Part shown: positions 1 through 64,000 of the stretch, piece after piece
Numbering within the stretch: position 1 is the first letter of the stretch
Layout: every line of letters starts with the position of its first letter
Source of the DNA: Leptolyngbya ohadii IS1
GTDB lineage: Bacteria > Cyanobacteriota > Cyanobacteriia > Elainellales > Elainellaceae
Length of the DNA stretch: 64,000 nt
Assembly (NCBI RefSeq): GCF_002215035.1
Contig: NZ_NKFP01000006.1
Location: 1,314,530-1,378,529, forward strand
Direction of reading: 5' to 3'
Translations under genes and position numbers: made by a program
The notes under the pieces: model-generated
Told to the model about the DNA's origin: nothing
The model's input: the letters and a program-made list of their open reading frames with translations, nothing else
Database searches by the model: none

Positions 1-25
1 TTTGCGTCCCTGGGATTTGTCCGAA

Positions 26-1033
26 TTATGGGCTGGATGGGTTAAAGGGCGTATAGCGTCCGCCCAGGTTTTCCACGATCGCCTTTGTGTTTGCCACCAT
101 CATTTTGACGTAGCTGTCGCCCTCGCTGCCCGGTGCGCCGATCGAGTCGGAATAGAGCTTTTGGGGAGCCAGCTTCACACCCGATTCTTCCGCTACGGTG
201 GTAATGAGCTGGGGGTTAATCGTGGTTTCTGCAAAGATGCTGGGAATGCCCAAGCCTTTCACCGATTCGACGAGCTTCTGAACCGTCTGGGCGCTGGGCT
301 GCTCCTCGGTGCTGATGCCGATCAGGGTTCCCGATACCGTTAAGCCGTAGGCATTGGCGTAGTATTGAAACGCATCGTGGGTGGTGACGAGTTTGCGGCG
401 ATCGGGCGGAATCGTGGCAACCTGTTGATCAATCCAGGTATTTAGCTGCTCTAGCTCCGCAATCAGCCGATCGGCATTTTGGGTAAACTGGGCGCGATCG
501 TCCGGCGAGAGTTCGATTAGCGCATCCCGAATGACCTGCACCATAGCGATCGTATTTTTCACATTGCCCCAAACGTGTGGATCGGGAACGGTTTGTCCTT
601 CCTTCTCCATTTCCAGCGGTTTCACGACTTCTCCGACCGCTAATTTTTTGGCGTTTGCCCCGGCGCTCTCCACCAGGCGAATCAGCCCCGGTTCCAGGTT
701 GTAGCCGTTATATAAAATAAGCTGCGCGTCTTCCATTGCCTGGGTATCTGCCGGAGTTGCTTCATAGACGTGGGGATCATCCCCTGGCTTCAAAATGCTG
801 GTGAGGTCAATTTCCTCTCCGGCAATTTCCGCTGTCCAGTCGCTAATCATTGTGCTGGTAGAAACGACGTTCGGCTTGCCATCCTCGGCGGCAGGCTGAT
901 CTGCGCCACATCCGGTTAGCCCCGCAGTCAGTCCCACTGCGCCGATCGCTATCGAAAGAAGCATATAGCGAGATAGAGCTTTTACCCCATTTCTCGCCGG
1001 AAACTGCCCAATATCTCTGTCCCTGGATTGCAT
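26..1033 (-). CDS. mntC: Manganese ABC transporter substrate-binding lipoprotein (MntC-like)
   Basis: Periplasmic metal-binding component of an ABC importer of the ZnuA/MntC (cluster A-I) family. A hydrophobic N-terminal stretch ends in a lipobox, LTGC, with the acylated Cys near residue 42, so the protein should be membrane-tethered. The family metal ligands are visible in order: His in DPHVYEA, His in DPHVWG, Glu in FAETTINP and Asp in YSDSIGAPG. The 335-residue length is normal. A GGAA-type ribosome site (AAAGGAACCG) directly precedes the ATG at 1033. It is divergent from the ATPase and permease genes, whereas the Synechocystis mntCAB genes are co-directional. Manganese rather than zinc is inferred from the lack of a His-rich loop and from resemblance to cyanobacterial MntC. 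Confidence 0.9.
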   Translation of the reverse strand: MQSRDRDIGQFPARNGVKALSRYMLLSIAIGAVGLTAGLTGCGADQPAAEDGKPNVVSTSTMISDWTAEIAGEEIDLTSILKPGDDPHVYEATPADTQAMEDAQLILYNGYNLEPGLIRLVESAGANAKKLAVGEVVKPLEMEKEGQTVPDPHVWGNVKNTIAMVQVIRDALIELSPDDRAQFTQNADRLIAELEQLNTWIDQQVATIPPDRRKLVTTHDAFQYYANAYGLTVSGTLIGISTEEQPSAQTVQKLVESVKGLGIPSIFAETTINPQLITTVAEESGVKLAPQKLYSDSIGAPGSEGDSYVKMMVANTKAIVENLGGRYTPFNPSSP

Positions 1034-1152
1034 CGGTTCCTTTCCCTTGACGGACTACAGCTTTTTCATATTGGTTTCATAATCTATGGTAGATTCGATC
1101 GTATCTTGTTTTCATATTCTTCTCATTTTCTCCTCCCCTACTCTCGCTGCTT
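1034..1152. promoter_or_regulatory. Divergent mntC / mntAB promoter region
   Basis: This 119-bp spacer separates two divergent transport genes and must hold both promoters. It contains three direct copies of TTTCATA at 1064-1070, 1075-1081 and 1110-1116. Repeated heptamers in a shared metal-transport promoter would suit a regulator site (in Synechocystis the mnt genes answer to the ManS/ManR two-component system), but assigning them to ManR is only a guess. Confidence 0.4.
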
Positions 1153-1953
1153 ATGACTGCCTCCCACTCCATTCCCTTCACTTCATCGACCCGTCGATCG
1201 GCTCGCTCGTTGACCAGCCCCCAGGTGATTGCCGTTGAAAATCTCAGTGTCCAGTACCAGTCCGCCCAGGCACTCCAAAACGTCAGCTTTACCCTGACTC
1301 CCGGACATCTGGTGGGCATCTTTGGACCTAACGGCGCAGGTAAAAGCACGCTAATTAAAGCGATGCTCGGTCTAATTCCCACCGTCTCCGGCTCTGTTCT
1401 CTACGGTGATCGGCTGCTCTCGGCTCAAAAAGAGCGAGTGGCGTATGTGCCCCAGCGATCGCAAATTGACTGGACCTTCCCTGCAACGGTTTGGGATGTA
1501 GTGCTGATGGGCAGAGTTCGCAGGACGGGCTACCTGAATCGGTTCTCAGTCACCAGCCGCCGAGCCGCTGTGGAAGCCCTGGAACGGGTGGGTATGACGC
1601 AGTTTCGCGATCGTCGGATTGGTCAGCTATCTGGTGGTCAGCAGCAGCGTGTTTTTCTCGCCCGCTCTCTGGCACAGGAAGCAGATGTATTTTGCTTTGA
1701 TGAACCCTTTGTCGGCATCGACCAAAAGACCGAAGACCTGCTGTTCGGCATCTTCCGCGAACTCGCCAATCAGGGTAAAACCGTCCTCGTCGTCAACCAC
1801 GACCTGGGTGAATCAATTACCCACTTCGATCGTCTGCTCCTGCTGAACCGCGAACTGATTGCCTACGGCGATCGAAACCAGGTGCTAACGGTCGAAAATA
1901 TGTCCCGTGCCTATGGTGGTCATGTGAGTTTCTTCGGCAAACAGGCTGCCTAA
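1153..1953 (+). CDS. mntA: Manganese ABC transporter ATP-binding protein (MntA-like)
   Basis: Cytoplasmic ATPase of the manganese importer. Walker A is GPNGAGKST (residues about 55-63), the ABC signature is LSGGQQQR, Walker B runs into CFDEP, and the switch His is in VNHDLGE. The length of 266 residues is typical. The first 25 residues are Ser/Thr-rich and probably an extension before the conserved start of the domain near VIAVENLSV. The gene is followed after 56 bp by the permease gene. That spacer carries a C-rich tandem repeat (CCGACTCCCCATTTCC-like units). Confidence 0.92.
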   Translation: MTASHSIPFTSSTRRSARSLTSPQVIAVENLSVQYQSAQALQNVSFTLTPGHLVGIFGPNGAGKSTLIKAMLGLIPTVSGSVLYGDRLLSAQKERVAYVPQRSQIDWTFPATVWDVVLMGRVRRTGYLNRFSVTSRRAAVEALERVGMTQFRDRRIGQLSGGQQQRVFLARSLAQEADVFCFDEPFVGIDQKTEDLLFGIFRELANQGKTVLVVNHDLGESITHFDRLLLLNRELIAYGDRNQVLTVENMSRAYGGHVSFFGKQAA

Positions 1954-2009
1954 CCCTCCCGACTCCCCATTTCCCGACTCCCGACTCCCCATTTCCCATC
2001 CCCACAGCT

Positions 2010-2855
2010 ATGCTCTCCCTCTTGCTTGATCCGCTTCAATACGGCTTTATGCAGCGATCGCTGGTGGTCGCCATTATCGTTGGCATTCTCTGTTCCGTGG
2101 TGGGTAGCTATCTGGTCGTGCGTCGGATGGCGCTACTGGGGGATGCAATCAGTCACTCCCTGCTGCCCGGACTGGCGATCGCGTTTATCATCGGTGCAAA
2201 CCTATACCTGGGGGCGTTTATTGCAGCGTTGCTGAGTGCGGTGATGATTAGCTGGATTCATACCCGATCGCAGATCAAGGAAGATGCGGCAATGGGGATT
2301 GTCTTCTCCGCCTTCTTTGCACTGGGAATCACGCTGATTACGATCGTCCAGAAATCCAACAAGATCGACCTGAATCACTTTCTGTTTGGCAATATTCTGG
2401 GCGTAACGCGAGGCGAGGTGCGGGATACTGCCATTATTGCGGCCCTGGTGCTGCTGGCGATCGTCCTGTTTTATAAGGAACTGCTGTTTTTCAGCTTCGA
2501 TCCGCTGGGGGCACAGGCGACAGGTCTGCCCACAAACTGGTTTGACACCGGGCTGATGGTTTTGTTTGCCCTCACGGTGGTCGCCAGCATGAAAGCGGTG
2601 GGCGTAATTCTGGTGCTGTCGCTGCTGATCACTCCCGCTGCCACTGCCTATTTATTAGTGCCAAGGCTGCATCAGGTGATGTTTGTGGGTGGGGCGATCG
2701 GCGTGGTTTCTAGCCTCAGCGGAATGTATCTCAGCTACTACTTTAATCTGCCTTCCGGGGCGGCGATCGTGCTGGTGGCATCCCTACTGTTTTTCATTGC
2801 GCTCCTGTTCAGTCCCAGTCAGGGCATTGTGGTCAAGGCGATCCAGCGGGCGTAG
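2010..2855 (+). CDS. mntB: Manganese ABC transporter permease (MntB-like)
   Basis: Integral membrane permease of the ABC-3 family, 281 residues with about eight hydrophobic helices. The family hallmark near the N-terminus (VVGSYLVVRRMALLGDAISHSLLPG is the region at residues about 30-54) is well conserved. It is co-oriented with the ATPase gene just upstream, so the two probably form one transcript, and the divergent mntC supplies the binding protein. Cluster membership favours manganese, but zinc or iron cannot be excluded by sequence alone. Confidence 0.9.
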   Translation: MLSLLLDPLQYGFMQRSLVVAIIVGILCSVVGSYLVVRRMALLGDAISHSLLPGLAIAFIIGANLYLGAFIAALLSAVMISWIHTRSQIKEDAAMGIVFSAFFALGITLITIVQKSNKIDLNHFLFGNILGVTRGEVRDTAIIAALVLLAIVLFYKELLFFSFDPLGAQATGLPTNWFDTGLMVLFALTVVASMKAVGVILVLSLLITPAATAYLLVPRLHQVMFVGGAIGVVSSLSGMYLSYYFNLPSGAAIVLVASLLFFIALLFSPSQGIVVKAIQRA

Positions 2856-2876
2856 GACTCGATTCGCAATAATAAA

Positions 2877-2899
2877 CCCCCTGACTAAGCGTGAGGGGG
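2877..2899. terminator. Hairpin between convergent mntB and petG
   Basis: Arms CCCCCT (2877-2882) and AGGGGG (2894-2899) flank an 11-nt loop, 22 bp after the mntB stop. A T-rich stretch follows about 16 nt later, so it is an imperfect intrinsic terminator. It lies between two convergent genes and could serve mntB. Confidence 0.5.
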
Positions 2900-2993
2900 A
2901 TTGCAGCAACAGTTATTTTTTGCTGGGTTATCTCTACAGGAGTAATTTCCGGAGACTTCCCAGATTTTTGCCAAACGTTTTTCTGCAAGAAAA

Positions 2994-3107
2994 CTACAGG
3001 TTAAGCTGGTTGCCCCGCTTGTATTGCAGGTATGCAGCCACAAACAAACCTGCCAGGGTGACAGGGATCAAACCCAGCACAATACCAGAAAGTAACGGTT
3101 CTACCAC
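2994..3107 (-). CDS. petG: Cytochrome b6f complex subunit V (PetG)
   Basis: A 37-residue protein that is essentially one transmembrane helix. It begins [18 protein letters not shown] and ends with [12 protein letters not shown], the invariant ends of PetG. It stabilises the cytochrome b6f complex in the thylakoid membrane. The start is GTG (rather than ATG), supported by a TTAGGAGA ribosome site about 7 nt upstream. It lies on the minus strand, convergent with mntB and divergent from the cytochrome gene, as small photosynthetic subunits often are. The gene is short and easily missed, but the identification is secure. Confidence 0.95.
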
Positions 3108-3492
3108 AGCTTTATCTCCTAATCTCCCTATGAATCTTAGCAAACCGGGCGACATTGCCGCGCCTTAACGGTTTTTAGTCTTCTTTCATAATCCCTGAAG
3201 TCTGCCCAATTTGAAAATAATGCTGTGTAAATTTAAAATAAGAAGCAGTAAGATTGAGGTAGGGTGAGGCTTTCAGATAATTTAGCTGGGTGCCGATCTG
3301 GCGTTTGCCGCATTTCCATCCCTGAGTAGAAATGTCCAAACATTAAAATATGCTTAGCTATAAGGTGAAGTAAGTTAAATTCCTAAAATATATTGTTATC
3401 TAGACTGTCTCCTCTAGATCGTTCCATCGGGATTGTCTCACTTGAGCGATCGACTGATTTTTGACTGATTTTTTAAGCTTGCCGTTTTCCCC
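3108..3492. other. Divergent spacer between petG and cytM
   Basis: AT-rich, 385 bp, with no convincing reading frame. It must contain both promoters. Just before the cytochrome gene there is a short direct repeat (GACTGATTTTT twice, about 3448-3471). No other structured element was seen. Confidence 0.4.
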
Positions 3493-3909
3493 TTGCCTGA
3501 TTGGGCTACTCCCTTGACTAAAGAGCTTTTGGAAAAACCCTTAACTACAACCCCGCCCGAATCGCCGGTGCAGAGAACAGTGGTCACACTGCTGGCTGTT
3601 CTGCTGCTGGTTGTACTTGCTTTTCTAGGTGTCCATTTACTTCGTGAAACCGATCCCTACGTTAAAGATGTGTTAGCTCAGGCTGGTGATGTCCAAAGAG
3701 GGGAAGTCATGTTTCAGATGAACTGTGCGGGCTGTCATGGGTTTGATGCCAGTGGTCTGGTCGGACCCAATCTGCACCGCGTTGCCTCTCGTAAATCTCG
3801 CATTGGACTCATTCATCAGGTGACTAGTGGCTCCACGCCACCGATGCCCCAGTTTCAGCCCAGTCCTCAGGAAATGGCAGATTTACTGGAGTATCTGGAA
3901 AGTCTGTAA
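3493..3909 (+). CDS. cytM: Cytochrome c-M (CytM), membrane-anchored c-type cytochrome
   Basis: A small c-type cytochrome with an N-terminal hydrophobic anchor (residues about 30-50) and one heme site CAGCH (MNCAGCHGF, about residues 76-84). The axial Met is in TPPMPQFQPS. The C-terminal pattern, with LIHQVTSG followed by PPMP and EMADLLEYLE, matches cyanobacterial CytM. CytM is known to modulate photosynthetic and respiratory electron flow under stress or in the dark. The annotated start is TTG at 3493, with another in-frame TTG at 3514. No strong ribosome site decides between them, so the first 7-10 residues are uncertain. It sits divergent from petG. Confidence 0.85.
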   Translation: MPDWATPLTKELLEKPLTTTPPESPVQRTVVTLLAVLLLVVLAFLGVHLLRETDPYVKDVLAQAGDVQRGEVMFQMNCAGCHGFDASGLVGPNLHRVASRKSRIGLIHQVTSGSTPPMPQFQPSPQEMADLLEYLESL

Positions 3910-4018
3910 AAAAGTGCCCTGAAGCAAAGGCTACGAAGCAAAGGACATAGAGAAGAAGTCGCGAAGAAAAGACGATCGCGAAACTAAACGCGCATCGGAA
4001 CACATAATTAACACCTTC

Positions 4019-4435
4019 CTACGAGTCATCCTTTTCGATCGCCGATCGGCTCCAGTTCCCCTCTGGCAAAATCACGCCGCCTAGCGCTTCTACCTGTTCC
4101 TGCGTCATCTCGTAGATCCATGCCCTGCCTAAGGGCTGCTGATGCAGGTCAAACGTTTCGATTTCTCTGCGCTGATATTCGTTTTGCTCAACTGGGCGAT
4201 CGGGCTGATACTCTTCCAGTTCGTCCAGCAGGGTCAGCGCTTCCGGATCTTCAAAGGTGAAGAGATAGCCGCGCACCGGATCACGTCCTGGCAAGATCGC
4301 CGGGTAGCCTACGGGCAAATCGTATAGGGTACCGTAAACGATCGCCTCCTGCATTTCAACCAGGTAGGGGGCACAGTAGCGATCGAAATATTTCTCTCCC
4401 GGTTTCAGACTGCCGTAAACAAAGACTCGCAGCAT
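4019..4435 (-). CDS. Gamma-glutamylcyclotransferase-like (AIG2/GGCT fold) protein
   Basis: A 138-residue single-domain protein of the GGCT/AIG2 family. The N-terminal VFVYGSLKPGE matches the substrate-binding YGSL motif, and an acidic stretch LDELEEYQP holds the candidate catalytic Glu. Family members act on gamma-glutamyl or other amide-linked amino acids, but the substrate here is unknown. It stands alone between cytM and a divergent solute-binding protein gene. Confidence 0.75.
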   Translation of the reverse strand: MLRVFVYGSLKPGEKYFDRYCAPYLVEMQEAIVYGTLYDLPVGYPAILPGRDPVRGYLFTFEDPEALTLLDELEEYQPDRPVEQNEYQRREIETFDLHQQPLGRAWIYEMTQEQVEALGGVILPEGNWSRSAIEKDDS

Positions 4436-4583
4436 TGTTTTAATATCCGATCGTCTTCATGGGCGATTCAACGAGCGACTCGATGGATGACCGCTCTCAA
4501 GAACACCTACCCCTTTAGGCAGACTACAGCGAAAATAGAGAAATCTTCAAACCTCTCAATCCGCTGATTCGGGTGGGCTGGCA

Positions 4584-5903
4584 ATGGTGAAACCGTTCTC
4601 TCGTCCTCTTTTCCACAATTTTCGCGACGCAGCACACTGGCTCAAAAAGCCCCTCGTCTGGGTGGGACTGGCAGTTCTATTGGGCTTCTCGATCGTCTGG
4701 TTTTCGCCATCTGCCCGCACTCAGGAGCCAATTCACATCAGTCTTCTAACCTCTGCCCTCGATGCTGCCCAGGGTCAAAACTTGGTGAAAGCTTTTGAAG
4801 CGGAAAATCCCGACATCAAGATTGATGTAGTCGAGGGACCCAACGCCTCTAATCTGATCGAAGACCTTTACACCTCATCGTTTTTGCTGGGCGATTCTCC
4901 CTACGATCTGGTGATGATGGATATCGTCTGGCTGCCCAAGTTTGCCGCCGCTGGATGGCTGATGGACTTGACCGATCGCCTCACCCCGGAAGACATCGCG
5001 GATCTGATGCCCGGCGATCTGGCAGGGGGACGCTATCAGGATCGACTGTATCGCCTCCCGATTCGATCGGATGGCGGCATGATCTATTACCGTCAAGACC
5101 TACTGGAGCAGGCAGGGATTCAGCCTCCTACCACGTTTGATCAGCTCATCACCGCCGCGAAACAGCTTCAGGAGTCTAAAGCGGTTCCCTGGGGCTATGT
5201 CTGGCAGGGACGCCAGTATGAGGGACTTCCCGCCATGTTTGTGGAAGTGCTGGCAGGGTTTGGCGGATTCTGGGTCGATCCAAAAACCCAGGAAGTGGGG
5301 ATCGATCGCCCTGAGGCAGTTCGGGCACTCCAGTTCTTGAAAGGAACAATTGATCAAAGAATTGCCCCACCGGGAGTCACGACTTTCCAGGAGGAAGAAA
5401 CCCGACGGCTGTTCCAGAATGGGCAGGTGGCATTTCTGCGAAACTGGCCCTACGTCTATCCCCTAGCTAGCGCAGACGATTCCCCTGTAAAGGGCAAATT
5501 TGCCGTGATGCCTATGGTTCATGCAGAAGGATTCCAGAGTGGAGCCTGTCTGGGGGGCTGGGGTATCGGGATTGCGAAAAGCACCCCTCACCCGGAAGCT
5601 GCCTGGCGCGTGGCGCAGTTCTATGCCAGTGCTGCTGCTCAAAAAATGGCGGCACTCGAAAACGGCTACCTTCCCACCCGTCGATCGGTTTATGCCGATC
5701 TGGAAGTTCTGGCAAAATATCCCTACTTTGCTTCCATGCAGCAGGTCGTAGAACGGGCAGTCCTGCGTCCGCCGATCGCCCAATATGCCCAGGCGTCCGA
5801 TATTCTTCAGCGATATCTCAGTGCGGCACTGACCGAACGAATGTCTCTGGAAGCGGCACTTCAGGCAGCAGCCCAGGAAACGCGATCGCTGCTCAAAACT
5901 TAG
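4584..5903 (+). CDS. Sugar-type ABC transporter substrate-binding protein
   Basis: Extracellular solute-binding protein family 1, 439 residues. A single hydrophobic segment (residues about 24-45) acts as a signal sequence or anchor, with no clear lipobox. The family pattern is visible: an N-terminal lobe after QEPIHISLLTSAL, DLVMMDIVWLPKFA, the hinge region and the C-terminal GACLGGWGIGIAKSTPHPEAA. It resembles cyanobacterial proteins that bind disaccharides or compatible solutes (trehalose, glucosylglycerol, sucrose). No permease or ATPase gene lies nearby, so the rest of the transporter must be elsewhere. Confidence 0.8.
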   Translation: MVKPFSRPLFHNFRDAAHWLKKPLVWVGLAVLLGFSIVWFSPSARTQEPIHISLLTSALDAAQGQNLVKAFEAENPDIKIDVVEGPNASNLIEDLYTSSFLLGDSPYDLVMMDIVWLPKFAAAGWLMDLTDRLTPEDIADLMPGDLAGGRYQDRLYRLPIRSDGGMIYYRQDLLEQAGIQPPTTFDQLITAAKQLQESKAVPWGYVWQGRQYEGLPAMFVEVLAGFGGFWVDPKTQEVGIDRPEAVRALQFLKGTIDQRIAPPGVTTFQEEETRRLFQNGQVAFLRNWPYVYPLASADDSPVKGKFAVMPMVHAEGFQSGACLGGWGIGIAKSTPHPEAAWRVAQFYASAAAQKMAALENGYLPTRRSVYADLEVLAKYPYFASMQQVVERAVLRPPIAQYAQASDILQRYLSAALTERMSLEAALQAAAQETRSLLKT

Positions 5904-6247
5904 AGCTTAATCTAGGGTTTAACTTGGGCTGAACCTAGGGCTGAACCTAGGGCTGAAGCTGTGCCGACAAAATCTATCCCCTGGGGGAAACAAAGCCAAA
6001 CAGCAAGTCGCTATGATGCTGGCATTCAATCGATCGCCTTTCCCCTTGAGGATTGGCGACTGCCTTTGAGAGTCAGGCAGACCGAAGACAGCAAAATGTC
6101 GGGTTAAGGATTAACTCATTTCTCACCCGATGGTAGGTTATTCAGTTGCATAGTGACCCAACTGATGAGTTCTGCTGCCGTTCGATCGCTTGCCAAGTTC
6201 CTGAGCAAGGAGCCACTTTCCCTCTGGTTCGCAGAGCTATCCTCAAC
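5904..6247. other. Spacer with short tandem repeat
   Basis: Separates two convergent genes. Near its start a 12-bp unit (CCTAGGGCTGAA and variants) is repeated about three times at 5912-5960. No gene or clear terminator was recognised in the rest. Confidence 0.45.
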
Positions 6248-6976
6248 TCAGGCGATTTCGTCTTCCTGGGAGGGTAAGGCGGGCAGTTCCAGACAGTAGC
6301 CTGCGCCATAGACTGTTTTGATATAGCGCGGATGACGTGGATCTGGCTCCAGCTTAGTTCTCAAGTGACGGACGTGAACCCGGATGGTCTCGATATCGTC
6401 GTTCGGGTCGTAGCCCCAGACTTCCTTGAGGATCTCGCTGGGAGAAACTGTCTGTCCGTGGCGCTGAAGCAGGCAGTGCAGCAACTCAAACTCCAGGTGG
6501 GTGAGTTTGACGGTCTGATCAAACCAGATTGCCTCTAACCGTTCGGGAACCAGGGTTAGCGGTCCGTAATTCAGGATTTCGCTGTGCTTGGCAGCCTGGG
6601 GAATGCGATCGGTTCGTCGCAGAAGGGCACGCACCCGTGCCAGCATTTCTTCAATCTCGAAGGGCTTGGTTAGATAGTCGTCTGCCCCCGCGTTAAAGCC
6701 TTCCACCTTGTCCTGAGTTTGTCCCAAGGCAGTGAGCATCAGGACAGGAATATCGGCGGTGCGTTCATCCCGTCGTAAACGCTGACATACGGTAAACCCA
6801 TCGACCTTAGGCAGCATCAGATCCAGCATGATCAGGTCTGGAATCAACTGGAGAGCAAGGGCTTGTCCTTTGATGCCATCGGGAGCCTGACTGACGTCGT
6901 AGCCAGCCATCTCCAGGTTTACGGCAACGAGTTCGGCAATTGCGGGGTCATCATCGATGACAAGTATACGAGGCAT
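6248..6976 (-). CDS. rpaA: Response regulator RpaA, circadian output regulator
   Basis: An OmpR/PhoB-type response regulator of 242 residues. The receiver domain (1-120) has the acidic pair VIDDDP, phospho-acceptor Asp in [13 protein letters not shown] (about residue 53), Thr in LMLTALG and Lys in YLTKPFE. The winged-helix domain (about 135-230) ends with [19 protein letters not shown]. The string [20 protein letters not shown] and the winged-helix sequence are nearly diagnostic of RpaA. RpaA is phosphorylated through SasA/CikA and drives circadian and day-night gene expression. It is transcribed alone. Confidence 0.93.
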
Positions 6977-7547
6977 CTTTTAAAGAGTTTTGATAGGGCT
7001 GTTATAGAACATCTTGAGGAATGAAAAGATTCCTGTACAGATTATAAGCAAGGATCTTTAATTCTTTCTTAGCGCATGAATCTTAATCAAAATGTTTCTA
7101 AAGTCTACTTTTTGCTAAAAATAATGTCCTCTCGAAATATATCGCAACATAGCCTTAATTTGTGGGTAAACTCCGAGAGTAATACCTAAGAGCGCTCAGA
7201 TCCTCTGAACTGGTTCGTTACAGCGCTGGCTCATCGCACCAGAAGGCTCCTTTCTGGGTCTTTTTCAAATGAGCGGGGCAAAAACCATAGTTTAAAGTAA
7301 AGGGTCAGGGGAAAACGAATAGCGACAAAAGCTCAAATTTTTGGATAGCGTTAGCGAAACTCGCTTTTAACAATTGAGTCTGGCAATTGGTTTCAACAAT
7401 CGCTTAAGCTATAGTTACCTTTGTGACAAAAATTGATAAGCTCACCTAATAAGTAAATTTGCTTATTAAAACTTTACAAAAGGGTAGTCAACAGGGCAAT
7501 AATGGTGTATCGACAGGAAATGCTCGCCCGCTAGTGAGGAAACAGAC
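6977..7547. promoter_or_regulatory. Divergent rpaA / flv4 control region with 22-bp palindrome
   Basis: A 571-bp AT-rich spacer between divergent rpaA and flv4. At 7447-7468 lies an almost perfect palindrome, TAATAAGTAAATTTGCTTATTA with one mismatched pair, ending 79 bp before the flv4 ATG. This is a plausible operator or promoter-overlapping site for the flv4 operon. It does not match the NtcA box. In Synechocystis the operon is induced by low inorganic carbon through NdhR and tuned by an antisense RNA, but no counterpart could be confirmed here. Confidence 0.5.
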
Positions 7548-9272
7548 ATGGTGGTACTTGCTGAGCGCATTCAAAGCCGCTTAACGCTTCAAACTTTAGA
7601 AATCGCCGATAATACGACCGCAATTCGCTCCCTCGACTGGGATCGCGATCGGTTTGACATTGAATTTGAGCTACAAAACGGAACAACCTATAACTCCTTT
7701 CTGATTCGGGGAGAAAAAATAGCGTTAGTCGATACCTCCCATGAGAAGTTTCGTGAGCTTTACTTCGATACGCTGACCGGACTGATTGATCCCAGCCAGA
7801 TCAGCTACCTAATCGTCAGCCACACCGAGCCGGATCACAGCGGTTTAATTAAGGATCTGCTTCAGATTGCGCCTCACATCACCGTTGTTGGTTCTAAGGT
7901 TGCCATTCAGTTTCTGGAAGATCTGGTGCATACGCCTTTTGAGCGGCTTCAGGTCAAGAGCGGCGATCGGCTAGATCTGGGCAACGGGCACGAACTGGAG
8001 TTTGTCTCGGCTCCTAACCTGCACTGGCCCGACACGATCCTCACCTTCGACCACAAAACCAGCACCCTTTACACCTGCGATGTGTTTGGGATGCACTACT
8101 GCGACGACTACAGCTACGACGAAGACCTGGAACTGCTGGAGGCGGATTACAAGCTTTACTACGACTGCCTCATGGGTCCCAATGCTCGATCGGTGCTGGC
8201 AGCCCTGAAGCGCATGGGAGATTTGCCGACGGTTCAGACGATCGCGACGGGACACGGACCGCTGCTGAAGCACCACATCCCCGAACTGGTGGGACGCTAC
8301 CGGGAATGGAGCCAGGCACAGGCAAAAGCCGAAACGATGGTTGCCATCTTCTATGCGGCGGACTACGGCTACAGCGATGAACTGGCAAATGCGATCGGGC
8401 AGGGTATCCACAAAACAGGCGTAGGCGTTGAACTGATCGACCTCAGCACCGCAGAGCCACACGAAATCACGGAAATGGTAGGCATGGCAGCAGGGATCGT
8501 GATTGGGATGCCACCCCAGTCCGGAACGCTAGCCAATCCGGATGCTCTGCTGGGCACCATTCTCGGAGCGGTGAACTCTAAGCAGACCGTGGGTTTGTTT
8601 GAGACGGGCGGCGGCGATGATGTATCGGTTTATCCCCTGCGAAATCGCTTCCGGGAAGTGGGCGTCCGCGAGGCTTTCCCGCCGATTCTAATCAAAGAAA
8701 CGCCGAACGAAAGCACGTTCCAGCTCTGCGATGAAGCCGGAACTGACCTCGGACAGTGGCTCACCCGCGATCGCACCGTCAAGCAGATGAAGGCGATCGA
8801 CAACGATCTGGATAAAGCCTTGGGACGGCTCAGCGGCGGACTCTACATCATTACGGCAAAGAAGGGCGGTATTTCCAGCGCGATGCTGGCATCCTGGGTT
8901 GCACAGGCGAGTCTGAAGCCTCTGGGCGTTTCGATTGCGGTCGCCAAAGACCGGGCGATCGAGTCCTTTATGCATGTGGGCGATCGGTTTGTTCTGAACG
9001 TGCTGGAGGAGGGCAACTATCAAACCCTGATGAAGCATTTCCTCAAGCGGTTTGCGCCGGGAGCCGATCGTTTTGCGGGAGTGAAGACCTATCCAGCGGC
9101 AAACGGTTCGCCCATTCTGGCGGATTCTCTGGCGTATCTGGAGTGCGAGGTAGTCAGCCGAATGGAATGCAGCGATCACTGGATTGTTTACAGCACGATT
9201 CAGGCAGGTCGCGTTTCCAAAGTAGATGGACTGACAGCAGTTCACCATCGCAAGGTGGGCAACCACTATTAA
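7548..9272 (+). CDS. flv4: Flavodiiron protein Flv4
   Basis: A class C flavodiiron protein of 574 residues. It has a metallo-beta-lactamase-like diiron domain (1-250), a flavodoxin domain (about 260-405) and a C-terminal flavin reductase domain (about 425-574). The diiron ligands are canonical: HTEPDH (near residue 92), NLHWPD, the Asp of TCDVFG and TGHGPLL. Together with an Flv2-type partner and the intervening membrane protein, this marks it as Flv4 of the flv4-sll0218-flv2 operon. In Synechocystis this operon protects photosystem II by acting as an electron sink under low CO2. AGGAAA precedes the ATG at good spacing. Confidence 0.92.
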   Translation: MVVLAERIQSRLTLQTLEIADNTTAIRSLDWDRDRFDIEFELQNGTTYNSFLIRGEKIALVDTSHEKFRELYFDTLTGLIDPSQISYLIVSHTEPDHSGLIKDLLQIAPHITVVGSKVAIQFLEDLVHTPFERLQVKSGDRLDLGNGHELEFVSAPNLHWPDTILTFDHKTSTLYTCDVFGMHYCDDYSYDEDLELLEADYKLYYDCLMGPNARSVLAALKRMGDLPTVQTIATGHGPLLKHHIPELVGRYREWSQAQAKAETMVAIFYAADYGYSDELANAIGQGIHKTGVGVELIDLSTAEPHEITEMVGMAAGIVIGMPPQSGTLANPDALLGTILGAVNSKQTVGLFETGGGDDVSVYPLRNRFREVGVREAFPPILIKETPNESTFQLCDEAGTDLGQWLTRDRTVKQMKAIDNDLDKALGRLSGGLYIITAKKGGISSAMLASWVAQASLKPLGVSIAVAKDRAIESFMHVGDRFVLNVLEEGNYQTLMKHFLKRFAPGADRFAGVKTYPAANGSPILADSLAYLECEVVSRMECSDHWIVYSTIQAGRVSKVDGLTAVHHRKVGNHY

Positions 9273-9637
9273 GCTGAATACTGCATTAAGGTGAATACTG
9301 CCAATCCGTTGCATTAAGGGCGAACTTTTCACCGTGACGATCGACCGCTGCTGATTTACTTCCACTAAGAAGCAGATTTCTTCAGGCGAATAATCGATCG
9401 CTGCTGACTTGCCTTCCGTAAGGGCGGATTGCGATCCGCCCCTACCCTGATGATTCTCCCACCGATAGTTCTGCTCCACATAGTTCTGTTGCACATAGTC
9501 CTGCTGCACAGCCTCGGATTTGTATCACGCTTCACAGAAGGTTGATTTAATCAATCAGTTTTTCTGAACATCAAGGAGTTTATTGATAAGCAGAGATAAA
9601 TTAAGCTAGAGAAGAAATTTCATCTCATCAAACGCCC
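9273..9637. repeat. Spacer with GGGCGGAT hairpin and 15-bp tandem repeat
   Basis: This 365-bp spacer lies inside the flv operon. At 9422-9441, GGGCGGAT and ATCCGCCC flank a TGCG tetraloop, a hairpin that recurs in variant form at 12651-12670. At about 9464-9511, a 15-bp unit (CATAGTTCTGCTCCA and variants) is present three times. The hairpin lacks a T-run, so it looks more like an mRNA-processing or stability element than a terminator. Confidence 0.6.
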
Positions 9638-10243
9638 ATGCAGAATGCAGTAAAGCCTACAATCGATCGCTACAACCGGATCAAGCATCACTACGTCGTC
9701 CGCGCTCTGGAAGCCGTTCAAGATCTGATCATCATTTGCCTCTGCATCGGTCTATTTAGCTTCATGGTGATGCAGATCCGGGAGATGGTGCTTTCCCTGC
9801 TGCCGCCCTTGGACTTTACGGCGGTGACAGCCGACATTCTGTTTTTGCTGATTTTGGTGGAGTTATTCCGGCTGCTGATTATTTACCTGCAAGAACAGCG
9901 GGTTTCGATCGGTGTTGCGGTGGAGGTGTCGATCGTTTCCATTTTGCGAGAGGTGATTGTAAGGGGAGTGCTGGAGACTCCCTGGACGCAAATTGCGGCT
10001 TCCTGTGCTTTTCTGCTGGTGCTGGGCGTCCTGCTGGTGATCCGCGTCTGGCTTCCGCCTACCTTTGAAGGCATTGATCCTGAACAGTTTCTCTCTGCCC
10101 GTCGCGTCAAGGAGCTGGCAGTCTCCGCCGCAATCGAGGAGGCGATCGAAGAAGAAATGCACGATGCACCGCGCAAAATTACCCAGCCCAGCGGCTATCG
10201 AGACGGCAACCACCGAGAATTAGAACAGCCGCAGTTTCAATAG
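9638..10243 (+). CDS. Sll0218-like PsiE-family membrane protein of the flv4-2 operon
   Basis: A 201-residue protein with four hydrophobic segments (about 31-50, 65-88, 93-115 region and 120-145) and a charged, alanine- and glutamate-rich C-terminus. Its position between flv4 and flv2 and its PsiE-like (phosphate-starvation-inducible E) membrane region match Sll0218 of Synechocystis. Sll0218 is thylakoid-associated and reported to aid photosystem II assembly and stability. The assignment rests mainly on synteny, and function beyond membrane residence is inferred. Confidence 0.8.
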   Translation: MQNAVKPTIDRYNRIKHHYVVRALEAVQDLIIICLCIGLFSFMVMQIREMVLSLLPPLDFTAVTADILFLLILVELFRLLIIYLQEQRVSIGVAVEVSIVSILREVIVRGVLETPWTQIAASCAFLLVLGVLLVIRVWLPPTFEGIDPEQFLSARRVKELAVSAAIEEAIEEEMHDAPRKITQPSGYRDGNHRELEQPQFQ

Positions 10244-10321
10244 GTTTCCCCCTTCCTGCTCTCCCACTCTCTGCTCCCCCGCTCCCTACTCCCCCTCTCT
10301 TGTCCTTTCCCAAACCTCACC

Positions 10322-12043
10322 ATGACAGACATTAAGCCTCGTGACGTACAAGTTGCCGAAATTGGACCTGGAACCCTTATTCTGCGATCGCGCACCTGGG
10401 ATCGGCTCAAGTTTGAGGTGGAGTATGCGCGTCAGAAGGGGACGACGGCAAATTCCTATCTGATTCAGGCGGATAAAACTGCGCTAATCGATCCGCCCGG
10501 AGAGTCCTTCACAGAAATCTTTATTGAGGAACTGGCGCATCACGTCTATCTGCAAAAGATTGACTATGTGATTCTGGGTCACGTAAACCCCAACCGCTGC
10601 GCCACGCTGAAGGCATTGCTAAACATCGAAGCGGCTCCCCAAATTACCTTTGTCTGTACCCGTGCGGCAGAGGTTGCCCTGCGATCGGCATTTCCCGATC
10701 AGAATCTGCGAATTCTCCTGGCAAATGTGGAGGAGACGATCGACCTGGGGCAGGGGCATCAGCTTCAGTTAATCCCGACCCCGACGCCGCGCCATCCCGA
10801 TGGGCTGTGTGTTTTTGATCCGGCAAGCCGCATTCTCTACACCGATAAGCTATTCGGGGCGCATGTTTGCGATGATGCGGTGTTCGACGAGAACTGGAAA
10901 CAGCTTGATGAGGATCGCCGCTACTATTTTGACTGTATCCATGCGGCACAGGCAAAGCAGGTGGAAGCTGCCCTGGACAAGATCTCTGATATTCGCGCCA
11001 AGATTTATGCGCCGGGTCATGGTCCCATCGTGCGCTATAGCCTCAGTCGCTTTTTGTTTGACTACCGCCAGTGGGCAGAACAGCAAAAAAACCAGGACTT
11101 GAGCGTTGTCATGCTCTACGCTTCTGCCTACGGCAATACGGCAACCCTGGCAGGGGCGATCGCTCAGGGAATGATTCAGTCCGGTGCGGCGGTGCAGTCG
11201 ATCAACTGTGAATTTGCGGACCCGACGGAGATTACTGCTGCTTTGGAGCAATGTGACGGGTTTGTGTTTGGTTCTCCCACGCTGGGCGGACATGCTCCGA
11301 TTCAAATTCAGACTGCGTTAGGCATTGCCCTTTCGACGGCGGCAAGAACGAAGCTGGTAGGGGTATTTGGCTCCTATGGCTGGAGCGGTGAGGCGATCGA
11401 TCTGCTGGAATCCAAGCTTCAGGATGCCGGATTTCGGTTTGGCTTTGCGCCGATTCGCGTTAAGTTTAAGCCTACGCAGGAAACCCTGGCGCAGGGGGAA
11501 GCCGCTGGAGCCGAGTTTGTGCAGTCCCTTCGGAAAACTAGAAAGATTCGCGCCCCGCGTCAGTTAGCCGCCGAATCCCAGAGCGATCGTACCGAGCAGG
11601 CAGTTGGACGAATTACTGGCTCACTCTGCGTCATAACCACACAGGAAAATGGCGTCGATCGCGGAACATTAACCTCCTGGGTGTCTCAGGCAACGTTTAG
11701 CCCACCCGGACTGACGATCGCAATCAGTAAGGATGAGGGCGAAAGTGCAGCCGAGATCGGCGGGCAGTTTGTGCTCAATGTCCTGAAGGAAGGGCGAAAC
11801 CTGCGACGCTATTTTCAGAGGAATGCAGGCAACGACAGTCGCTTTAGCGAAATTGCGACCCATCCGGCAACGAATGGCTGTCTGGTACTGGACGAAGCCC
11901 TGGCATATCTGGAATGCAAGGTGCAGGGGCGGATGGAATGCGGCGACCATTGGCTGGTGTACGCGCTGGTAGAAGATGGCAAACTGCTGGAATCGGCGGG
12001 CGTTACCGCTGTGCAGCATCGGAAGTCGGGCAGTCAGTATTAA
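10322..12043 (+). CDS. flv2: Flavodiiron protein Flv2 (non-canonical diiron site)
   Basis: A 573-residue paralogue of Flv4 with the same three domains. The diiron ligands are altered: HTEPDH becomes HVNPNR (near residue 86), the His of NLHWPD aligns with Arg in TPRHPDG, and the Asp of TCDVFG aligns with Lys in TDKLFG. Such loss of acidic and His ligands is the hallmark of Flv1/Flv2-type subunits, which pair with a canonical partner (Flv3/Flv4). Operon position makes it Flv2. The flavodoxin domain begins near YASAYGNTATLAG, and the flavin reductase domain ends VQHRKSGSQY. The 78-bp leader is pyrimidine-rich and lacks an obvious ribosome site. Confidence 0.92.
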   Translation: MTDIKPRDVQVAEIGPGTLILRSRTWDRLKFEVEYARQKGTTANSYLIQADKTALIDPPGESFTEIFIEELAHHVYLQKIDYVILGHVNPNRCATLKALLNIEAAPQITFVCTRAAEVALRSAFPDQNLRILLANVEETIDLGQGHQLQLIPTPTPRHPDGLCVFDPASRILYTDKLFGAHVCDDAVFDENWKQLDEDRRYYFDCIHAAQAKQVEAALDKISDIRAKIYAPGHGPIVRYSLSRFLFDYRQWAEQQKNQDLSVVMLYASAYGNTATLAGAIAQGMIQSGAAVQSINCEFADPTEITAALEQCDGFVFGSPTLGGHAPIQIQTALGIALSTAARTKLVGVFGSYGWSGEAIDLLESKLQDAGFRFGFAPIRVKFKPTQETLAQGEAAGAEFVQSLRKTRKIRAPRQLAAESQSDRTEQAVGRITGSLCVITTQENGVDRGTLTSWVSQATFSPPGLTIAISKDEGESAAEIGGQFVLNVLKEGRNLRRYFQRNAGNDSRFSEIATHPATNGCLVLDEALAYLECKVQGRMECGDHWLVYALVEDGKLLESAGVTAVQHRKSGSQY

Positions 12044-12118
12044 GCAGCCAGGATTAATTCCAGGATTAATTCAGAACTGAGGTTGGACATCGGAAAGCAA
12101 AACGGTTGCTTCAGCTCA

Positions 12119-12138
12119 TATAATTTGAGTTAGAACTA
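12119..12138 (+). promoter_or_regulatory. marR -10 box overlapped by operator-like site
   Basis: A perfect -10 hexamer TATAAT (12119-12124) lies 42 bp before the MarR gene. It is overlapped by TAATTTGAGTTAGAACTA (12121-12138), which matches 14 of 18 bases of the stronger palindrome at 12763-12780. This arrangement suggests autorepression. No good -35 hexamer is visible at the usual distance. Confidence 0.5.
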
Positions 12139-12165
12139 TTTTGTTTTTCCGATTTCTCCGCTCGA

Positions 12166-12615
12166 ATGAACCATTTGCCCGATCCCACTCCCCAGTATGC
12201 TTGCTTACCCGTTTTGCGGGAGCTTGTTCGCTCCTATCAGGCTTTTTCGCTGGTTGATGAGGCACAGATCCGCACGTATGGCTTAACGGCGAGCCAGTTT
12301 GATGTGATTGCGACGCTGGGCAACACAAACGGGATGACGATGGGCGATCTGGCAGAAAAAACCCTCGTCACGAAGGGAACGCTGACCGGAATTGTTGATC
12401 GTTTGGAGGCAAAGCAGCTCGTCCGGCGGGAAGTCCCGGAAGGCGATCGGCGCTGCTTCAAGATTGTGCTGACCCAGGCGGGAGAGAGCCTGTTTCGCGA
12501 GGTTTTTCCGAAGCATATGGCGTTTCTTCAGGAGCGGTTCGATCGGCTGGAAACGTCAGAATTAGAGCTTTTAAGAGTACTTCTGGCACGATTGCGATCG
12601 GCTTTCGCGGAGTAG
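12166..12615 (+). CDS. MarR-family transcriptional regulator
   Basis: A 149-residue winged-helix regulator. The recognition region is visible around TASQFDVIATLG, then MTMGDLAEKTLVTKGTLTG, and the wing VRREVPEGDRRCFKIVLT. Helices for dimerisation flank it. One Cys (in PEGDRRCF) and one near the N-terminus (YACLP) could be redox or quinone sensors, as in some MarR proteins, but this is speculation. It is upstream of and co-directional with the CDGSH-like, NDH-2 and dioxygenase genes and has its own hairpin terminator, so control of that set would be in trans via the palindromes at 12763-12824. Confidence 0.88.
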   Translation: MNHLPDPTPQYACLPVLRELVRSYQAFSLVDEAQIRTYGLTASQFDVIATLGNTNGMTMGDLAEKTLVTKGTLTGIVDRLEAKQLVRREVPEGDRRCFKIVLTQAGESLFREVFPKHMAFLQERFDRLETSELELLRVLLARLRSAFAE

Positions 12616-12648
12616 AATCATTTGTTTGGTCAGAGTAAGACATCCCGA

Positions 12649-12680
12649 AGGGGCGGTTTGCGAATCGCCCTTGTTTTTTT
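12649..12680 (+). terminator. Intrinsic terminator after the MarR gene
   Basis: GGGCGGTT (12651-12658), TGCG loop and AATCGCCC (12663-12670) form an 8-bp stem with one G-U pair, followed by TTGTTTTTTT (12671-12680). The stem-loop is a variant of the repeat at 9422-9441, suggesting a mobile hairpin used as a terminator. Confidence 0.8.
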
Positions 12681-12762
12681 GCGTCGAGTGAGTCCGCTGC
12701 CATTAGAAAGGTCAGACGTTAGAACCCCTTGACTAAAGCGATCGAAATTCTTTCCACCAGAA

Positions 12763-12824
12763 TAGTTTGACTTCAAACTAATTTGTGCTAAATTAGGTTT
12801 ATCGGAAAGTACGACTTCAAACTT
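12763..12824 (+). promoter_or_regulatory. Promoter with two MarR-type operator copies
   Basis: TAGTTTGACTTCAAACTA (12763-12780) is a perfect palindrome with 8-bp arms and a 2-bp centre. It overlaps a -35 TTGACT (12767-12772), with a -10-like TAAATT 16 bp downstream (12789-12794). A second, weaker copy AAGTACGACTTCAAACTT (12807-12824) matches 14 of 18 bases and starts 44 bp after the first, about four helical turns. An inverted repeat CTAATTT-5-AAATTAG (12778-12796) lies between them. The site controls the CDGSH-like gene starting at 12887 and probably the genes behind it. MarR binding is inferred. Confidence 0.65.
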
Positions 12825-12886
12825 TCAAGAACCAGACTAATTCAGGCTGGTAAAGAATCCCTAACTTCCTTGAAGGAGAACTTGAT

Positions 12887-13075
12887 ATGGCTGAACTGCC
12901 TTTGACTCTACAACTCGAAGCTGGAACCTACTGGCTCTGCACCTGCGGACTTTCCGCCAACTTTCCCTACTGCAACGGTGCCCACAAAGGCTCTGGCTAT
13001 ACGCCCAAACCGCTGGAACTTCCTGCACCCGCTACGGTTGAAATTACGGCTCCCGGTGAAGCAACCGTTCGCTAG
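12887..13075 (+). CDS. CDGSH-like iron-sulfur miniprotein
   Basis: A 62-residue protein with the pattern C-x-C-x2-S-x3-P-x-C-N-G-A-H (WLCTCGLSANFPYCNGAHKG). This is the 3Cys-1His 2Fe-2S site of CDGSH (mitoNEET-type) proteins. All four ligands are present, and only the usual Asp after the third Cys is Asn. Such clusters are redox-active and pH-labile. A ribosome site AAGGAGAA precedes the ATG by 8 nt. It is the first gene after the palindromic promoter, with the NDH-2 gene about 100 bp downstream, so a small redox carrier or sensor role is likely. Confidence 0.82.
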   Translation: MAELPLTLQLEAGTYWLCTCGLSANFPYCNGAHKGSGYTPKPLELPAPATVEITAPGEATVR

Positions 13076-13176
13076 AAGCCGGGTAACTGCAAAGAGGGAT
13101 TGGCTGGGTTTTTGGAAAGTTTCGGTTGAAAATAGAAGCAGACCGTCTTAAATCCAGCCATTTCTAGGAATTTGCT

Positions 13177-14523
13177 GTGAACTCGATCGATTATTTCGCT
13201 GTCAGTTCGGCTGTAAGTCCGGTGGTAATTGTCGGGGCAGGGTTTGGCGGTATTCAGGCAGCCCGATCGCTGGCTCGCCAGGGGATTTCTGTTCTGCTGA
13301 TCGATCGCCAGCCCTATCATCTGTTCACGCCGTTTCTGCATCAGGTAGCAATGGCAGAGTTGGAGCCGGATCAGGTGGGAATTCCAATTCGGCAAATGCT
13401 GCGACCGCATCGCGCTACGGCGTTCGCGCAGCGGGCAAGCCGATCGTTTCCCCAGGTGCAGTTTCTTCAGACTGAGGTAAAGGCAATTCGGTGGGACAAA
13501 CGAATGCTAGATACGGCAGCAGGGCTGGTTCCCTTTGAGTTTCTGGTTCTGGCAGCGGGCAGTTCGACTCAGGCGGAAAAAGTCCCCGGAGCAGCCCAGT
13601 ACACCCTACCCCTCAAAACCCTGCCCCAGGCGATCGATCTGCGCGATCGAATTTTGGCTTCTGTAGAGCAGGCAACCCAGGAACTCGATCCGATTCGTCA
13701 GCAGGAATGGTTGACTTTTGCAGTAATCGGGGGTGGCTCGACGGGCGTAGAGGTTGCCGGATCGCTGGCGGAGTGGATTCGAGAAAGTTTGAGCAAGAAC
13801 TATTCGATGCTCGATCAATCTCAGTTTCGGGTTGTGCTGCTGCATTCGGGCGATCGTCTCCTAGAAACGATGGCTCCCCATCTAAGCCGCTACACAGAAC
13901 GAGAGCTTAAACGACTGGGAGTAGAAATCTGGCTGCAAAGTGCGGTAACGGAGGTGGAGGCGGGTCGGGTGACGGTCAAAACAGGCGATCAGATCAATTC
14001 CATTGCGGCACAAACGATCGTCTGGGCGGGTGGCATTCGGGTGAGCGTCCCGGAGTCCTGGCAGTTGCCCGTTACAGAGAGCGGTCGGGTGGCGGTTTCT
14101 TCGTCGCTGAATCTGCTGGAATCACCGCAGGTTTATGCGATCGGGGATCTGGCAGAAGTGATGTGGGACGATCGCCCCCTGCCGATGCTGGCTCCCACCG
14201 CAGTTGCCCAGGGTGAGACGGTTGCCCAAAACATTTTGCGGCAGATGCGCGGACAGGTTCCCCTTCCCTATCGGCATATCGATCGCGGCACTATGACAAT
14301 TCTGAGCCGATTGCGAGCCGTTGTGCAGCGGGGCGAATTTACAATGACGGGGTTTCCTGCCTGGCTGCTGTGGCTGGGATTTCACTGGGGCATTCTTCCC
14401 GGTGTACGTCAGCGAATCATCGTTCTTATTCACTGGCTGTTCAATCATCTGCGACGCGATCGAATTCCGGTTGCGGTTGTTCGTGCTTCTGGCGGGCGGC
14501 AAAAAGCTAACGTTGCTGAATGA
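13177..14523 (+). CDS. Type II NADH dehydrogenase (NDH-2) family FAD oxidoreductase
   Basis: A 448-residue flavoprotein with two dinucleotide folds: VIVGAGFGGIQAARSL (FAD, residues about 17-32) and VIGGGSTGVEVAGSLAEW (NAD(P)H, about 184-201). AIGDLAEV near residue 322 is the FAD-binding ATG/GD motif. The C-terminal hydrophobic and basic segment (WLLWLGFHWGILPG) would attach it to membrane. NDH-2 oxidises NAD(P)H and reduces quinones without pumping protons. The start is GTG. The gene follows the CDGSH-like gene and precedes a ring-cleavage-type dioxygenase, which points to quinone or phenol metabolism or redox balancing. Confidence 0.85.
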   Translation: MNSIDYFAVSSAVSPVVIVGAGFGGIQAARSLARQGISVLLIDRQPYHLFTPFLHQVAMAELEPDQVGIPIRQMLRPHRATAFAQRASRSFPQVQFLQTEVKAIRWDKRMLDTAAGLVPFEFLVLAAGSSTQAEKVPGAAQYTLPLKTLPQAIDLRDRILASVEQATQELDPIRQQEWLTFAVIGGGSTGVEVAGSLAEWIRESLSKNYSMLDQSQFRVVLLHSGDRLLETMAPHLSRYTERELKRLGVEIWLQSAVTEVEAGRVTVKTGDQINSIAAQTIVWAGGIRVSVPESWQLPVTESGRVAVSSSLNLLESPQVYAIGDLAEVMWDDRPLPMLAPTAVAQGETVAQNILRQMRGQVPLPYRHIDRGTMTILSRLRAVVQRGEFTMTGFPAWLLWLGFHWGILPGVRQRIIVLIHWLFNHLRRDRIPVAVVRASGGRQKANVAE

Positions 14524-14636
14524 GGATGGCGGAAGGCAGTAAACCTCTTGCAATGTGCTTGAAAAGCAAGCGATCCTGTACCGCCCCCTAGATTCATACC
14601 GACCTTTCAAAGCCCTTTACGTTGCGAGTTTTAGTT

Positions 14637-15410
14637 ATGAGCTTTCCCAGCCTATTTGTTTCCCACGGTTCGCCCGATTTATCGCTGCATTCTGGTAAGT
14701 CCCTCGATTTCTTTAAGCAGCTTGGGCTGCAATTGGGTAGACCTGAGGCAATTCTTGCCATTTCTGCCCACTGGCTTTCCGCAGAACCGACCGTTAGTGG
14801 CGCAGCCCGTCCCGCAACCATCCATGACTTTGGCGGATTTCCAGCGGAGCTGTATCAGATTCAGTACCCTGCGCCCGGTGCGGTTGAGTTAGCGACTGAG
14901 GTTCAATCGCTTCTCACCAATGCCGGATTCGCAGCACAAACCCATCCCGATCGCGGACTGGATCACGGAGTCTGGACACCGCTGATGCTGATGTATCCCG
15001 ATGCCGATATTCCCGTAACGCAGCTTTCCATTCAGCCTCGCCGCGATCCGGCGTATCATTTTCGTCTTGGACAAGCGCTCGCTCCCCTGCGCGATCGAAA
15101 TGTTTTGATCCTGGCGAGCGGTTCCCTGACCCACAATCTGGGCGCTTTAGATCGAGGTAATTTCGCCGCAGATCCCGCGTACTGGGCAGTCGCGTTCGAT
15201 GAGTGGATCAGCCAGACGATCGCCCAGGGCAACACCGAAGCCCTATTGAACTATCGTGAACTGGCTCCCTTTGCGATCGAGAATCATCCGACGGACGAGC
15301 ATCTGTTGCCGCTGTTTGTCGCTGCCGGAGCAGGCGGAAACCATCCGGTTCAGCTTCACGCCGATTTCACCTATGGGTCATTAAGTATGGCGAGTTATGC
15401 TTTTGCGTGA
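14637..15410 (+). CDS. DODA-type extradiol dioxygenase (LigB superfamily)
   Basis: A 257-residue member of the class III extradiol dioxygenase/4,5-DOPA dioxygenase group. Metal-ligand candidates are His in LFVSHGSPD, His in ISAHWLS, His in LDHGVWTPL and His in HPTDEHLLPL. SGSLTHNLGAL is also typical. The ATG at 14637 is preferred over the in-frame TTG at 14622, because the family begins immediately before FPSLFVSHG. Enzymes of this type open catechol rings or act on DOPA, and the physiological substrate in cyanobacteria is unknown. It ends convergent with the dienelactone hydrolase gene, with the two stops nearly overlapping. Confidence 0.85.
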   Translation: MSFPSLFVSHGSPDLSLHSGKSLDFFKQLGLQLGRPEAILAISAHWLSAEPTVSGAARPATIHDFGGFPAELYQIQYPAPGAVELATEVQSLLTNAGFAAQTHPDRGLDHGVWTPLMLMYPDADIPVTQLSIQPRRDPAYHFRLGQALAPLRDRNVLILASGSLTHNLGALDRGNFAADPAYWAVAFDEWISQTIAQGNTEALLNYRELAPFAIENHPTDEHLLPLFVAAGAGGNHPVQLHADFTYGSLSMASYAFA

Positions 15411-16152
15411 TTGTCCAAGACGCTGCTGAATAGCTCCTGTACCCGATTCCAGGCATCCGCTGCCGCCTCTGGCTGATAGCTCGATCGCTGGTCGCAGAAA
15501 AATCCATGCTGGGCATTTGCGTAGCGAAAAATCCGGTGGGGAATGGTGGACTGCTGCAATGCCGCCTCAATTTGATCCACATGGTCGGGCGGAATGCTGG
15601 GATCTTCCATGCCAAAAAATCCGTAGAGCGTCCCCTTGATCTCCGGCGTATAGGCGATCGTTGGTTTTCCGCTGCTTTCACCTATGCCCGGACTCCAGTT
15701 GGAAATGCCCGCCCCATAAAAGGAAGCCGTTGCCTTAATTTCGGGCAAGGTTGCCGCCAGATACACCACTAGTCCCCCAAAACAAAAGCCAATACAGCCG
15801 ATCGCATCCGGATCTACATTCGGTTTGGCGGACAGATAGGCGATCGTGCTGCGGATGTCGCTCAACAGTTCATCGACCCGCGTTTGTTCTTTGTATTTGC
15901 GTCCTAGCTGAATGTCCTCCGGTGTGTAGCCCGTCTCAAATCCGGGAGCTATTCGCTGATAGATAGCAGGGGCGATCGCCACATAGCCTAACTTCGCAAA
16001 GCGATCGGTCACATCGCGGATATGGCTGTTTACGCCAAAGATTTCCTGGATGACGATGATGGCTGGATGGCGATCCGCCTGTGGCGGTTGCGCAGAGCGA
16101 TCGTTTCCATGCTGGGGAGACGGGGGTTCTGCAAGGTAGGCATCGATTTGGA
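15395..16152 (-). CDS. Dienelactone hydrolase family protein, 5' end disrupted
   Basis: An alpha/beta hydrolase of the dienelactone hydrolase family. Landmarks are VIQEIFGVN, nucleophile Cys in IGFCFGGLV, Asp in FFGMEDPSIP and His in NAQHGFF. The stop is at 15395. About 240 residues of native sequence can be read, starting near LQIDAYLAEP, but the true start codon is missing because a 178-bp foldback arm joins at 16153. The reading frame runs on through the palindrome into the amidohydrolase to give an artificial 636-residue frame. It was presumably a separate gene downstream of the amidohydrolase gene on the same strand. Confidence 0.8.
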
Positions 16153-16514
16153 GATTGCCCACAGCGTCATGACCCACGCCCTCGACCAGGATGCCGTTAA
16201 ACAGGCGATCGCCCACACCAGACAGCCAATCGATCGCATCATCAACATTTTCGCTAAAGCGGAAGCCGATCCCTCCGGCACCATCCTTGGACGCAGACAC
16301 ACCATGCTGGACGACTCGGATATTAACCATGCGCGTATGGTTAATATCCGAGTCGTCCAGCATGGTGTGTCTGCGTCCAAGGATGGTGCCGGAGGGATCG
16401 GCTTCCGCTTTAGCGAAAATGTTGATGATGCGATCGATTGGCTGTCTGGTGTGGGCGATCGCCTGTTTAACGGCATCCTGGTCGAGGGCGTGGGTCATGA
16501 CGCTGTGGGCAATC
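16153..16514. repeat. Long inverted repeat (foldback palindrome) inside the amidohydrolase gene
   Basis: Arms 16153-16330 and 16337-16514 are perfect reverse complements of 178 bp, separated by GCGCGT. The right arm is native amidohydrolase coding sequence and the left arm is its inverted copy. The copy replaces the 3' end of the amidohydrolase and the start of the hydrolase gene. Both strands remain open through it, so it creates spurious frames. Origin may be in vivo snap-back replication or an amplification/assembly chimera. Confidence 0.95.
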
Positions 16515-17275
16515 ACAAAGTCGCTGGCGGAGTGGCTGGCGTTTCCCAGGACGAGGATTTCGCAGTTTTGCAGTTCGACCCCGGCAGAGGTAGAAGCGAC
16601 TGAGGAGTAAAGGCTGTAATTAGAGCAGATATCGGCATCGGTGAGCTGCGCCAGATCGATTTCGCCCATTGCCACCGCAACCCCCAGGGCAGAGGCTCCT
16701 CGCGAATATGCCATTGACTGATAGCTGTTACTAGACCGGACAGGCTGTTCCCGTTGGGAGGCAGTGATGAGGGGACACTTAATCTGCACAAAATGCACGT
16801 CTTCCCGCTTCAATCCCGCAGAGTCGATCGCCTGCTGTACCCCGATCGCGACTTCCTGCACCATTGCCACAGTGCCGATCTCCTGAGGCAGAAAATTCCT
16901 GGTGTGGGTGGTTCCCAGGACTAAGCCCCAGCGGCGCGGTGTATCAGGGCTAACTTCCTGGCGGGTAAAGATGGTGAGATGAGGACTTAATACCCCTTCG
17001 GTGCCGCCGGACATAACGTAGATGATCTCCTCGGCGGCAGATTTCACCGCTTCTCGGCTGCGATTGCCCTGCTGGACTGCTATTTGCTCGCTCAGGAAGG
17101 TTTTCAGGGTTTGAACAGCAAAACCCCGTGTAAAATCATTAACACAGCCGTTGCCTTCGGTTTTGCCCATAATGGCAATGATTGTCGCTGGATCTAGTCC
17201 TTCCGCGATCAGCGTTTTAAGCCCGGACAGATCATCGGGACTGCTCTGCGGAATTTTATGAACGTTAACTTTCAT
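16332..17275 (-). pseudogene. Ring-opening amidohydrolase (cyanuric acid hydrolase/barbiturase family), 3' truncated
   Basis: About 313 native residues of the AtzD/TrzD/barbiturase family, which opens cyclic ureide rings such as cyanuric acid or barbiturate. Of the three pseudo-equivalent domains, the first Ser motif is in YVMSGGTEGVLSPH and the second in LGNASHSASD. The third domain is entered (KAEADPSGTILGRRHTMLDD) but lost at the palindrome after DSDIN, before the expected third SGG/EHQGP segment, about 50 residues short of the usual 360-370. The start MKVNVHKIP at 17275 is chosen over 17305 because GGGAGA sits 9-10 nt upstream. It is divergent from a GntR regulator gene, which probably controls it. 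Confidence 0.85.
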
Positions 17276-17502
17276 TGGTGACTGTCTCCCACCGATTCTC
17301 CTCACAGTTCCTCAAGATCATCTCAGAATCATCCCAACATCATCTCAGCAATTTTGGCAATTTTTGCCGCTGGTGCCCTGCTCGAAATGCTCTGCCCGAA
17401 ACGCTCTGCCCGGAATGCCGTCTCTCCGTGCTGTAGCTATCTTCGACGCTCCTCCTTAAAGTTCCTCCTCTGTTAAACGCTTTACCTTTCTTGGAGACTG
17501 CT

Positions 17503-18495
17503 ATGGTTCAGTTCCGGATTCAGCCCGATAGCGAAATCCCGGCATCCAGCCAGCTCTATAATCAAATTCGGTTTGCGATCGCCTCCCGGCAGTTTCCGCC
17601 CGGACATCGTTTACCCAGTACCCGCCAGCTCGCCATGCAAACGGGACTCCACCGCAATACGATCAGCAAGGTCTACCGCCAATTAGAGGACGACGGCATT
17701 GTGGATGCGCGAGCGGGGGCAGGGATCTATGTACGGGCGCAGGGCGACGAAGGCGGCAACATGGCAAAGGGACGATCGCCCTTAGTCGAGCAATATCCGC
17801 AGGCGTATAAGCTGGTGCAGCGCAGTCTCGATGACTTGCTGAATCAGGGCTGTTCGCTCACCCAGGCAAGAGAGCTTTTCCTCTCGGAGATTGACTGGCG
17901 GCTGCGGTGCAGTGCGAGAGTGCTGGTCACGGCTCCCCAGCAGGACATTGGCGCGGGCGAACTGATGGCGCATGAGCTAGAGCAAGCACTCCAGATCCCG
18001 GTGCAGTTGGTTCCCCTGGAGGAGCTGTCTCGCGTTCTGGATCAGACCCGATCGGGAACAGTCGTCACCAGCCGCTATTTCATTGGCGCAGCAGAATCGA
18101 TCGCCTCACCAAAAGCAGTCCGCGTGATCCCCGTGGATATCTACGACTACGGGCAGGAAATTCAAAAGCTGCTGAAACTGCCACAGGATAGCTGCCTGGG
18201 TCTGGTTAGCCTCAGCGGAGGGATTCTACGGGCGGCAGAGGTGATTGTGAACAGCCTGCGGGGAGATGATTTGCTGATCATGACCACCCAGCCCAACGAT
18301 ACCTATAAGCTAAATGCGATCGTTCACAGTGCCCAGACGATTTTTAGCTTCGATCAGGCAAGCTGTGTGGCGGTGAAGTCTGCCATTGCTGCTGCAAGAG
18401 AGGATCTGATTCGGGCACCCCAGATTATCTGCTGCGAGAACTATATTGGGGAGAAGTCGATTATGCTGCTGAAGCGGGAATTGGGGCTGGAGTAA
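17503..18495 (+). CDS. GntR-family transcriptional regulator
   Basis: The N-terminal GntR winged helix covers residues about 10-80: SSQLYNQIRFAIASRQ, then LPSTRQLAMQTGLHRNTISK and the wing GAGIYVRAQ. A 220-residue C-terminal effector domain follows whose family I do not recognise. It has alternating strand-helix segments ending CCENYIGEKSIML and may be periplasmic-binding-protein-like. The ATG at 17503 is preceded by CTTGGAGA and is preferred over the TTG at 17491. Divergent orientation to the amidohydrolase suggests a local regulator of nitrogen-heterocycle degradation. Confidence 0.82.
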   Translation: MVQFRIQPDSEIPASSQLYNQIRFAIASRQFPPGHRLPSTRQLAMQTGLHRNTISKVYRQLEDDGIVDARAGAGIYVRAQGDEGGNMAKGRSPLVEQYPQAYKLVQRSLDDLLNQGCSLTQARELFLSEIDWRLRCSARVLVTAPQQDIGAGELMAHELEQALQIPVQLVPLEELSRVLDQTRSGTVVTSRYFIGAAESIASPKAVRVIPVDIYDYGQEIQKLLKLPQDSCLGLVSLSGGILRAAEVIVNSLRGDDLLIMTTQPNDTYKLNAIVHSAQTIFSFDQASCVAVKSAIAAAREDLIRAPQIICCENYIGEKSIMLLKRELGLE

Positions 18496-18544
18496 ACCCG
18501 TGTCCTGCCTAGCTTTCTCGATCTCTGAGGCTAGCAATCTTCAG

Positions 18545-19726
18545 CAGGGCTATTTCATTCTAAAAATAGCCTTCAATTGTTTGAGGCTAAACCCACAACG
18601 ACGCTGTGCTTGAGCCATGTTGTTGAACCCTAAGTCTCGATAGAGGTTGAGTGCCAGGTTGCGGGCAATCGCCCAGAGTTGCGGTAGCGGGATGACCCGG
18701 ATTCTGGAAGCATCTTCGCCCTGGGTCACGTCACGCACGTAATGCACTTTGTTTTCCACGCCCCAGTAGGCGCGAATCCGGTCGGCAAATTGCTGTGCGG
18801 TTTCGCTCAAGGATGAAATGTAGTAGCGCGTTTCTGGCTTGCCGACAATCTCATAGTTGCCTTTGAGCAAGGTGCGTGTGGCAGTGACCCGAATCAGAGT
18901 GCACAGTCCTGCCCAGGGACGAATACCCGCCAAGCTGCGACAAATACTCACCGTTCGCTGCTCAAGTCGTCCATGTCCTTTGCTCGATTCGCTGTAAGTT
19001 TCTTCCGGTTGGAACTGAGTCACGATGTCGTTGAGTAAGCCTGCATGATTGCCTTTGAGCGCACCTAAATAGTGATTGCCGCTCTCAACAATTGAGGCGC
19101 AACTTTTTTTGGGTATTAATCGCATCAAAGCCAAACACCACGCCATACTGAGCAAATTGTTTCACCAATTCGGGCAAGACCTTAATTTCATTACTCTTGC
19201 GCTCTACCTCGAACGGTTCGAGGATTAAGCCGCGCTCGACCAGGTACACACTCACCAATTGAATAGCAGGATGAGGTTCAGTTGTACAATGCTCGCTGGC
19301 GATTTGATAAGAACCGCGTAAGTGCTTGCCATCGACTGCTATCATCTCGCCAGCACGAGGCTGAATCTGAAAGAACCGAGCGAGACAGACGGAGTACTGC
19401 TCATAATCCACGTTCAGTAGCACTCGCCGAATGGTGCTGTAGGAGGGCAAGCGTCTTTTAGGGGGCGCGAATAGTTCGACTAACTCGTCATGGTAAGCCG
19501 TCAACCAGTCGCCAATGGCTAAAAAGCCGCGACATCCTGCTGCAACTGCCAGCGTAAACAAGGCTAAACATAAGGCTTGGCTGTGTCTTTGTCCCGCTCC
19601 CCGTCGAGGGTCAGGCAAGTGAGCAAAGGCTTCCACAATTGCGAGCGTCGTCATGGCAGGGCAGGAAAGAGCGACACTGCAAGTTTACGGCAAACAACCG
19701 TCTCTGCCTAGAATGAAATAGCCCTG
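18545..19726. mobile_element. ISAs1-like insertion sequence, complete ends
   Basis: A 1182-bp element with perfect 18-bp terminal inverted repeats: CAGGGCTATTTCATTCTA at 18545-18562 and its complement at 19709-19726. It is flanked by a perfect 10-bp direct repeat CAATCTTCAG (18535-18544 and 19727-19736), the target-site duplication. It carries one transposase gene in two frames on the minus strand. Ends plus duplication define the boundaries exactly, and intact TSDs suggest recent insertion between the GntR gene and the metal-chaperone gene. Confidence 0.95.
18550..19654 (-). pseudogene. ISAs1-family DDE transposase, frameshifted
   Basis: The N-terminal part (start 19654) shows LPDPRRGAGQRHSQ, LPSYSTIRRVL, and the first catalytic Asp in IAVDGKHLRGS. 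The C-terminal part shows VESGNHYLGALKGNH, SSLSETAQQFADRIRAYWGVEN and LHYVRD-like HYVRDVTQGEDASR. The frames switch at an A7 run near 19104-19110, where 0-frame reading reaches a stop after QKKLRLNC. A +1 (or -2) shift restores the family sequence. The gene is either inactivated or expressed by transcriptional slippage on the A-run. The ORF ends overlap the left terminal repeat. Confidence 0.88.
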
Positions 19727-19911
19727 CAATCTTCAGAAGCTCTAGTGTCCAATCTCCTTGATTACGAGGATTCACACAACTCCGGCAACTGAGGGTGTCC
19801 ACAATGCCAGCAGAGCAGTTCACCGCATGATCGCCGATTGAATTTGCTCTAGCCTGTTTAAGCGTGAGCGCATCCATGAAATTACGGCGAAAAGGACAGG
19901 TCTGAGACGAA

Positions 19912-20106
19912 TTAACTAACCGTGTAGCCCGCGCCAACGATCGCCGCTTTGACCTCTGCTTCAGAAGCCTGGGTGTCAATATTGACCTGTTTTGTTGACG
20001 GATCTGCTGCTACTTTTGCCGCCGGGTCGATCGCTGTAACCGCATTTGTAATCGTGGTTGCACAGGCAGAGCAAGCCATATCGGGAACGGTGAATTGTAG
20101 CGTCAT
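19912..20106 (-). CDS. Heavy-metal-associated domain protein (Atx1/CopZ-like copper chaperone)
   Basis: A 64-residue ferredoxin-like HMA domain with the metal-binding motif MACSAC near the N-terminus (VPDMACSACATTI). It resembles cyanobacterial Atx1, which passes Cu(I) to the P-type ATPases CtaA and PacS for plastocyanin and cytochrome oxidase. The start at 20106 is preferred over 20142 because AAAGGAGAAA lies just upstream of it. No copper ATPase gene is nearby. The insertion sequence sits about 185 bp past its 3' end. Confidence 0.88.
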   Translation of the reverse strand: MTLQFTVPDMACSACATTITNAVTAIDPAAKVAADPSTKQVNIDTQASEAEVKAAIVGAGYTVS

Positions 20107-20425
20107 GGTTTTTCTCCTTTGATTTCGGGCGAGGGGATTCACGGAATTGGCGTAAGGATCGATCGTCGCCTGACCGTGAATTCAATTTGCTATCTCTATC
20201 CTGAAGTCTCCAGTCTAGTGGAGAGTCAAGAGGGAGGAAACTAAAAACTCTCTTAAACACTCTTGCTTCATCAAAGTTCACTCCGTTTTTGCTTGGCTCC
20301 TCCTCTTCAGGCAGACGAACCGCAGTTAAGAGTTGCTTAATTTACAGTTACAGATCGCGACAATTGCAGAATCAGTTTGTAAATTATTGGGCATGGAGGA
20401 CAGCAAATAATGGGAGACCCATAAT
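20107..20425. other. Divergent spacer, no gene seen
   Basis: A 319-bp spacer between the divergent metallochaperone and DUF2993 genes. It should hold both promoters. No palindromes, repeats or credible small frames were recognised. Confidence 0.35.
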
Positions 20426-21181
20426 ATGACGCCAGAATCGAGCCGTTTTTCGCAGCAGGCAATTAACAAGATTGCGGAGATTGCGATCGCCCGTCAGCTC
20501 AAGCAGGACGTTGAGATTAGCGTCAATATTGTGACGACCTTAAATCAATTAACAAAGGGTCAAATTGATGCGATCGCGATTCTGATTCGAGGTCTCGTAC
20601 TGTCTGAGAATCTGAGAACTGATGAATTTCAGCTTGATATTGGTGCAGTCACGGTAAAACCGTTCAGTGCCATGAAGGGAAAAATTAAGCTGGTTCATCC
20701 CTCTGAGGGCAGGCTGCGTATCGTGGTGGATCAGAATGACCTGACGATCGCCCTAAACCAGCTTCTCCAGCGCAGTTCGGCTCGACAAAGCGAATTTCTT
20801 CAGGACTCCCAAAATCCTTCATCCGTTCGCTGTGGTTTTGCGGATGGTGTCGTCACAGTTCAACACAATTCGCGGAATCTATCTCCGAATCGATCCACCG
20901 ATCTATCTGCTGGTCAATTTGCAAATTCATTTTCTGATACAGAATCGATCGTATTAACGCCAGTTGCCTCATCAGCACAAGGAATTGATTGGCGATCTCT
21001 CTCTTCTGGTCAGCTTGGATCTCAATGGATTTCTAATCTTTTAGATGATCTCGATCGGTTGCTCAGTCTCAAAGACTTTGAGCAGAAAGGATTATTTCTA
21101 AAAGTTCAGGAAATTCAAATTGCTGACGGCAAACTCGCGATCGATGCCAACGCTTTTATTCAGGAGTTTCCGCCTGATTAA
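20426..21181 (+). CDS. DUF2993 (LmeA-like) family protein
   Basis: A 251-residue protein of the DUF2993 family common in cyanobacteria and actinobacteria. The conserved core is visible from IRGLVLSENLRTDEFQLDIGAV to the C-terminal LFLKVQEIQIADGKLAIDANA. No signal peptide or membrane helix is present. LmeA of mycobacteria binds phospholipids, and by analogy a lipid-associated role is possible but unproven. A glycosyltransferase gene begins 30 bp downstream on the same strand, so co-transcription is likely. Confidence 0.75.
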   Translation: MTPESSRFSQQAINKIAEIAIARQLKQDVEISVNIVTTLNQLTKGQIDAIAILIRGLVLSENLRTDEFQLDIGAVTVKPFSAMKGKIKLVHPSEGRLRIVVDQNDLTIALNQLLQRSSARQSEFLQDSQNPSSVRCGFADGVVTVQHNSRNLSPNRSTDLSAGQFANSFSDTESIVLTPVASSAQGIDWRSLSSGQLGSQWISNLLDDLDRLLSLKDFEQKGLFLKVQEIQIADGKLAIDANAFIQEFPPD

Positions 21182-21211
21182 GCAGTATTCATTTCCCCTG
21201 ATTCCCAGGTT

Positions 21212-22026
21212 ATGACTCATTTCGGTGTCATTTGTCCGCCTTTGTCCGGTCATATTCATCCCCATGCTGCCCTGGGTCGTGAACTCCAGCTACGCGGACA
21301 TCAAGTTACGATGCTGCAAATCCCTGATTTAGAATTCAAAGTGCGATCGGAGGGGTTGCAGTTCGCCGCAATTGGGCAGTCGCGCTATCAGCCTGGAACT
21401 CTGGCAAAAACGATGCAGCATCTTGCTACCCTGGACGGGATTCCTGCCCTGCAAGCATCGGTGGATTTTTGTGCGGATATTGCCGAAATGCTGTGTGAAG
21501 ATGCCCCTGCTGCGATCGCTGCCGCTGGAATAGAATTTCTAATTGTCGATCAGCTTGAAATTGTGGATGAAACGATCGCCGAAGCGCTGGGACTGCCCTT
21601 TGTGTGCGTGAGCTGCGGTCAATCGCCGCCCAGCTTCCCGGAAATCCGATCGTCGTTGAATATGTGCCCCAGCTTGAGGTAATCGCCCAATCGAGTCTCA
21701 CGATTACCCACGGCGGATTGAACACCGTCCTGGATTCCCTCGGCCACGGAGTCCCGATTGTCGCCATTCCCATTACCTTCGAGCAGCCCGGAACCGGATC
21801 GCGAATTCGCTGGATAGGCGTAGGGGAAGTGATTCCCGTCGATCGGCTCAGCGTCCCAATCCTTCAGTCTGCGATTCGACAGGTGTTAACCAATCCCCTC
21901 TACCGCCAAAATGCCCGCCGAATTCAGCAGGCGATCGAGCGATCGGGTGGAGTGGGTCGTGCTGCGGATATTGTGGAGCGGGTGGCACAGCCAAAGCGGA
22001 AATCGGTGGTGCTATCTGCGGTTTGA
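21212..22026 (+). pseudogene. MGT-family glycosyltransferase, internally deleted and frameshifted
   Basis: A GT1-type glycosyltransferase resembling zeaxanthin glucosyltransferase and macrolide glycosyltransferases. The N-terminal frame (21212 to about 21615) gives MTHFGVICPPLSGHIHPHA through LGLPFVCVS. The C-terminal frame (from about 21604 to 22026) gives VEYVPQLEVIAQSSLTITHG, the acceptor GGLNTVLDSL and VGRAADIVERV. Intact members have about 420 residues, but only about 270 can be assembled here, and the roughly 150 central residues are missing at the frame change. The usual donor-site His and Gln region is retained. Either the gene has decayed or the assembly skipped the centre, as at other points in this window. 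Confidence 0.8.
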
Positions 22027-22040
22027 GGCAAGCTGGTTTC

Positions 22041-22068
22041 GCCCCCCTAACCCCCCAATTCTGGGGGG
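22041..22068. repeat. CCCCCTAGCCCCC-type intergenic hairpin repeat
   Basis: CCCCCC (22051-22056), AATTCT and GGGGGG (22063-22068) form a hairpin in the context GCCCCCCTAACCCCCC. The same family appears near 23627-23652, 34530-34552 and 40120-40164. Parts of it also occur inside the NRPS gene (54000-54180). It lies just past the glycosyltransferase stop and may end transcription. Confidence 0.75.
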
Positions 22069-22085
22069 AACCGAGTCAACAATCT

Positions 22086-23564
22086 CTAATCCCTCAACAA
22101 CGCCATTCCCCGATCGAATAACGTCCGCGCATAGTCCGTCCAGGTTCCCTGTCCCCAGTAGCGGAAACAGCTTGTTTGCAGCAGCAAATTGTACAGCAAA
22201 GCTTCCTGATAATCGGGCTGACGGGTCACGGTGGGGTCTTGCTCGATCAGGCGATCGTACCGCTCATGGAATGCCCGACTGAGCTGCACCATCGGCTCCA
22301 GAACGTTCTCATAGCCCTGCACCCAGCTAATGTGGTTTGTCCAGGAGGCTCCGTCGATGTGGAAGTGGGGGTCGGTTTGCTGGAGGTGGGCGATCGTTTC
22401 CTGAACAGCTTCGGGTGTGGGGTGATTTGGGTCTACGGACTGCCAGATTTTGTGCTGCTGGACTGCCTGACAGGGAGGATAGTCTTCGAGCTGAACGCCT
22501 GCCGCTTCCAGCAATTCCAGGTATTCCGTGCCGTTCATCGGAACCGTCCCCGTTTTGCCGCCGCCTGCATCGCGGATTTCGTAATAGACACGGAACAGAT
22601 CACGCGGATATTCGTTCATCATCACGCCGCCATTCTCCCCATCCGCAATCTGGGTGACGAGCGAAGGAATAGATTTGCCTGTGACAGTTTGTTTGCCGCG
22701 TCCCTTTGCCTCGAAGTAGGGCTGCATTTGGGCGACGAGTTTGGTATCCGATCCCTGGGTTTTGACTAGAACCGTAATGGCGATCGTCTCTCCGTGCGAA
22801 TTTCGCGCAACGAGGCGATTGGGCAGATATTTCTGATCCTGGGGCAGGGGCGAACCGTCCAATGTTTCGATCGAATGCTCCTGTACCATCAGCCAGCGAT
22901 AGCCGCAGTCCAGCAACGCTTCAATATAGGCATACAGTGCATCGGGATGGTTGGGCAGGTGCATTTCCGGCGGCGAAAAGCCTTTGACCCGCTTCAGCGC
23001 ATCTACACCAAAAATTGCGGCAAACTGATGCTGCCATGCCTGAAGGTGAAGCTTCAGATCGGCGATCGGCGTAGAGGTCACGACCGCGTGACTCCACATT
23101 GTTCCCAGCCATTCCACGTTCAGGTAATACGCCGGATCACAGGCAATTCGCTTCAGCTTATCCAGAATATCCGACCGCCCCATCTGGCTCAGCCCCCACA
23201 GCAAATTCCCCGAATAGTCGAGCATAATGCGCGGATTACAGCCCTCCGCCACCAGTTGGGGAATAAAGTCGCCCATGCGTCCATAGCACCAGGCAAAGGG
23301 ATCGGCGTTGTGGTTGTCCCCTTCGTGGGGATGTTCGTACATTTGTTGAAGATTGCTAATTAACGCGCCGTTAACGCCTGCGGGAATCGTTGGCTGATGC
23401 ATGTGTAACGCGCAAGCAAATCCAGCGTTGATATTTTCGACAGACAGATTGGTAATCGGCAGGAAAAGCGGATCGGCATGGTGGGTAATCGATCGAACTT
23501 CAGTTTCCCAGCCGCTAATGGGGGGAAAGGGCGATCGGACTTCGGGCAGTGTGGTGGGAGACAT
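22086..23564 (-). CDS. Glycoside hydrolase family 57 protein
   Basis: A 492-residue protein with the GH57 N-terminal barrel: ACALHMHQPTIPAGVN at the start, GRMGDFIPQLVAEGCNPR, LNVEWLGTMWSHAVV and KGFSPPEMHLPNHP. GH57 enzymes are retaining alpha-glucan hydrolases or branching enzymes. The Glu in FSPPEMHL is a candidate nucleophile. The substrate is not assignable. The first 45 residues are less conserved. The gene stands alone, convergent with the broken glycosyltransferase, and a CCCCC-type repeat lies upstream (about 23627-23652). Confidence 0.85.
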   Translation of the reverse strand: MSPTTLPEVRSPFPPISGWETEVRSITHHADPLFLPITNLSVENINAGFACALHMHQPTIPAGVNGALISNLQQMYEHPHEGDNHNADPFAWCYGRMGDFIPQLVAEGCNPRIMLDYSGNLLWGLSQMGRSDILDKLKRIACDPAYYLNVEWLGTMWSHAVVTSTPIADLKLHLQAWQHQFAAIFGVDALKRVKGFSPPEMHLPNHPDALYAYIEALLDCGYRWLMVQEHSIETLDGSPLPQDQKYLPNRLVARNSHGETIAITVLVKTQGSDTKLVAQMQPYFEAKGRGKQTVTGKSIPSLVTQIADGENGGVMMNEYPRDLFRVYYEIRDAGGGKTGTVPMNGTEYLELLEAAGVQLEDYPPCQAVQQHKIWQSVDPNHPTPEAVQETIAHLQQTDPHFHIDGASWTNHISWVQGYENVLEPMVQLSRAFHERYDRLIEQDPTVTRQPDYQEALLYNLLLQTSCFRYWGQGTWTDYARTLFDRGMALLRD

Positions 23565-23759
23565 AGGATTTTTGGGTGGTTATGGAGATAGAGAACGACT
23601 GAAGAATCTTACGCCTGTAATCCGATCCGCCCCCTAGCCCCCAATTCTGGGAGGAATCCAACTGATGCAGACATTCTATTGGCGATCGAGAGTTTCTTCA
23701 GTTTCAAAGTCCCCCACTTGCGGGGAATTTAGGGAGCAATGCAGGATTTCTAGCTCTTC

Positions 23760-24239
23760 TCAAACATCCTCTAACTCTAAATAATGTGTCGTACATTCCC
23801 ACTCTAGAGTCGATCGAAAGCCTAATTTTTGATAAAACTTATCCGCCTCCGGGCTATCCGTCCGCAAAGTCAATCGCTGATAGTGGGGCTTCGCTTCATG
23901 AATCAGCCGTTCCACCAGCCGCCGACCGATTCCCTTTCTCCGCCAGTCCGATCGCACATACAGATGGCGCAATCGCCCCACTCGCTCTATTTCTCCAAGG
24001 AGTCCAGAAGGAGTGAAATAGGGATCTTGATTTAACCCGCCTATGGCGATCGTTTCCCCCTGCGATAGCACAACAAATAACGCTTCACCTGTACGATTAA
24101 AGCGGTTTTTACCCGTTTTGTATTCCTCAGCTAATCTTCTAACAAATTGAAATTCTTGTAATAAGCTTTCCTCGATTAGATCATCAATTGATATTGTATT
24201 CAAATTTAAGATGCGAATTAGATGAATCTCTTGTGTCAT
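23760..24239 (-). CDS. GNAT-family N-acetyltransferase
   Basis: A 159-residue acetyltransferase. The acetyl-CoA pyrophosphate loop is RSDWRRKGIGRRLVERLI (about residues 97-114), with the conserved FYQKLGF near the C-terminus (residues about 137-143). The substrate is unknown. It is divergent from the dynamin-like gene, with a 176-bp spacer. Confidence 0.85.
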   Translation of the reverse strand: MTQEIHLIRILNLNTISIDDLIEESLLQEFQFVRRLAEEYKTGKNRFNRTGEALFVVLSQGETIAIGGLNQDPYFTPSGLLGEIERVGRLRHLYVRSDWRRKGIGRRLVERLIHEAKPHYQRLTLRTDSPEADKFYQKLGFRSTLEWECTTHYLELEDV

Positions 24240-24415
24240 CTTTGTGAACCTGGAATGTCATATCAAAACCATATAAAACCGTCACCCAAACGGAGGATAA
24301 GCGATCGTATTAACGGGTGATAGCGGTTATTAATTTGTCTCTGCCATGATATTGACAAGCATCACCTTCGGGCTGTCCTATTACCAGTTCTAGTTTCCAA
24401 TTCTGAGGAGTTTCA

Positions 24416-26503
24416 ATGGCTTACAAAGCTGAGAGTTTTATTAGTGATTTAGACAAAGTTGCGAAAGCGCGTCAAGAATTTTCGGGCTATTTAGACACGA
24501 TCGCTACTACCCTAACGGAGGCAGAGCAAATTGGCGAAACGGCTTCCGGGAAGCTAGGGCTAGACAGCACGATCGATGATCTGAATCTGGTGAGCCGTAA
24601 CCTGAGCGAAGGCGTGTTTCGCTTGCTGGTGTTGGGCGACATGAAGCGGGGCAAAAGCACGTTTCTAAATGCGCTGATTGGTGAAAGCGTCTTACCTACA
24701 GATGTCAATCCCTGTACTGCCGTGCTGACGGTTTTGAGCTACGGCGAAGACAAGCAGGTGACGGTGCATTTCAAGGACGAACGCGAACCGGAACAGCTCG
24801 ATTTCGACACCTTTAAGCGACGCTACACAATTCCCCCAGAGGAGGCGAAAAAGCTCCAGGAAGAGGGCATCGCTGCCTTTCCTGATGTGGCTTATGCCGA
24901 GGTGCAGTATCCGCTGACTCTGCTGGAAAAAGGCGTACAAATCATTGACAGTCCGGGACTGAACGACACCGAGCAGCGCAATCAGCTCACTCTGGGCTAC
25001 ATCAACAACTGCCACGCGATTCTGTTTGTCCTCAGCGCCACGCAGCCTTTCACGCTAGGCGAACAGCGTTATCTGGAAAATTACATCAAAGATCGCGGAC
25101 TCTCCGTATTCTTTTTGATTAACCACTGGGATGAAATTCAGAATCGATTGATTGATCCGGAAGATACGATCGCGTTACAAGAAGCGGAAGATCGGGTGAG
25201 ACAGGTGTTTAGAACCAATCTAACCCCCTACTGCGAAATCGAAGGGGAAGACCGCTACGACGATCGCGTGTTTGAAATCTCCTCCCTCAACGCCCTGCGG
25301 CAGCGACTCAAAAACGGATCGCTGGACGGAACCGGATTCTCAGAATTTATCAAGGCTCTGAACCACTTTTTGACGAAGGAGCGGGCAATTTCTGAACTGC
25401 GTCAGGCAAAGCTGATTGCTCGTCAGGCATACCGCACTGTCCATGAAGCCTGCGATCGCCGCATTCCCCTCCTGGGCGAATCGATTCAGGAACTCCGACA
25501 GAAAATTCGATCGGTGCAGCCAGAGTTCGATCAGCTGGTGGAAATTCGCGAACAGTTCAAAGACGAAATTCGGATTGTGGGTGAACGGCAAGCCAGCGCC
25601 AGCGCCAATTCGTTCCGCTCCTATCTCACCGAACTATCCATTACTTTTGAGGCGGATTTTGCCCGCTATCAGCCAGAGCTAAAATTCTTCGACTTTTTGC
25701 AGAAAGGCAAGCGTCAGGAATTTGAAGCCGCTCTGCGTCAGGCATTCGAGAAATATCTGATCGACAAAATTGCCGCCTGGAGTCTGACCGCCCAGAAAGA
25801 TATGGATGCTGCCTTTATCAGTCTGGCAAAAAGCGCCACCCAGTACGGCGAATCCTACCTGCAAGTCACCGATCGCATGACGGAAAAGCTGACTGGACAG
25901 AAGGTAGTCCCCAACGCAAATCTGAGTGCGGAAGATAAGTCTCCCCGATGGGCAAAATGGGCAGTCGGTCTGTATGCGCTAACGACTGGGGATGTAGGGG
26001 CGATCGCGATGGCAGGGTCAGGCCTGTTTGACTGGAAGCAAATCCTGCTCAACTTCAGCGGTGCTGTCCTGGTAACGACCCTCATGTATGCCCTCACCGG
26101 AATCTTCCTGGGACCGTTAGGCATGGCACTCGCGGGTCTGGGGTTAGGCAGCTACTCGGCGGAGATGGCTCGCCGCAAAGTCGTCCAAACCATGCGCGAA
26201 GAACTGATGAAGCTCCTGCCGCAAATCGCCCAGGAACAGTCCTTCCAGGTCTACCAGGCAGTGAAGGAATGCTTTGACACCTACCAGCAGGAAGTCGTGA
26301 AGCGCATGAACGAGGACATCCACTCGCGCAAAACCGAACTGGACGAACTCGTGCGCCAGAAAGAAGACTACGAGATCAACCAGCAGGCAGAAGAACGCCG
26401 CCTGAATTTGCTCGACAACGAAGTGCTGACCCAACTACACGATGTCGAAGATGCCTACGATCAGCTCATCGGTCAACCCGCGATCGTCCTGACGGCGGCA
26501 TAG
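24416..26503 (+). CDS. Bacterial dynamin-like GTPase (BDLP)
   Basis: A 695-residue large GTPase nearly identical in size to Nostoc punctiforme BDLP1 (693). The P-loop GDMKRGKST is at about residues 74-82, the switch Thr is in NPCTAVLT, G3 is DSPGLND (about 178-184) and G4 is NHWDE (about 236-240). Long helical neck and trunk regions follow. A hydrophobic paddle-like segment (about residues 545-580, with LMYALTGIFLGPLGMALAG) would insert into membrane. The C-terminus returns to helices. BDLPs bind and remodel membranes in a nucleotide-dependent way. Only one copy is present here, although many bacteria have adjacent pairs. Confidence 0.9.
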   Translation: MAYKAESFISDLDKVAKARQEFSGYLDTIATTLTEAEQIGETASGKLGLDSTIDDLNLVSRNLSEGVFRLLVLGDMKRGKSTFLNALIGESVLPTDVNPCTAVLTVLSYGEDKQVTVHFKDEREPEQLDFDTFKRRYTIPPEEAKKLQEEGIAAFPDVAYAEVQYPLTLLEKGVQIIDSPGLNDTEQRNQLTLGYINNCHAILFVLSATQPFTLGEQRYLENYIKDRGLSVFFLINHWDEIQNRLIDPEDTIALQEAEDRVRQVFRTNLTPYCEIEGEDRYDDRVFEISSLNALRQRLKNGSLDGTGFSEFIKALNHFLTKERAISELRQAKLIARQAYRTVHEACDRRIPLLGESIQELRQKIRSVQPEFDQLVEIREQFKDEIRIVGERQASASANSFRSYLTELSITFEADFARYQPELKFFDFLQKGKRQEFEAALRQAFEKYLIDKIAAWSLTAQKDMDAAFISLAKSATQYGESYLQVTDRMTEKLTGQKVVPNANLSAEDKSPRWAKWAVGLYALTTGDVGAIAMAGSGLFDWKQILLNFSGAVLVTTLMYALTGIFLGPLGMALAGLGLGSYSAEMARRKVVQTMREELMKLLPQIAQEQSFQVYQAVKECFDTYQQEVVKRMNEDIHSRKTELDELVRQKEDYEINQQAEERRLNLLDNEVLTQLHDVEDAYDQLIGQPAIVLTAA

Positions 26504-26715
26504 CGGCACAAAGTCAGCCGCACAAGTGCAAGGGCAGATTTAACCAGAGACGCTTACATCCGGCAAAATCTGCCTTTACGAAAAGCATCACGCCGGAAAA
26601 AACTTCCATCTACCTCAACCAATTCACCACACCGGAACTTTACATCGAGTCTACCCACTCCCTGTAAGGTTCCATTTTTTAACACCGTCCCTCCCCCACT
26701 TCCCTTACTTCTACA

Positions 26716-27828
26716 CTAACGTTTCAGCAAATTCGGAACCCCCTCACACCCCCCCGGAATGGTCGATCGCGTTTTAGAGCCACCCCAGGCACAGCAGTAG
26801 AATCGCTGGTCATCGGTGAGGCGCTGTGCGCCCGTAAAATCGGCGTCTTCGATCACAGCTCCGGTGAATTCGCCCGTCTCGTAGTCCGGGAAATCTTTGA
26901 TGGTGCGCGGCGTGGCAGTCTTGACGGAACCGTAGAAGAAGCGAACATTCGAGAGATCGGCACCGGAAAAGTTTGCCTCACACAGAATCGTCCGAGCGAA
27001 ATTGGCGCGAACCAGTTCACAGCGGCTCAGATTTGCCCGAATCATATTGATATCGCTTAAGTCTGCCCCCCGCAGGTCGCCCTCCGATAAATCTGCCCCC
27101 GCCAGCATTACTCCCAAATCGATCACGCGAATCCCCGTCAGTCGATCCTCAGCATAGCCGCCCGACCCATCCAGAATGGCGCGACCCAACCGCTCGTCTC
27201 TTCTCAGGGGCGTCAGCAATCCGGCACGGGACAGAAAGCGCAGCACCTTTGCCTTGCCGCTGGCATCCAGACTGCCTAAAATTGCCGCTGTTCGCCCTTC
27301 CGCGATCGCCCGTTCCATCGGGAAATCTTCGAGTAAGCCGTCGTCATCAAGCGTCAGTTCAGCAATTCCCTGAAAGTAAGCGTCGATCGTCTGCTGCTGG
27401 GTGATGATGTTTTGCTGCGTGGCAAGGCGGTTTTGCTCCAGCGTCAGCCGCTTTGAGGTCACGTACTGTTCCCAGGAGACATAGAGCGCAACGATCGCAA
27501 TGAGAATTTGACCGAACGCACTCAGCAGATTGCTAAAAATATCAATCCGTTCCCAGCCCAACTCCCTGATCTGGGATCGCACATATTCCCCGGTCGGGCT
27601 ATTCCAGAGCAGTACCGCTGTTGCGACGATCGCGCCCAAAACTGCAATATAAAATCGCCGCTGCGATCGGGTCACTTGCTTGAACCGGGGCAATAGCCGC
27701 ACCAGAATGACCCAAAACGACAGACCAAAGGCGATCGCTGCTGCAATTTCTCCTAACCAGAACAGTCCGCTTTGAAAACCGATGATCATCAGAATCAGAG
27801 CGATCGTAATCAGTAGACCCACACGCAA
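26716..27828 (-). CDS. Membrane-anchored pentapeptide-repeat protein
   Basis: A 370-residue protein. Hydrophobic helices occupy residues about 1-45, 60-80 and 95-118. A Gln-rich helix TLEQNRLATQQNIITQQQTI follows. The C-terminal pentapeptide repeats (A-[DN]-L-S-x units such as GADLSEGDLRGADLSDINMI) cover about residues 245-330. Such repeats form a right-handed beta helix, and the cytosolic domain probably binds partners. The last 40 residues contain a CC pair (RFYCCAWGG). No function is assignable. It is convergent with the dynamin gene. Confidence 0.8.
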   Translation of the reverse strand: MRVGLLITIALILMIIGFQSGLFWLGEIAAAIAFGLSFWVILVRLLPRFKQVTRSQRRFYIAVLGAIVATAVLLWNSPTGEYVRSQIRELGWERIDIFSNLLSAFGQILIAIVALYVSWEQYVTSKRLTLEQNRLATQQNIITQQQTIDAYFQGIAELTLDDDGLLEDFPMERAIAEGRTAAILGSLDASGKAKVLRFLSRAGLLTPLRRDERLGRAILDGSGGYAEDRLTGIRVIDLGVMLAGADLSEGDLRGADLSDINMIRANLSRCELVRANFARTILCEANFSGADLSNVRFFYGSVKTATPRTIKDFPDYETGEFTGAVIEDADFTGAQRLTDDQRFYCCAWGGSKTRSTIPGGCEGVPNLLKR

Positions 27829-28035
27829 CTCCTCGTACCCGATAGGCTCAAGTTTTCAATTAAGAACTTTTTAATTAATAGCTCGGACAGGTTCATTTTG
27901 CCGACATCCTGAGGCAGCCCACAAAACGCTGCAACCCCCGATCGACAAGAACAGCCCCAATGAAAGATAAGGATACAGATCAGTTCGCGTTAAAATATTT
28001 CTTTCCTGAAAATGCAGGCAGGGAGGCAATTAAAG

Positions 28036-29037
28036 GTGAAAAAAGAAGGTAAAGAAAAACAGTCTTTTAAAGATCTTGATTTATCAACAGCAAATTTAAC
28101 ATTAGGTAAGCTAGCTCATCAAATTATTACCGAACAGTTTCAACGGATGAGCAAAAAAAAGGATCAGGTTTTGGAAGATACCGATCCGGAACATCTGCAT
28201 CAAATGCGCGTGAGCACCCGCCGCCTCAGAACCGCGATGCAAATCTTCGATCGGGCTATTCTTTTGCCTAAGAAAGCCGATATTAAACAGGTGCGCGATC
28301 TGGCTCGAATTCTGGGGGCAGTCCGAGATCTGGATGTCCAAGTTGCCAGCCTTCAGGAAGAGTATCTGCCGCAGTTTGAACAGGCGGAACAGAAGCGAAT
28401 TCAGCGAGCGATCAAAGCGCTCAAAAAACAGCGAATTGCTGCATTTCAAAGCATGGAAACTGCTCTGAACGATCGCACCTACCAGTCCCTCCAAAAAGCA
28501 TTTTCCCGCTGGATCGAACAGCCCAAACTTCAGCCGATCGCCCATTTGCCGCTGCTTGCCGTCCTGCCGGATGTGCTGAGTCCGCTGGTGTCCGAAGTGC
28601 TGCTCCATTCGGGTTGGACGATTGGACTCGATCGGATTCAGCCGGAACTTAAAACCGAAAGCGAAACGCTCCACGACCTGCGGAAAGTCTGCAAACACGC
28701 CCGCTATCAAACCGAATTCTTTAAACCTTTCTACGGCGATCCCTTCCACAACTGGATTGAAGAAGTCAAACAAATTCAGGATCAGCTCGGCAGCTTCCAG
28801 GATACCCAGGTACTCCGATCGATGTTAGAACAGGCAATCGGTGGTAAATTTGAACTGCCCCAACTCACCGAAAAAATTCAGCAAAAACAATCCGAAGTTC
28901 TCGCCGATTGGGACACCACCCGCAAAAAGTATCTCGATCAGGGCTTTCGCTACTACCTGCACCAAATGCTGCTTCAGCCCACGATCGATCGCGATCGAGT
29001 CCACCCGGAATTGTTGGGGGAAATTTCAGCAAATTAA
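28036..29037 (+). CDS. CHAD domain protein
   Basis: An all-helical CHAD (conserved histidine alpha-helical) domain protein of about 333 residues. Conserved basic motifs are HLHQMRVSTRRLRTAM near residue 45 and LHDLRKVCKHARYQTEFF near residue 215. CHAD proteins bind inorganic polyphosphate. The GTG at 28036 is preferred to the ATG at 28012 because GGGAGG lies between them at good spacing for the GTG. The last 440 bp are repeated directly at 29182-29622. Confidence 0.85.
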   Translation: MKKEGKEKQSFKDLDLSTANLTLGKLAHQIITEQFQRMSKKKDQVLEDTDPEHLHQMRVSTRRLRTAMQIFDRAILLPKKADIKQVRDLARILGAVRDLDVQVASLQEEYLPQFEQAEQKRIQRAIKALKKQRIAAFQSMETALNDRTYQSLQKAFSRWIEQPKLQPIAHLPLLAVLPDVLSPLVSEVLLHSGWTIGLDRIQPELKTESETLHDLRKVCKHARYQTEFFKPFYGDPFHNWIEEVKQIQDQLGSFQDTQVLRSMLEQAIGGKFELPQLTEKIQQKQSEVLADWDTTRKKYLDQGFRYYLHQMLLQPTIDRDRVHPELLGEISAN

Positions 29038-29088
29038 AAGCAAATTAAAAGCAAATTAAACCTCTAAAAATCCTCCTCGTATCTTCCT

Positions 29089-29113
29089 CGTTCCAATGCT
29101 CTGTGTTGGAACG
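29089..29113. repeat. Hairpin of an interspersed cyanobacterial repeat
   Basis: CGTTCCAA (29089-29096) and TTGGAACG (29106-29113) pair around a 9-nt loop. The element runs on through GGCTCTGCCTCC-like text. It is preceded by three copies of a 12-bp unit GCAAATTAAAA at about 29029-29059. The right side of this repeat is cut by the duplicated CHAD fragment. Confidence 0.5.
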
Positions 29114-29161
29114 CTGATAGAAGGCTCTGCCTCCAGACCCCGTGACTTAGCGGCAGAACCG

Positions 29162-31244
<2,083 letters not shown>

Positions 31245-31283
31245 ACCTATCCTCTGATTGCTGAAAATCCTTCTTACCTCTGG

Positions 31284-31312
31284 TGTCCAGGCTCAGCCTG
31301 GATACTTTTTTT
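31284..31312 (+). terminator. Intrinsic terminator of eno
   Basis: TCCAGG (31286-31291), CTCAG loop and CCTGGA (31297-31302) are followed by TAC and seven T residues (31306-31312), 40 bp after the eno stop. Confidence 0.85.
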
Positions 31313-31514
31313 GCGGCTCTGCCGCTCATGACCCAACTTCAAAAAAATTTCCATCCCCGATCGATTTTGTTTCCTCCTATAGATTTCCTCGACGAAAGAC
31401 GATCGCACAATAGATTTAATCGAATTTTCCCTTTGCTTATAGTAAATTTCGATTAGATCAATTCGATTAGATGATAAGGTTCTGGTTTGCCCTGCTGAAC
31501 TGCGGAGAAAGACT

Positions 31515-32369
31515 ATGCGGTGGGATTTTGGTCGGCGAAGCCGAAATGTAGAGGATCGGCGTGGAGGCGGTGGTGCAGGTGTGCCGATCGTCGGAGGCGG
31601 CATTGGTGCGGTATTGCTGGCTCTCGTCGTTGCGCTTCTGGGCGGCGATCCCAGCGCGATATTTGAGCAGGCGCAGAGTCCCGGCAACTATGAAACAGCT
31701 CCCTCCCGTGCCCCTGGACAGGATCAGCAGGCGGAGTTTGTGTCGGTGGTGCTTGCCAGTACGGAGGATACCTGGGGTGCGCTGTTTCAGCAGGCGGGTG
31801 AGCGATATGCTGATCCCAAGCTGGTGCTGTTTAACAACGTGGTTCAGTCTGCTTGCGGTGCAGCGGAATCAGCGATGGGTCCGTTCTACTGTCCGCGTGA
31901 CCAGTCGGTTTACATCGACCTCAGCTTCTTTAATGAAATGAAGACTAAACTGGGTGCGCCCGGTGACTTTGCCCAGGCATACGTGATCGCCCACGAGGTC
32001 GGGCACCATGTGCAAAACCTGCTGGGTATCTCGCGGCAGGTACAGGGACTTCAGCAGCGGGTTGGTCGGACTGAGGCAAATCAGCTTTCGGTGCGGCTAG
32101 AACTTCAGGCGGACTGCTTTGCCGGAGTGTGGGCACATCATGCCGATCGCAACCAAATCGGGATCTCCCTCGAACAGGGCGACATCGAAGAAGGACTGAA
32201 TGCTGCCAGTGCCATTGGAGACGATCGTTTGCAGGAGCGTTCCAGAGGCTACGCTGTCCCGGATTCCTTTACCCACGGCAGTTCGGCGCAGCGGGTTCGC
32301 TGGTTCAAGCAGGGCTTGCAGACGGGCAATCCGGATCAGTGCAATACCTTTGAGGTGGCAAATCCGTAA
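31515..32369 (+). CDS. Neutral zinc metallopeptidase (YpfJ family)
   Basis: A 284-residue membrane-anchored zinc peptidase of the YpfJ/PF04228 family. Residues 1-25 are basic (RRSRNVEDRRGGGG), with one transmembrane segment at about 26-45. The zinc site AHEVGHHVQN is near residue 160, and the third ligand Glu is in LRLELQADCFAGVWAHH. Four Cys residues, conserved in the family, probably form disulfides outside the membrane. The substrate is unknown. It stands alone downstream of eno. Confidence 0.85.
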   Translation: MRWDFGRRSRNVEDRRGGGGAGVPIVGGGIGAVLLALVVALLGGDPSAIFEQAQSPGNYETAPSRAPGQDQQAEFVSVVLASTEDTWGALFQQAGERYADPKLVLFNNVVQSACGAAESAMGPFYCPRDQSVYIDLSFFNEMKTKLGAPGDFAQAYVIAHEVGHHVQNLLGISRQVQGLQQRVGRTEANQLSVRLELQADCFAGVWAHHADRNQIGISLEQGDIEEGLNAASAIGDDRLQERSRGYAVPDSFTHGSSAQRVRWFKQGLQTGNPDQCNTFEVANP

Positions 32370-32593
32370 TCCGGGTATCGTTTCACCCGCGTTTCATTAA
32401 ACCGATCGGCTGTAGAATCTGTGGGCAGAGCAGCCCATTCTGGCGGAGATGATTGAGGGCTTCCGAGATGCTAGCCCCACAGAACCAGATGCCAAAAAAG
32501 GTGAGCATTGCCCACCCTTCAAAATTCCTACCGTTACTTCCTGCAATTGGGTTGAAGTAGGATTGATTGTTAGCGCTTCAGAGCAGTCTATCC

Positions 32594-32911
32594 TTACGCT
32601 TCAACGGCTTCGGCTTCAGCCACAGGAGCATCCACCTTAATCGTCAGGAAGCGCAGCACCTCATCGCTCAGGCGCATGGCTCTCTCCATTGCAGCAACGG
32701 CAGCACCACTGCTGGTATAGTTCATTTGCACATACACGCCTTCGCGCTGTTTGTTGATTGGATATGCCAGACGCCGCTTGCCGCGATGCTGGGTGTCCAT
32801 ATCCTGTGCGCCCTGGTCGGTCAGAATGCCTTGATACTTGGCGATCGACTGATCAACCACCTCATCACCGAGGTCCGATCGCAGGATGTACATCGTTTCG
32901 TAGTAACTCAT
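32594..32911 (-). CDS. rpsF: 30S ribosomal protein S6
   Basis: A 105-residue ribosomal protein S6. It begins [14 protein letters not shown] and contains [21 protein letters not shown] and the [15 protein letters not shown] strand. The start at 32911 is supported by AAGGAGA 9 nt upstream, and the longer frame from 32950 is rejected. S6 binds the central domain of 16S rRNA together with S18. The C-terminal acidic tail (EAEAVEA) is typical. Confidence 0.95.
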
Positions 32912-33091
32912 GACAAAAAGTCTCCTTATGGACAATGGCTGCTGCTGCAAAACCCTCTAGCTGTACTGTCAGAATGGCGACGATGCGGGTGAAGGATTTT
33001 AGTCAAGAAAAATCGCTTAACTTCATCGATCGGGTATTGCATTCAGAAGCAAGGATTTACAATCATATACCAGTTAGAACGATCTCTTATT

Positions 33092-33889
33092 ATGGCACAA
33101 CGCTTCGTCCGGGTTCAAACGACGACTGGGCATGTTTATTATGGCTTGCTGCACCTCGATCGCCGTGTACAGGTTCTCGATGCCCCGCCCTGGCTCAAGG
33201 GACAGCCCACCCACCAGGAACTTGATCCAGAAACCTACACGTTGCTGGCTCCCTGTGCGCCTTCCAAAATTGTGGCAGTCGGCAAGAACTACCAGAAGCA
33301 CGCCGCCGAGATGGGGGGAGATGTGCCCCAGGAACCGCTGCTGTTTCTCAAGCCTTCCACTGCCATCACTGCCCCAGAAAGCCCGATTCACTATCCGCCT
33401 CAGTCTGAGCGGGTGGACTACGAAGGCGAACTGGCGCTCATCCTGGGGGACTACTGCGTCAACTGCACCCCTGAGGAAGCCCGCAGCAAAATTTGGGGCT
33501 ATACGATCGCCAATGATGTCACCGCCCGCGATCTTCAGCGCAAGGATGGACAGTGGACAAGGGCAAAGGGATTTGATACGTTCTGTCCGCTGGGTCCCTG
33601 GATTGTGAGAGAACTGAGTACCGCCGCCCGACTCCAGACTTTCCTGAACGACAGCGAAACCCCTGTGCAGTCTGCCACCATCAGCGAGATGGTATTTGCG
33701 CCAGAGGTTTTGGTGTCTTATATCAGTCAGGTGATGACGCTGCTGCCGGGAGATGTGGTTCTCACGGGAACTCCCGAAGGGGTGGGAGCTTTGCAGGTGG
33801 GCGATCGCGTCCGGGTCGAGATCGAGGGAATTGGCTCCCTGGAAAACCGGGTTGCGCTGCGGGAACCTGCTTCAATGCCGCTCGTGTAG
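33092..33889 (+). CDS. Fumarylacetoacetate hydrolase family protein
   Basis: A 265-residue FAH-fold protein of the acylpyruvase / oxaloacetate tautomerase type. Landmarks are IVAVGKNYQKHAAEMG, LLFLKPSTAI, the metal-binding region RVDYEGELALILG (Glu pair), GYTIANDVTARDLQ, KGFDTFCPLGPW and LLPGDVVLTGTPEGVG. These enzymes cleave or tautomerise 2-oxo acids, and the exact substrate is open. It is divergent from rpsF with a 180-bp spacer. Confidence 0.87.
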   Translation: MAQRFVRVQTTTGHVYYGLLHLDRRVQVLDAPPWLKGQPTHQELDPETYTLLAPCAPSKIVAVGKNYQKHAAEMGGDVPQEPLLFLKPSTAITAPESPIHYPPQSERVDYEGELALILGDYCVNCTPEEARSKIWGYTIANDVTARDLQRKDGQWTRAKGFDTFCPLGPWIVRELSTAARLQTFLNDSETPVQSATISEMVFAPEVLVSYISQVMTLLPGDVVLTGTPEGVGALQVGDRVRVEIEGIGSLENRVALREPASMPLV

Positions 33890-33906
33890 GGCTGTGGGTG
33901 AAACCA

Positions 33907-34389
33907 TTACCGCACCTGCATATAAACAGCGTTAGACAGGGACGGAATTTCGGCGTAGCGCCCCAGTGCGGTCTGCACCACGGAGTAAATAATGGCAGCC
34001 ATGCCGCCCAGGAAAATTACGTTGAACAGGGTTTCAATGATCAGCCCGCTGCTGCCCAGTGCCGGAAACAGGATGAACTGAATCACAATGCTGCACAGGC
34101 TCAGGACGATCCCGATCAGGATTGCCTGCATTGCGTTGAAGCGAATGAAGTGATTAATGTTTTCGTTGCGGACAACGCCAAAGTACACCGCGAAGAACAC
34201 AATCCACCCTGCAAACGGGATCGCACTGTAGATGCTAATAATGGGGAGGAAGGGCAGCAGTACAACCTGGAGTGCCGGAAACTGCCTGAAGAAAAAGACG
34301 CTAAAGGCGAGGGCATCAATCAGCGGTAGCAGGTAGGGCAGACAGGCAAAAATGCGATCGGTTGGAGTTACGGAACCGCGCCAGCTCAT
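33907..34389 (-). CDS. Tic20-family membrane protein
   Basis: A 160-residue protein starting MSWRGSVTPTDRIFACLPYL with four hydrophobic helices (about residues 14-35, 45-75, 90-115 and 122-145). It belongs to the Tic20/Ycf60 family, the bacterial relatives of the chloroplast inner-envelope import component. The motif VRNENINHFIRFNAMQAIL is highly typical. The role in cyanobacteria is undefined. The ATG at 34389 follows GGAGAACC, and the longer frame to 34500 is rejected. Confidence 0.88.
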   Translation of the reverse strand: MSWRGSVTPTDRIFACLPYLLPLIDALAFSVFFFRQFPALQVVLLPFLPIISIYSAIPFAGWIVFFAVYFGVVRNENINHFIRFNAMQAILIGIVLSLCSIVIQFILFPALGSSGLIIETLFNVIFLGGMAAIIYSVVQTALGRYAEIPSLSNAVYMQVR

Positions 34390-34565
34390 ATATGGTTCTC
34401 CGAGTATTTCTTCCCACAGGGGAGGTTCTATGCAGCATTTCGCTATGCATAGAATAGCGTAAATTCCCTCGGCTCCGCTCCCACCTTTGGAGACGGGCAA
34501 ATCTTGCAGGACGAATCTTGCAGACCTTCCTCTAGCCCCCTGTGGGGGAGACTGTAAGAAAACCG

Positions 34566-34763
34566 CTAATCAATTCGAGCAATCCGAAATCCCATCTGAC
34601 ACTCGTACTGATCGGGCTGTTCCTGATCCTGCTTATGCAGTGCGCGACCACACCGGAGCTGTCCCTGCTGCCAGCGGGGTTGCCCTCCCTGGTCTGCCAT
34701 CAGGCAAGTGGGACAAACCTGTTGCGGTGAGACGAGCTGATTTTCCATGAGGATGACTAGCAT
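34566..34763 (-). CDS. Small Cys-containing conserved hypothetical protein
   Basis: A 60-65 residue protein with VCPTCLMADQ, LRCGRAL and YECQMGF, four Cys arranged like a small zinc or redox knuckle. It resembles short conserved cyanobacterial proteins of unknown function. The start is either ATG 34763 (AAGGGGG just upstream) or ATG 34748 (MENQLVSP). The plus-strand frame over the same bases (34542-34730) is hydrophobic but has no ribosome site and is less likely. Confidence 0.55.
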   Translation of the reverse strand: MLVILMENQLVSPQQVCPTCLMADQGGQPRWQQGQLRCGRALHKQDQEQPDQYECQMGFRIARID

Positions 34764-34995
34764 AAAACCCCCTTGGTCGGCGGAGCATTTCCCTGAAGTC
34801 TTTCCACCGTAGCTTTATTTTATGTCAGCCTTCCCAGTCTGCTATCACAATTGATACTCCGGTGAGCGAAGTTTCTTTAAAGGTTTCTCTGAAAATTTTC
34901 CTGAAGGTCTCCTTCCGGGGAACGACTTTTCTCCCGCCGGACTTCAGGCAAGATGAACAGGCAAGATAAAACCAGCTTTTTTGAAAGAATCCGCC

Positions 34996-35577
34996 ATGCC
35001 CAATGACATTCTGCCTAATGACACTACCGCCTACCCGATCCTACCGGATGCCGTCCGAGAGGCTTTTGCAGAATCACAGCCTGAAGCCGTTTTTACGTCT
35101 CTCCTTCCTGCCTTAGGGCAAGCCCTGAACGTCGATCGCTGTTTTTTGCTGCTTCGTAATCCGGCAACGCGAATCCACCGAGTGATTTGCTGGCGACGCG
35201 ATGAAAGCCTGCCCGATACCAGTACGGATGGCTGGCAACCTGAAGAAGAATGGGAAAAAGATGATCCGATGTTTGCCGCAGCTCTGGCAACGCAACCCAG
35301 TATCTACGTGGAGGATATCGAAACCGCCCGTCCTGAGACTTTAAACCGGGACTTTGAACGGCAGTATTTGGGGCATCGTGCCCTGGTTCATGCTCATATT
35401 TGTCACGAGGGACAGCTTTGGGGCATTTTGCAGCCTGCGGTCTTTGGGCAGCCCAGGATCTGGACGGAAGCCGATCGCCAGACGATCGATGCAGTCGTTC
35501 AATTACTGGTGCCGTCTGTTATGGCTGCTGTAAAATCTATGGCTGCTGTAAAATCGGCTACTGTGAAGTCCGAGTAA
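34996..35577 (+). CDS. GAF-domain protein
   Basis: A single GAF domain of about 193 residues: LLPALGQALNVDRCFLLLRN, a central loop, and EGQLWGILQPAVFGQPRIWTE. The C-terminus ends in a short repeat AAVKSMAAVKS. One Cys in the first strand (DRCFLLL) and one in ICHEGQ could bind a ligand or bilin, but the CBCR signature Cys-His is not evident. It is a small-molecule or light sensor by family, without an output domain. An upstream in-frame TTG at 34981 is an alternative start. Confidence 0.75.
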   Translation: MPNDILPNDTTAYPILPDAVREAFAESQPEAVFTSLLPALGQALNVDRCFLLLRNPATRIHRVICWRRDESLPDTSTDGWQPEEEWEKDDPMFAAALATQPSIYVEDIETARPETLNRDFERQYLGHRALVHAHICHEGQLWGILQPAVFGQPRIWTEADRQTIDAVVQLLVPSVMAAVKSMAAVKSATVKSE

Positions 35578-35684
35578 AGCTTCCCTGTGAAAATACGGTA
35601 AGTTTCCTTAGGATTAAGTCAAAAATTTACCGGAAATTTATAATTGCCTCTGTAAGGAAAGATAGAACCTTTAGAGGAACTCTC

Positions 35685-35900
35685 ATGACTTTCTATCTGA
35701 TTGGCGCGTCACTCACCTTCAGTTTGCTGCTCAATGCATTCCTGCAAGATGAGTTCTCTCCAAACTCAGACCTCTCCTCCTGGATGGTTGTACTGGTCGC
35801 TTCTCTGCTCTGGTTTGTTTGCCTCCCCTGTGTCATCCGCAAAAAATTTACAGGGGTGCTGCGATGGTTATTTCCCGTTAGCGCAGAGCAGGAAGCGTAA
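35685..35900 (+). CDS. Small two-helix membrane protein
   Basis: A 71-residue protein with two hydrophobic helices (residues about 3-18 and 33-52) and a basic C-terminal part, KKFTGVLRWLFP. AGAGGAACTCTC precedes the ATG. It resembles small cyanobacterial membrane proteins but no family is recognised. It follows the GAF gene after about 107 bp on the same strand. Confidence 0.5.
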   Translation: MTFYLIGASLTFSLLLNAFLQDEFSPNSDLSSWMVVLVASLLWFVCLPCVIRKKFTGVLRWLFPVSAEQEA

Positions 35901-36097
35901 TTTTTTGAACAAAGCCTTGCAGAAAGCCATAAAAAAAGCCATGTAGCTTGTTGGAAGCTTTCTGTTGCCTCCGAGTTCCACCGTCCGGCTCCAAGGCACT
36001 GTAATCTAATCCAGTTCTAAAATGGCAGAGGATTAGCTCTCAGAACTGATTCTCAGAACTGCCTCTCGGAACTGCCTTTCAGAAAGATTACAGAAAA

Positions 36098-37264
36098 ATG
36101 CCTCTTACTCGTCGGGGAACACTGCGACTGTTTGGTTTAGCTGGAATCGGTGGAATCTCTGCCTGTGTTCGGCAGGCGATCATAAGCCAAAGTTCTGCTC
36201 CTGCCCAATCTCCTGTATCCCAGATTGCTCAAACGACTGGAGACTCGACTGGAGAATCGGTCGATCGTCTGGCTCAGCTAGGAATTTTTGCTCCTCCGCG
36301 CGGCGATGCCCGCCTTGTGGTGATTAGTGATTTAAACAGTCAGTACGGCTCAACGGATTACGAACCGGAAGTCGATCGCGTTATTGCTCTGATTCCTGAC
36401 TGGCAGCCGGATCTGGTGCTATGCGGTGGCGATATGGTGGCAGGGCAAAAAACCTCCCTCACCCGATCGCAAATTCAAGCGATGTGGAATGCCTTTGATC
36501 AGCACGTTAGCGCCCCCCTGCGGCGAGCCAATATTCCCTTCGGGTTTACGATCGGCAATCACGATGCATCGGGGGCACGGTCAAGCAGCGGCTTTATCTT
36601 TGCTCAGGAACGAAACCTCGCATCAGCCTATTGGAACGATCCGCGCCACAACCCCGGACTGCAATTTGTCGACCGGGCGGGCTATCCGTTCTATTATTCT
36701 TTCCTACAAAACGAAATTTTCTTCCTGGTCTGGGATGCCTCTACATCACAAATTCCCGCCGACCAACTTGCCTGGGCAGAACGTAGTCTGGCATCCAGTG
36801 CGGCTCAATCGGCGAAGCTGAGAATTGCGATCGGGCATTTGCCCCTCTATGCAGTGGCGATCGGGCGGGATAGACCAGGAGAGTATCTGGATCAGGGCGA
36901 TCGGCTGCGGGCATTGCTGGAGCGGTATCGCGTTCACACCTACATCAGCGGACACAATCATGCCTACTTTCCCGGCTATGTGGGCAATCTGCAAACCCTT
37001 CACGCGGGTTTACTGGGCAGCGGTGTGCGGCAGCTGCTCAACGGCAATTCTCCGCTGCTGAAAACGGCAACGGTCATTGATGTAAATTTAACGACTGCCG
37101 ATACGACCTACACCACCTATGACGCGAAAACGATGCAGGTGGTGAATCAGCGTATTCTGCCCCGATTTATCGACAGCCCCACCGCGAAGATTTTGAGGCG
37201 AGATGTGCAGTGGGCGGATTTAACGACAGCGGAGCAGGAAAGTCGGTATGTGCCGAAATCCTGA
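36098..37264 (+). CDS. Secreted metallophosphoesterase (Tat/lipobox N-terminus)
   Basis: A calcineurin-like phosphoesterase of 388 residues. The N-terminus has a twin-arginine-like TRRGTLRLFGLAG followed by GISAC, a possible lipobox with Cys near residue 23, so Tat export and lipidation are both plausible. The metal-site motifs are VVISDLNSQ, LCGGDMVAG, FTIGNHDA, and HLPLY then YISGHNHAY. The substrate is unknown. The leader (about 36030-36080) carries a tandem repeat of about 16 bp (TCTCAGAACTG units). Confidence 0.85.
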   Translation: MPLTRRGTLRLFGLAGIGGISACVRQAIISQSSAPAQSPVSQIAQTTGDSTGESVDRLAQLGIFAPPRGDARLVVISDLNSQYGSTDYEPEVDRVIALIPDWQPDLVLCGGDMVAGQKTSLTRSQIQAMWNAFDQHVSAPLRRANIPFGFTIGNHDASGARSSSGFIFAQERNLASAYWNDPRHNPGLQFVDRAGYPFYYSFLQNEIFFLVWDASTSQIPADQLAWAERSLASSAAQSAKLRIAIGHLPLYAVAIGRDRPGEYLDQGDRLRALLERYRVHTYISGHNHAYFPGYVGNLQTLHAGLLGSGVRQLLNGNSPLLKTATVIDVNLTTADTTYTTYDAKTMQVVNQRILPRFIDSPTAKILRRDVQWADLTTAEQESRYVPKS

Positions 37265-37360
37265 AGTGCTAAACAGCTCAAAGTCTCCCTCTCGCTCTTC
37301 AAGAGCGGCAAATAGCAGCAGGGAGACTCAGGAAGATTGCGACGCTCAGGGGCTGTTATC

Positions 37361-37504
37361 CTATTCGACTTCAGACTGGCGCTTGCGAAGGGAAGCCATC
37401 ATTTGCTGACGTACAAGCTTTGCCCACTGGTCGAAATCTAACTCGCCATTTGCAGGAGTAGCGGGGATAGAAGAGGGCTGCGAGGAATTGAGATGCGATT
37501 TCAT
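37361..37504 (-). CDS. Short conserved hypothetical protein
   Basis: A 47-residue frame starting MKSHLNSSQPSSIPA and ending LVRQQMMASLRKRQSEVE. A disordered Ser/Pro front precedes an amphipathic helix FDQWAKLVRQQMM. A TTGGAGCC site lies about 10 nt before the ATG. The helix looks like a conserved short cyanobacterial motif, but no function is known. Coding is supported by the ribosome site and composition only. Confidence 0.5.
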   Translation of the reverse strand: MKSHLNSSQPSSIPATPANGELDFDQWAKLVRQQMMASLRKRQSEVE

Positions 37505-38061
37505 AGCGAGCTGGCTCCAAACACTAAATTCAAACTGCGATAAAAAATTTTGACCTTTAAAGTTCCAACCTAGAAGTCAGGTCTAAAAGTCGGGTCGATC
37601 GCGTTACTTCGCAATCCTGGTTAACTTAATCCAGGATACTAAAAGTTCCGTATCTACCGTTACAAAAATTTAAAGGAAATCATATCGACTGTAAATCCTT
37701 CCAATAGGTGATTCTAAATAAAACGGAATGTTTTCAGGATTACCTGGCAGGTGTGCCTACGGGTGAGGCAGTAATTGTCGGGACGGTCATTGTAAGGGGC
37801 AGGGCAAAGTAAGGGGCAGGGCAAAGTAAGGGGCAGGGCAAACCGTGATGTTCTTGGTAATGTTCTTACTGCTTTACGCAGTGAGTTAATCGCAATCCGG
37901 TCAGGGTGAGCAGCGATCGTCCTTTCTTCACAAATTGTCTTTATTTGATTTTCTTCAAAATTCTCTTTTCAGGATTTTTTAGACATAAGCCCTTCAGACG
38001 GTAGATGTCCTCCAATCGCCCGATCGCTAGACTGGCAGGGTCATTTTGAGGCGATCGTGCT
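37505..38061. repeat. Spacer with three perfect 17-bp tandem repeats
   Basis: The unit GTAAGGGGCAGGGCAAA is present three times without change at 37792-37842. The rest of the 557-bp spacer is AT-rich and contains no credible gene. It lies upstream of the diheme cytochrome gene and downstream of nothing on the same strand. Confidence 0.85.
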
Positions 38062-40110
38062 ATGCGGCTGGGTCGAATTGCGGTTTTGCTGTCGTTAATC
38101 GGATTTATAGGTCTCCTGGCTTATGGAATCGAGGTGTCGCTGCCCCGAAGCGGTCCCAGTCTGGATAGAACCCTGACCCCGGTGACGACGCTGGCTCCTG
38201 CGGGAATTGGCTCCTATGACGTGCTGGGCAAAGTGGTCGAGCGCCCGGAGGCTGAACAGCTTTTGCAAACCGTTGAAGGTCAGGCGCAGCTCAGCCGCGA
38301 GAATGGCGCGATCGAAATTACGGAGGATCTAATTGCCCTCGGACGGCGGGCTTTTTATACGGAAACCTTTGGCAACGAGTATTTCTTTACCGACGTGATG
38401 GGGGCGATCGATGGCGGCATTAATCTGGTGAATCTGGGTCGGGCGATCGTGGCGCTGGGAGGAAAGGGCACGACCAATCTTCAGGTGCGGCTGGACAAGG
38501 ATTACACGGTGGGCGGCAGAACTTTTCCGAAAGGGACGCTGCTGAGTACGGGACTGGATGTGCCTCCCGGCTCGCTGATTCCGCTGGGGGTGAAGATCCA
38601 TAAGGCGGGCGGCAAGATTCAGATGGGAATTACCTGTGCGGCTTGCCATGCGGCGATCGATCAGGAAACGGGGCGAGTGATGGAAGGTGCGCCTAATGTG
38701 GATCTGGATTCCGGGCTGCTGCTGGCGTTTGCGACGAATTCGGCGGCGATGTTTCGGCAGACGGGGGTAAATCCGCTGAAATTGCCGGAGGGGGAACAGA
38801 CTTATATTAATGCGGCAGGACAGACCGCCAAACTAGTCAACGCCAAAGCCTTTGAGGATGCGGTTGATGCGGACTTTCTCTCCTGGTCGCCGGGTAACTT
38901 CGACTCCTCGCCGGATAACGTCAACAATCCTGCTCAAAATCCCTCGTCCTACACCCACGAGGCATATCCCTATGGCTGGAGCGGCTTTTCATCGATCGGC
39001 TGGTTTCACGGGCTGACCACGCTGAATAACAACGTTCACGCCACAAACTCCGACCCTTCCACAGGAGCGGATGCCAGTCTGCCGCTGTTGGGCATTGATA
39101 AGGAAACCTATCTGGGATCGATGCTGCAAAACTCCGCCAATCCCAAGTTTCGTTTACCGAAAGGGGCAAGACCCTCGGAGTTCTTTGATGCGATCGATCC
39201 GACTCCGGGTGAACCGGGGATGAATCAGGTGATCCGGATGCCGGGATATCCGAAAGGTTCACTTTTTGCGATCGACGGTCTGCTGGCAAGTTCTCCGGGG
39301 CTGCCCGTGGGCGAACAGCTTAACGGCATGTCGGCTTACCAAAATACGCTGGCTCCTCCTCCCCATAAAGCCGATGCTGATCTGGAAACCCTGCAACGAG
39401 GCGCAAAGGTTTTTACAGAGGCGGGCTGTATTAGCTGCCACAGCGGACGCTATTTCAACAATCATCAGGTGATTGGCGAGATCGATATCCAGGGTCAGCC
39501 TTCCCGCGCCAAAGCCCTGGCGAAGATACCGGGAATTTTTACCCCCGTGCCGCAAACCTATCCTCCGAGTCTGAGGGTTCCCCTGCCGTCCAACCCGCCG
39601 ACGCTGGATGTGCCCACAGACATTACGCCTCTGCGCGATCGCGAACTTGCCTTTGCCCAAAACAATCCTGATGGGGGTTACAAAGTACAGAATTTGATTG
39701 GACTCTATTTGTCTGCCCCCTACCTGCACGATGGCGGTGTAGCTGCTACTCAAGAAGCCATTGCCCCCGATGAGGACGGGTGGTATCAGGTTGTTCAACC
39801 CGATGGAATGGGACTTGCGGGAACCTGGGTGCAGCAAATTGAACCAGACCCAGAGGCAAGTTTGCGGGTTCTGGTCGATCGCAATCTGCGCGAGGCGGCA
39901 GTGCAGGCAAACCAGGACAACGACAACCTGCAAAACATTCACTCGGACGGCAGCGGACATAATTATTGGGTCGATCGAAAAGCGGGCTTTGCCCCAGAAG
40001 ATCAGACGGCGATCGTGCAGTTTCTAATGGCGATCGATGATGATCCGGCGGTGTTGCCCACGGAGGAAGGTGAACCGATCGTGGCTCAGAGTATGCGGGC
40101 GGGGAGTTAG
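38062..40110 (+). CDS. Large c-type cytochrome with two heme sites
   Basis: A 682-residue secreted or anchored protein (hydrophobic segment residues 5-24). There are two CxxCH sites: CAACH (about residues 192-196) and CISCH (about 456-460, in AGCISCHSGRYFNNH). The second half recalls the diheme cytochrome c peroxidase/MauG-type fold, including LIGLYLSAPYLHDGG and a late segment rich in Asn/His. The first half is unlike typical peroxidases. It is probably a lumenal or periplasmic oxidoreductase, and the electron partner is unknown. Confidence 0.75.
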   Translation: MRLGRIAVLLSLIGFIGLLAYGIEVSLPRSGPSLDRTLTPVTTLAPAGIGSYDVLGKVVERPEAEQLLQTVEGQAQLSRENGAIEITEDLIALGRRAFYTETFGNEYFFTDVMGAIDGGINLVNLGRAIVALGGKGTTNLQVRLDKDYTVGGRTFPKGTLLSTGLDVPPGSLIPLGVKIHKAGGKIQMGITCAACHAAIDQETGRVMEGAPNVDLDSGLLLAFATNSAAMFRQTGVNPLKLPEGEQTYINAAGQTAKLVNAKAFEDAVDADFLSWSPGNFDSSPDNVNNPAQNPSSYTHEAYPYGWSGFSSIGWFHGLTTLNNNVHATNSDPSTGADASLPLLGIDKETYLGSMLQNSANPKFRLPKGARPSEFFDAIDPTPGEPGMNQVIRMPGYPKGSLFAIDGLLASSPGLPVGEQLNGMSAYQNTLAPPPHKADADLETLQRGAKVFTEAGCISCHSGRYFNNHQVIGEIDIQGQPSRAKALAKIPGIFTPVPQTYPPSLRVPLPSNPPTLDVPTDITPLRDRELAFAQNNPDGGYKVQNLIGLYLSAPYLHDGGVAATQEAIAPDEDGWYQVVQPDGMGLAGTWVQQIEPDPEASLRVLVDRNLREAAVQANQDNDNLQNIHSDGSGHNYWVDRKAGFAPEDQTAIVQFLMAIDDDPAVLPTEEGEPIVAQSMRAGS

Positions 40111-40119
40111 TTTGCTGTG

Positions 40120-40164
40120 TCCCCCTAGCCCCCTCACGCCCCCCTAGCCCCCAATTCTGGGGGG
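40120..40164. repeat. Tandem CCCCCTAGCCCCC-type repeat
   Basis: Two partial copies of the C-rich repeat (CCCCCTAGCCCCC) end in a hairpin CCCCC-AATTCT-GGGGGG at 40148-40164, between the cytochrome and the reductase-like gene. It is the same family as at 22041-22068. Confidence 0.75.
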
Positions 40165-40264
40165 AACAAAGCCAATGCCGGGAATTTACGAATTCTCACA
40201 TCTCTGCTCAAATTTCTGGAATCGCGATAATAGAAAGAGAAGAGGATTCACGGCAGAAGCACCC

Positions 40265-41323
40265 ATGAAACTATCCAAGAAGAACTTAGATCAGCGGCTC
40301 AACCACCTGTACGACGTGATTATTGTCGGCGGCGGCATGGGCGGACTCTCGGCAGCGATCTATCTTCAGCGGTATCGGCTCTCCTGTCTGATTATTGAGA
40401 AGGGCAAGGGGCGATCGTTCTGGATGCAGGAACTCCGCAACTACCTGGGCTTGCCCCCCACCACCCCCGGGCGGGAAATCATTCAAACCGGGCAGGAACA
40501 CGCTCTGGAACTGGGAGCGGATCATCTGCGGGGCTTTGTGGAAGAAGTGCAGGATGAGGGCGAGACGTTTGCCGTCAAAGTGAGGGTAGGCAAGGAAGAC
40601 AGCATATATCCCGTATTTCGATCGAAGTACGTGATTGCGGCTAGCGGCATTATGGATCACCTGCCAAAGCTGGAGAATATGAAGAATGTGTTTGACTATG
40701 CGGGCTATAACCTGCACGTTTGCCTGATTTGTGACGGATACGAAATGGCAGATCGGCAATGTGGTCTATTTGCAGGCACCGAGGGATCGATCAACACTGC
40801 CTTTGTGCTGAACTGGTTTACGCCCTACATCACCGTCTTTACCAACGGTCTATTTGAGGTGGGCAACGAGATGCGGCACAAGCTAAACGAGTATGGCTTC
40901 CCGCTGGTGGAAACGCCGATCAAGCAATTGGTGGGACACGATCACGAGATGACCGGAGTAGAGCTGGAAGACGGCAAAATGATTCCACTTGAAACAGGAC
41001 TGGTCGCAATGGGATCTCATTACTATAATGAGTACCTCAAGGGACTCGACCTGGAGTGGAAAGGCGGCAATCTGGTGACAGATAATATGTGCCGTACCTC
41101 CCATCCGCGCCTATTTGCGATCGGAGATCTAAAAGAAGGTCTGAATCAGGTGTCAATTGCCGTCGCAGATGGTACATTAGCGGCAACAGCAATCTGGCGG
41201 GACATTCGTAGGGCTTCTCCGCCACGGCGCTGGGAAGAACACCTGACAGAGGCAACTCCCGCAGAAGCGACTCCGACTCAGGAAGCGCCTCTAGGGAAAA
41301 CTCCTTTAGTCGAGACGACCTGA
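40265..41323 (+). CDS. Thioredoxin reductase-like FAD/NAD(P) oxidoreductase
   Basis: A 352-residue flavoprotein with the FAD fold VIIVGGGMGGLSAAIYLQRY (residues about 17-36), a CxxC pair in VCLICDGYE (TrxR-like position, about residue 158) and the closing FAIGDLKEGLNQVSIAVADG. The second dinucleotide fold is unusual: GLFAGTEGSINTAFVL lacks the classic GxGxxA, so the NADPH site may be altered. The start MKLSKKN at 40265 fits better than 40175. The C-terminus ends in a Thr/Glu/Pro-rich tail. It may be a deeply diverged TrxR paralogue with a different electron donor. Confidence 0.78.
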   Translation: MKLSKKNLDQRLNHLYDVIIVGGGMGGLSAAIYLQRYRLSCLIIEKGKGRSFWMQELRNYLGLPPTTPGREIIQTGQEHALELGADHLRGFVEEVQDEGETFAVKVRVGKEDSIYPVFRSKYVIAASGIMDHLPKLENMKNVFDYAGYNLHVCLICDGYEMADRQCGLFAGTEGSINTAFVLNWFTPYITVFTNGLFEVGNEMRHKLNEYGFPLVETPIKQLVGHDHEMTGVELEDGKMIPLETGLVAMGSHYYNEYLKGLDLEWKGGNLVTDNMCRTSHPRLFAIGDLKEGLNQVSIAVADGTLAATAIWRDIRRASPPRRWEEHLTEATPAEATPTQEAPLGKTPLVETT

Positions 41324-41362
41324 TTCACTTAACTTGATATCTTCTGATCCTGGAGCAGGACT

Positions 41363-41908
41363 GTGAGCAAAACCGACACCCCCACCATTCCCGAACTGCA
41401 ATCTGAAGTGGCTCGTCTGCGCGATGAGCTTCAGATGCGCGATCAGCTCGTACAGCAGTTGTCGCAAGAACTTTTCCGCCTGGTAAAAGGCAATGCTGCC
41501 GCTACGCCTACCGCCGCCGTCTCCGAACGCCAGAAGGGCGAAATTAAGGCACTGCGCGAACAGATTCAGGGCTTCGAGCAGCAGGCAATGTTCTACCAGG
41601 AACAGCTTTCTGCTAAAGATGCGGAAATTTATCAGCTCCGCCAGTCTGCCCAGGAAATGACCGATCGCGCCAAGATGCTGGAACAGGTGGTGGAAGAACT
41701 GCCGCGCATCTACAAGGAAAAATTTGAGCAGCGGCTCGCTCCAGTCCGGGAGAAGGTAGCACTCATTCAGCAGGAAAATCGTCGCCTCCACGCCGAGCTT
41801 CAGAGCGTCAGCTATCGCCTTGCGGTGAGAAGCCGCCGGATCAGCCATCTGGATCTGCCGAGCTTCCCCCGGATGGGCGCAACCCTGCCCGACCTCAGCA
41901 ACGTCTAA
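41363..41908 (+). CDS. Coiled-coil protein of unknown function
   Basis: A 181-residue protein, mostly heptad-rich helix (residues about 8-150, such as LQSEVARLRDELQMRDQLVQ and LVQQLSQELFRLV). The C-terminus is short and basic, ending FPRMGATLPDLSNV. The start is GTG. No catalytic motif is seen. It lies 39 bp after the reductase-like gene and 19 bp before the next gene, so a shared transcript is likely. A structural or adaptor role is inferred. Confidence 0.65.
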   Translation: MSKTDTPTIPELQSEVARLRDELQMRDQLVQQLSQELFRLVKGNAAATPTAAVSERQKGEIKALREQIQGFEQQAMFYQEQLSAKDAEIYQLRQSAQEMTDRAKMLEQVVEELPRIYKEKFEQRLAPVREKVALIQQENRRLHAELQSVSYRLAVRSRRISHLDLPSFPRMGATLPDLSNV

Positions 41909-41927
41909 TCTCAGGATTTGAGACTTC

Positions 41928-42602
41928 GTGCGTGTCCTGCTCATTGTTGATACTTTGCCTGCTGATCCAGAGGGTTGGCAGGCTTGTTCTGTGGCGGCGA
42001 TCGAGCAAGCTATCCGTCAATTTCCGATTAGTCCCGAACTGGAAGTCGCGATCGTTTCTGTATCTGCTCCGATCAATCCCCAACCCCAAGACATTCTCTG
42101 TCCGCTGACGCTCAACTTGCCGGATTCTTTGATCTGGGACGGTCAGGAAATTTATCAGGCTTGCCGGAATGTAGACGGATTGCGCGATCGCGTGAGACAA
42201 AAATTTAACCTTCCCGTTGCGACAGGGGAATTCTGGCTACCGATCGTCCTCACGGCAAAGGGCGCACTTTACACCGAAGCAATCTGTCGGGAGGGATCGG
42301 AATATCATCAGCCATTCCATTTGCCCGATCTGCATCGTCAGCCTCTCTATCGCCTTGCCCATCGCCTGCTAAAGGATCTGAACGCGACTCCATCGGTTTA
42401 CCTGCTTCAGTTTGGCTGGACGGAGGATCGACAGATTGGATTCGATCGCCTCATTCCCTTTCCATCGGAACCCGCGATCGCCAGTCTGAAAGTGCAAACG
42501 CCCGATTTGTTGACCTGCCACTGGCAATGTTTAACCAATCAGCCGATTCTCGATATCCAGATTCCGGGAAATGTGGCGTGGCGATCGATCCACCAAAGGT
42601 GA
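41928..42602 (+). CDS. Conserved cyanobacterial hypothetical protein
   Basis: A 224-residue protein with no motif I recognise. It begins MRVLLIVDTLPADPEG and has several Trp residues (ending HWQCLTNQPILDIQ and VAWRSIHQR). The start is GTG at 41928. Codon use and frame length indicate a real gene. It follows the coiled-coil gene closely and precedes the chorismate synthase gene by 169 bp. Confidence 0.6.
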   Translation: MRVLLIVDTLPADPEGWQACSVAAIEQAIRQFPISPELEVAIVSVSAPINPQPQDILCPLTLNLPDSLIWDGQEIYQACRNVDGLRDRVRQKFNLPVATGEFWLPIVLTAKGALYTEAICREGSEYHQPFHLPDLHRQPLYRLAHRLLKDLNATPSVYLLQFGWTEDRQIGFDRLIPFPSEPAIASLKVQTPDLLTCHWQCLTNQPILDIQIPGNVAWRSIHQR

Positions 42603-42771
42603 CTGCGCGAAGCGGTCGAGCCGGACGACCGGATATAGAACCAAATATAGATAGATAGAAAGATACGAATATAGCCAGATGTCGCGCTCTGCCGCTGAAC
42701 TGCCCATCTTTCGATAAAATCAGAGATTCAGACCCTCACGATTTACCTTTTCGCACAACCTCTCTAACACT

Positions 42772-43866
42772 ATGGGCAACACCTTCGGGCATCTGTTTCG
42801 CGTCACCACCTTTGGCGAGTCGCATGGCGGTGGAGTTGGTGTTGTGATCGACGGTTGCCCACCCCAATTAGAAATTTCCGCAGAAGAAATCCAGTTTGAA
42901 CTCGATCGCCGCCGTCCGGGGCAGAGCAAGATCACTACGCCGCGCAAGGAAGCGGATCAGTGCGAAATTCTGTCCGGCACATTTGAAGGCAAAACCCTGG
43001 GAACCCCGATCGCCATCCTGGTTCGCAACAAGGACACCCGCCCCCAGGACTACGATGAGATGGCAAAGGCTTATCGCCCCTCCCACGCCGATGCTACCTA
43101 CGACGCAAAATACGGCATTCGCAACTGGCAGGGTGGTGGCAGATCCTCAGCCAGAGAAACGATCGGACGAGTCGCAGCGGGAGCGATCGCTAAGAAAATC
43201 CTGCGTCAGGTAGCCGGGGTAGAAATCGTCGGGTATGTGAAGCGGATTAAAGACCTGGAAGGCATGGTTGATCCGGCAACGGTGACGCTGGAGCAGGTGG
43301 AAAGCAACATCGTTCGCTGTCCGGATAGTGAGTGCGCCGATCGCATGATTGAAATGATTGAGCAGATTGGGCGATCGGGTGATTCGGTAGGCGGCGTGGT
43401 GGAATGCGTTGCCCGTCAGGTGCCAAAGGGTCTGGGCATGCCCGTATTCGATAAGCTAGAGGCGGATCTGGCGAAGGCGGTGATGTCTCTGCCCGCCACA
43501 AAAGGCTTTGAAATCGGCTCAGGATTTGCCGGAACGCTGCTCACCGGAAGCGAACACAACGACGAATTTTACATCGACGAAGCCGGAGACATCCGCACCA
43601 CAACCAATCGATCGGGTGGGGTGCAGGGCGGCATTTCCAACGGCGAAAACATTGTGATCCGGATAGCATTCAAGCCCACGGCAACCATTCGCAAGGAGCA
43701 GCGCACCGTCACTCAAGCAGGCGAGGAAACGATTCTGGCAGGCAAAGGACGACACGATCCCTGTGTGTTGCCCCGTGCAGTGCCGATGGTAGAAGCAATG
43801 GTGGCTCTAGTGCTGTGCGATCATCTGCTGCGGGATCAGGGGCAGTGCCATGTTTTGGGTTCGTAG
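42772..43866 (+). CDS. aroC: Chorismate synthase
   Basis: The final shikimate enzyme, 364 residues. All signatures are present: [17 protein letters not shown] at the start, [40 protein letters not shown] and [17 protein letters not shown], then ARHDP-like [18 protein letters not shown]. It converts EPSP to chorismate with reduced FMN. It stands alone here, with a small minus-strand gene ending 6 bp past its stop. Confidence 0.96.
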
Positions 43867-43872
43867 TAGGCT

Positions 43873-44121
43873 TTACGAACTTGCCTCGATCGCCTCAAGG
43901 ATTTCCTCGTCGGAGCAAGCCGTTTCCCAATCTTCGGGAAGCTTGACTCGTACTGACTGCGCCCCACCGCTCGGCGTGCAGACCACCCAGTAGGCATTTT
44001 CGCCTTTCACTTTGGCGAGGTCATCTTTGTCCGTTTTTTCGGCGATGTCCGCGTATGCCTCGACGCAGTTCCAGGTGGTTCCTTCGCGATCGGTCACTTC
44101 TCTTCCCTGTGTTTGCACCAT
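43873..44121 (-). CDS. Small acidic conserved hypothetical protein
   Basis: An 82-residue protein with two Cys (WNCVEAY and CTPSGG, with another in TACSDEE). It is convergent with aroC, sharing only a 6-bp spacer. Composition is coding-like, but no family is recognised. The start MVQTQGREV at 44121 is the first in frame. A T-rich repeat (TTGTTTGATCTGA twice) lies upstream in the leader. Confidence 0.55.
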   Translation of the reverse strand: MVQTQGREVTDREGTTWNCVEAYADIAEKTDKDDLAKVKGENAYWVVCTPSGGAQSVRVKLPEDWETACSDEEILEAIEASS

Positions 44122-44516
44122 ATTGTTTGGTCTGAATTGTTTTGTTTAAGTTGTTTGATCTGAGTTGTTTGATCTGAGCTTGATTTCTTTCTGTATAGTG
44201 CAAATTCTGATCGCAGAAATCTGGCTTTGGAGAGGATTACCCTTTCATCGTTTCAGGCTTCAGAACGCTCTCATGCCCAGCCCTTCTCCTGAACCTAAGC
44301 TCAGGGGAGCCAGAGTCGTACTCATCCTTTGCACGTAGGAGAAAAGCGTACACTTTCAAGTTCCTCTCTCAGTCTGGAAGGGAGAATTAGGGTGAGGGCG
44401 GTACTCGTAAAAATCAAATTCATCCTTTTGTGGAGGGGCGATTCTAACTTGCGAGACTGGGTGGCGCGATCGTCCTCCGCCTACATTAGTGAGGCTCTTC
44501 GCTGCTTCAATTTTTT
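44122..44516. other. Spacer with interspersed repeat remnants
   Basis: A 395-bp spacer. The part from about 44290 to 44400 (CTCAGGGGAGCC, then CTCAGTCTGGAAGGGAG and TTAGGGTGAGGGCGG) looks like the common cyanobacterial repeat found near gene ends. No gene was recognised, although a 96-residue frame (44329-44619) runs through it and into the antiporter gene. Confidence 0.45.
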
Positions 44517-45779
44517 GTGGACGTTTACATTCTCGACCTGCTGGTTATCGGGCTTTTGCTGCTGTTTGTCACCCTGGGATCGGGCTGGATTGTTCGCCTG
44601 CCGCTGTCCTACGCGCTGATTTACTTGATTGTGGGAATCATTCTCAGCCCCTACGGATTTAATTTGATTCAGGTTCGCCCGGAAACGAACTTTCTGGAGC
44701 GGCTGACCGAAATAGTGGTGCTGATTTCGCTGTTTAGCTGCGGCTTGAAGATGAACCGTGCCCTGACGCTGCATGGCTGGGCTTCCACGATTCGGCTAAT
44801 CGGGCTACTGATGCCTATCTGTATTTTTGCGATCGCCTGGGTGGGACATTATTTTCTGAATATGCCCTGGGGAATTGCGATTTTGCTGGGGGCAATTCTG
44901 GCTCCCACCGATCCGGTACTGGCATCCGAAGTGCAGCTTTCCCATCCAGATGATCGGGATGAGGTGCGATTTGGCTTAACCTCCGAAGGCGGCTTGAATG
45001 ATGCCCTTGCCTTTCCGTTTGTCTACTTTGGGCTGCACTGGATCAAGGACGATCGCTGGCAAAGCTGGATCTTGCAGTGGACGGTGGTGGATCTGATCTG
45101 GGCGATCGCGGCAGGTTTGGCGATGGGCGTTCTGGTTGCCAGAGCTGTTGTGCTAATTGACAAACGGCTTCAGCGGATTCGGGCGGTGGATAGCCTGATG
45201 GAGGATTTTGTTGCCCTCAGCATTATTCTGCTCACCTACTCGCTGACGGAACTGGTGAACGGCTACGGCTTTCTAGCGGTGTTTGTAGCGGGGGTAGTGG
45301 CACAGCGGAGCTATCGCAATCCCGAAAAGCAGGAATCGCAGATTGAATTCACCGAAACCCTGGAAAAACTGCTGGAGGTCGGTACGATTCTGCTGCTGGG
45401 ATCGCTGCTGCGCTGGGAACCGATCCTTAAATACCTGCCCCAGTCGCTTCTGATTGCCGGACTGCTATTTTTTGTGATTCGACCGATCGGGGCGTGGATC
45501 AGCACCATTGGCGAACACCAAAATCCCATGCGTCCCTGGCTGTTTGGCTGGTTTGGCATTCGCGGCGTAGGCTCTATCTACTACCTCACCTATGCGCTGG
45601 GAGAAGGCTTGCGGGCAGAGACGGGAGAGCAAATCGCCTGGATTACCTTTACCACGATCGTCCTTTCTGTGATTCTGCACGGCATCAGCTCGACCCCAAT
45701 CATGAACTGGTATGAACGGCAGATGGAAAAGCGGCGGGAGAAAGTGCGGCAGCGGCAGTTTGGGCGAGTGGAGAGGTAG
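44517..45779 (+). CDS. Cation/proton antiporter, CPA1/NhaP type
   Basis: A 420-residue membrane protein with about 12 helices. The ion-site region AILAPTDPVLASEVQLSH contains the TDP motif, followed by EGGLNDALAFPFVY with the Asn-Asp pair of CPA1 antiporters and the conserved Arg in FGWFGIRGVGSIYYL. It probably exchanges Na+ or K+ for H+ across the plasma or thylakoid membrane. The start is GTG at 44517. The short basic C-terminal tail (RQMEKRREKVRQRQF) lacks a nucleotide-binding domain. Confidence 0.88.
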   Translation: MDVYILDLLVIGLLLLFVTLGSGWIVRLPLSYALIYLIVGIILSPYGFNLIQVRPETNFLERLTEIVVLISLFSCGLKMNRALTLHGWASTIRLIGLLMPICIFAIAWVGHYFLNMPWGIAILLGAILAPTDPVLASEVQLSHPDDRDEVRFGLTSEGGLNDALAFPFVYFGLHWIKDDRWQSWILQWTVVDLIWAIAAGLAMGVLVARAVVLIDKRLQRIRAVDSLMEDFVALSIILLTYSLTELVNGYGFLAVFVAGVVAQRSYRNPEKQESQIEFTETLEKLLEVGTILLLGSLLRWEPILKYLPQSLLIAGLLFFVIRPIGAWISTIGEHQNPMRPWLFGWFGIRGVGSIYYLTYALGEGLRAETGEQIAWITFTTIVLSVILHGISSTPIMNWYERQMEKRREKVRQRQFGRVER

Positions 45780-45783
45780 AAGG

Positions 45784-45820
45784 GGGGATGAGTGGATGAG
45801 TGGATGGGTGGATGGGTAGA
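45784..45820. repeat. 8-bp tandem repeat
   Basis: The unit GGATGAGT/GGATGGGT occurs at least four times just past the antiporter stop (GATGAGTGGATGAGTGG and so on). It is a simple sequence element without coding value. Confidence 0.7.
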
Positions 45821-46003
45821 GGGGGAGCATGGAGTAGGGGGCAGGGGAGAGGATTAGGGTAAGCATCTTGCTCACGTTCCTGCCAGGGTTTTGTATGAGC
45901 ATCCTTGTTTCAATGCTCCGCTCCAAAACAGTGGGGAAATTGCGAAAGCCGGGATCTATAGAGGTTCCAGTATGATCGAGGAAGGCGTGAGAAAGAGATT
46001 TTT

Positions 46004-46441
46004 ATGACTTCCTCCAAAGACAAGCAAAAAGATGAGCAGTTTGAAGTACAGAAGACCGAGGGTGAATGGCGCGAAACTCTGACGCCGGATCAGTTCTATG
46101 TGCTGCGGAAGCACGGCACCGAACGGGCAGGAACCAGTCCGCTGGATAAAAATTATGAGTCTGGCGTTTACAAATGTGCAGGTTGCGGTACGTCCCTGTT
46201 TACTTCGGAAACCAAGTTTAACAGCGGCACGGGGTGGCCCAGCTTCTTTAAGCCAATCGAGGGTGCGGTAGAAACATCGGTCGATCGCTCCTTGTTTATG
46301 ACGCGGGTTGAAGTTCACTGCGCTCGCTGTGGTGGGCACCTAGGGCACGTTTTCGGCGATGGTCCGGCTCCGACAGGGCAGCGGTACTGTATGAATGGTG
46401 TGGCGCTGGAGTTTGTGCCAGTCGATCAACCGCAGGTATAG
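46004..46441 (+). CDS. msrB: Peptide-methionine (R)-S-oxide reductase
   Basis: A 145-residue MsrB. It has two zinc-binding CxxC pairs (KCAGCGTSLF and CARCGGHLGHVF), the region FNSGTGWPSFFKPI, and the catalytic Cys in RYCMNGVALEF. It reduces methionine-R-sulfoxide in proteins, protecting against photo-oxidative damage. It is convergent with dps and shares a terminator with it. Confidence 0.95.
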   Translation: MTSSKDKQKDEQFEVQKTEGEWRETLTPDQFYVLRKHGTERAGTSPLDKNYESGVYKCAGCGTSLFTSETKFNSGTGWPSFFKPIEGAVETSVDRSLFMTRVEVHCARCGGHLGHVFGDGPAPTGQRYCMNGVALEFVPVDQPQV

Positions 46442-46496
46442 CAGGTATAGCTGGCATCGCTGCTGAATCTACTCTCTAATTCAAGCTATAAAAATT

Positions 46497-46536
46497 CCCC
46501 CTGATCTCCAGCATTGGCTGAAACAAGATCAGGGGG
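46497..46536. terminator. Bidirectional terminator between msrB and dps
   Basis: An 11-bp perfect stem, CCCCCTGATCT (46497-46507) and AGATCAGGGGG (46526-46536), with an 18-nt loop. AAAATT lies on the left and TTTG on the right. It lies between convergent msrB and dps and can act on both strands. Confidence 0.88.
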
Positions 46537-46589
46537 TTTGTGCTAACGGAAAATCGATCGATTAGAGAAGGTCGATCGGAAAACAGAAC

Positions 46590-47075
46590 CTACGAAACCA
46601 GATTGTCGCCTTTCTTCAGGATCTCCTTGAGGAACCAGCGGTGCTTCTGGTGAACTTGAACCAGGCGGGTGTACAGATCGGCAGTGCCAATATCGCCTGC
46701 ATTGGCTGCAACGTCGGCATCCTGGTGCATTTCACTGATGATCAGCTCGTGGGTGGCGATCGCCTCTTCGATCATTTGTCTCACGGAGAGCTTGCCGGAG
46801 GAGGGCTTAACGCTGGCAGTGGGCAGGTATTGTGCCGGGTCTGCAACGGGTTCGCCGTCGAGCATCAGGCTTCTTTCAGCGAGTTCATCCACGGATGCAA
46901 AGACTTCGGCACCCTGCTCTTCAAACAGCAGATGCAGATCGCGGAACAGCGGACCAAAGGTGAGCCAGTGGTATTTCTTGTAGTTGAGGTAGGCAACCAG
47001 CGCATTTGCCTGCTGGCGATTGAGGGTGTCAACGACGCTAGATTGAAGCTGTAAGGAAGGAACGGTAGCAGTCAT
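46590..47075 (-). CDS. dps: Dps-family ferritin-like protein
   Basis: A 161-residue four-helix bundle protein. The ferroxidase/DNA-protection signature is visible: YLNYKKYHWLTFGPLFRDLH, then ELAERSLMLDGEP, and MIEEAIATHELIISEMHQDAD. The His and Asp/Glu ligands at the dimer interface are present in HWLTF and in FRDLHLLFEEQ. Dps proteins store iron using peroxide and shield DNA. Convergent with msrB, it forms an oxidative stress pair. Confidence 0.9.
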   Translation of the reverse strand: MTATVPSLQLQSSVVDTLNRQQANALVAYLNYKKYHWLTFGPLFRDLHLLFEEQGAEVFASVDELAERSLMLDGEPVADPAQYLPTASVKPSSGKLSVRQMIEEAIATHELIISEMHQDADVAANAGDIGTADLYTRLVQVHQKHRWFLKEILKKGDNLVS

Positions 47076-47728
47076 AAACGATGCCTCTTGAAAGAAAATC
47101 TTGAAGTTGAATCAGAACGGAAGCAGGATGTTCAGGTAAGTTCGATTGTCTCAGGGTAATGGATGGGTCAGGCAGGCGATCGAAAAAATGCTTCCTCGAC
47201 CCATGACGCTGCCCGAAACAGGGCTGACATAACCATTACGCTATAACGCCTGCCTCCCATACCGGGTTCAAATCGAACATAAATCCCTAATAAGTCTCCA
47301 AATGTAGCAAATTGAGATGAACAGTAACGATCGCTCACATTTGATTTATGCCTTTTGGCGTATGTCCATTGGCAGATATTGTTTTGACTTATCCCTTGCA
47401 ATTCCTCTCTGATCCACTTCTAAATCATACTCGTTATGACTTCGTTTTAGCAACCCTTTACCGAAAAAAATTTTGTCGTATTATCCGAACATCCCCCCAA
47501 AAGCTGCCTCAACTCCGCCTGGAATCAGCATTCTAGCTTGCCTCCTTTCCTGGAACACAGAATAGGCGATCGACACAGCAACCCCCCCGCTCCCCGGACT
47601 GGCTGAACAGTTGTTCTTCAGAGTTGGGGAAAGGGGGTAAATGCTACGAGGGGCGATCGATCTAAAAGCGATCGATCTAAAAGCGATCGACTTAAAGTTA
47701 TCGATTTAGAAGCGCTCGATACCAGGAT
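47076..47728. repeat. Spacer with HIP1-containing tandem repeat
   Basis: A 653-bp spacer. Near its end (47652-47715) a 16-bp unit GCGATCGATCTAAAA and decayed copies repeat about four times. Short frames at 47168-47401 and 47348-47536 lack ribosome sites and family resemblance and are not supported as genes. Confidence 0.55.
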
Positions 47729-48832
47729 TTACGGCTGAGGCTTGACAACAAAATTTGCTGCTTCTGTTGGGTTGGGCAGCGGTTGCAGCCGTCCCTGATC
47801 CACTAAAGCCTGATGGATAAACGCTGCGACTTCTCCACGGGTTGCAGGGCGATTGGGATTCAGCAGATTCGTTTGAGGGTAGTTCACGACCAGTCCTGCC
47901 TGGGTTGCCTGCGCGACGGAGTTCACTGCATAGGGCGGAATTTGATCGGCATCGGCGTAAAGGCTGGACACGGAAGCCACGGTTTGCGGATCGGGGGCTG
48001 CGGTCTGGGCGGTGGGGCTGGGCTGCGGTGCAGTTCCCGGAGCGGCAGTCTGGGTGGTGGCAGCAGGATCGGGTGTAGTCGCAGGAGCCTGAGGCGCAGC
48101 AGTCCGGAGATTTGCAGCCAGGGCACGGGTGTTGTTCACAAAAGGCTGCATCAGGGAGGTCATTGCCATGGGATACAGTCCAAAAGGACGGCGGTTCCGC
48201 TGACGGCTTGGGGTCTGGGGGGAGTTGGCTGCGGCGTTTGCCTGCGAATTGGGCTGAGAACCGGGCTGGGAATTGGCGATCGCAACACTGCCCTGCGGAG
48301 CGGGACTGCCTGAATTTGCCTGGGGTTGGGTGGCTGGGGTTCGGGCAGACTGAGCATCGGTGAGATTCAGGTTTTTCGCCAGGGAAACCAGGACTTCGGC
48401 TCTAGAAATGCTGCGATCGGGGGCAAAGAATCCGCCCGGATAGCCCTGCATAAAGCCCATTTCGTATGCCTCTTCGATCGCGGGTGCTGCCCAGTAGCCC
48501 TGAGGAACATCGTTGTAGACGCTGCCGCTGGGAATTCGGCGTTCTGCTGCCTGATTAAACGCATTTTGCAAAATGGAGGCGTACTCGTCGCGTCGCACAG
48601 GACGTTCGGGCTGGAAGGTGCCATCGGGATATCCCGCTAAAATTTGCTGCTGCGTCAGGCGTTCAATAAAGGGCTGTGCCCAATAATTTTGCGTATCAGG
48701 AAACGCTGTGCCGCTGTCTGAGGGAGCCGTAGAAGTAGCAAAAACGGCGGGCGGCGGACTCATTAATCCTGCGGTCAGTCCGGCTGTCACGAGTGCTGTT
48801 CCGGCGATCGACCAGCGCGAAAATTGAATCAT
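47729..48832 (-). CDS. SLH-domain envelope protein with Ala/Pro/Gln-rich linker
   Basis: A 367-residue exported protein. It has an N-terminal signal peptide (about 1-32, with the sequence up to AVFATSTAP). Two SLH units lie near residues 43-150: PDTQNYWAQPFIERLTQQQI with AGYPDGTFQPERPVRRDEYA, then VPQGYWAAPAIEEAYEMGFM with GGFFAPDRSISRAEVLVSLA. A long low-complexity linker of Gln/Ala/Pro/Thr (about 165-300) follows, with a final SLH-like unit at the C-terminus. Such proteins attach to peptidoglycan-linked polymers and the outer membrane. The gene start is in the fold-back zone, and its first 205-208 bp recur at 50129-50336 and 50331-50532. Confidence 0.85.
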   Translation of the reverse strand: MIQFSRWSIAGTALVTAGLTAGLMSPPPAVFATSTAPSDSGTAFPDTQNYWAQPFIERLTQQQILAGYPDGTFQPERPVRRDEYASILQNAFNQAAERRIPSGSVYNDVPQGYWAAPAIEEAYEMGFMQGYPGGFFAPDRSISRAEVLVSLAKNLNLTDAQSARTPATQPQANSGSPAPQGSVAIANSQPGSQPNSQANAAANSPQTPSRQRNRRPFGLYPMAMTSLMQPFVNNTRALAANLRTAAPQAPATTPDPAATTQTAAPGTAPQPSPTAQTAAPDPQTVASVSSLYADADQIPPYAVNSVAQATQAGLVVNYPQTNLLNPNRPATRGEVAAFIHQALVDQGRLQPLPNPTEAANFVVKPQP

Positions 48833-48993
48833 AGGTTTCTCCGGGTGATGCTGATAGGGTGATGGTCATAAGTGCTTTTACCGGATTAGCGTAACAAGGA
48901 TGATTTTTTAGCTTCTCCTTCGATCGATAGAGACAGTGCAATTAGAAATAGCTCAATTAGAAACAGCTCAATTAAAAACAGCGCAGCGAGGCG

Positions 48994-49480
48994 CTAGGAA
49001 AGGTAGATCTGTAGCTGCTGTGCTAACTCCTGAACGTGGGGCGGTTTGAGCATCGACAAATGGTTTCCCGGCACCGAATGCACCTGAACCCGATCGCAGA
49101 GTGCATCCCAGCCCATTGCCGGATCGGAGCTGCCGTCGTTCGAGGGATTTGCGGCTTTGAACAGGGTCAGCGTCCCAGCGTAGGGTTTGGGTCGATATCG
49201 ATCGGCTGCCCGGCTGTTGGCATAGAAGATTCGCAGCAGGGGGACGATCGCTGTAATGAGACGGTGTATCTGCTTCCTGCGAATGGGACGTTAAATCATT
49301 TTCTGAAGACCCTATGAATCCTGTTTCTGACAGATTTGATTGTCTTCGGCGATAGGTCGATCGATCCAGCCGCGTAATATTTTGAGCATGGGTTAAGGAC
49401 TGATGGCGCAGTTCGTCAATGATGGGCGCAAGCTGGGCGATCGTGGGAGTTTCAAAGACGCAGCGCAGGGGGAGTTCAAC
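48994..49480 (-). pseudogene. NRPS thioesterase C-terminal fragment (copy A)
   Basis: The minus frame reads RIFYANSRAADRYRPKPYAG on through DRVQVHSVPGNHLSMLKPPH to LAQQLQIYLS and a stop at 48994. The His in VPGNHLSML is the thioesterase catalytic His. This is the genuine thioesterase C-terminus that the long NRPS gene (50694 stop) lacks. From 49238 the sequence jumps, at shared AGGGGGACGATCG, to the linker near 51084, out of frame. An inverted copy lies at 49481-49967 on the plus strand. Confidence 0.9.
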
Positions 49481-50128
49481 GTTGAACTCCCCCTGCGCTG
49501 CGTCTTTGAAACTCCCACGATCGCCCAGCTTGCGCCCATCATTGACGAACTGCGCCATCAGTCCTTAACCCATGCTCAAAATATTACGCGGCTGGATCGA
49601 TCGACCTATCGCCGAAGACAATCAAATCTGTCAGAAACAGGATTCATAGGGTCTTCAGAAAATGATTTAACGTCCCATTCGCAGGAAGCAGATACACCGT
49701 CTCATTACAGCGATCGTCCCCCTGCTGCGAATCTTCTATGCCAACAGCCGGGCAGCCGATCGATATCGACCCAAACCCTACGCTGGGACGCTGACCCTGT
49801 TCAAAGCCGCAAATCCCTCGAACGACGGCAGCTCCGATCCGGCAATGGGCTGGGATGCACTCTGCGATCGGGTTCAGGTGCATTCGGTGCCGGGAAACCA
49901 TTTGTCGATGCTCAAACCGCCCCACGTTCAGGAGTTAGCACAGCAGCTACAGATCTACCTTTCCTAGCGCCTCGCTGCGCTGTTTTTAATTGAGCTGTTT
50001 CTAATTGAGCTATTTCTAATTGCACTGTCTCTATCGATCGAAGGAGAAGCTAAAAAATCATCCTTGTTACGCTAATCCGGTAAAAGCACTTATGACCATC
50101 ACCCTATCAGCATCACCCGGAGAAACCT

Positions 50129-50336
50129 ATGATTCAATTTTCGCGCTGGTCGATCGCCGGAACAGCACTCGTGACAGCCGGACTGACCGCAGGATTAATG
50201 AGCCCGCCGCCCGCCGTTTTTGCTACTTCTACGGCTCCCTCAGACAGCGGCACAGCGTTTCCTGATACGCAAAATTATTGGGCACAGCCCTTTATTGAAC
50301 GCCTGACGCAGCAGCAAATTTTAGCGGGATATCCCG
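50129..50336 (+). pseudogene. Inverted fragment of the SLH-domain gene start (copy B)
   Basis: The plus strand reads the SLH-protein signal peptide and first residues up to QQQILAGYP, then folds back into a non-native frame at 50331. Identical to the true gene start except one synonymous base. Confidence 0.9.
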
Positions 50337-50532
50337 CTAAAATTTGCTGCTGCGTCAGGCGTTCAATAAAGGGCTGTGCCCAATAATTTTGCGTATCAGG
50401 AAACGCTGTGCCGCTGTCTGAGGGAGCCGTAGAAGTAGCAAAAACGGCGGGCGGCGGGCTCATTAATCCTGCGGTCAGTCCGGCTGTCACGAGTGCTGTT
50501 CCGGCGATCGACCAGCGCGAAAATTGAATCAT
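50331..50532 (-). pseudogene. Fragment of the SLH-domain gene start (copy C)
   Basis: The minus strand repeats the first 67 codons of the SLH gene (start 50532), then meets the palindrome centre. It lies 161 bp beyond the NRPS stop, corresponding to the natural spacing between the SLH and NRPS genes, so copy C preserves the ancestral junction. Confidence 0.9.
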
Positions 50533-50693
50533 AGGTTTCTCCGGGTGATGCTGATAGGGTGATGGTCATAAGTGCTTTTACCGGATTAGCGTAACAAGGA
50601 TGATTTTTTAGCTTCTCCTTCGATCGATAGAGACAGTGCAATTAGAAATAGCTCAATTAGAAACAGCTCAATTAAAAACAGCGCAGCGAGGCG

Positions 50694-53600
50694 CTAGGAA
50701 AGGTAGATCTGTAGCTGCTGTGCCATTTCGTAGGCGACCAGTCCGCCAAAAGACCATCCGCCGAGGAAGTAGGGTCCGTGGGGCTGAACGGTGCGGATGG
50801 CGTTGATGTAGTACGCTGCCATTTCCGGGATGCGGTTGAAGGGCAGTTGTTTGCCGTCTAAGCCAAGGGGCTGGAGTCCGTAGAAGCTTCTGGGGATCGC
50901 GAAATCTGTTTCGAGGAGCTGTGCCAGTTCCAGGTAGGGAAAAACGACGCCAAAGATGGGATGAACACAGAAGAAGGGCGATCGCTGGCTGCTAGCTGTT
51001 TGGCTACTAGTCGTTCGGCTGCTAATCATTTTATGAATAGTCAGGGGAACCAGCGGCGACCAATTATTTTTTGGTTTGTTGAAAGGGGGACGATCGCTGT
51101 AATGAGACGGTGTATCTGCTTCCTGCGAATGGGACGTTAAATCATTTTCTGAAGACCCTATGAATCCTGTTTCTGACAGATTTGATTGTCTTCGGCGATA
51201 GGTCGATCGATCCAGCCGCGTAATATTTTGAGCATGGGTTAAGGACTGATGGCGCAGTTCGTCAATGATGGGCGCAAGCTGGGCGATCGTGGGAGTTTCA
51301 AAGACGCAGCGCAGGGGGAGTTCAACGTTGAATCGATCGCGGATACGGGAGGTCATTTGAGTTGCCAGCAGGGAATGTCCGCCCAGTTCAAAGAAGCTGT
51401 TGCTTGGGTCTGCGTCGGGCTGTCGCAGTAGCTCTTTCCAGATGTCCAGCAGGGCAAGTTCTGTGGCAGTGTGGCTTGTGGAACCGGAGGAATCTAAATG
51501 ATCATCTGTGGGTTGGGATGATGGGGCAGGATAGGGATTTTGCTGCTGTAGGGAGGCGCGATCGATTTTGCCATTTGCGTTGAGGGGCAAGGTTTCCAGG
51601 GGAGTAAAGGCAGCAGGAATCATGTAGTCGGGCAGGGTTTGCCGCAGATGGGTGCGAAGAGCGGGAATGATCTGGCGGGCAATTTGGGACTGAAGGGGAT
51701 TATTGGTGTAATGATGCCAGGGGAAATTCTGGAATGCGTGATCAGACTGATGTGTAGCGAAATCGACGGGGATATCAGTCAGTGAATCGATTAGTGACTG
51801 TGAATCGATTAGTGACTGTGAATCAATCAGTGACTCGATCGCAAATTCAATGTCTGCCATACTGCCATGCCGAATAAACGCGACATCATAGTCTCCCGAT
51901 GATCGATCGATCGCCCAATTTATTTCAATTCGGTAGGGCAAAATGGTCTCCAGCTCCCACCAGTCCTGTGGAGCGGTCGCGTTCTTTTCTAAGTTCTGGA
52001 GCGTCTTCCGAAACTGTTCTACGGTTTTGGGTGAAGCTTTGCGGTAGAGCCATTCAGTCGTCCGTAGCGCATCATAAACGCGATCGTTTGCAATATTTTT
52101 AATCCCAAAACGATCGGGCTGATGCTCAAGCAGGTATTTCTTGACTTCGCTGACCATTAGCTTTTGGGTTTTCCAGTTTATCCACTGAATTGATTGTGAA
52201 GGCGATCGGTCTTCGTTCTCGTTTAAGTTATTTCCCTCAAGATGCAGGACAACGCTATAGCGAAACTGATTCATCTCATTGCGGTGATGTCCTTTCGCTA
52301 AACGAATCTCTACTCGTTGAATGCCGGGAAATCTTTGGCGCAACGCCGTAAAGAAAGCGGGATCGATCGCCAGTTCGGATTCCTCAAATCGCGATCGTTC
52401 GACCTGCTGTTGAAGCAAGGTACGCTCCGTTGTTCCTTCGGCTTGAAACAGTTGAACCTCGGCGTGGAAGGCAGTCAGCAGCGGTAGGCTTCGCACATCT
52501 CCCAGAAATATCGCACCCCCCGGACGAACGGACTGCACTGCACCTGCAATCACCTCCAGCAAATAGTCAACGCTGGGAAAATACTGCACCACGGAGTTGA
52601 GAATGACCACATCGAATGTCGCTGATTCAATTCCTCTAAAATCCGTTGCCGATCGCTCTAATAGTTTCACCTGCGACAAGCTCAGCCGATCGACCTGTTG
52701 CTGAACGGTTTCCAGCGAAACGGCAGAAAAATCGGAGCCGTAATAAACCTCACAGTGGGGCGCAATCTGAAACAAAACCAGCCCTGTCCCGCAGCCGATT
52801 TCTAAAACTCGTTTTGGCTGAAGTGCCAGAATTTGCTGTACGCGATCGTCTAGCCATTCGCGCATCTGTTCCGCTGGAATTGGTTTTCCGGTATAGCTGC
52901 TGTTCCATCCAGTAATGTTAAAGGTGGGATCGAATTGTTGATGCGTTTGCGGGGAGTAGGTCTGGTTATAGAGCTTTTGCCACTGTCCAACCTGTTGCGC
53001 CTGAAGGGTTTCATTCGCCTGGGATGTGTCAATTTCCAGGAGCGAGGGCAGATTGTGAATTGGATGATTCAGACTGAAATAAGCAATGAGCTGTTTATCC
53101 TGGGAAGCTTTGCCGACGGGTAAAACGATCGCCTCTCGGATTGCCGGATGCCGTTGCAGGATAGCTTCAATTTCCCCCGGTTCAACTCGAAAGCCACGAA
53201 TTTTAATCTGGTCGTCCGATCGTCCGCAGAATTCTAGATTGCCGTTTGCGCGATATCGAACCCAATCGCCTGTGCGGTAAAGCTGCTGTCCAGGATGAAA
53301 CGGACTGGAAATAAACCGCTCCGCCAAATCAGGACGATTCAAGTAGCCCCGTGCCACGCCTGCGCCGCCAATATACAGTTCGCCCATAATCCCGATCGGC
53401 ACTGGCTGAAGCTGACTATCCAGCACATACACCTGCGTATTTGCCACCGGACGACCAATCAGCGGTTCATCTCCGGGACGCAGTTCCGCCGCCGTTGCCC
53501 AGATCGTGGTTTCCGTAGGTCCATAGGCATTGAAGAAGCGCCGATCCACTGCCCAGCGATCGATTACCGCAGAGGGACAGGCTTCGCCGCCAGTAATTAG

Positions 53601-56600
53601 AGTTTTTAGATCAGGCAAATCCGCAGCGGGCAAAACCGCCAGAACCGCCGGAGTCAGCAGCGCATGGGTAATGGCTTGCTCCTGCAAATAGTGGATTAAA
53701 TCCGTACCGGGCATCCGAGCCGCTTTGGGCGGAATGTAGAGCGTTCCCCCCGACCCGATCGCCAGTGCCATCTCAAACACCGAGGCATCAAAACTGATCG
53801 AACTAAACTGAAGCACGCGAATGTTAGACGGAAGCTCAGGCGATCGATCGGACAGCCCCAAAAGCTGATGCTGTGCTGCGACCACGTTACAGAGTCCCCG
53901 ATGGGTGAGCATCACGCCTTTCGGAATTCCAGTAGAGCCAGAGGTATAGATGACGTAGGCAAGGGAATCGGGATTGGGAAGTACTGTGGTGTCTGATAGA
54001 TCCTGGAAGCCTCCTAAATCCCCTATTCGTAAATTGCCGCTCTTCAGAAGTGAGGGGGGATTTTGAACGGGGGAATTTTTCTGTTGCAAAAGAACTGCCT
54101 GCGATGGCTCGGTTCCCCGCACTCGCTCCTCAGGAGCGGAAAAAATAGATGGGGGGCTAGGGGGGCGAACTACAGGTGAATTAAATAACGGTTCTTCTGT
54201 TGAATCGATCGATCGATCCAAACAAATCATCTCTACATTCGATTCTGGTAAACCCTCGACCAACCCCGATTGAGTCAGCAAAACTTTCATCTGCGTATCG
54301 CCCAGGATAAACGCAATCCGATCGCTGGGATAGCCGGGGTCGATCGGCACATAGGCTGCGCCCGCTTTGAGAATGCCTAGAATGCCAATTAACCAATCCG
54401 CAGAACGATCGGTACAGAGTCCAGCGAGTTCATTTTGCTGTATGCCAAGCTGTCTTAAAGTGTGTGCCAGACGATCGGCTTTAGCGTTCACTTCGGCATA
54501 GCTGAGCGAGGTAAATTCTGTGACGATCGCTATCTTGTCGGGGAACTTTTGCACCTGTTGTTCAAATAAACCGTGAAAGCCGCGATAGGGTTCCAGAGGC
54601 GCTAGGCGATACTGTTCCAGGAACGCTCCGCGATCGGATGAAAACTCAAGTTCTGTTTGATTCCAGTCTGTTAAAAGCTGCTGACGTTCAGCGGACATTA
54701 GCAAAGGCAAATCGGACAGCCGCGCATCGGGATTCGCCACAATGTTTTCCAGCAGCGTTTGGAAATGTCCGACCAGCCGTTCAATCGTAGAGCGATCGAA
54801 TAAATCTGTGCTGTAGGCGATAAAGCCGCTCAAGCCCGCCTCGGATTGCCACAGGCTGCGAAGTCCGTGGGTGGGTTCCCACAGATGCACTTCCAGGTCG
54901 AAGCGAGTAGTTTGTGGTTCCAGCGGTAGGGGAGTTAACTGAATTCCGGGGAGTTCTAATGGCTGCATGGGGGCGTTTTGCAGGGCGAAGGCAACCTGAA
55001 ACAGGGGATTGCCGCTTAAATCGCGTTCCGGATCAAGTTCCTCCACCAGTTTCTCAAACGGTAAATCCTGATGTTGATATGCCTCCAGCGCCACGTTTCG
55101 CACCTGCATCAACAGTTCCCGAAAGGTGGGATTCCCGGATAAATTCGATCGCATCACCAGGCTATTCACAAAAAATCCGATCAGCCCTTCTAGCTCGCTG
55201 CGATGCCGATTGGCAATGGGAGAACCGATCGCGATATCGGTCTGTCCCGTGTAGCGGTGCATCAGGGTTTGGAACGCCGCCAGTAAGGTCATAAACAGCG
55301 AAACGCCTTCCTGCTGGCACAAATCTTCGATCGCTTCTGTAAGTTGGGGAGAAAACTGAAGCGGAACGGCTGCACCGCGATAGGTCTGCACGGCGGGACG
55401 GGGATAGTCGATCGGTAAATCCAGCCGCGAAACCTCCTGAAGCTGCGATCGCCAGTAGGCTAACTGTTTTTCTAGCACGTCGCCCTGAAGCCACTGCCGC
55501 TGCCAGCAGGCAAAATCCCCGTATTGAATGGGTAACGGAGCCAGTTCCGCTGCCCGTCCTTCCATTCCTGCCTCGTAAAGTTCTGCCAGTTCTCGAATCA
55601 GCACGCCGAGCGACCAGCCATCCGCAACAATGTGGTGCAGCGTCAGCAGCAAAATTGCCTCTGATTGATCTGCTTGTTCGCTCACTTGTAGCAGCGTGAC
55701 CCGCAGGGGTAAATCGATTGCCAGGTTGAATGGACGCTGGAATTCTGCGGCAGTAAATTGCTGGATAATACGATCGCGATCGCGTAGCGCTCCTGGAACC
55801 GTATCGCGGGTTCCTTGCAGGAGTGACCGCAAATCGATCGTAGATAATGGAATATTTGCGGAAATGTTTGCGTCCGGTGAGATAACCTGAACGGGTTCCC
55901 CATCCACAATCGCAAAGGTTGTTCTCAAAGCGGCATGGCGACGGATAATCTCATGAAACGATCGCTCCAGCAAATCGGGATTAATCGCTCCGGTGAGGCG
56001 AATAGCCGCAGTCACATTGTAAAAGGGATTATCGGGCGAAAGCTGATAGAGAAACCAGAGACGCTGCTGGGCAAAGGATAGAGGAAAGGTTGTGGTCTGT
56101 TGGGGCTGTTCAATTCTGGCGATCTGCCTGTGGCGGTTGCGCGAAGTGGTCGGGGCGCTAAGAGCAGCTAAGGAACGATGCAGCAGATCTTCCGGATTAG
56201 AGTGTTGGGAATCAGAGTGTTGGGAATCAGAGTGTTGGGAATAAAGAAATTGAGGGGCGATCGCTTCGATTCGGGCTGCCAGGGCTGCGATCGTCGGGAA
56301 TTCAAACACCTCGCGCAGGGGAATTTCCACCTGAAATCGATCGCGGAGACGAGACACAAGCTGAGTTGCCAGGAGGGAATGTCCGCCCAGCTCAAAGAAA
56401 TTATCGTGAATGCCAACGGTGCGTCCCAGCAATTGCTGCCAGAGATGAACGAGGGATTGCTCCAGGGAAGTGGTGGGTAACGCAGCAGGGAGGATAGGAG
56501 GAATGACGTTGAATATGGGAGAGGGTAAGGCACGATGATTCACCTTGCCGTTGGGTGTCAGAGGCAGACTGTCCAGCATCACAAATGCGGCAGGCAGCAG

Positions 56601-59600
56601 GTAGGCAGGCAGTTGGGTCTTGAGGAATTGGCGCAACTCGGTTTCTGTAAGCTGCGATTGCCTTCCCGCTTTAGGAACGAGATAGGCGATCAGCTGACGC
56701 TCCGCTTCTCCTTCCCGTACCGTCACTACTGCCGTTTCAATATCGGGATGCTGGGTCAGAATCGCTTCAATCTCGCCCAACTCAATCCGAAAGCCGCGAA
56801 CCTTAACCTGATGGTCTGTCCGTCCCAAAAACTCAAGATTTCCCTTTGCATCGTAGCGGGCACGATCGCCTGTTCTGTACAGCCTTTGCTGATTTACCGG
56901 ATGATGGACAAACCGTTCTGCCGTTAGCTGTGGCTGATTCAGATAACCCTGCGCTAAACCATTTCCACCCAAATAAATTTCGCCGATAACTCCCAACGGA
57001 ACGGGCATCAGGCTGGTATCCAGCACATACACCTGCGTATTCGCGATCGCCTGACCAATTGGAATCGTCGTGTCATTCTCCGGAACGTTCTCAACTTCAT
57101 ACCACGTTGAAAAAGTTGTATTCTCCGTTGGACCATAGACATGAATTAAGTGCTGAGGTTTTCCCTGCTGGAGAATTGTTCTGATGCGATCGGGATTCGC
57201 TGCCTCACCGCCAAATAGCAGGTAAGTAAGCGATCGAAAAGCGTCCGGAATCTGGCTGACCGTTTGATTTAGCAGAGCCGTCGTCAGAAACATCACTTCG
57301 ATCTGCTGCTGCTGAATTTCCTGGGTAAAATCTGCCGGGGACAGGAGCATTTCGCGATCGATACCCACCAGACAGCCTCCGTTCAGCAATGCACCCCAGA
57401 CCTCAAACGTCGCTGCATCAAACGCTAAATTTGCTGCCTGAGCGATCCGCACTCCCGGCTGAAGCTGCACATAATCTGGATGACACACTAGCCGTCCGAT
57501 CGCCCGATGCGGGACGATGACCCCTTTTGGAGTTCCCGTTGAACCGGAAGTGTACATGATATAAGCAGGCTGATCATTCGCTGTAGGGTTTCCCAGATTC
57601 TCCCCAGATTGCTGCGCGATCGTTTCCCACTCCTGATCCAGGTAGATAGCTCTGCTCTTGCGTCCCAGTGCATCTTGTAATAAATGCTGCGATCGCGAAT
57701 CGGTTAGTATGATCGTCAATTCTGCATCTTCAATCATGAAACGCAGTCGTTCCAGCGGATAATCTGGGTCGAGCGGCACGTAGGCTGCACCCACCTTTAG
57801 GACTGCCAGCATGGCGGCGATCGTTTCGGCTGACTGTCCCAAACCAATTCCGACCCGCATTCCCGATCGAATTCCCAGTTTTGTTAAATATCGGGCAAGC
57901 TGATTGCTGCCGTAATTCAGTTCGCCATAGGTAAACTGATGCTGTCCAAACTGAAGGGCGATTTGCTGGAGCTGTTGATGTGCCTGAATTTCAAACAGAC
58001 GAGCGACGCTCAAATCCTGCAAATAGGAATGCAAATAATTACTTTGAATCTGGCGATCGAGGATTCGCTGCTGTTCTGCCTGCGCCATCAAGGGTAATGC
58101 AGACAAACGGGTTTCTGGCTGTGCCACAATGCCTTCCAGCAAATACTGGAACTGCTGCCGCAACCGGGCAATCGCCGCCTCATCAAACAAATTCCGGTTG
58201 TAGACCATCACGCCCCGCAGACCGTCCGATCGCTGCCAACCCTTGCCCCACAAACTTCTGAAATCACCGTCGCACTTCCAGAGATACAGTTCCAGGTCGA
58301 AGCGCGTTGTCTCCGTCTCAAACGCAACCGGGCTGAGCGTGAGTCCCGGCAGTTCAAGCTGACTCATGGGCGTATTTTGCAGCGCAAACACCACCTGAAA
58401 CAGCGGATTTTGATGCAGGCTGCGAACGGGTTGCAGTTCCTCTACCAGTTTTTCAAACGGCAAATCCTGATGGTCATACGCCGCTAACGTAACTTCCCTG
58501 ACCCGATCGAGCAGCACCCGAAAGGGCGGATCATCTGACAGATCCGATCGCAGCACCAGGCTATTCACCAAAAAGCCAATGAGTCCTTCCAGCTCACTCC
58601 GATGTCGATTGGCAATGGGGGAGCCGATCGCGATATCGGTCTGTCCGGTGTAGCGGTGTAGAAGCGTTTGAAAGGCGGCAAGCAGGGTCATAAACAGCGT
58701 TACGCCTGCGGTCTGGCTCAGTTCTTCTAATCGATCCAGCAGATTTTGCGGCAGTTCGATGAGCTGGCTCGCTCCCTCATGGTTCTGGATTTTAGAATGA
58801 TTCGATGTTTTATTTGGTGAATGATCTGACGAATGATCTGATAAATCATCCGATGAATGCTCTGATAAATTTTTTAATGAATCATCCGGTAGCCGTTTTG
58901 ATAAACGATTAACTGAAGCGATCGCGGATAAATTCAGTGGGGACAGATCCCGAAGCTGCTGCCGCCAGTAGTCTAGCTGCATTTTGAGCAGATTTCCCTG
59001 AAGCCATTGCCGCTGCCAGTGGGCAAAATCGCCGTACTGAACGGGCATTTCGGGCAAAATGGAAAGCCGCTCGCCCTGCAATCCCTGGCTGACGCCCGCC
59101 GCATAAAATTCACCGAGTTCGCGAATCAGAACCCCGCTCGACCACTCATCAAAAATAATGTGATGCAGCGCAATCAGCAGCAGATGATCGGTTTCGCCAA
59201 TCTGCCAGAGCCTGAGCCGAAACAGCGCCCCCCGGCTGAGATCAAACGGCTGCTGTGTAATTTGACGAATCTGTTGCAGCGCCAATTCTTCGGCACAGAT
59301 CGCGATCGGCAAATCCACCTCAATCGGACGCGACGCCGCTTCTCCACTGCGGAAATCATGAACGACCTGAACAAGCTGCCCATTGACAACATCAAAGGTA
59401 GTTCGTAAAACTTCGTGGCGACGGACAATTGCCTCAAGGCTCTGTTGCAGTGCCGATCGGTTCAGGTTTCCCGTGAGCCTCAGGAGAATGGGGATTATGT
59501 AGGATGCAGTGCCGGGTATCAACTGCTCAATAAACCAGAGACGCTGCTGGGCAAACGAAGCCGGAAAAACTAAAACTTCTTCCTCGATCGATTCCCTGAT

Positions 59601-59648
59601 TTTCGATTCCCTGACCTCGTGATATTTGTCCTGCCGATAATTCGCCAC
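50694..59648 (-). CDS. Non-ribosomal peptide synthetase: C-A-PCP-C-A(MT)-PCP-partial TE
   Basis: A 2984-residue two-module NRPS. C1 spans about residues 27-500 (HHIIFDEWS near 161; note Glu for the usual Gly of HHxxxDG). A1 is about 555-1045 (YIMYTSGSTG, RTGDRARYD, NGKVNHRALP) and PCP1 is about 1060-1110 (GGHSLLATQL). C2 follows (HHIVADGWS near 1336). A2 is about 1685-2700 (YVIYTSGSTGIPKG, ends NGKIDRAS), with an N-methyltransferase inserted after residue 2210 (VLEIGCGTGLV near 2279). PCP2 (GGHSLLATQM) is near 2755. The thioesterase begins near 2880 and reaches its Ser motif GWSFGG, but the following Asp/His part is lost and the frame ends QLQIYLS. By-eye specificity codes are DAFFLGVTFK (branched-chain hydrophobic, tentative) and DAFLIGAIWK (unassigned). 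A leading C domain suggests an acylated or upstream-loaded N-terminus. Product: a peptide with an N-methylated second residue. Confidence 0.92.
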   Translation of the reverse strand: MANYRQDKYHEVRESKIRESIEEEVLVFPASFAQQRLWFIEQLIPGTASYIIPILLRLTGNLNRSALQQSLEAIVRRHEVLRTTFDVVNGQLVQVVHDFRSGEAASRPIEVDLPIAICAEELALQQIRQITQQPFDLSRGALFRLRLWQIGETDHLLLIALHHIIFDEWSSGVLIRELGEFYAAGVSQGLQGERLSILPEMPVQYGDFAHWQRQWLQGNLLKMQLDYWRQQLRDLSPLNLSAIASVNRLSKRLPDDSLKNLSEHSSDDLSDHSSDHSPNKTSNHSKIQNHEGASQLIELPQNLLDRLEELSQTAGVTLFMTLLAAFQTLLHRYTGQTDIAIGSPIANRHRSELEGLIGFLVNSLVLRSDLSDDPPFRVLLDRVREVTLAAYDHQDLPFEKLVEELQPVRSLHQNPLFQVVFALQNTPMSQLELPGLTLSPVAFETETTRFDLELYLWKCDGDFRSLWGKGWQRSDGLRGVMVYNRNLFDEAAIARLRQQFQYLLEGIVAQPETRLSALPLMAQAEQQRILDRQIQSNYLHSYLQDLSVARLFEIQAHQQLQQIALQFGQHQFTYGELNYGSNQLARYLTKLGIRSGMRVGIGLGQSAETIAAMLAVLKVGAAYVPLDPDYPLERLRFMIEDAELTIILTDSRSQHLLQDALGRKSRAIYLDQEWETIAQQSGENLGNPTANDQPAYIMYTSGSTGTPKGVIVPHRAIGRLVCHPDYVQLQPGVRIAQAANLAFDAATFEVWGALLNGGCLVGIDREMLLSPADFTQEIQQQQIEVMFLTTALLNQTVSQIPDAFRSLTYLLFGGEAANPDRIRTILQQGKPQHLIHVYGPTENTTFSTWYEVENVPENDTTIPIGQAIANTQVYVLDTSLMPVPLGVIGEIYLGGNGLAQGYLNQPQLTAERFVHHPVNQQRLYRTGDRARYDAKGNLEFLGRTDHQVKVRGFRIELGEIEAILTQHPDIETAVVTVREGEAERQLIAYLVPKAGRQSQLTETELRQFLKTQLPAYLLPAAFVMLDSLPLTPNGKVNHRALPSPIFNVIPPILPAALPTTSLEQSLVHLWQQLLGRTVGIHDNFFELGGHSLLATQLVSRLRDRFQVEIPLREVFEFPTIAALAARIEAIAPQFLYSQHSDSQHSDSQHSNPEDLLHRSLAALSAPTTSRNRHRQIARIEQPQQTTTFPLSFAQQRLWFLYQLSPDNPFYNVTAAIRLTGAINPDLLERSFHEIIRRHAALRTTFAIVDGEPVQVISPDANISANIPLSTIDLRSLLQGTRDTVPGALRDRDRIIQQFTAAEFQRPFNLAIDLPLRVTLLQVSEQADQSEAILLLTLHHIVADGWSLGVLIRELAELYEAGMEGRAAELAPLPIQYGDFACWQRQWLQGDVLEKQLAYWRSQLQEVSRLDLPIDYPRPAVQTYRGAAVPLQFSPQLTEAIEDLCQQEGVSLFMTLLAAFQTLMHRYTGQTDIAIGSPIANRHRSELEGLIGFFVNSLVMRSNLSGNPTFRELLMQVRNVALEAYQHQDLPFEKLVEELDPERDLSGNPLFQVAFALQNAPMQPLELPGIQLTPLPLEPQTTRFDLEVHLWEPTHGLRSLWQSEAGLSGFIAYSTDLFDRSTIERLVGHFQTLLENIVANPDARLSDLPLLMSAERQQLLTDWNQTELEFSSDRGAFLEQYRLAPLEPYRGFHGLFEQQVQKFPDKIAIVTEFTSLSYAEVNAKADRLAHTLRQLGIQQNELAGLCTDRSADWLIGILGILKAGAAYVPIDPGYPSDRIAFILGDTQMKVLLTQSGLVEGLPESNVEMICLDRSIDSTEEPLFNSPVVRPPSPPSIFSAPEERVRGTEPSQAVLLQQKNSPVQNPPSLLKSGNLRIGDLGGFQDLSDTTVLPNPDSLAYVIYTSGSTGIPKGVMLTHRGLCNVVAAQHQLLGLSDRSPELPSNIRVLQFSSISFDASVFEMALAIGSGGTLYIPPKAARMPGTDLIHYLQEQAITHALLTPAVLAVLPAADLPDLKTLITGGEACPSAVIDRWAVDRRFFNAYGPTETTIWATAAELRPGDEPLIGRPVANTQVYVLDSQLQPVPIGIMGELYIGGAGVARGYLNRPDLAERFISSPFHPGQQLYRTGDWVRYRANGNLEFCGRSDDQIKIRGFRVEPGEIEAILQRHPAIREAIVLPVGKASQDKQLIAYFSLNHPIHNLPSLLEIDTSQANETLQAQQVGQWQKLYNQTYSPQTHQQFDPTFNITGWNSSYTGKPIPAEQMREWLDDRVQQILALQPKRVLEIGCGTGLVLFQIAPHCEVYYGSDFSAVSLETVQQQVDRLSLSQVKLLERSATDFRGIESATFDVVILNSVVQYFPSVDYLLEVIAGAVQSVRPGGAIFLGDVRSLPLLTAFHAEVQLFQAEGTTERTLLQQQVERSRFEESELAIDPAFFTALRQRFPGIQRVEIRLAKGHHRNEMNQFRYSVVLHLEGNNLNENEDRSPSQSIQWINWKTQKLMVSEVKKYLLEHQPDRFGIKNIANDRVYDALRTTEWLYRKASPKTVEQFRKTLQNLEKNATAPQDWWELETILPYRIEINWAIDRSSGDYDVAFIRHGSMADIEFAIESLIDSQSLIDSQSLIDSLTDIPVDFATHQSDHAFQNFPWHHYTNNPLQSQIARQIIPALRTHLRQTLPDYMIPAAFTPLETLPLNANGKIDRASLQQQNPYPAPSSQPTDDHLDSSGSTSHTATELALLDIWKELLRQPDADPSNSFFELGGHSLLATQMTSRIRDRFNVELPLRCVFETPTIAQLAPIIDELRHQSLTHAQNITRLDRSTYRRRQSNLSETGFIGSSENDLTSHSQEADTPSHYSDRPPFNKPKNNWSPLVPLTIHKMISSRTTSSQTASSQRSPFFCVHPIFGVVFPYLELAQLLETDFAIPRSFYGLQPLGLDGKQLPFNRIPEMAAYYINAIRTVQPHGPYFLGGWSFGGLVAYEMAQQLQIYLS
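53995..54190. repeat. Intergenic-type repeats inserted in frame in the NRPS A2 domain
   Basis: Within the coding sequence, between the A2 core and YVIYTSGSTG, about 60-65 extra residues (about 1820-1886) are rich in Pro/Ser (VVRPPSPPS, PPSLLKSG). On the coding strand the DNA reads GTTCGCCCCCCTAGCCCCCC, then GGGGAACCGAGCC, then CCCCCGTT and GGGGATTTAGGAGGC. These are the same repeat families found between genes at 22041-22068 and 40120-40164. The frame is kept and no stop arises. Confidence 0.85.
56196..56240. repeat. 15-bp tandem repeat in the NRPS inter-module linker
   Basis: AGAGTGTTGGGAATC is repeated three times, encoding QHSDS units on the minus strand between PCP1 and C2. The period is a multiple of three, so the frame survives copy-number change. 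Confidence 0.85.
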
Positions 59649-59825
59649 GCAGCCACCTGATTGACCTCACTTTGTTTTAAGGGAAAACGGATGTGAAAGA
59701 TTATGCTTTGAGATAGATTGACAGGGCGATCGATGTGTTTTTTTGCTGCAATTGAGTGCAGTTTCTTTGTAACGATTCATATTCTGCAATCCGTCTCCTT
59801 TTCCTCCCTGCGATTTTTTAAGTAT

Positions 59826-61217
59826 CTACCAGGGATTGCCAATCATCGTAAATCCAGCCCAGTAGTACGGATGGGAGAGATCAACATCCACTAAATCAGT
59901 GACGGTTTCCGGCAGTTGAACCTCGCGCAGGGTGCGCTGGATTGAAGGGCTGTTGAGCGAAAGCTTTTTACTCAGCATCGCAACCTGGGTCTGGCGCAGA
60001 GCTTCGGTTTTAGTGGGTGCCGTCTTCAAATTTTGATAGAAATTAGACATAACAACCACCGTCGCTGCATCGGAAATTGACCAGAGCGTAGCCAGTGCCG
60101 CCTTTGCCCCCGACTGTACCGCCAGTCCCGCAAATCCCAGTTCGGCATTGAGATCCCCCATCGCAGTCCGGCAGGCACTTAAAACGAGAAGCTGCACGAT
60201 CGGCTGTCTCAGATCCAGTTTGCTCAGTTGATCCAGGGCAAGCGGCTGATCCCAAAACTGAATAAACGAATTCTGCACCGCGCCGGGCGTGAATGCCGCA
60301 TGGGTCGCTAGATGCACAATGCCAAAAGGATAGCTGTCTCGCTGCTGACGCAGTTGGTCAACCGTGAACCGATCGTTGAGAAAAACCTCGCCCTGCCAGA
60401 TTTGGGCGATCGCAGAGAGTTCTACCGGAACCGCCGGGAGGGGCAGCTGGTTTTGAAATTCTGATGCTCCCATTGCCAGCACTCTCAGTCCCCGCAAACG
60501 CGCCGGATTCTGGTCAAGCAAATTGAATGCCGGAATGACACTGACGCCATACTGCTCCACTAAAAACTGGCGACCATTGTGCAGCGCAGCCATCGGTAGG
60601 CTTCTTAATCCCCCGCCCAGGCAAAAGATCAGGTGATTAATCTTTTGTTGCTCTAAGGCAGGGTTTAGCGGCTCAATAATCCACTGGTAGAGCTGCTGTG
60701 CAGCAGGCAAATACTGCGGTTCTGGGGAAATCGTATTGACCAAGCCTGCTCGAAACGATCGAAATGTGTTCGCTAATGCTTCCGGTGATTCAAGCTTTAC
60801 ACGGTGATGAACCAGTTCCCCGTTTGGCAACAGCAGGATGACCTCAAGCTGCTCACGGATGGCAATTGCATAAATGAGAGCCGATCGCCGACCCGTCAGC
60901 GTTTGAATGCGCGACAGACTCTGGGCAATTTGATCAGGCGTCAGGAGTGTGCTTCTTAGCCTCTGCTGATAGTACTGGTCAAACTGCTGCTTCCAACCAA
61001 TTTCAAGCTGCTGCACGGCATCTGCCACATTACCCTGGTCGAGCGTTGCCTGAAATCGCTCTGGATTAAACTGAAGGGCAGAGAGCGAAAAATCGGGGAC
61101 GGATTGGGATGGCGGGGGTTGACTCGTAACCGGATATAGGGGGAGCAGCACACAGGCGATCGTCAGCATGACCCATAAACCAAAGCGCCATACACGAAAG
61201 CGAAGGATCTTGTTCAT
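59826..61217 (-). CDS. CHAT-domain caspase-like peptidase, exported
   Basis: A 463-residue protein. Residues about 10-32 form a signal/anchor helix. A helical region with QIAQSLSRIQTLTGRRSA follows, then a CHAT (caspase HetF-associated with TPRs) domain from about 195 to 463. The catalytic His is in HLATHAAF (about 304) and Cys in LSACRTAMGD (about 343), both intact. The end HPYYWAGFTMIGNPW is typical. No TPR repeats are evident, so it is a short CHAT form. It lies upstream of the NRPS gene on the same strand, with a 177-bp gap; co-transcription is possible and the functional link is untested. Confidence 0.85.
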   Translation of the reverse strand: MNKILRFRVWRFGLWVMLTIACVLLPLYPVTSQPPPSQSVPDFSLSALQFNPERFQATLDQGNVADAVQQLEIGWKQQFDQYYQQRLRSTLLTPDQIAQSLSRIQTLTGRRSALIYAIAIREQLEVILLLPNGELVHHRVKLESPEALANTFRSFRAGLVNTISPEPQYLPAAQQLYQWIIEPLNPALEQQKINHLIFCLGGGLRSLPMAALHNGRQFLVEQYGVSVIPAFNLLDQNPARLRGLRVLAMGASEFQNQLPLPAVPVELSAIAQIWQGEVFLNDRFTVDQLRQQRDSYPFGIVHLATHAAFTPGAVQNSFIQFWDQPLALDQLSKLDLRQPIVQLLVLSACRTAMGDLNAELGFAGLAVQSGAKAALATLWSISDAATVVVMSNFYQNLKTAPTKTEALRQTQVAMLSKKLSLNSPSIQRTLREVQLPETVTDLVDVDLSHPYYWAGFTMIGNPW

Positions 61218-61532
61218 CGCACCTCTGCACCGGATTTTCCTGATTTTTAACCAACGTTTCTAGTCAACACTCCGAATTAACGTTCTGGATCACCGTTCTG
61301 AGCTACTGGTCTAAACTATTGGTCCGAACTATTGGTCCGAACTATTGGTCCGAACTATTGGTCTGAACCATTGGTCTGAAGCAACATGCATCACCGCATC
61401 AATCATCCGGACTTGCTTTCCTTTGATTTACTTCCCTCTTAGGATACAGCAGCCCATCAACCGTGGCTCATAGGATGAGACGCAAACTCCCGCATTCCCC
61501 CATTCCTTCACAGAACCTACCTGCTTGAAAGA
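61218..61532. repeat. Spacer with 13-bp tandem repeat
   Basis: About six copies of a 13-bp unit (GGTCCGAACTATT, three perfect copies, flanked by variants) occupy about 61308-61380. No gene or terminator was seen in the other parts of the 315-bp spacer. Confidence 0.85.
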
Positions 61533-61715
61533 TTATTCCTTCTCAGGCTGATTCAGTTCCTCGGCGGTTTGTTCTGACATCTGCATAATCTCGTTAATGC
61601 GACCGGGCGTCATTCCTTCATCAACAGCGTCAATTTGCTGCTGTAAGCTTTGCAGTTCGCGATCGATTTTCTGTGCCTGTTCCTGGGCATTCTCTTTCTC
61701 GTTCTTTTCGTTCAT
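61533..61715 (-). CDS. Small acidic coiled-coil hypothetical protein
   Basis: A 60-residue protein, MNEKNEKENAQEQAQKIDRE and onward, highly charged and helical, with a late TPGRINEIMQMSEQTAEEL. No family is recognised. The ATG at 61715 follows AGAGGAGGCTACAACG, a very strong ribosome site, and the longer start at 61754 is rejected. The site is doubled by a 14-bp tandem repeat (AAAGAGGAGGCTAC twice). Confidence 0.7.
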   Translation of the reverse strand: MNEKNEKENAQEQAQKIDRELQSLQQQIDAVDEGMTPGRINEIMQMSEQTAEELNQPEKE

Positions 61716-61763
61716 CGTTGTAGCCTCCTCTTTGTAGCCTCCTCTTTGACCCAATCCACTCTA

Positions 61764-61798
61764 AAAAAATCCGACCAAGGATCACCTCCCTCGTCGGA
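61764..61798 (-). terminator. Intrinsic terminator downstream of fruA
   Basis: On the minus strand TCCGAC and GTCGGA (61793-61798 and 61770-61775) pair around a 17-nt loop and are followed by about seven T (61764-61769 read as A on the plus strand). It lies 58-90 bp after the fruA stop. Confidence 0.82.
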
Positions 61799-61840
61799 CA
61801 TTTATTCTCGTGCATTTATTCTCGTGCATTTATTCTCGTG
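61799..61840. repeat. 14-bp perfect tandem repeat
   Basis: CATTTATTCTCGTG occurs three times without change between fruA and its terminator. It is another example of the short tandem repeats typical of the spacers in this window. Confidence 0.9.
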
Positions 61841-61855
61841 CAGGCTTGTTAAGCC

Positions 61856-63727
61856 CTAGCGAACCAGCGGTACAACTTTCCGTTCTTCGGCTGCTTCGGA
61901 CGATCGGGTTTGGGGCTGCATCCGCTTCAGTTGGGTGACGACCAAGGCGGTGACAAGCGTGCCGATCGCAATGGCGACGACGTACATTCCACCGTTCGTA
62001 ATCGCGTTGGGGATTGCCAGGACGAAGATGCCGCCATGAGGCGCACGCAGGGTACAGCCAAACAGCATAGACAGGGCACCCGCCACGGCTGATCCGGCGA
62101 TGCAGGCAGGGATGACGCGGAACGGATCTTTGGCGGCAAAGGGAATCGCGCCTTCGGTAATGAAGGAAATTCCCAGGACGGAGGCAACTTTTCCGGCTTC
62201 CTGCTCATCCCGATCGAACCGCCGTTTGGCGATCAGCGTTGCCAGTGCCAGTCCGAGGGGAGGGGTCATTCCGGCTGCCATGACTGCCGCCATCGGGGCG
62301 AAGACGTTGCTCGCTAGCAGACCGACGGCAAAGGTGTAAGCAGCTTTGTTCACCGGACCTCCCATATCCACTGCCATCATGCCGCCCAGGATCAAGCCCA
62401 GAATCACGGCGTTGGTTTGTCCCATGTTTTGCAGGAAGGCGGTCAAGCCGTCCAGAATTGCCTTAACGGGTGCACCAAACACATAGACCAGCAGCAAGCC
62501 CACTACCAGCGTCGAGAGCAGGGGAATCACCAGCACGGGTTTCAAGCCCTCCAGATTTTGCGGCAGGTTGATTTTGTCCCGCACAAACTTAGCCACATAG
62601 CCCGCCAGATAGCCGGAAAGAATCCCGCCCAGGAAGCCCATGCCCAGATTCGAGGCAAGCATCCCGCCAATTAAACCAGGAGCCAAACCGGGACGATCGG
62701 CGATCGAGAAAGCAATAAAGCCCGACAGCACCGGGACAATCAGCGCAAAGGCAGACTTACCGCCAATTTGCATCAGCGCATCCCCGATCGATCCGGGTTG
62801 TGGCTCCAAGCCAAACACAAAAGACAGCGCAATAATCAGACCGCCCGCGACGATGATCGGCAGCATATAGGATACGCCCGTCAGCAGGTGCTTATAGGGA
62901 CCCGATCGCCGTGCCGCCTGATCTGCCTTTGCCTGCCGCACCGATGCCAGATAGTTTTCTTCGCCGTCTACGCCGCCATTGACGCTACTGCGCGGATCGG
63001 GCTGTGCCAGAGCGGACTGGATCACGCCTGACCCGTTTCGCATCGCATCGTTCGTGGAGGTTTCGTAGAGCCGTTTGCCCCGGAAACGAGACGTATCAAC
63101 GTGGGTATCCGCTGCAATCACGACCGCATCAGCCCGATCGATTTCTTCGGGGGTGAGCTGGTTTTCTGCCCCGACCGATCCCTGGGTTTCTACTTTGATG
63201 TCGTAGCCCAGTGCTTCCGCGCCTTTTCGCAGTGCCTCTGCCGCCATAAAGGTGTGGGCAATTCCGGTGGGACAAGAGGTGATGCCTACCAGGAATCTGG
63301 AGCCAGCATTGCTAGAATCTGCGCGGGTTGAAGCCGACCCGCCTGCGGCAGCGTGAAACGATTGCCCTGATGCTCCAGTGGACGATCCAGCTGATGTTCC
63401 GGCGGACTGCTCCTGTGCCTGCATCACTGCCAGTTCCACCACGCGGCGCGTATCGCGGATTGCCGTACTCGTGGACACGGAGTAAAGCGGTTTACCCTGG
63501 AAGCGATCGAGGTTCACATGGATATCTGCGGCAATGATCACCAGATCCGCAGCGGCAATGTCTGCATCCGTTAGCGCATTTCTCACGCCGTCCGAGCCCT
63601 GGGTTTCCACTTTAATGTCGTAGCCCAGCATTTCAGCCGTTTTCCGCAGTGCCTCTGCTGCCATGAGCGTATGGGCAATTCCAGTGGGACAAGCCGTTAC
63701 CGCCACAATTCTTTTTGGTGTCACCAT
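61856..63727 (-). CDS. fruA: Fructose PTS enzyme IIB-IIB-IIC (FruA-type)
   Basis: A 623-residue phosphotransferase system permease. The first IIB domain (1-100) has the phosphorylated Cys in [11 protein letters not shown] (residue 13). A Ser/Gly-rich linker follows, then a second IIB (about 140-240) with Cys in [10 protein letters not shown] (about 151). The IIC domain (about 275-600) is membrane-embedded, starting [18 protein letters not shown], with [13 protein letters not shown] and the hydrophobic C-terminus. The doubled IIB matches Escherichia FruA. It would import fructose as fructose-1-phosphate. It follows a fruK-like gene by 27 bp, forming an operon. No IIA/HPr (FruB) gene is visible within the window; it may lie upstream. 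Confidence 0.93.
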
Positions 63728-63754
63728 TGTATTTCCTTTTCCATTCGCGTATTC

Positions 63755-64000
63755 TTAAACACCCTCGACACTCACCTGATCCATAAACGACTCAACAACC
63801 TCCTTCGGCGGAAGACGCGGACCCACCTGGCTTAACGCGCCGATCGAAAAAGCGGTGGCTAATCGGGCACAGTCGGACAGATCAAAATTCCGCAGTTTAG
63901 CCGTCACAAATCCAGATACCATTGCATCCCCTGCGCCCACGGTGCTGATCACGGCAATTTGAGGTGGACGTGCCCACACCGCCGATCCGGTTTCGACAAA
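63755..64000 (-). CDS. fruK: 1-phosphofructokinase, C-terminal part (FruK-type)
   Basis: The C-terminal 81 residues of a PfkB-family kinase. Open frame runs off the window edge at 64000. The catalytic-base and anion-hole motif STVGAGDAMVSGF is clear, followed by LATAFSIGALSQVG. In the neighbourhood of fruA it should phosphorylate fructose-1-phosphate to fructose-1,6-bisphosphate. The GTG at 63979 is an internal codon, not the start. Confidence 0.88.
   Translation of the reverse strand, partial: FVETGSAVWARPPQIAVISTVGAGDAMVSGFVTAKLRNFDLSDCARLATAFSIGALSQVGPRLPPKEVVESFMDQVSVEGV

What the first reader, a model, noticed from the sequence alone, without database searches (positions are those of the whole stretch)
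48625..50723. A-B-C triple fold with palindromic centres: tandem-inversion-duplication architecture at the SLH/NRPS junction
The same region appears as copy A (48625-49480, minus sense), inverted copy B (49481-50336) and copy C (from 50331, minus sense). Arms of 856 bp and 393 bp have zero spacer. Both fold centres (TTCAACGTTGAA and CGGGATATCCCG) are natural 12-bp palindromes present singly elsewhere: 51321-51332 in the NRPS and 48625-48636 in the SLH gene. This head-to-head/tail-to-tail triplication at short palindromes is what tandem inversion duplications look like in bacteria. Whole-genome amplification foldbacks could produce the same. Copies B and C share a base that A lacks.
Basis: partly seen in the sequence, partly recalled or inferred. 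Interest (0 to 1): 0.75.

Follow-up and report, generated by a model that had tools for sequence, protein, structure and literature searches.

The report
Folded DNA triplicate, probably an artefact
A stretch of a cyanobacterial genome is written three times, back and forth like a folded ribbon, but it lacks part of a gene that relatives keep and similar perfect folds recur in this assembly, so it is most likely a false bridge across a sequencing gap rather than a real rearrangement.

Summary
The fold is in the sequence: A 48625-49480, inverted B 49481-50336, C from 50331, turning at two natural 12-bp palindromes. The 99-residue lid of the NRPS thioesterase, present in a same-genus relative, has no match in the 7.9-Mb assembly.

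The fold is not alone. About 1.65 Mb sampled of this genome holds 12 folds (arms at least 60 bp, gap at most 250) at ten loci; 0.8 Mb from two single-contig relatives holds none. Of 19 junction views, 13 share 10-12 exact nt and 3 share 10-12 columns with one mismatch; almost none is shorter. One fold cuts the start off tadA, a gene recalled to be essential.

A tandem inversion duplication should lose nothing. I judge a mis-bridged assembly or library gap most likely (0.62). Against it: one base differs between copies, a k-mer path model failed, and several genes beside folds are whole. In vivo fold-back repair stays possible; intact SbcC and SbcD genes make long palindromes surprising. Raw or native long reads would decide.

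The parts
47729..48832 (-). SLH-domain protein gene (367 aa), whole; left flank of the mosaic
   Evidence: ORF; three PF00395 stretches
48625..49480 (-). Copy A: SLH gene start, intergenic region, thioesterase C-terminus, then, after deletion 1, the region after the carrier protein
48625..48636 (.). Natural palindrome CGGGATATCCCG in the SLH gene (template of fold centre 2)
48758..48758 (.). Only base at which A differs from B and C; silent in the SLH protein
49238..49251 (-). Deletion-1 join (word of about 14 nt, AGGGGGACGATCGC on +); the native partner on the lid side is missing, so the length is partly inferred
49475..49486 (.). Fold centre 1, TTCAACGTTGAA
49481..50336 (+). Copy B: exact inverse of A, deletion 1 included, except one base
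50325..50336 (.). Fold centre 2, CGGGATATCCCG
50331..50723 (-). Copy C: repeats the start of A up to deletion 2
50713..50723 (-). Deletion-2 join (word of about 11 nt, AGCTGCTGTGC on +); one native partner missing
50697..59648 (-). NRPS, 2984 aa, ending in a truncated thioesterase (PF00975 positions 2-88 of 226)
51084..51332 (-). Native copy of the 249-nt segment inserted in A and, inverted, in B; ends with the natural palindrome 51321-51332

Best explanation
The A-B-C structure is a false bridge across a stretch that was never correctly sequenced or assembled (the thioesterase lid and its neighbourhood). Shown: the copies and junctions, the lack of any match to the lid in the assembly, and the same kind of mosaic at ten loci in about 1.65 Mb sampled. 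Inferred: at each such gap the flanks were extended through chance words of about 10 nt or more until they met. A palindromic word turns the walk back on itself and gives a zero-spacer fold; a direct word gives a jump that looks like a deletion. The native chromosome would run from the SLH gene into an intact thioesterase. Which program or library step did it is not known.
For: The lid is missing: a 201-residue thioesterase end of the relative matches the own assembly only at residues 116-201, in copies A and B; the Pfam thioesterase covers 2-88 of 226 against 2-219 in the relative. Recurrence: 12 folds in 1.663 Mb counted, 0 in 0.8 Mb of two single-contig relatives (P(0)=0.003 at the own rate); with gaps to 1 kb 21 against 0. 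Junctions: 13 of 19 views share 10-12 exact nt, 3 more 10-12 columns with one mismatch, although chance words of 8 and 9 nt are 16 and 4 times commoner than 10-mers. L136 reads X, X inverted, Y inverted, Y, with exactly 10 nt at the meeting point, and the start of tadA is lost. A published gap closer accepts a merge of two extensions at 10 nt or more by default (PMC3446322, passages). Scattered N in three sampled stretches show a draft-grade consensus in places.
Against: A is not identical to B and C, which pure copying in silico would not give. The mosaic is not the shortest k-mer path between the flanks: at two loci with 16 settings each, 17 of 32 gave a path, every one shorter than the observed, and 15 gave none. 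The bridges are longer than the relative's spacing (about 1486 against 298 nt here, about 1171 against 630 at L136; by hand), while the cited closer also demands a fitting length. Several joins per locus are more than one closing step makes. Genes beside some folds are whole (enolase, CHAD protein, Na/H exchanger domain, copper amine oxidase). In the tangled L118 two junction views are short, 2 and 7 exact nt. The own stretches were not chosen at random.
Confidence: 0.62

Rival explanations
1. In vivo double fold-back repair: a break in the lid is resected, each 3' end primes on itself at a nearby palindrome and copies back, and the ends are joined by a microhomology of about 10 nt.
For: The X-X'-Y'-Y order at L136 and the lost middle are what it predicts; centres are natural palindromes; one base differs between copies.
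Against: About ten recent scars in 1.65 Mb with practically identical copies and the start of tadA gone; SbcC and SbcD genes are present and open.
Confidence: 0.15
2. Chimeras of whole-genome amplification (phi29 MDA or PCR-based) carried into the consensus.
For: Amplified DNA yields many palindromic reads, and inverted duplications in an assembly have been attributed to it (PMC6218980, passages); a polymerase error would explain the single differing base.
Against: In MDA 337 of 348 chimeras within 10 kb are inverted, and junctions use 2-21 nt or none (PMC1855051, passages); here 8 of 24 are direct (hand sorting; p=5e-7) and almost none is under 10 nt. Contigs of 1.4-4.3 Mb would be unusual for amplified DNA (inference).
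Confidence: 0.13
3. A true tandem inversion duplication between the two palindromes, followed by two separate deletions.
For: Three copies in alternating orientation with turns at natural palindromes; one diverged base.
Against: Information is lost from every copy; A and B share one deletion and C has another, both removing the lid; the same kind of mosaic recurs at nine other loci.
Confidence: 0.1

Closest known systems
False gap closure by short overlaps (GapFiller as a documented example, PMC3446322)
   Same: Joins at 10 nt or more, lost middle, material only from the two flanks
   Different: Several joins per locus, filled length unlike the relative's spacing, mosaic not the shortest k-mer path; the tool actually used is unknown
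Tandem inversion duplication of Salmonella (Kugelberg 2010; recalled, seen here only in a reference list)
   Same: Head-tail, tail-head, head-tail copies with palindromic turns
   Different: No intact copy remains, and ten loci of this kind occur in the sample
Origin-dependent inverted-repeat amplification in yeast (PMC4689423, passages)
   Same: Inverted triplication at short inverted repeats
   Different: Its abstract states that no genetic information is lost; here the lid is lost; an origin in the copied segment was not tested
MDA chimeras (PMC1855051, passages)
   Same: Inverted local joins at short complementary words
   Different: Far more direct joins here, and almost no overlaps under 10 nt

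Membership tests
Tandem inversion duplication | Three tandem copies, the middle one inverted | tested here: met
Tandem inversion duplication | Turns at short natural palindromes | tested here: met
   12 bp each
Tandem inversion duplication | Copied information kept, at least one intact copy | tested here: not met
   lid without a match in the assembly
Tandem inversion duplication | Present in native DNA at raised copy number | not testable with these tools
   no reads available
ODIRA | Replication origin inside the copied segment | not tested
   no origin search was made
MDA chimera | Close-range joins overwhelmingly inverted | tested here: not met
   8 direct of 24 by hand, against 11 of 348
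MDA chimera | Junction complementarity spread over 2-21 nt, or none | tested here: inconclusive
   lengths lie inside the range but 16 of 19 views have 10-12 columns
Mis-bridged assembly gap | Minimum overlap at joins | tested here: met
   16 of 19 views with 10-12 columns, one longer, two shorter in L118
Mis-bridged assembly gap | True sequence between the flanks missing | tested here: met
   thioesterase lid, tadA start, end of the AtzD-type gene; the enolase locus could not be compared because its flanks are apart in the relative
Mis-bridged assembly gap | Mosaic equals the shortest k-mer path between flanks | tested here: not met
   0 of 32 settings at two loci
Mis-bridged assembly gap | Contradicted by raw reads | not testable with these tools
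   no reads available

The most novel reading that the evidence does not exclude
The folds are real scars of a repair route in this cyanobacterium: broken ends prime on themselves at palindromes, copy up to about 0.9 kb, and are joined by a microhomology of at least about 10 nt. Extrapolated from ten loci in about 1.65 Mb this would be roughly 40-50 recent scars per genome, and perfect palindromes of up to 1.7 kb would be tolerated despite intact SbcC and SbcD genes.
Probability: 0.15. Interest if true: 0.8.

Novelty: not a real feature. Interest (0 to 1): 0.22.

Why it matters
If artefact, the record misreports an NRPS without a working release domain, a tRNA deaminase without its start, and other damaged genes; anyone mining this genome for peptides, or bacterial genomes for inverted duplications, would be misled. 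A cheap screen (close perfect folds plus a fixed minimum overlap at the joins) would flag such assemblies. If real, it would be a burst of fold-back repair on a scale I did not meet in the passages I read.

Tried and rejected
Identifying the organism: the own genome did not appear among the 32 loci of the named collection, whose note says that such records may be left out. My guess of a particular JGI draft strain was recalled and never tested, so it is not used; the paper search, one paper on a different strain read whole (PMC8223812) and passages of another (PMC9120777) did not settle it.

Phi29 amplification as the main cause: disfavoured on the direct/inverted ratio and overlap lengths, kept as a rival.

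A simple path-search model of a gap closer: failed at both loci tried, 0 of 32 settings.

Loss of SbcCD as the reason for long palindromes: rejected, both genes are present (SbcD frame 549 aa, C6:3561411-3562193; SbcC frame 1045 aa, C6:2211161-2214274).

Diverged copies as proof of age: L118 gave 95% alignments, but its exact matches are identical inside the segments, with the mismatches towards the ends. The identity table lists, among own inverted pairs of 100 bp or more, 11 at 99-100%, 4 at 97-99%, 3 at 90-97%, 1 at 80-90% and 5 below 80%; three pairs (L118, L119, L136) fit the 90-97% class, the six weaker ones I did not examine.

The first palindrome scan was flooded by runs of N, which count as their own complement; it was repeated without them.

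Controls: 468 kb of other loci (L019-L063) also had 0 folds, but they come largely from drafts that would break at such folds, so I rely on the two single-contig relatives. In those, (first 400 kb) found one near-identical inverted pair (1162 bp arms, about 1.8 kb apart) and four direct pairs. The own sample was not random: the window, its neighbourhood and stretches of my choice, 81 in all; L070 and L143 overlap by 13.7 kb, so 1.663 Mb counted is about 1.65 Mb distinct. Leaving out the window's own four folds gives 8 in 1.6 Mb and a chance of about 0.02 for the empty control (by hand). Folds with arms of 30-40 bp (L102, L142) and the still smaller ones in L065, L082 and L138 are not in the counts.

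Junction views were chosen by me from the lists. The 24 joins sorted as direct or inverted are; unclear joins in L118 were left out.

Papers for the overlap setting of gap closers: PMC4922053 and PMC5668418 (passages) said nothing on it; PMC3446322 did.
Full report
What is there. The window holds two zero-spacer palindromes that share one arm. Copy A (48625-49480) is followed by its inverted copy B (49481-50336), and B by C (50331-50723), which repeats the start of A. A differs from B and C at one base, 48758, silent in the SLH protein. The turns are at TTCAACGTTGAA and CGGGATATCCCG, each also present as natural sequence (51321-51332 and 48625-48636).

The segment 49238-49486 is also a direct copy of 51084-51332. 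Copy A encodes the thioesterase C-terminus, AIVPLLRIFYANSRAADRYRP...NHLSMLKPPHVQELAQQLQIYLS, in one frame, joined by a deletion to the region after the carrier protein. C joins GGWSFGGLVAYEMAQQL to QIYLS and a stop by another deletion. Nine relatives' loci were aligned: seven read through to a whole end, and two (L058, L059) start the lid but stop early or shift frame. In the same-genus relative G001, 99 residues lie between MAQQL and AIVPL. The window's NRPS (Pfam: two condensation, two AMP-binding and two carrier stretches, and a methyltransferase) ends in a thioesterase covering positions 2-88 of 226; the relative's covers 2-219. A search of the own assembly with the relative's 201-residue thioesterase end matches only residues 116-201, in copies A and B; the short piece kept in C is too small to be listed. 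So the lid has no match in the assembly.

Is it alone? No. 81 own stretches (1.663 Mb counted, about 1.65 Mb distinct, not random) hold 12 folds with arms of at least 60 bp and gaps up to 250 bp; 0.8 Mb from two single-contig genomes of the same family hold none (P(0)=0.003 at the own rate; about 0.02 without the window's own four, by hand). With gaps up to 1 kb it is 21 against 0. The ten loci are window 16.2, 29.6 and 48.6 kb, L078 (about 2 kb left of the window), L084, L086, L099, L118, L119 and L136; L111 is a mosaic of direct copies only. 468 kb of other loci gave none either, but many are drafts that would break at a fold. One control genome has a near-identical inverted pair with a wide gap of about 1.8 kb.

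How the mosaics are joined. For 19 junction views, chosen, the chimera was laid between its two parents. Thirteen share 10-12 exact nt, three share 10-12 columns with one mismatch, two in the tangled L118 are shorter (2 and 7 exact), and one there is a 32-nt shared stretch. The two deletion joins of the 49-kb locus (about 14 and 11 nt) have only one parent left and are not in this count. Chance words of 8 and 9 nt are 16 and 4 times commoner than 10-mers, so a smooth preference should have produced many. Direct joins are 8 of 24 by hand sorting, against 11 of 348 MDA chimeras within 10 kb (PMC1855051, passages; p=5e-7).

What the folds damage, and what they do not. At L136 the order against the relative is X, X inverted, Y inverted, Y, with exactly 10 nt between the inverted parts. 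X holds tadA: the relative reads MTQAIELAQAAGEAGEIPVGAV; here what precedes LAQSAGEAGEIPVGAV comes from the fold. The product matches the TadA model from position 13 of 165, with 147.4 bits against a cut-off of 150. The chimeric frame is open upstream, so a product with a foreign start is not excluded. The genome has three other deaminase-type hits of 43.8, 41.9 and 29.6 bits; whether one could stand in was not tested, and that tadA is essential in most bacteria is recalled. The cyanuric acid amidohydrolase at the 16-kb fold matches its model to 335 of 364 and runs in one frame into a dienelactone hydrolase; an M28 peptidase at L078 ends at 178 of 193. Against this, the enolase and the CHAD protein at the 29.6-kb locus, the Na/H exchanger domain at L111 and the copper amine oxidase at L099 are whole.

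Explanations weighed. A tandem inversion duplication keeps its information, as the abstract of the ODIRA paper says for inverted triplications (PMC4689423, listing, passages). This structure does not, and two separate deletions would have to remove the same lid from all copies. SbcC and SbcD genes are present, so tolerance of a 1.7-kb palindrome is not explained by their absence. A mis-bridged gap explains the lost middle, the local material, the near-identity of the copies, the recurrence and the overlap floor; a published gap closer has a default minimum overlap of 10 nt (PMC3446322, passages). Against it, the mosaic is not the shortest k-mer path (17 of 32 settings gave a path, all shorter; 15 gave none), the bridges are longer than the relative's spacing (by hand), and one base differs between copies. 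Fold-back repair at both ends of a break followed by microhomology joining would give the same anatomy in a living cell, and I keep it as the most novel reading.

Verdict. Observation confirmed; tandem inversion duplication not favoured; most likely a false bridge (0.62). I do not claim that such a genome-wide pattern is absent from print: the searches were narrow.

Noticed in passing
G000 C1:1318825-1319232: A second place 71% identical in DNA to the start of the window's SLH gene and its surroundings.
   Followed up: no
window 15398-17311 (-): A gene scoring over the cut-off for cyanuric acid amidohydrolase (AtzD type) in a cyanobacterium, read in one frame with a dienelactone hydrolase through a fold.
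   Followed up: partly
window 28535-30240: Enolase 5' region inverted over 314 nt at a natural palindrome, next to a direct copy of about 460 nt of a CHAD-domain gene; enolase and CHAD domains are whole.
   Followed up: partly
L078:17071-17967 (C6, about 2 kb left of the window): 436-nt fold inside the end of an M28 peptidase gene.
   Followed up: partly
L136:15936-18006: tadA and aldehyde dehydrogenase ends folded back and joined by 10 nt.
   Followed up: yes
L066, L067, L142: Many scattered single N (239, 64 and 112 bases), in L067 within what looks like a 16S rRNA gene (recognised from recall), as in a consensus of conflicting reads.
   Followed up: no
L119:18763-19234: Near-perfect tandem duplication of 238 nt in a gene that looks like a sensor kinase.
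   Followed up: no
window 48928-49000: Short tandem units of 15 nt between the SLH gene and the NRPS.
   Followed up: no
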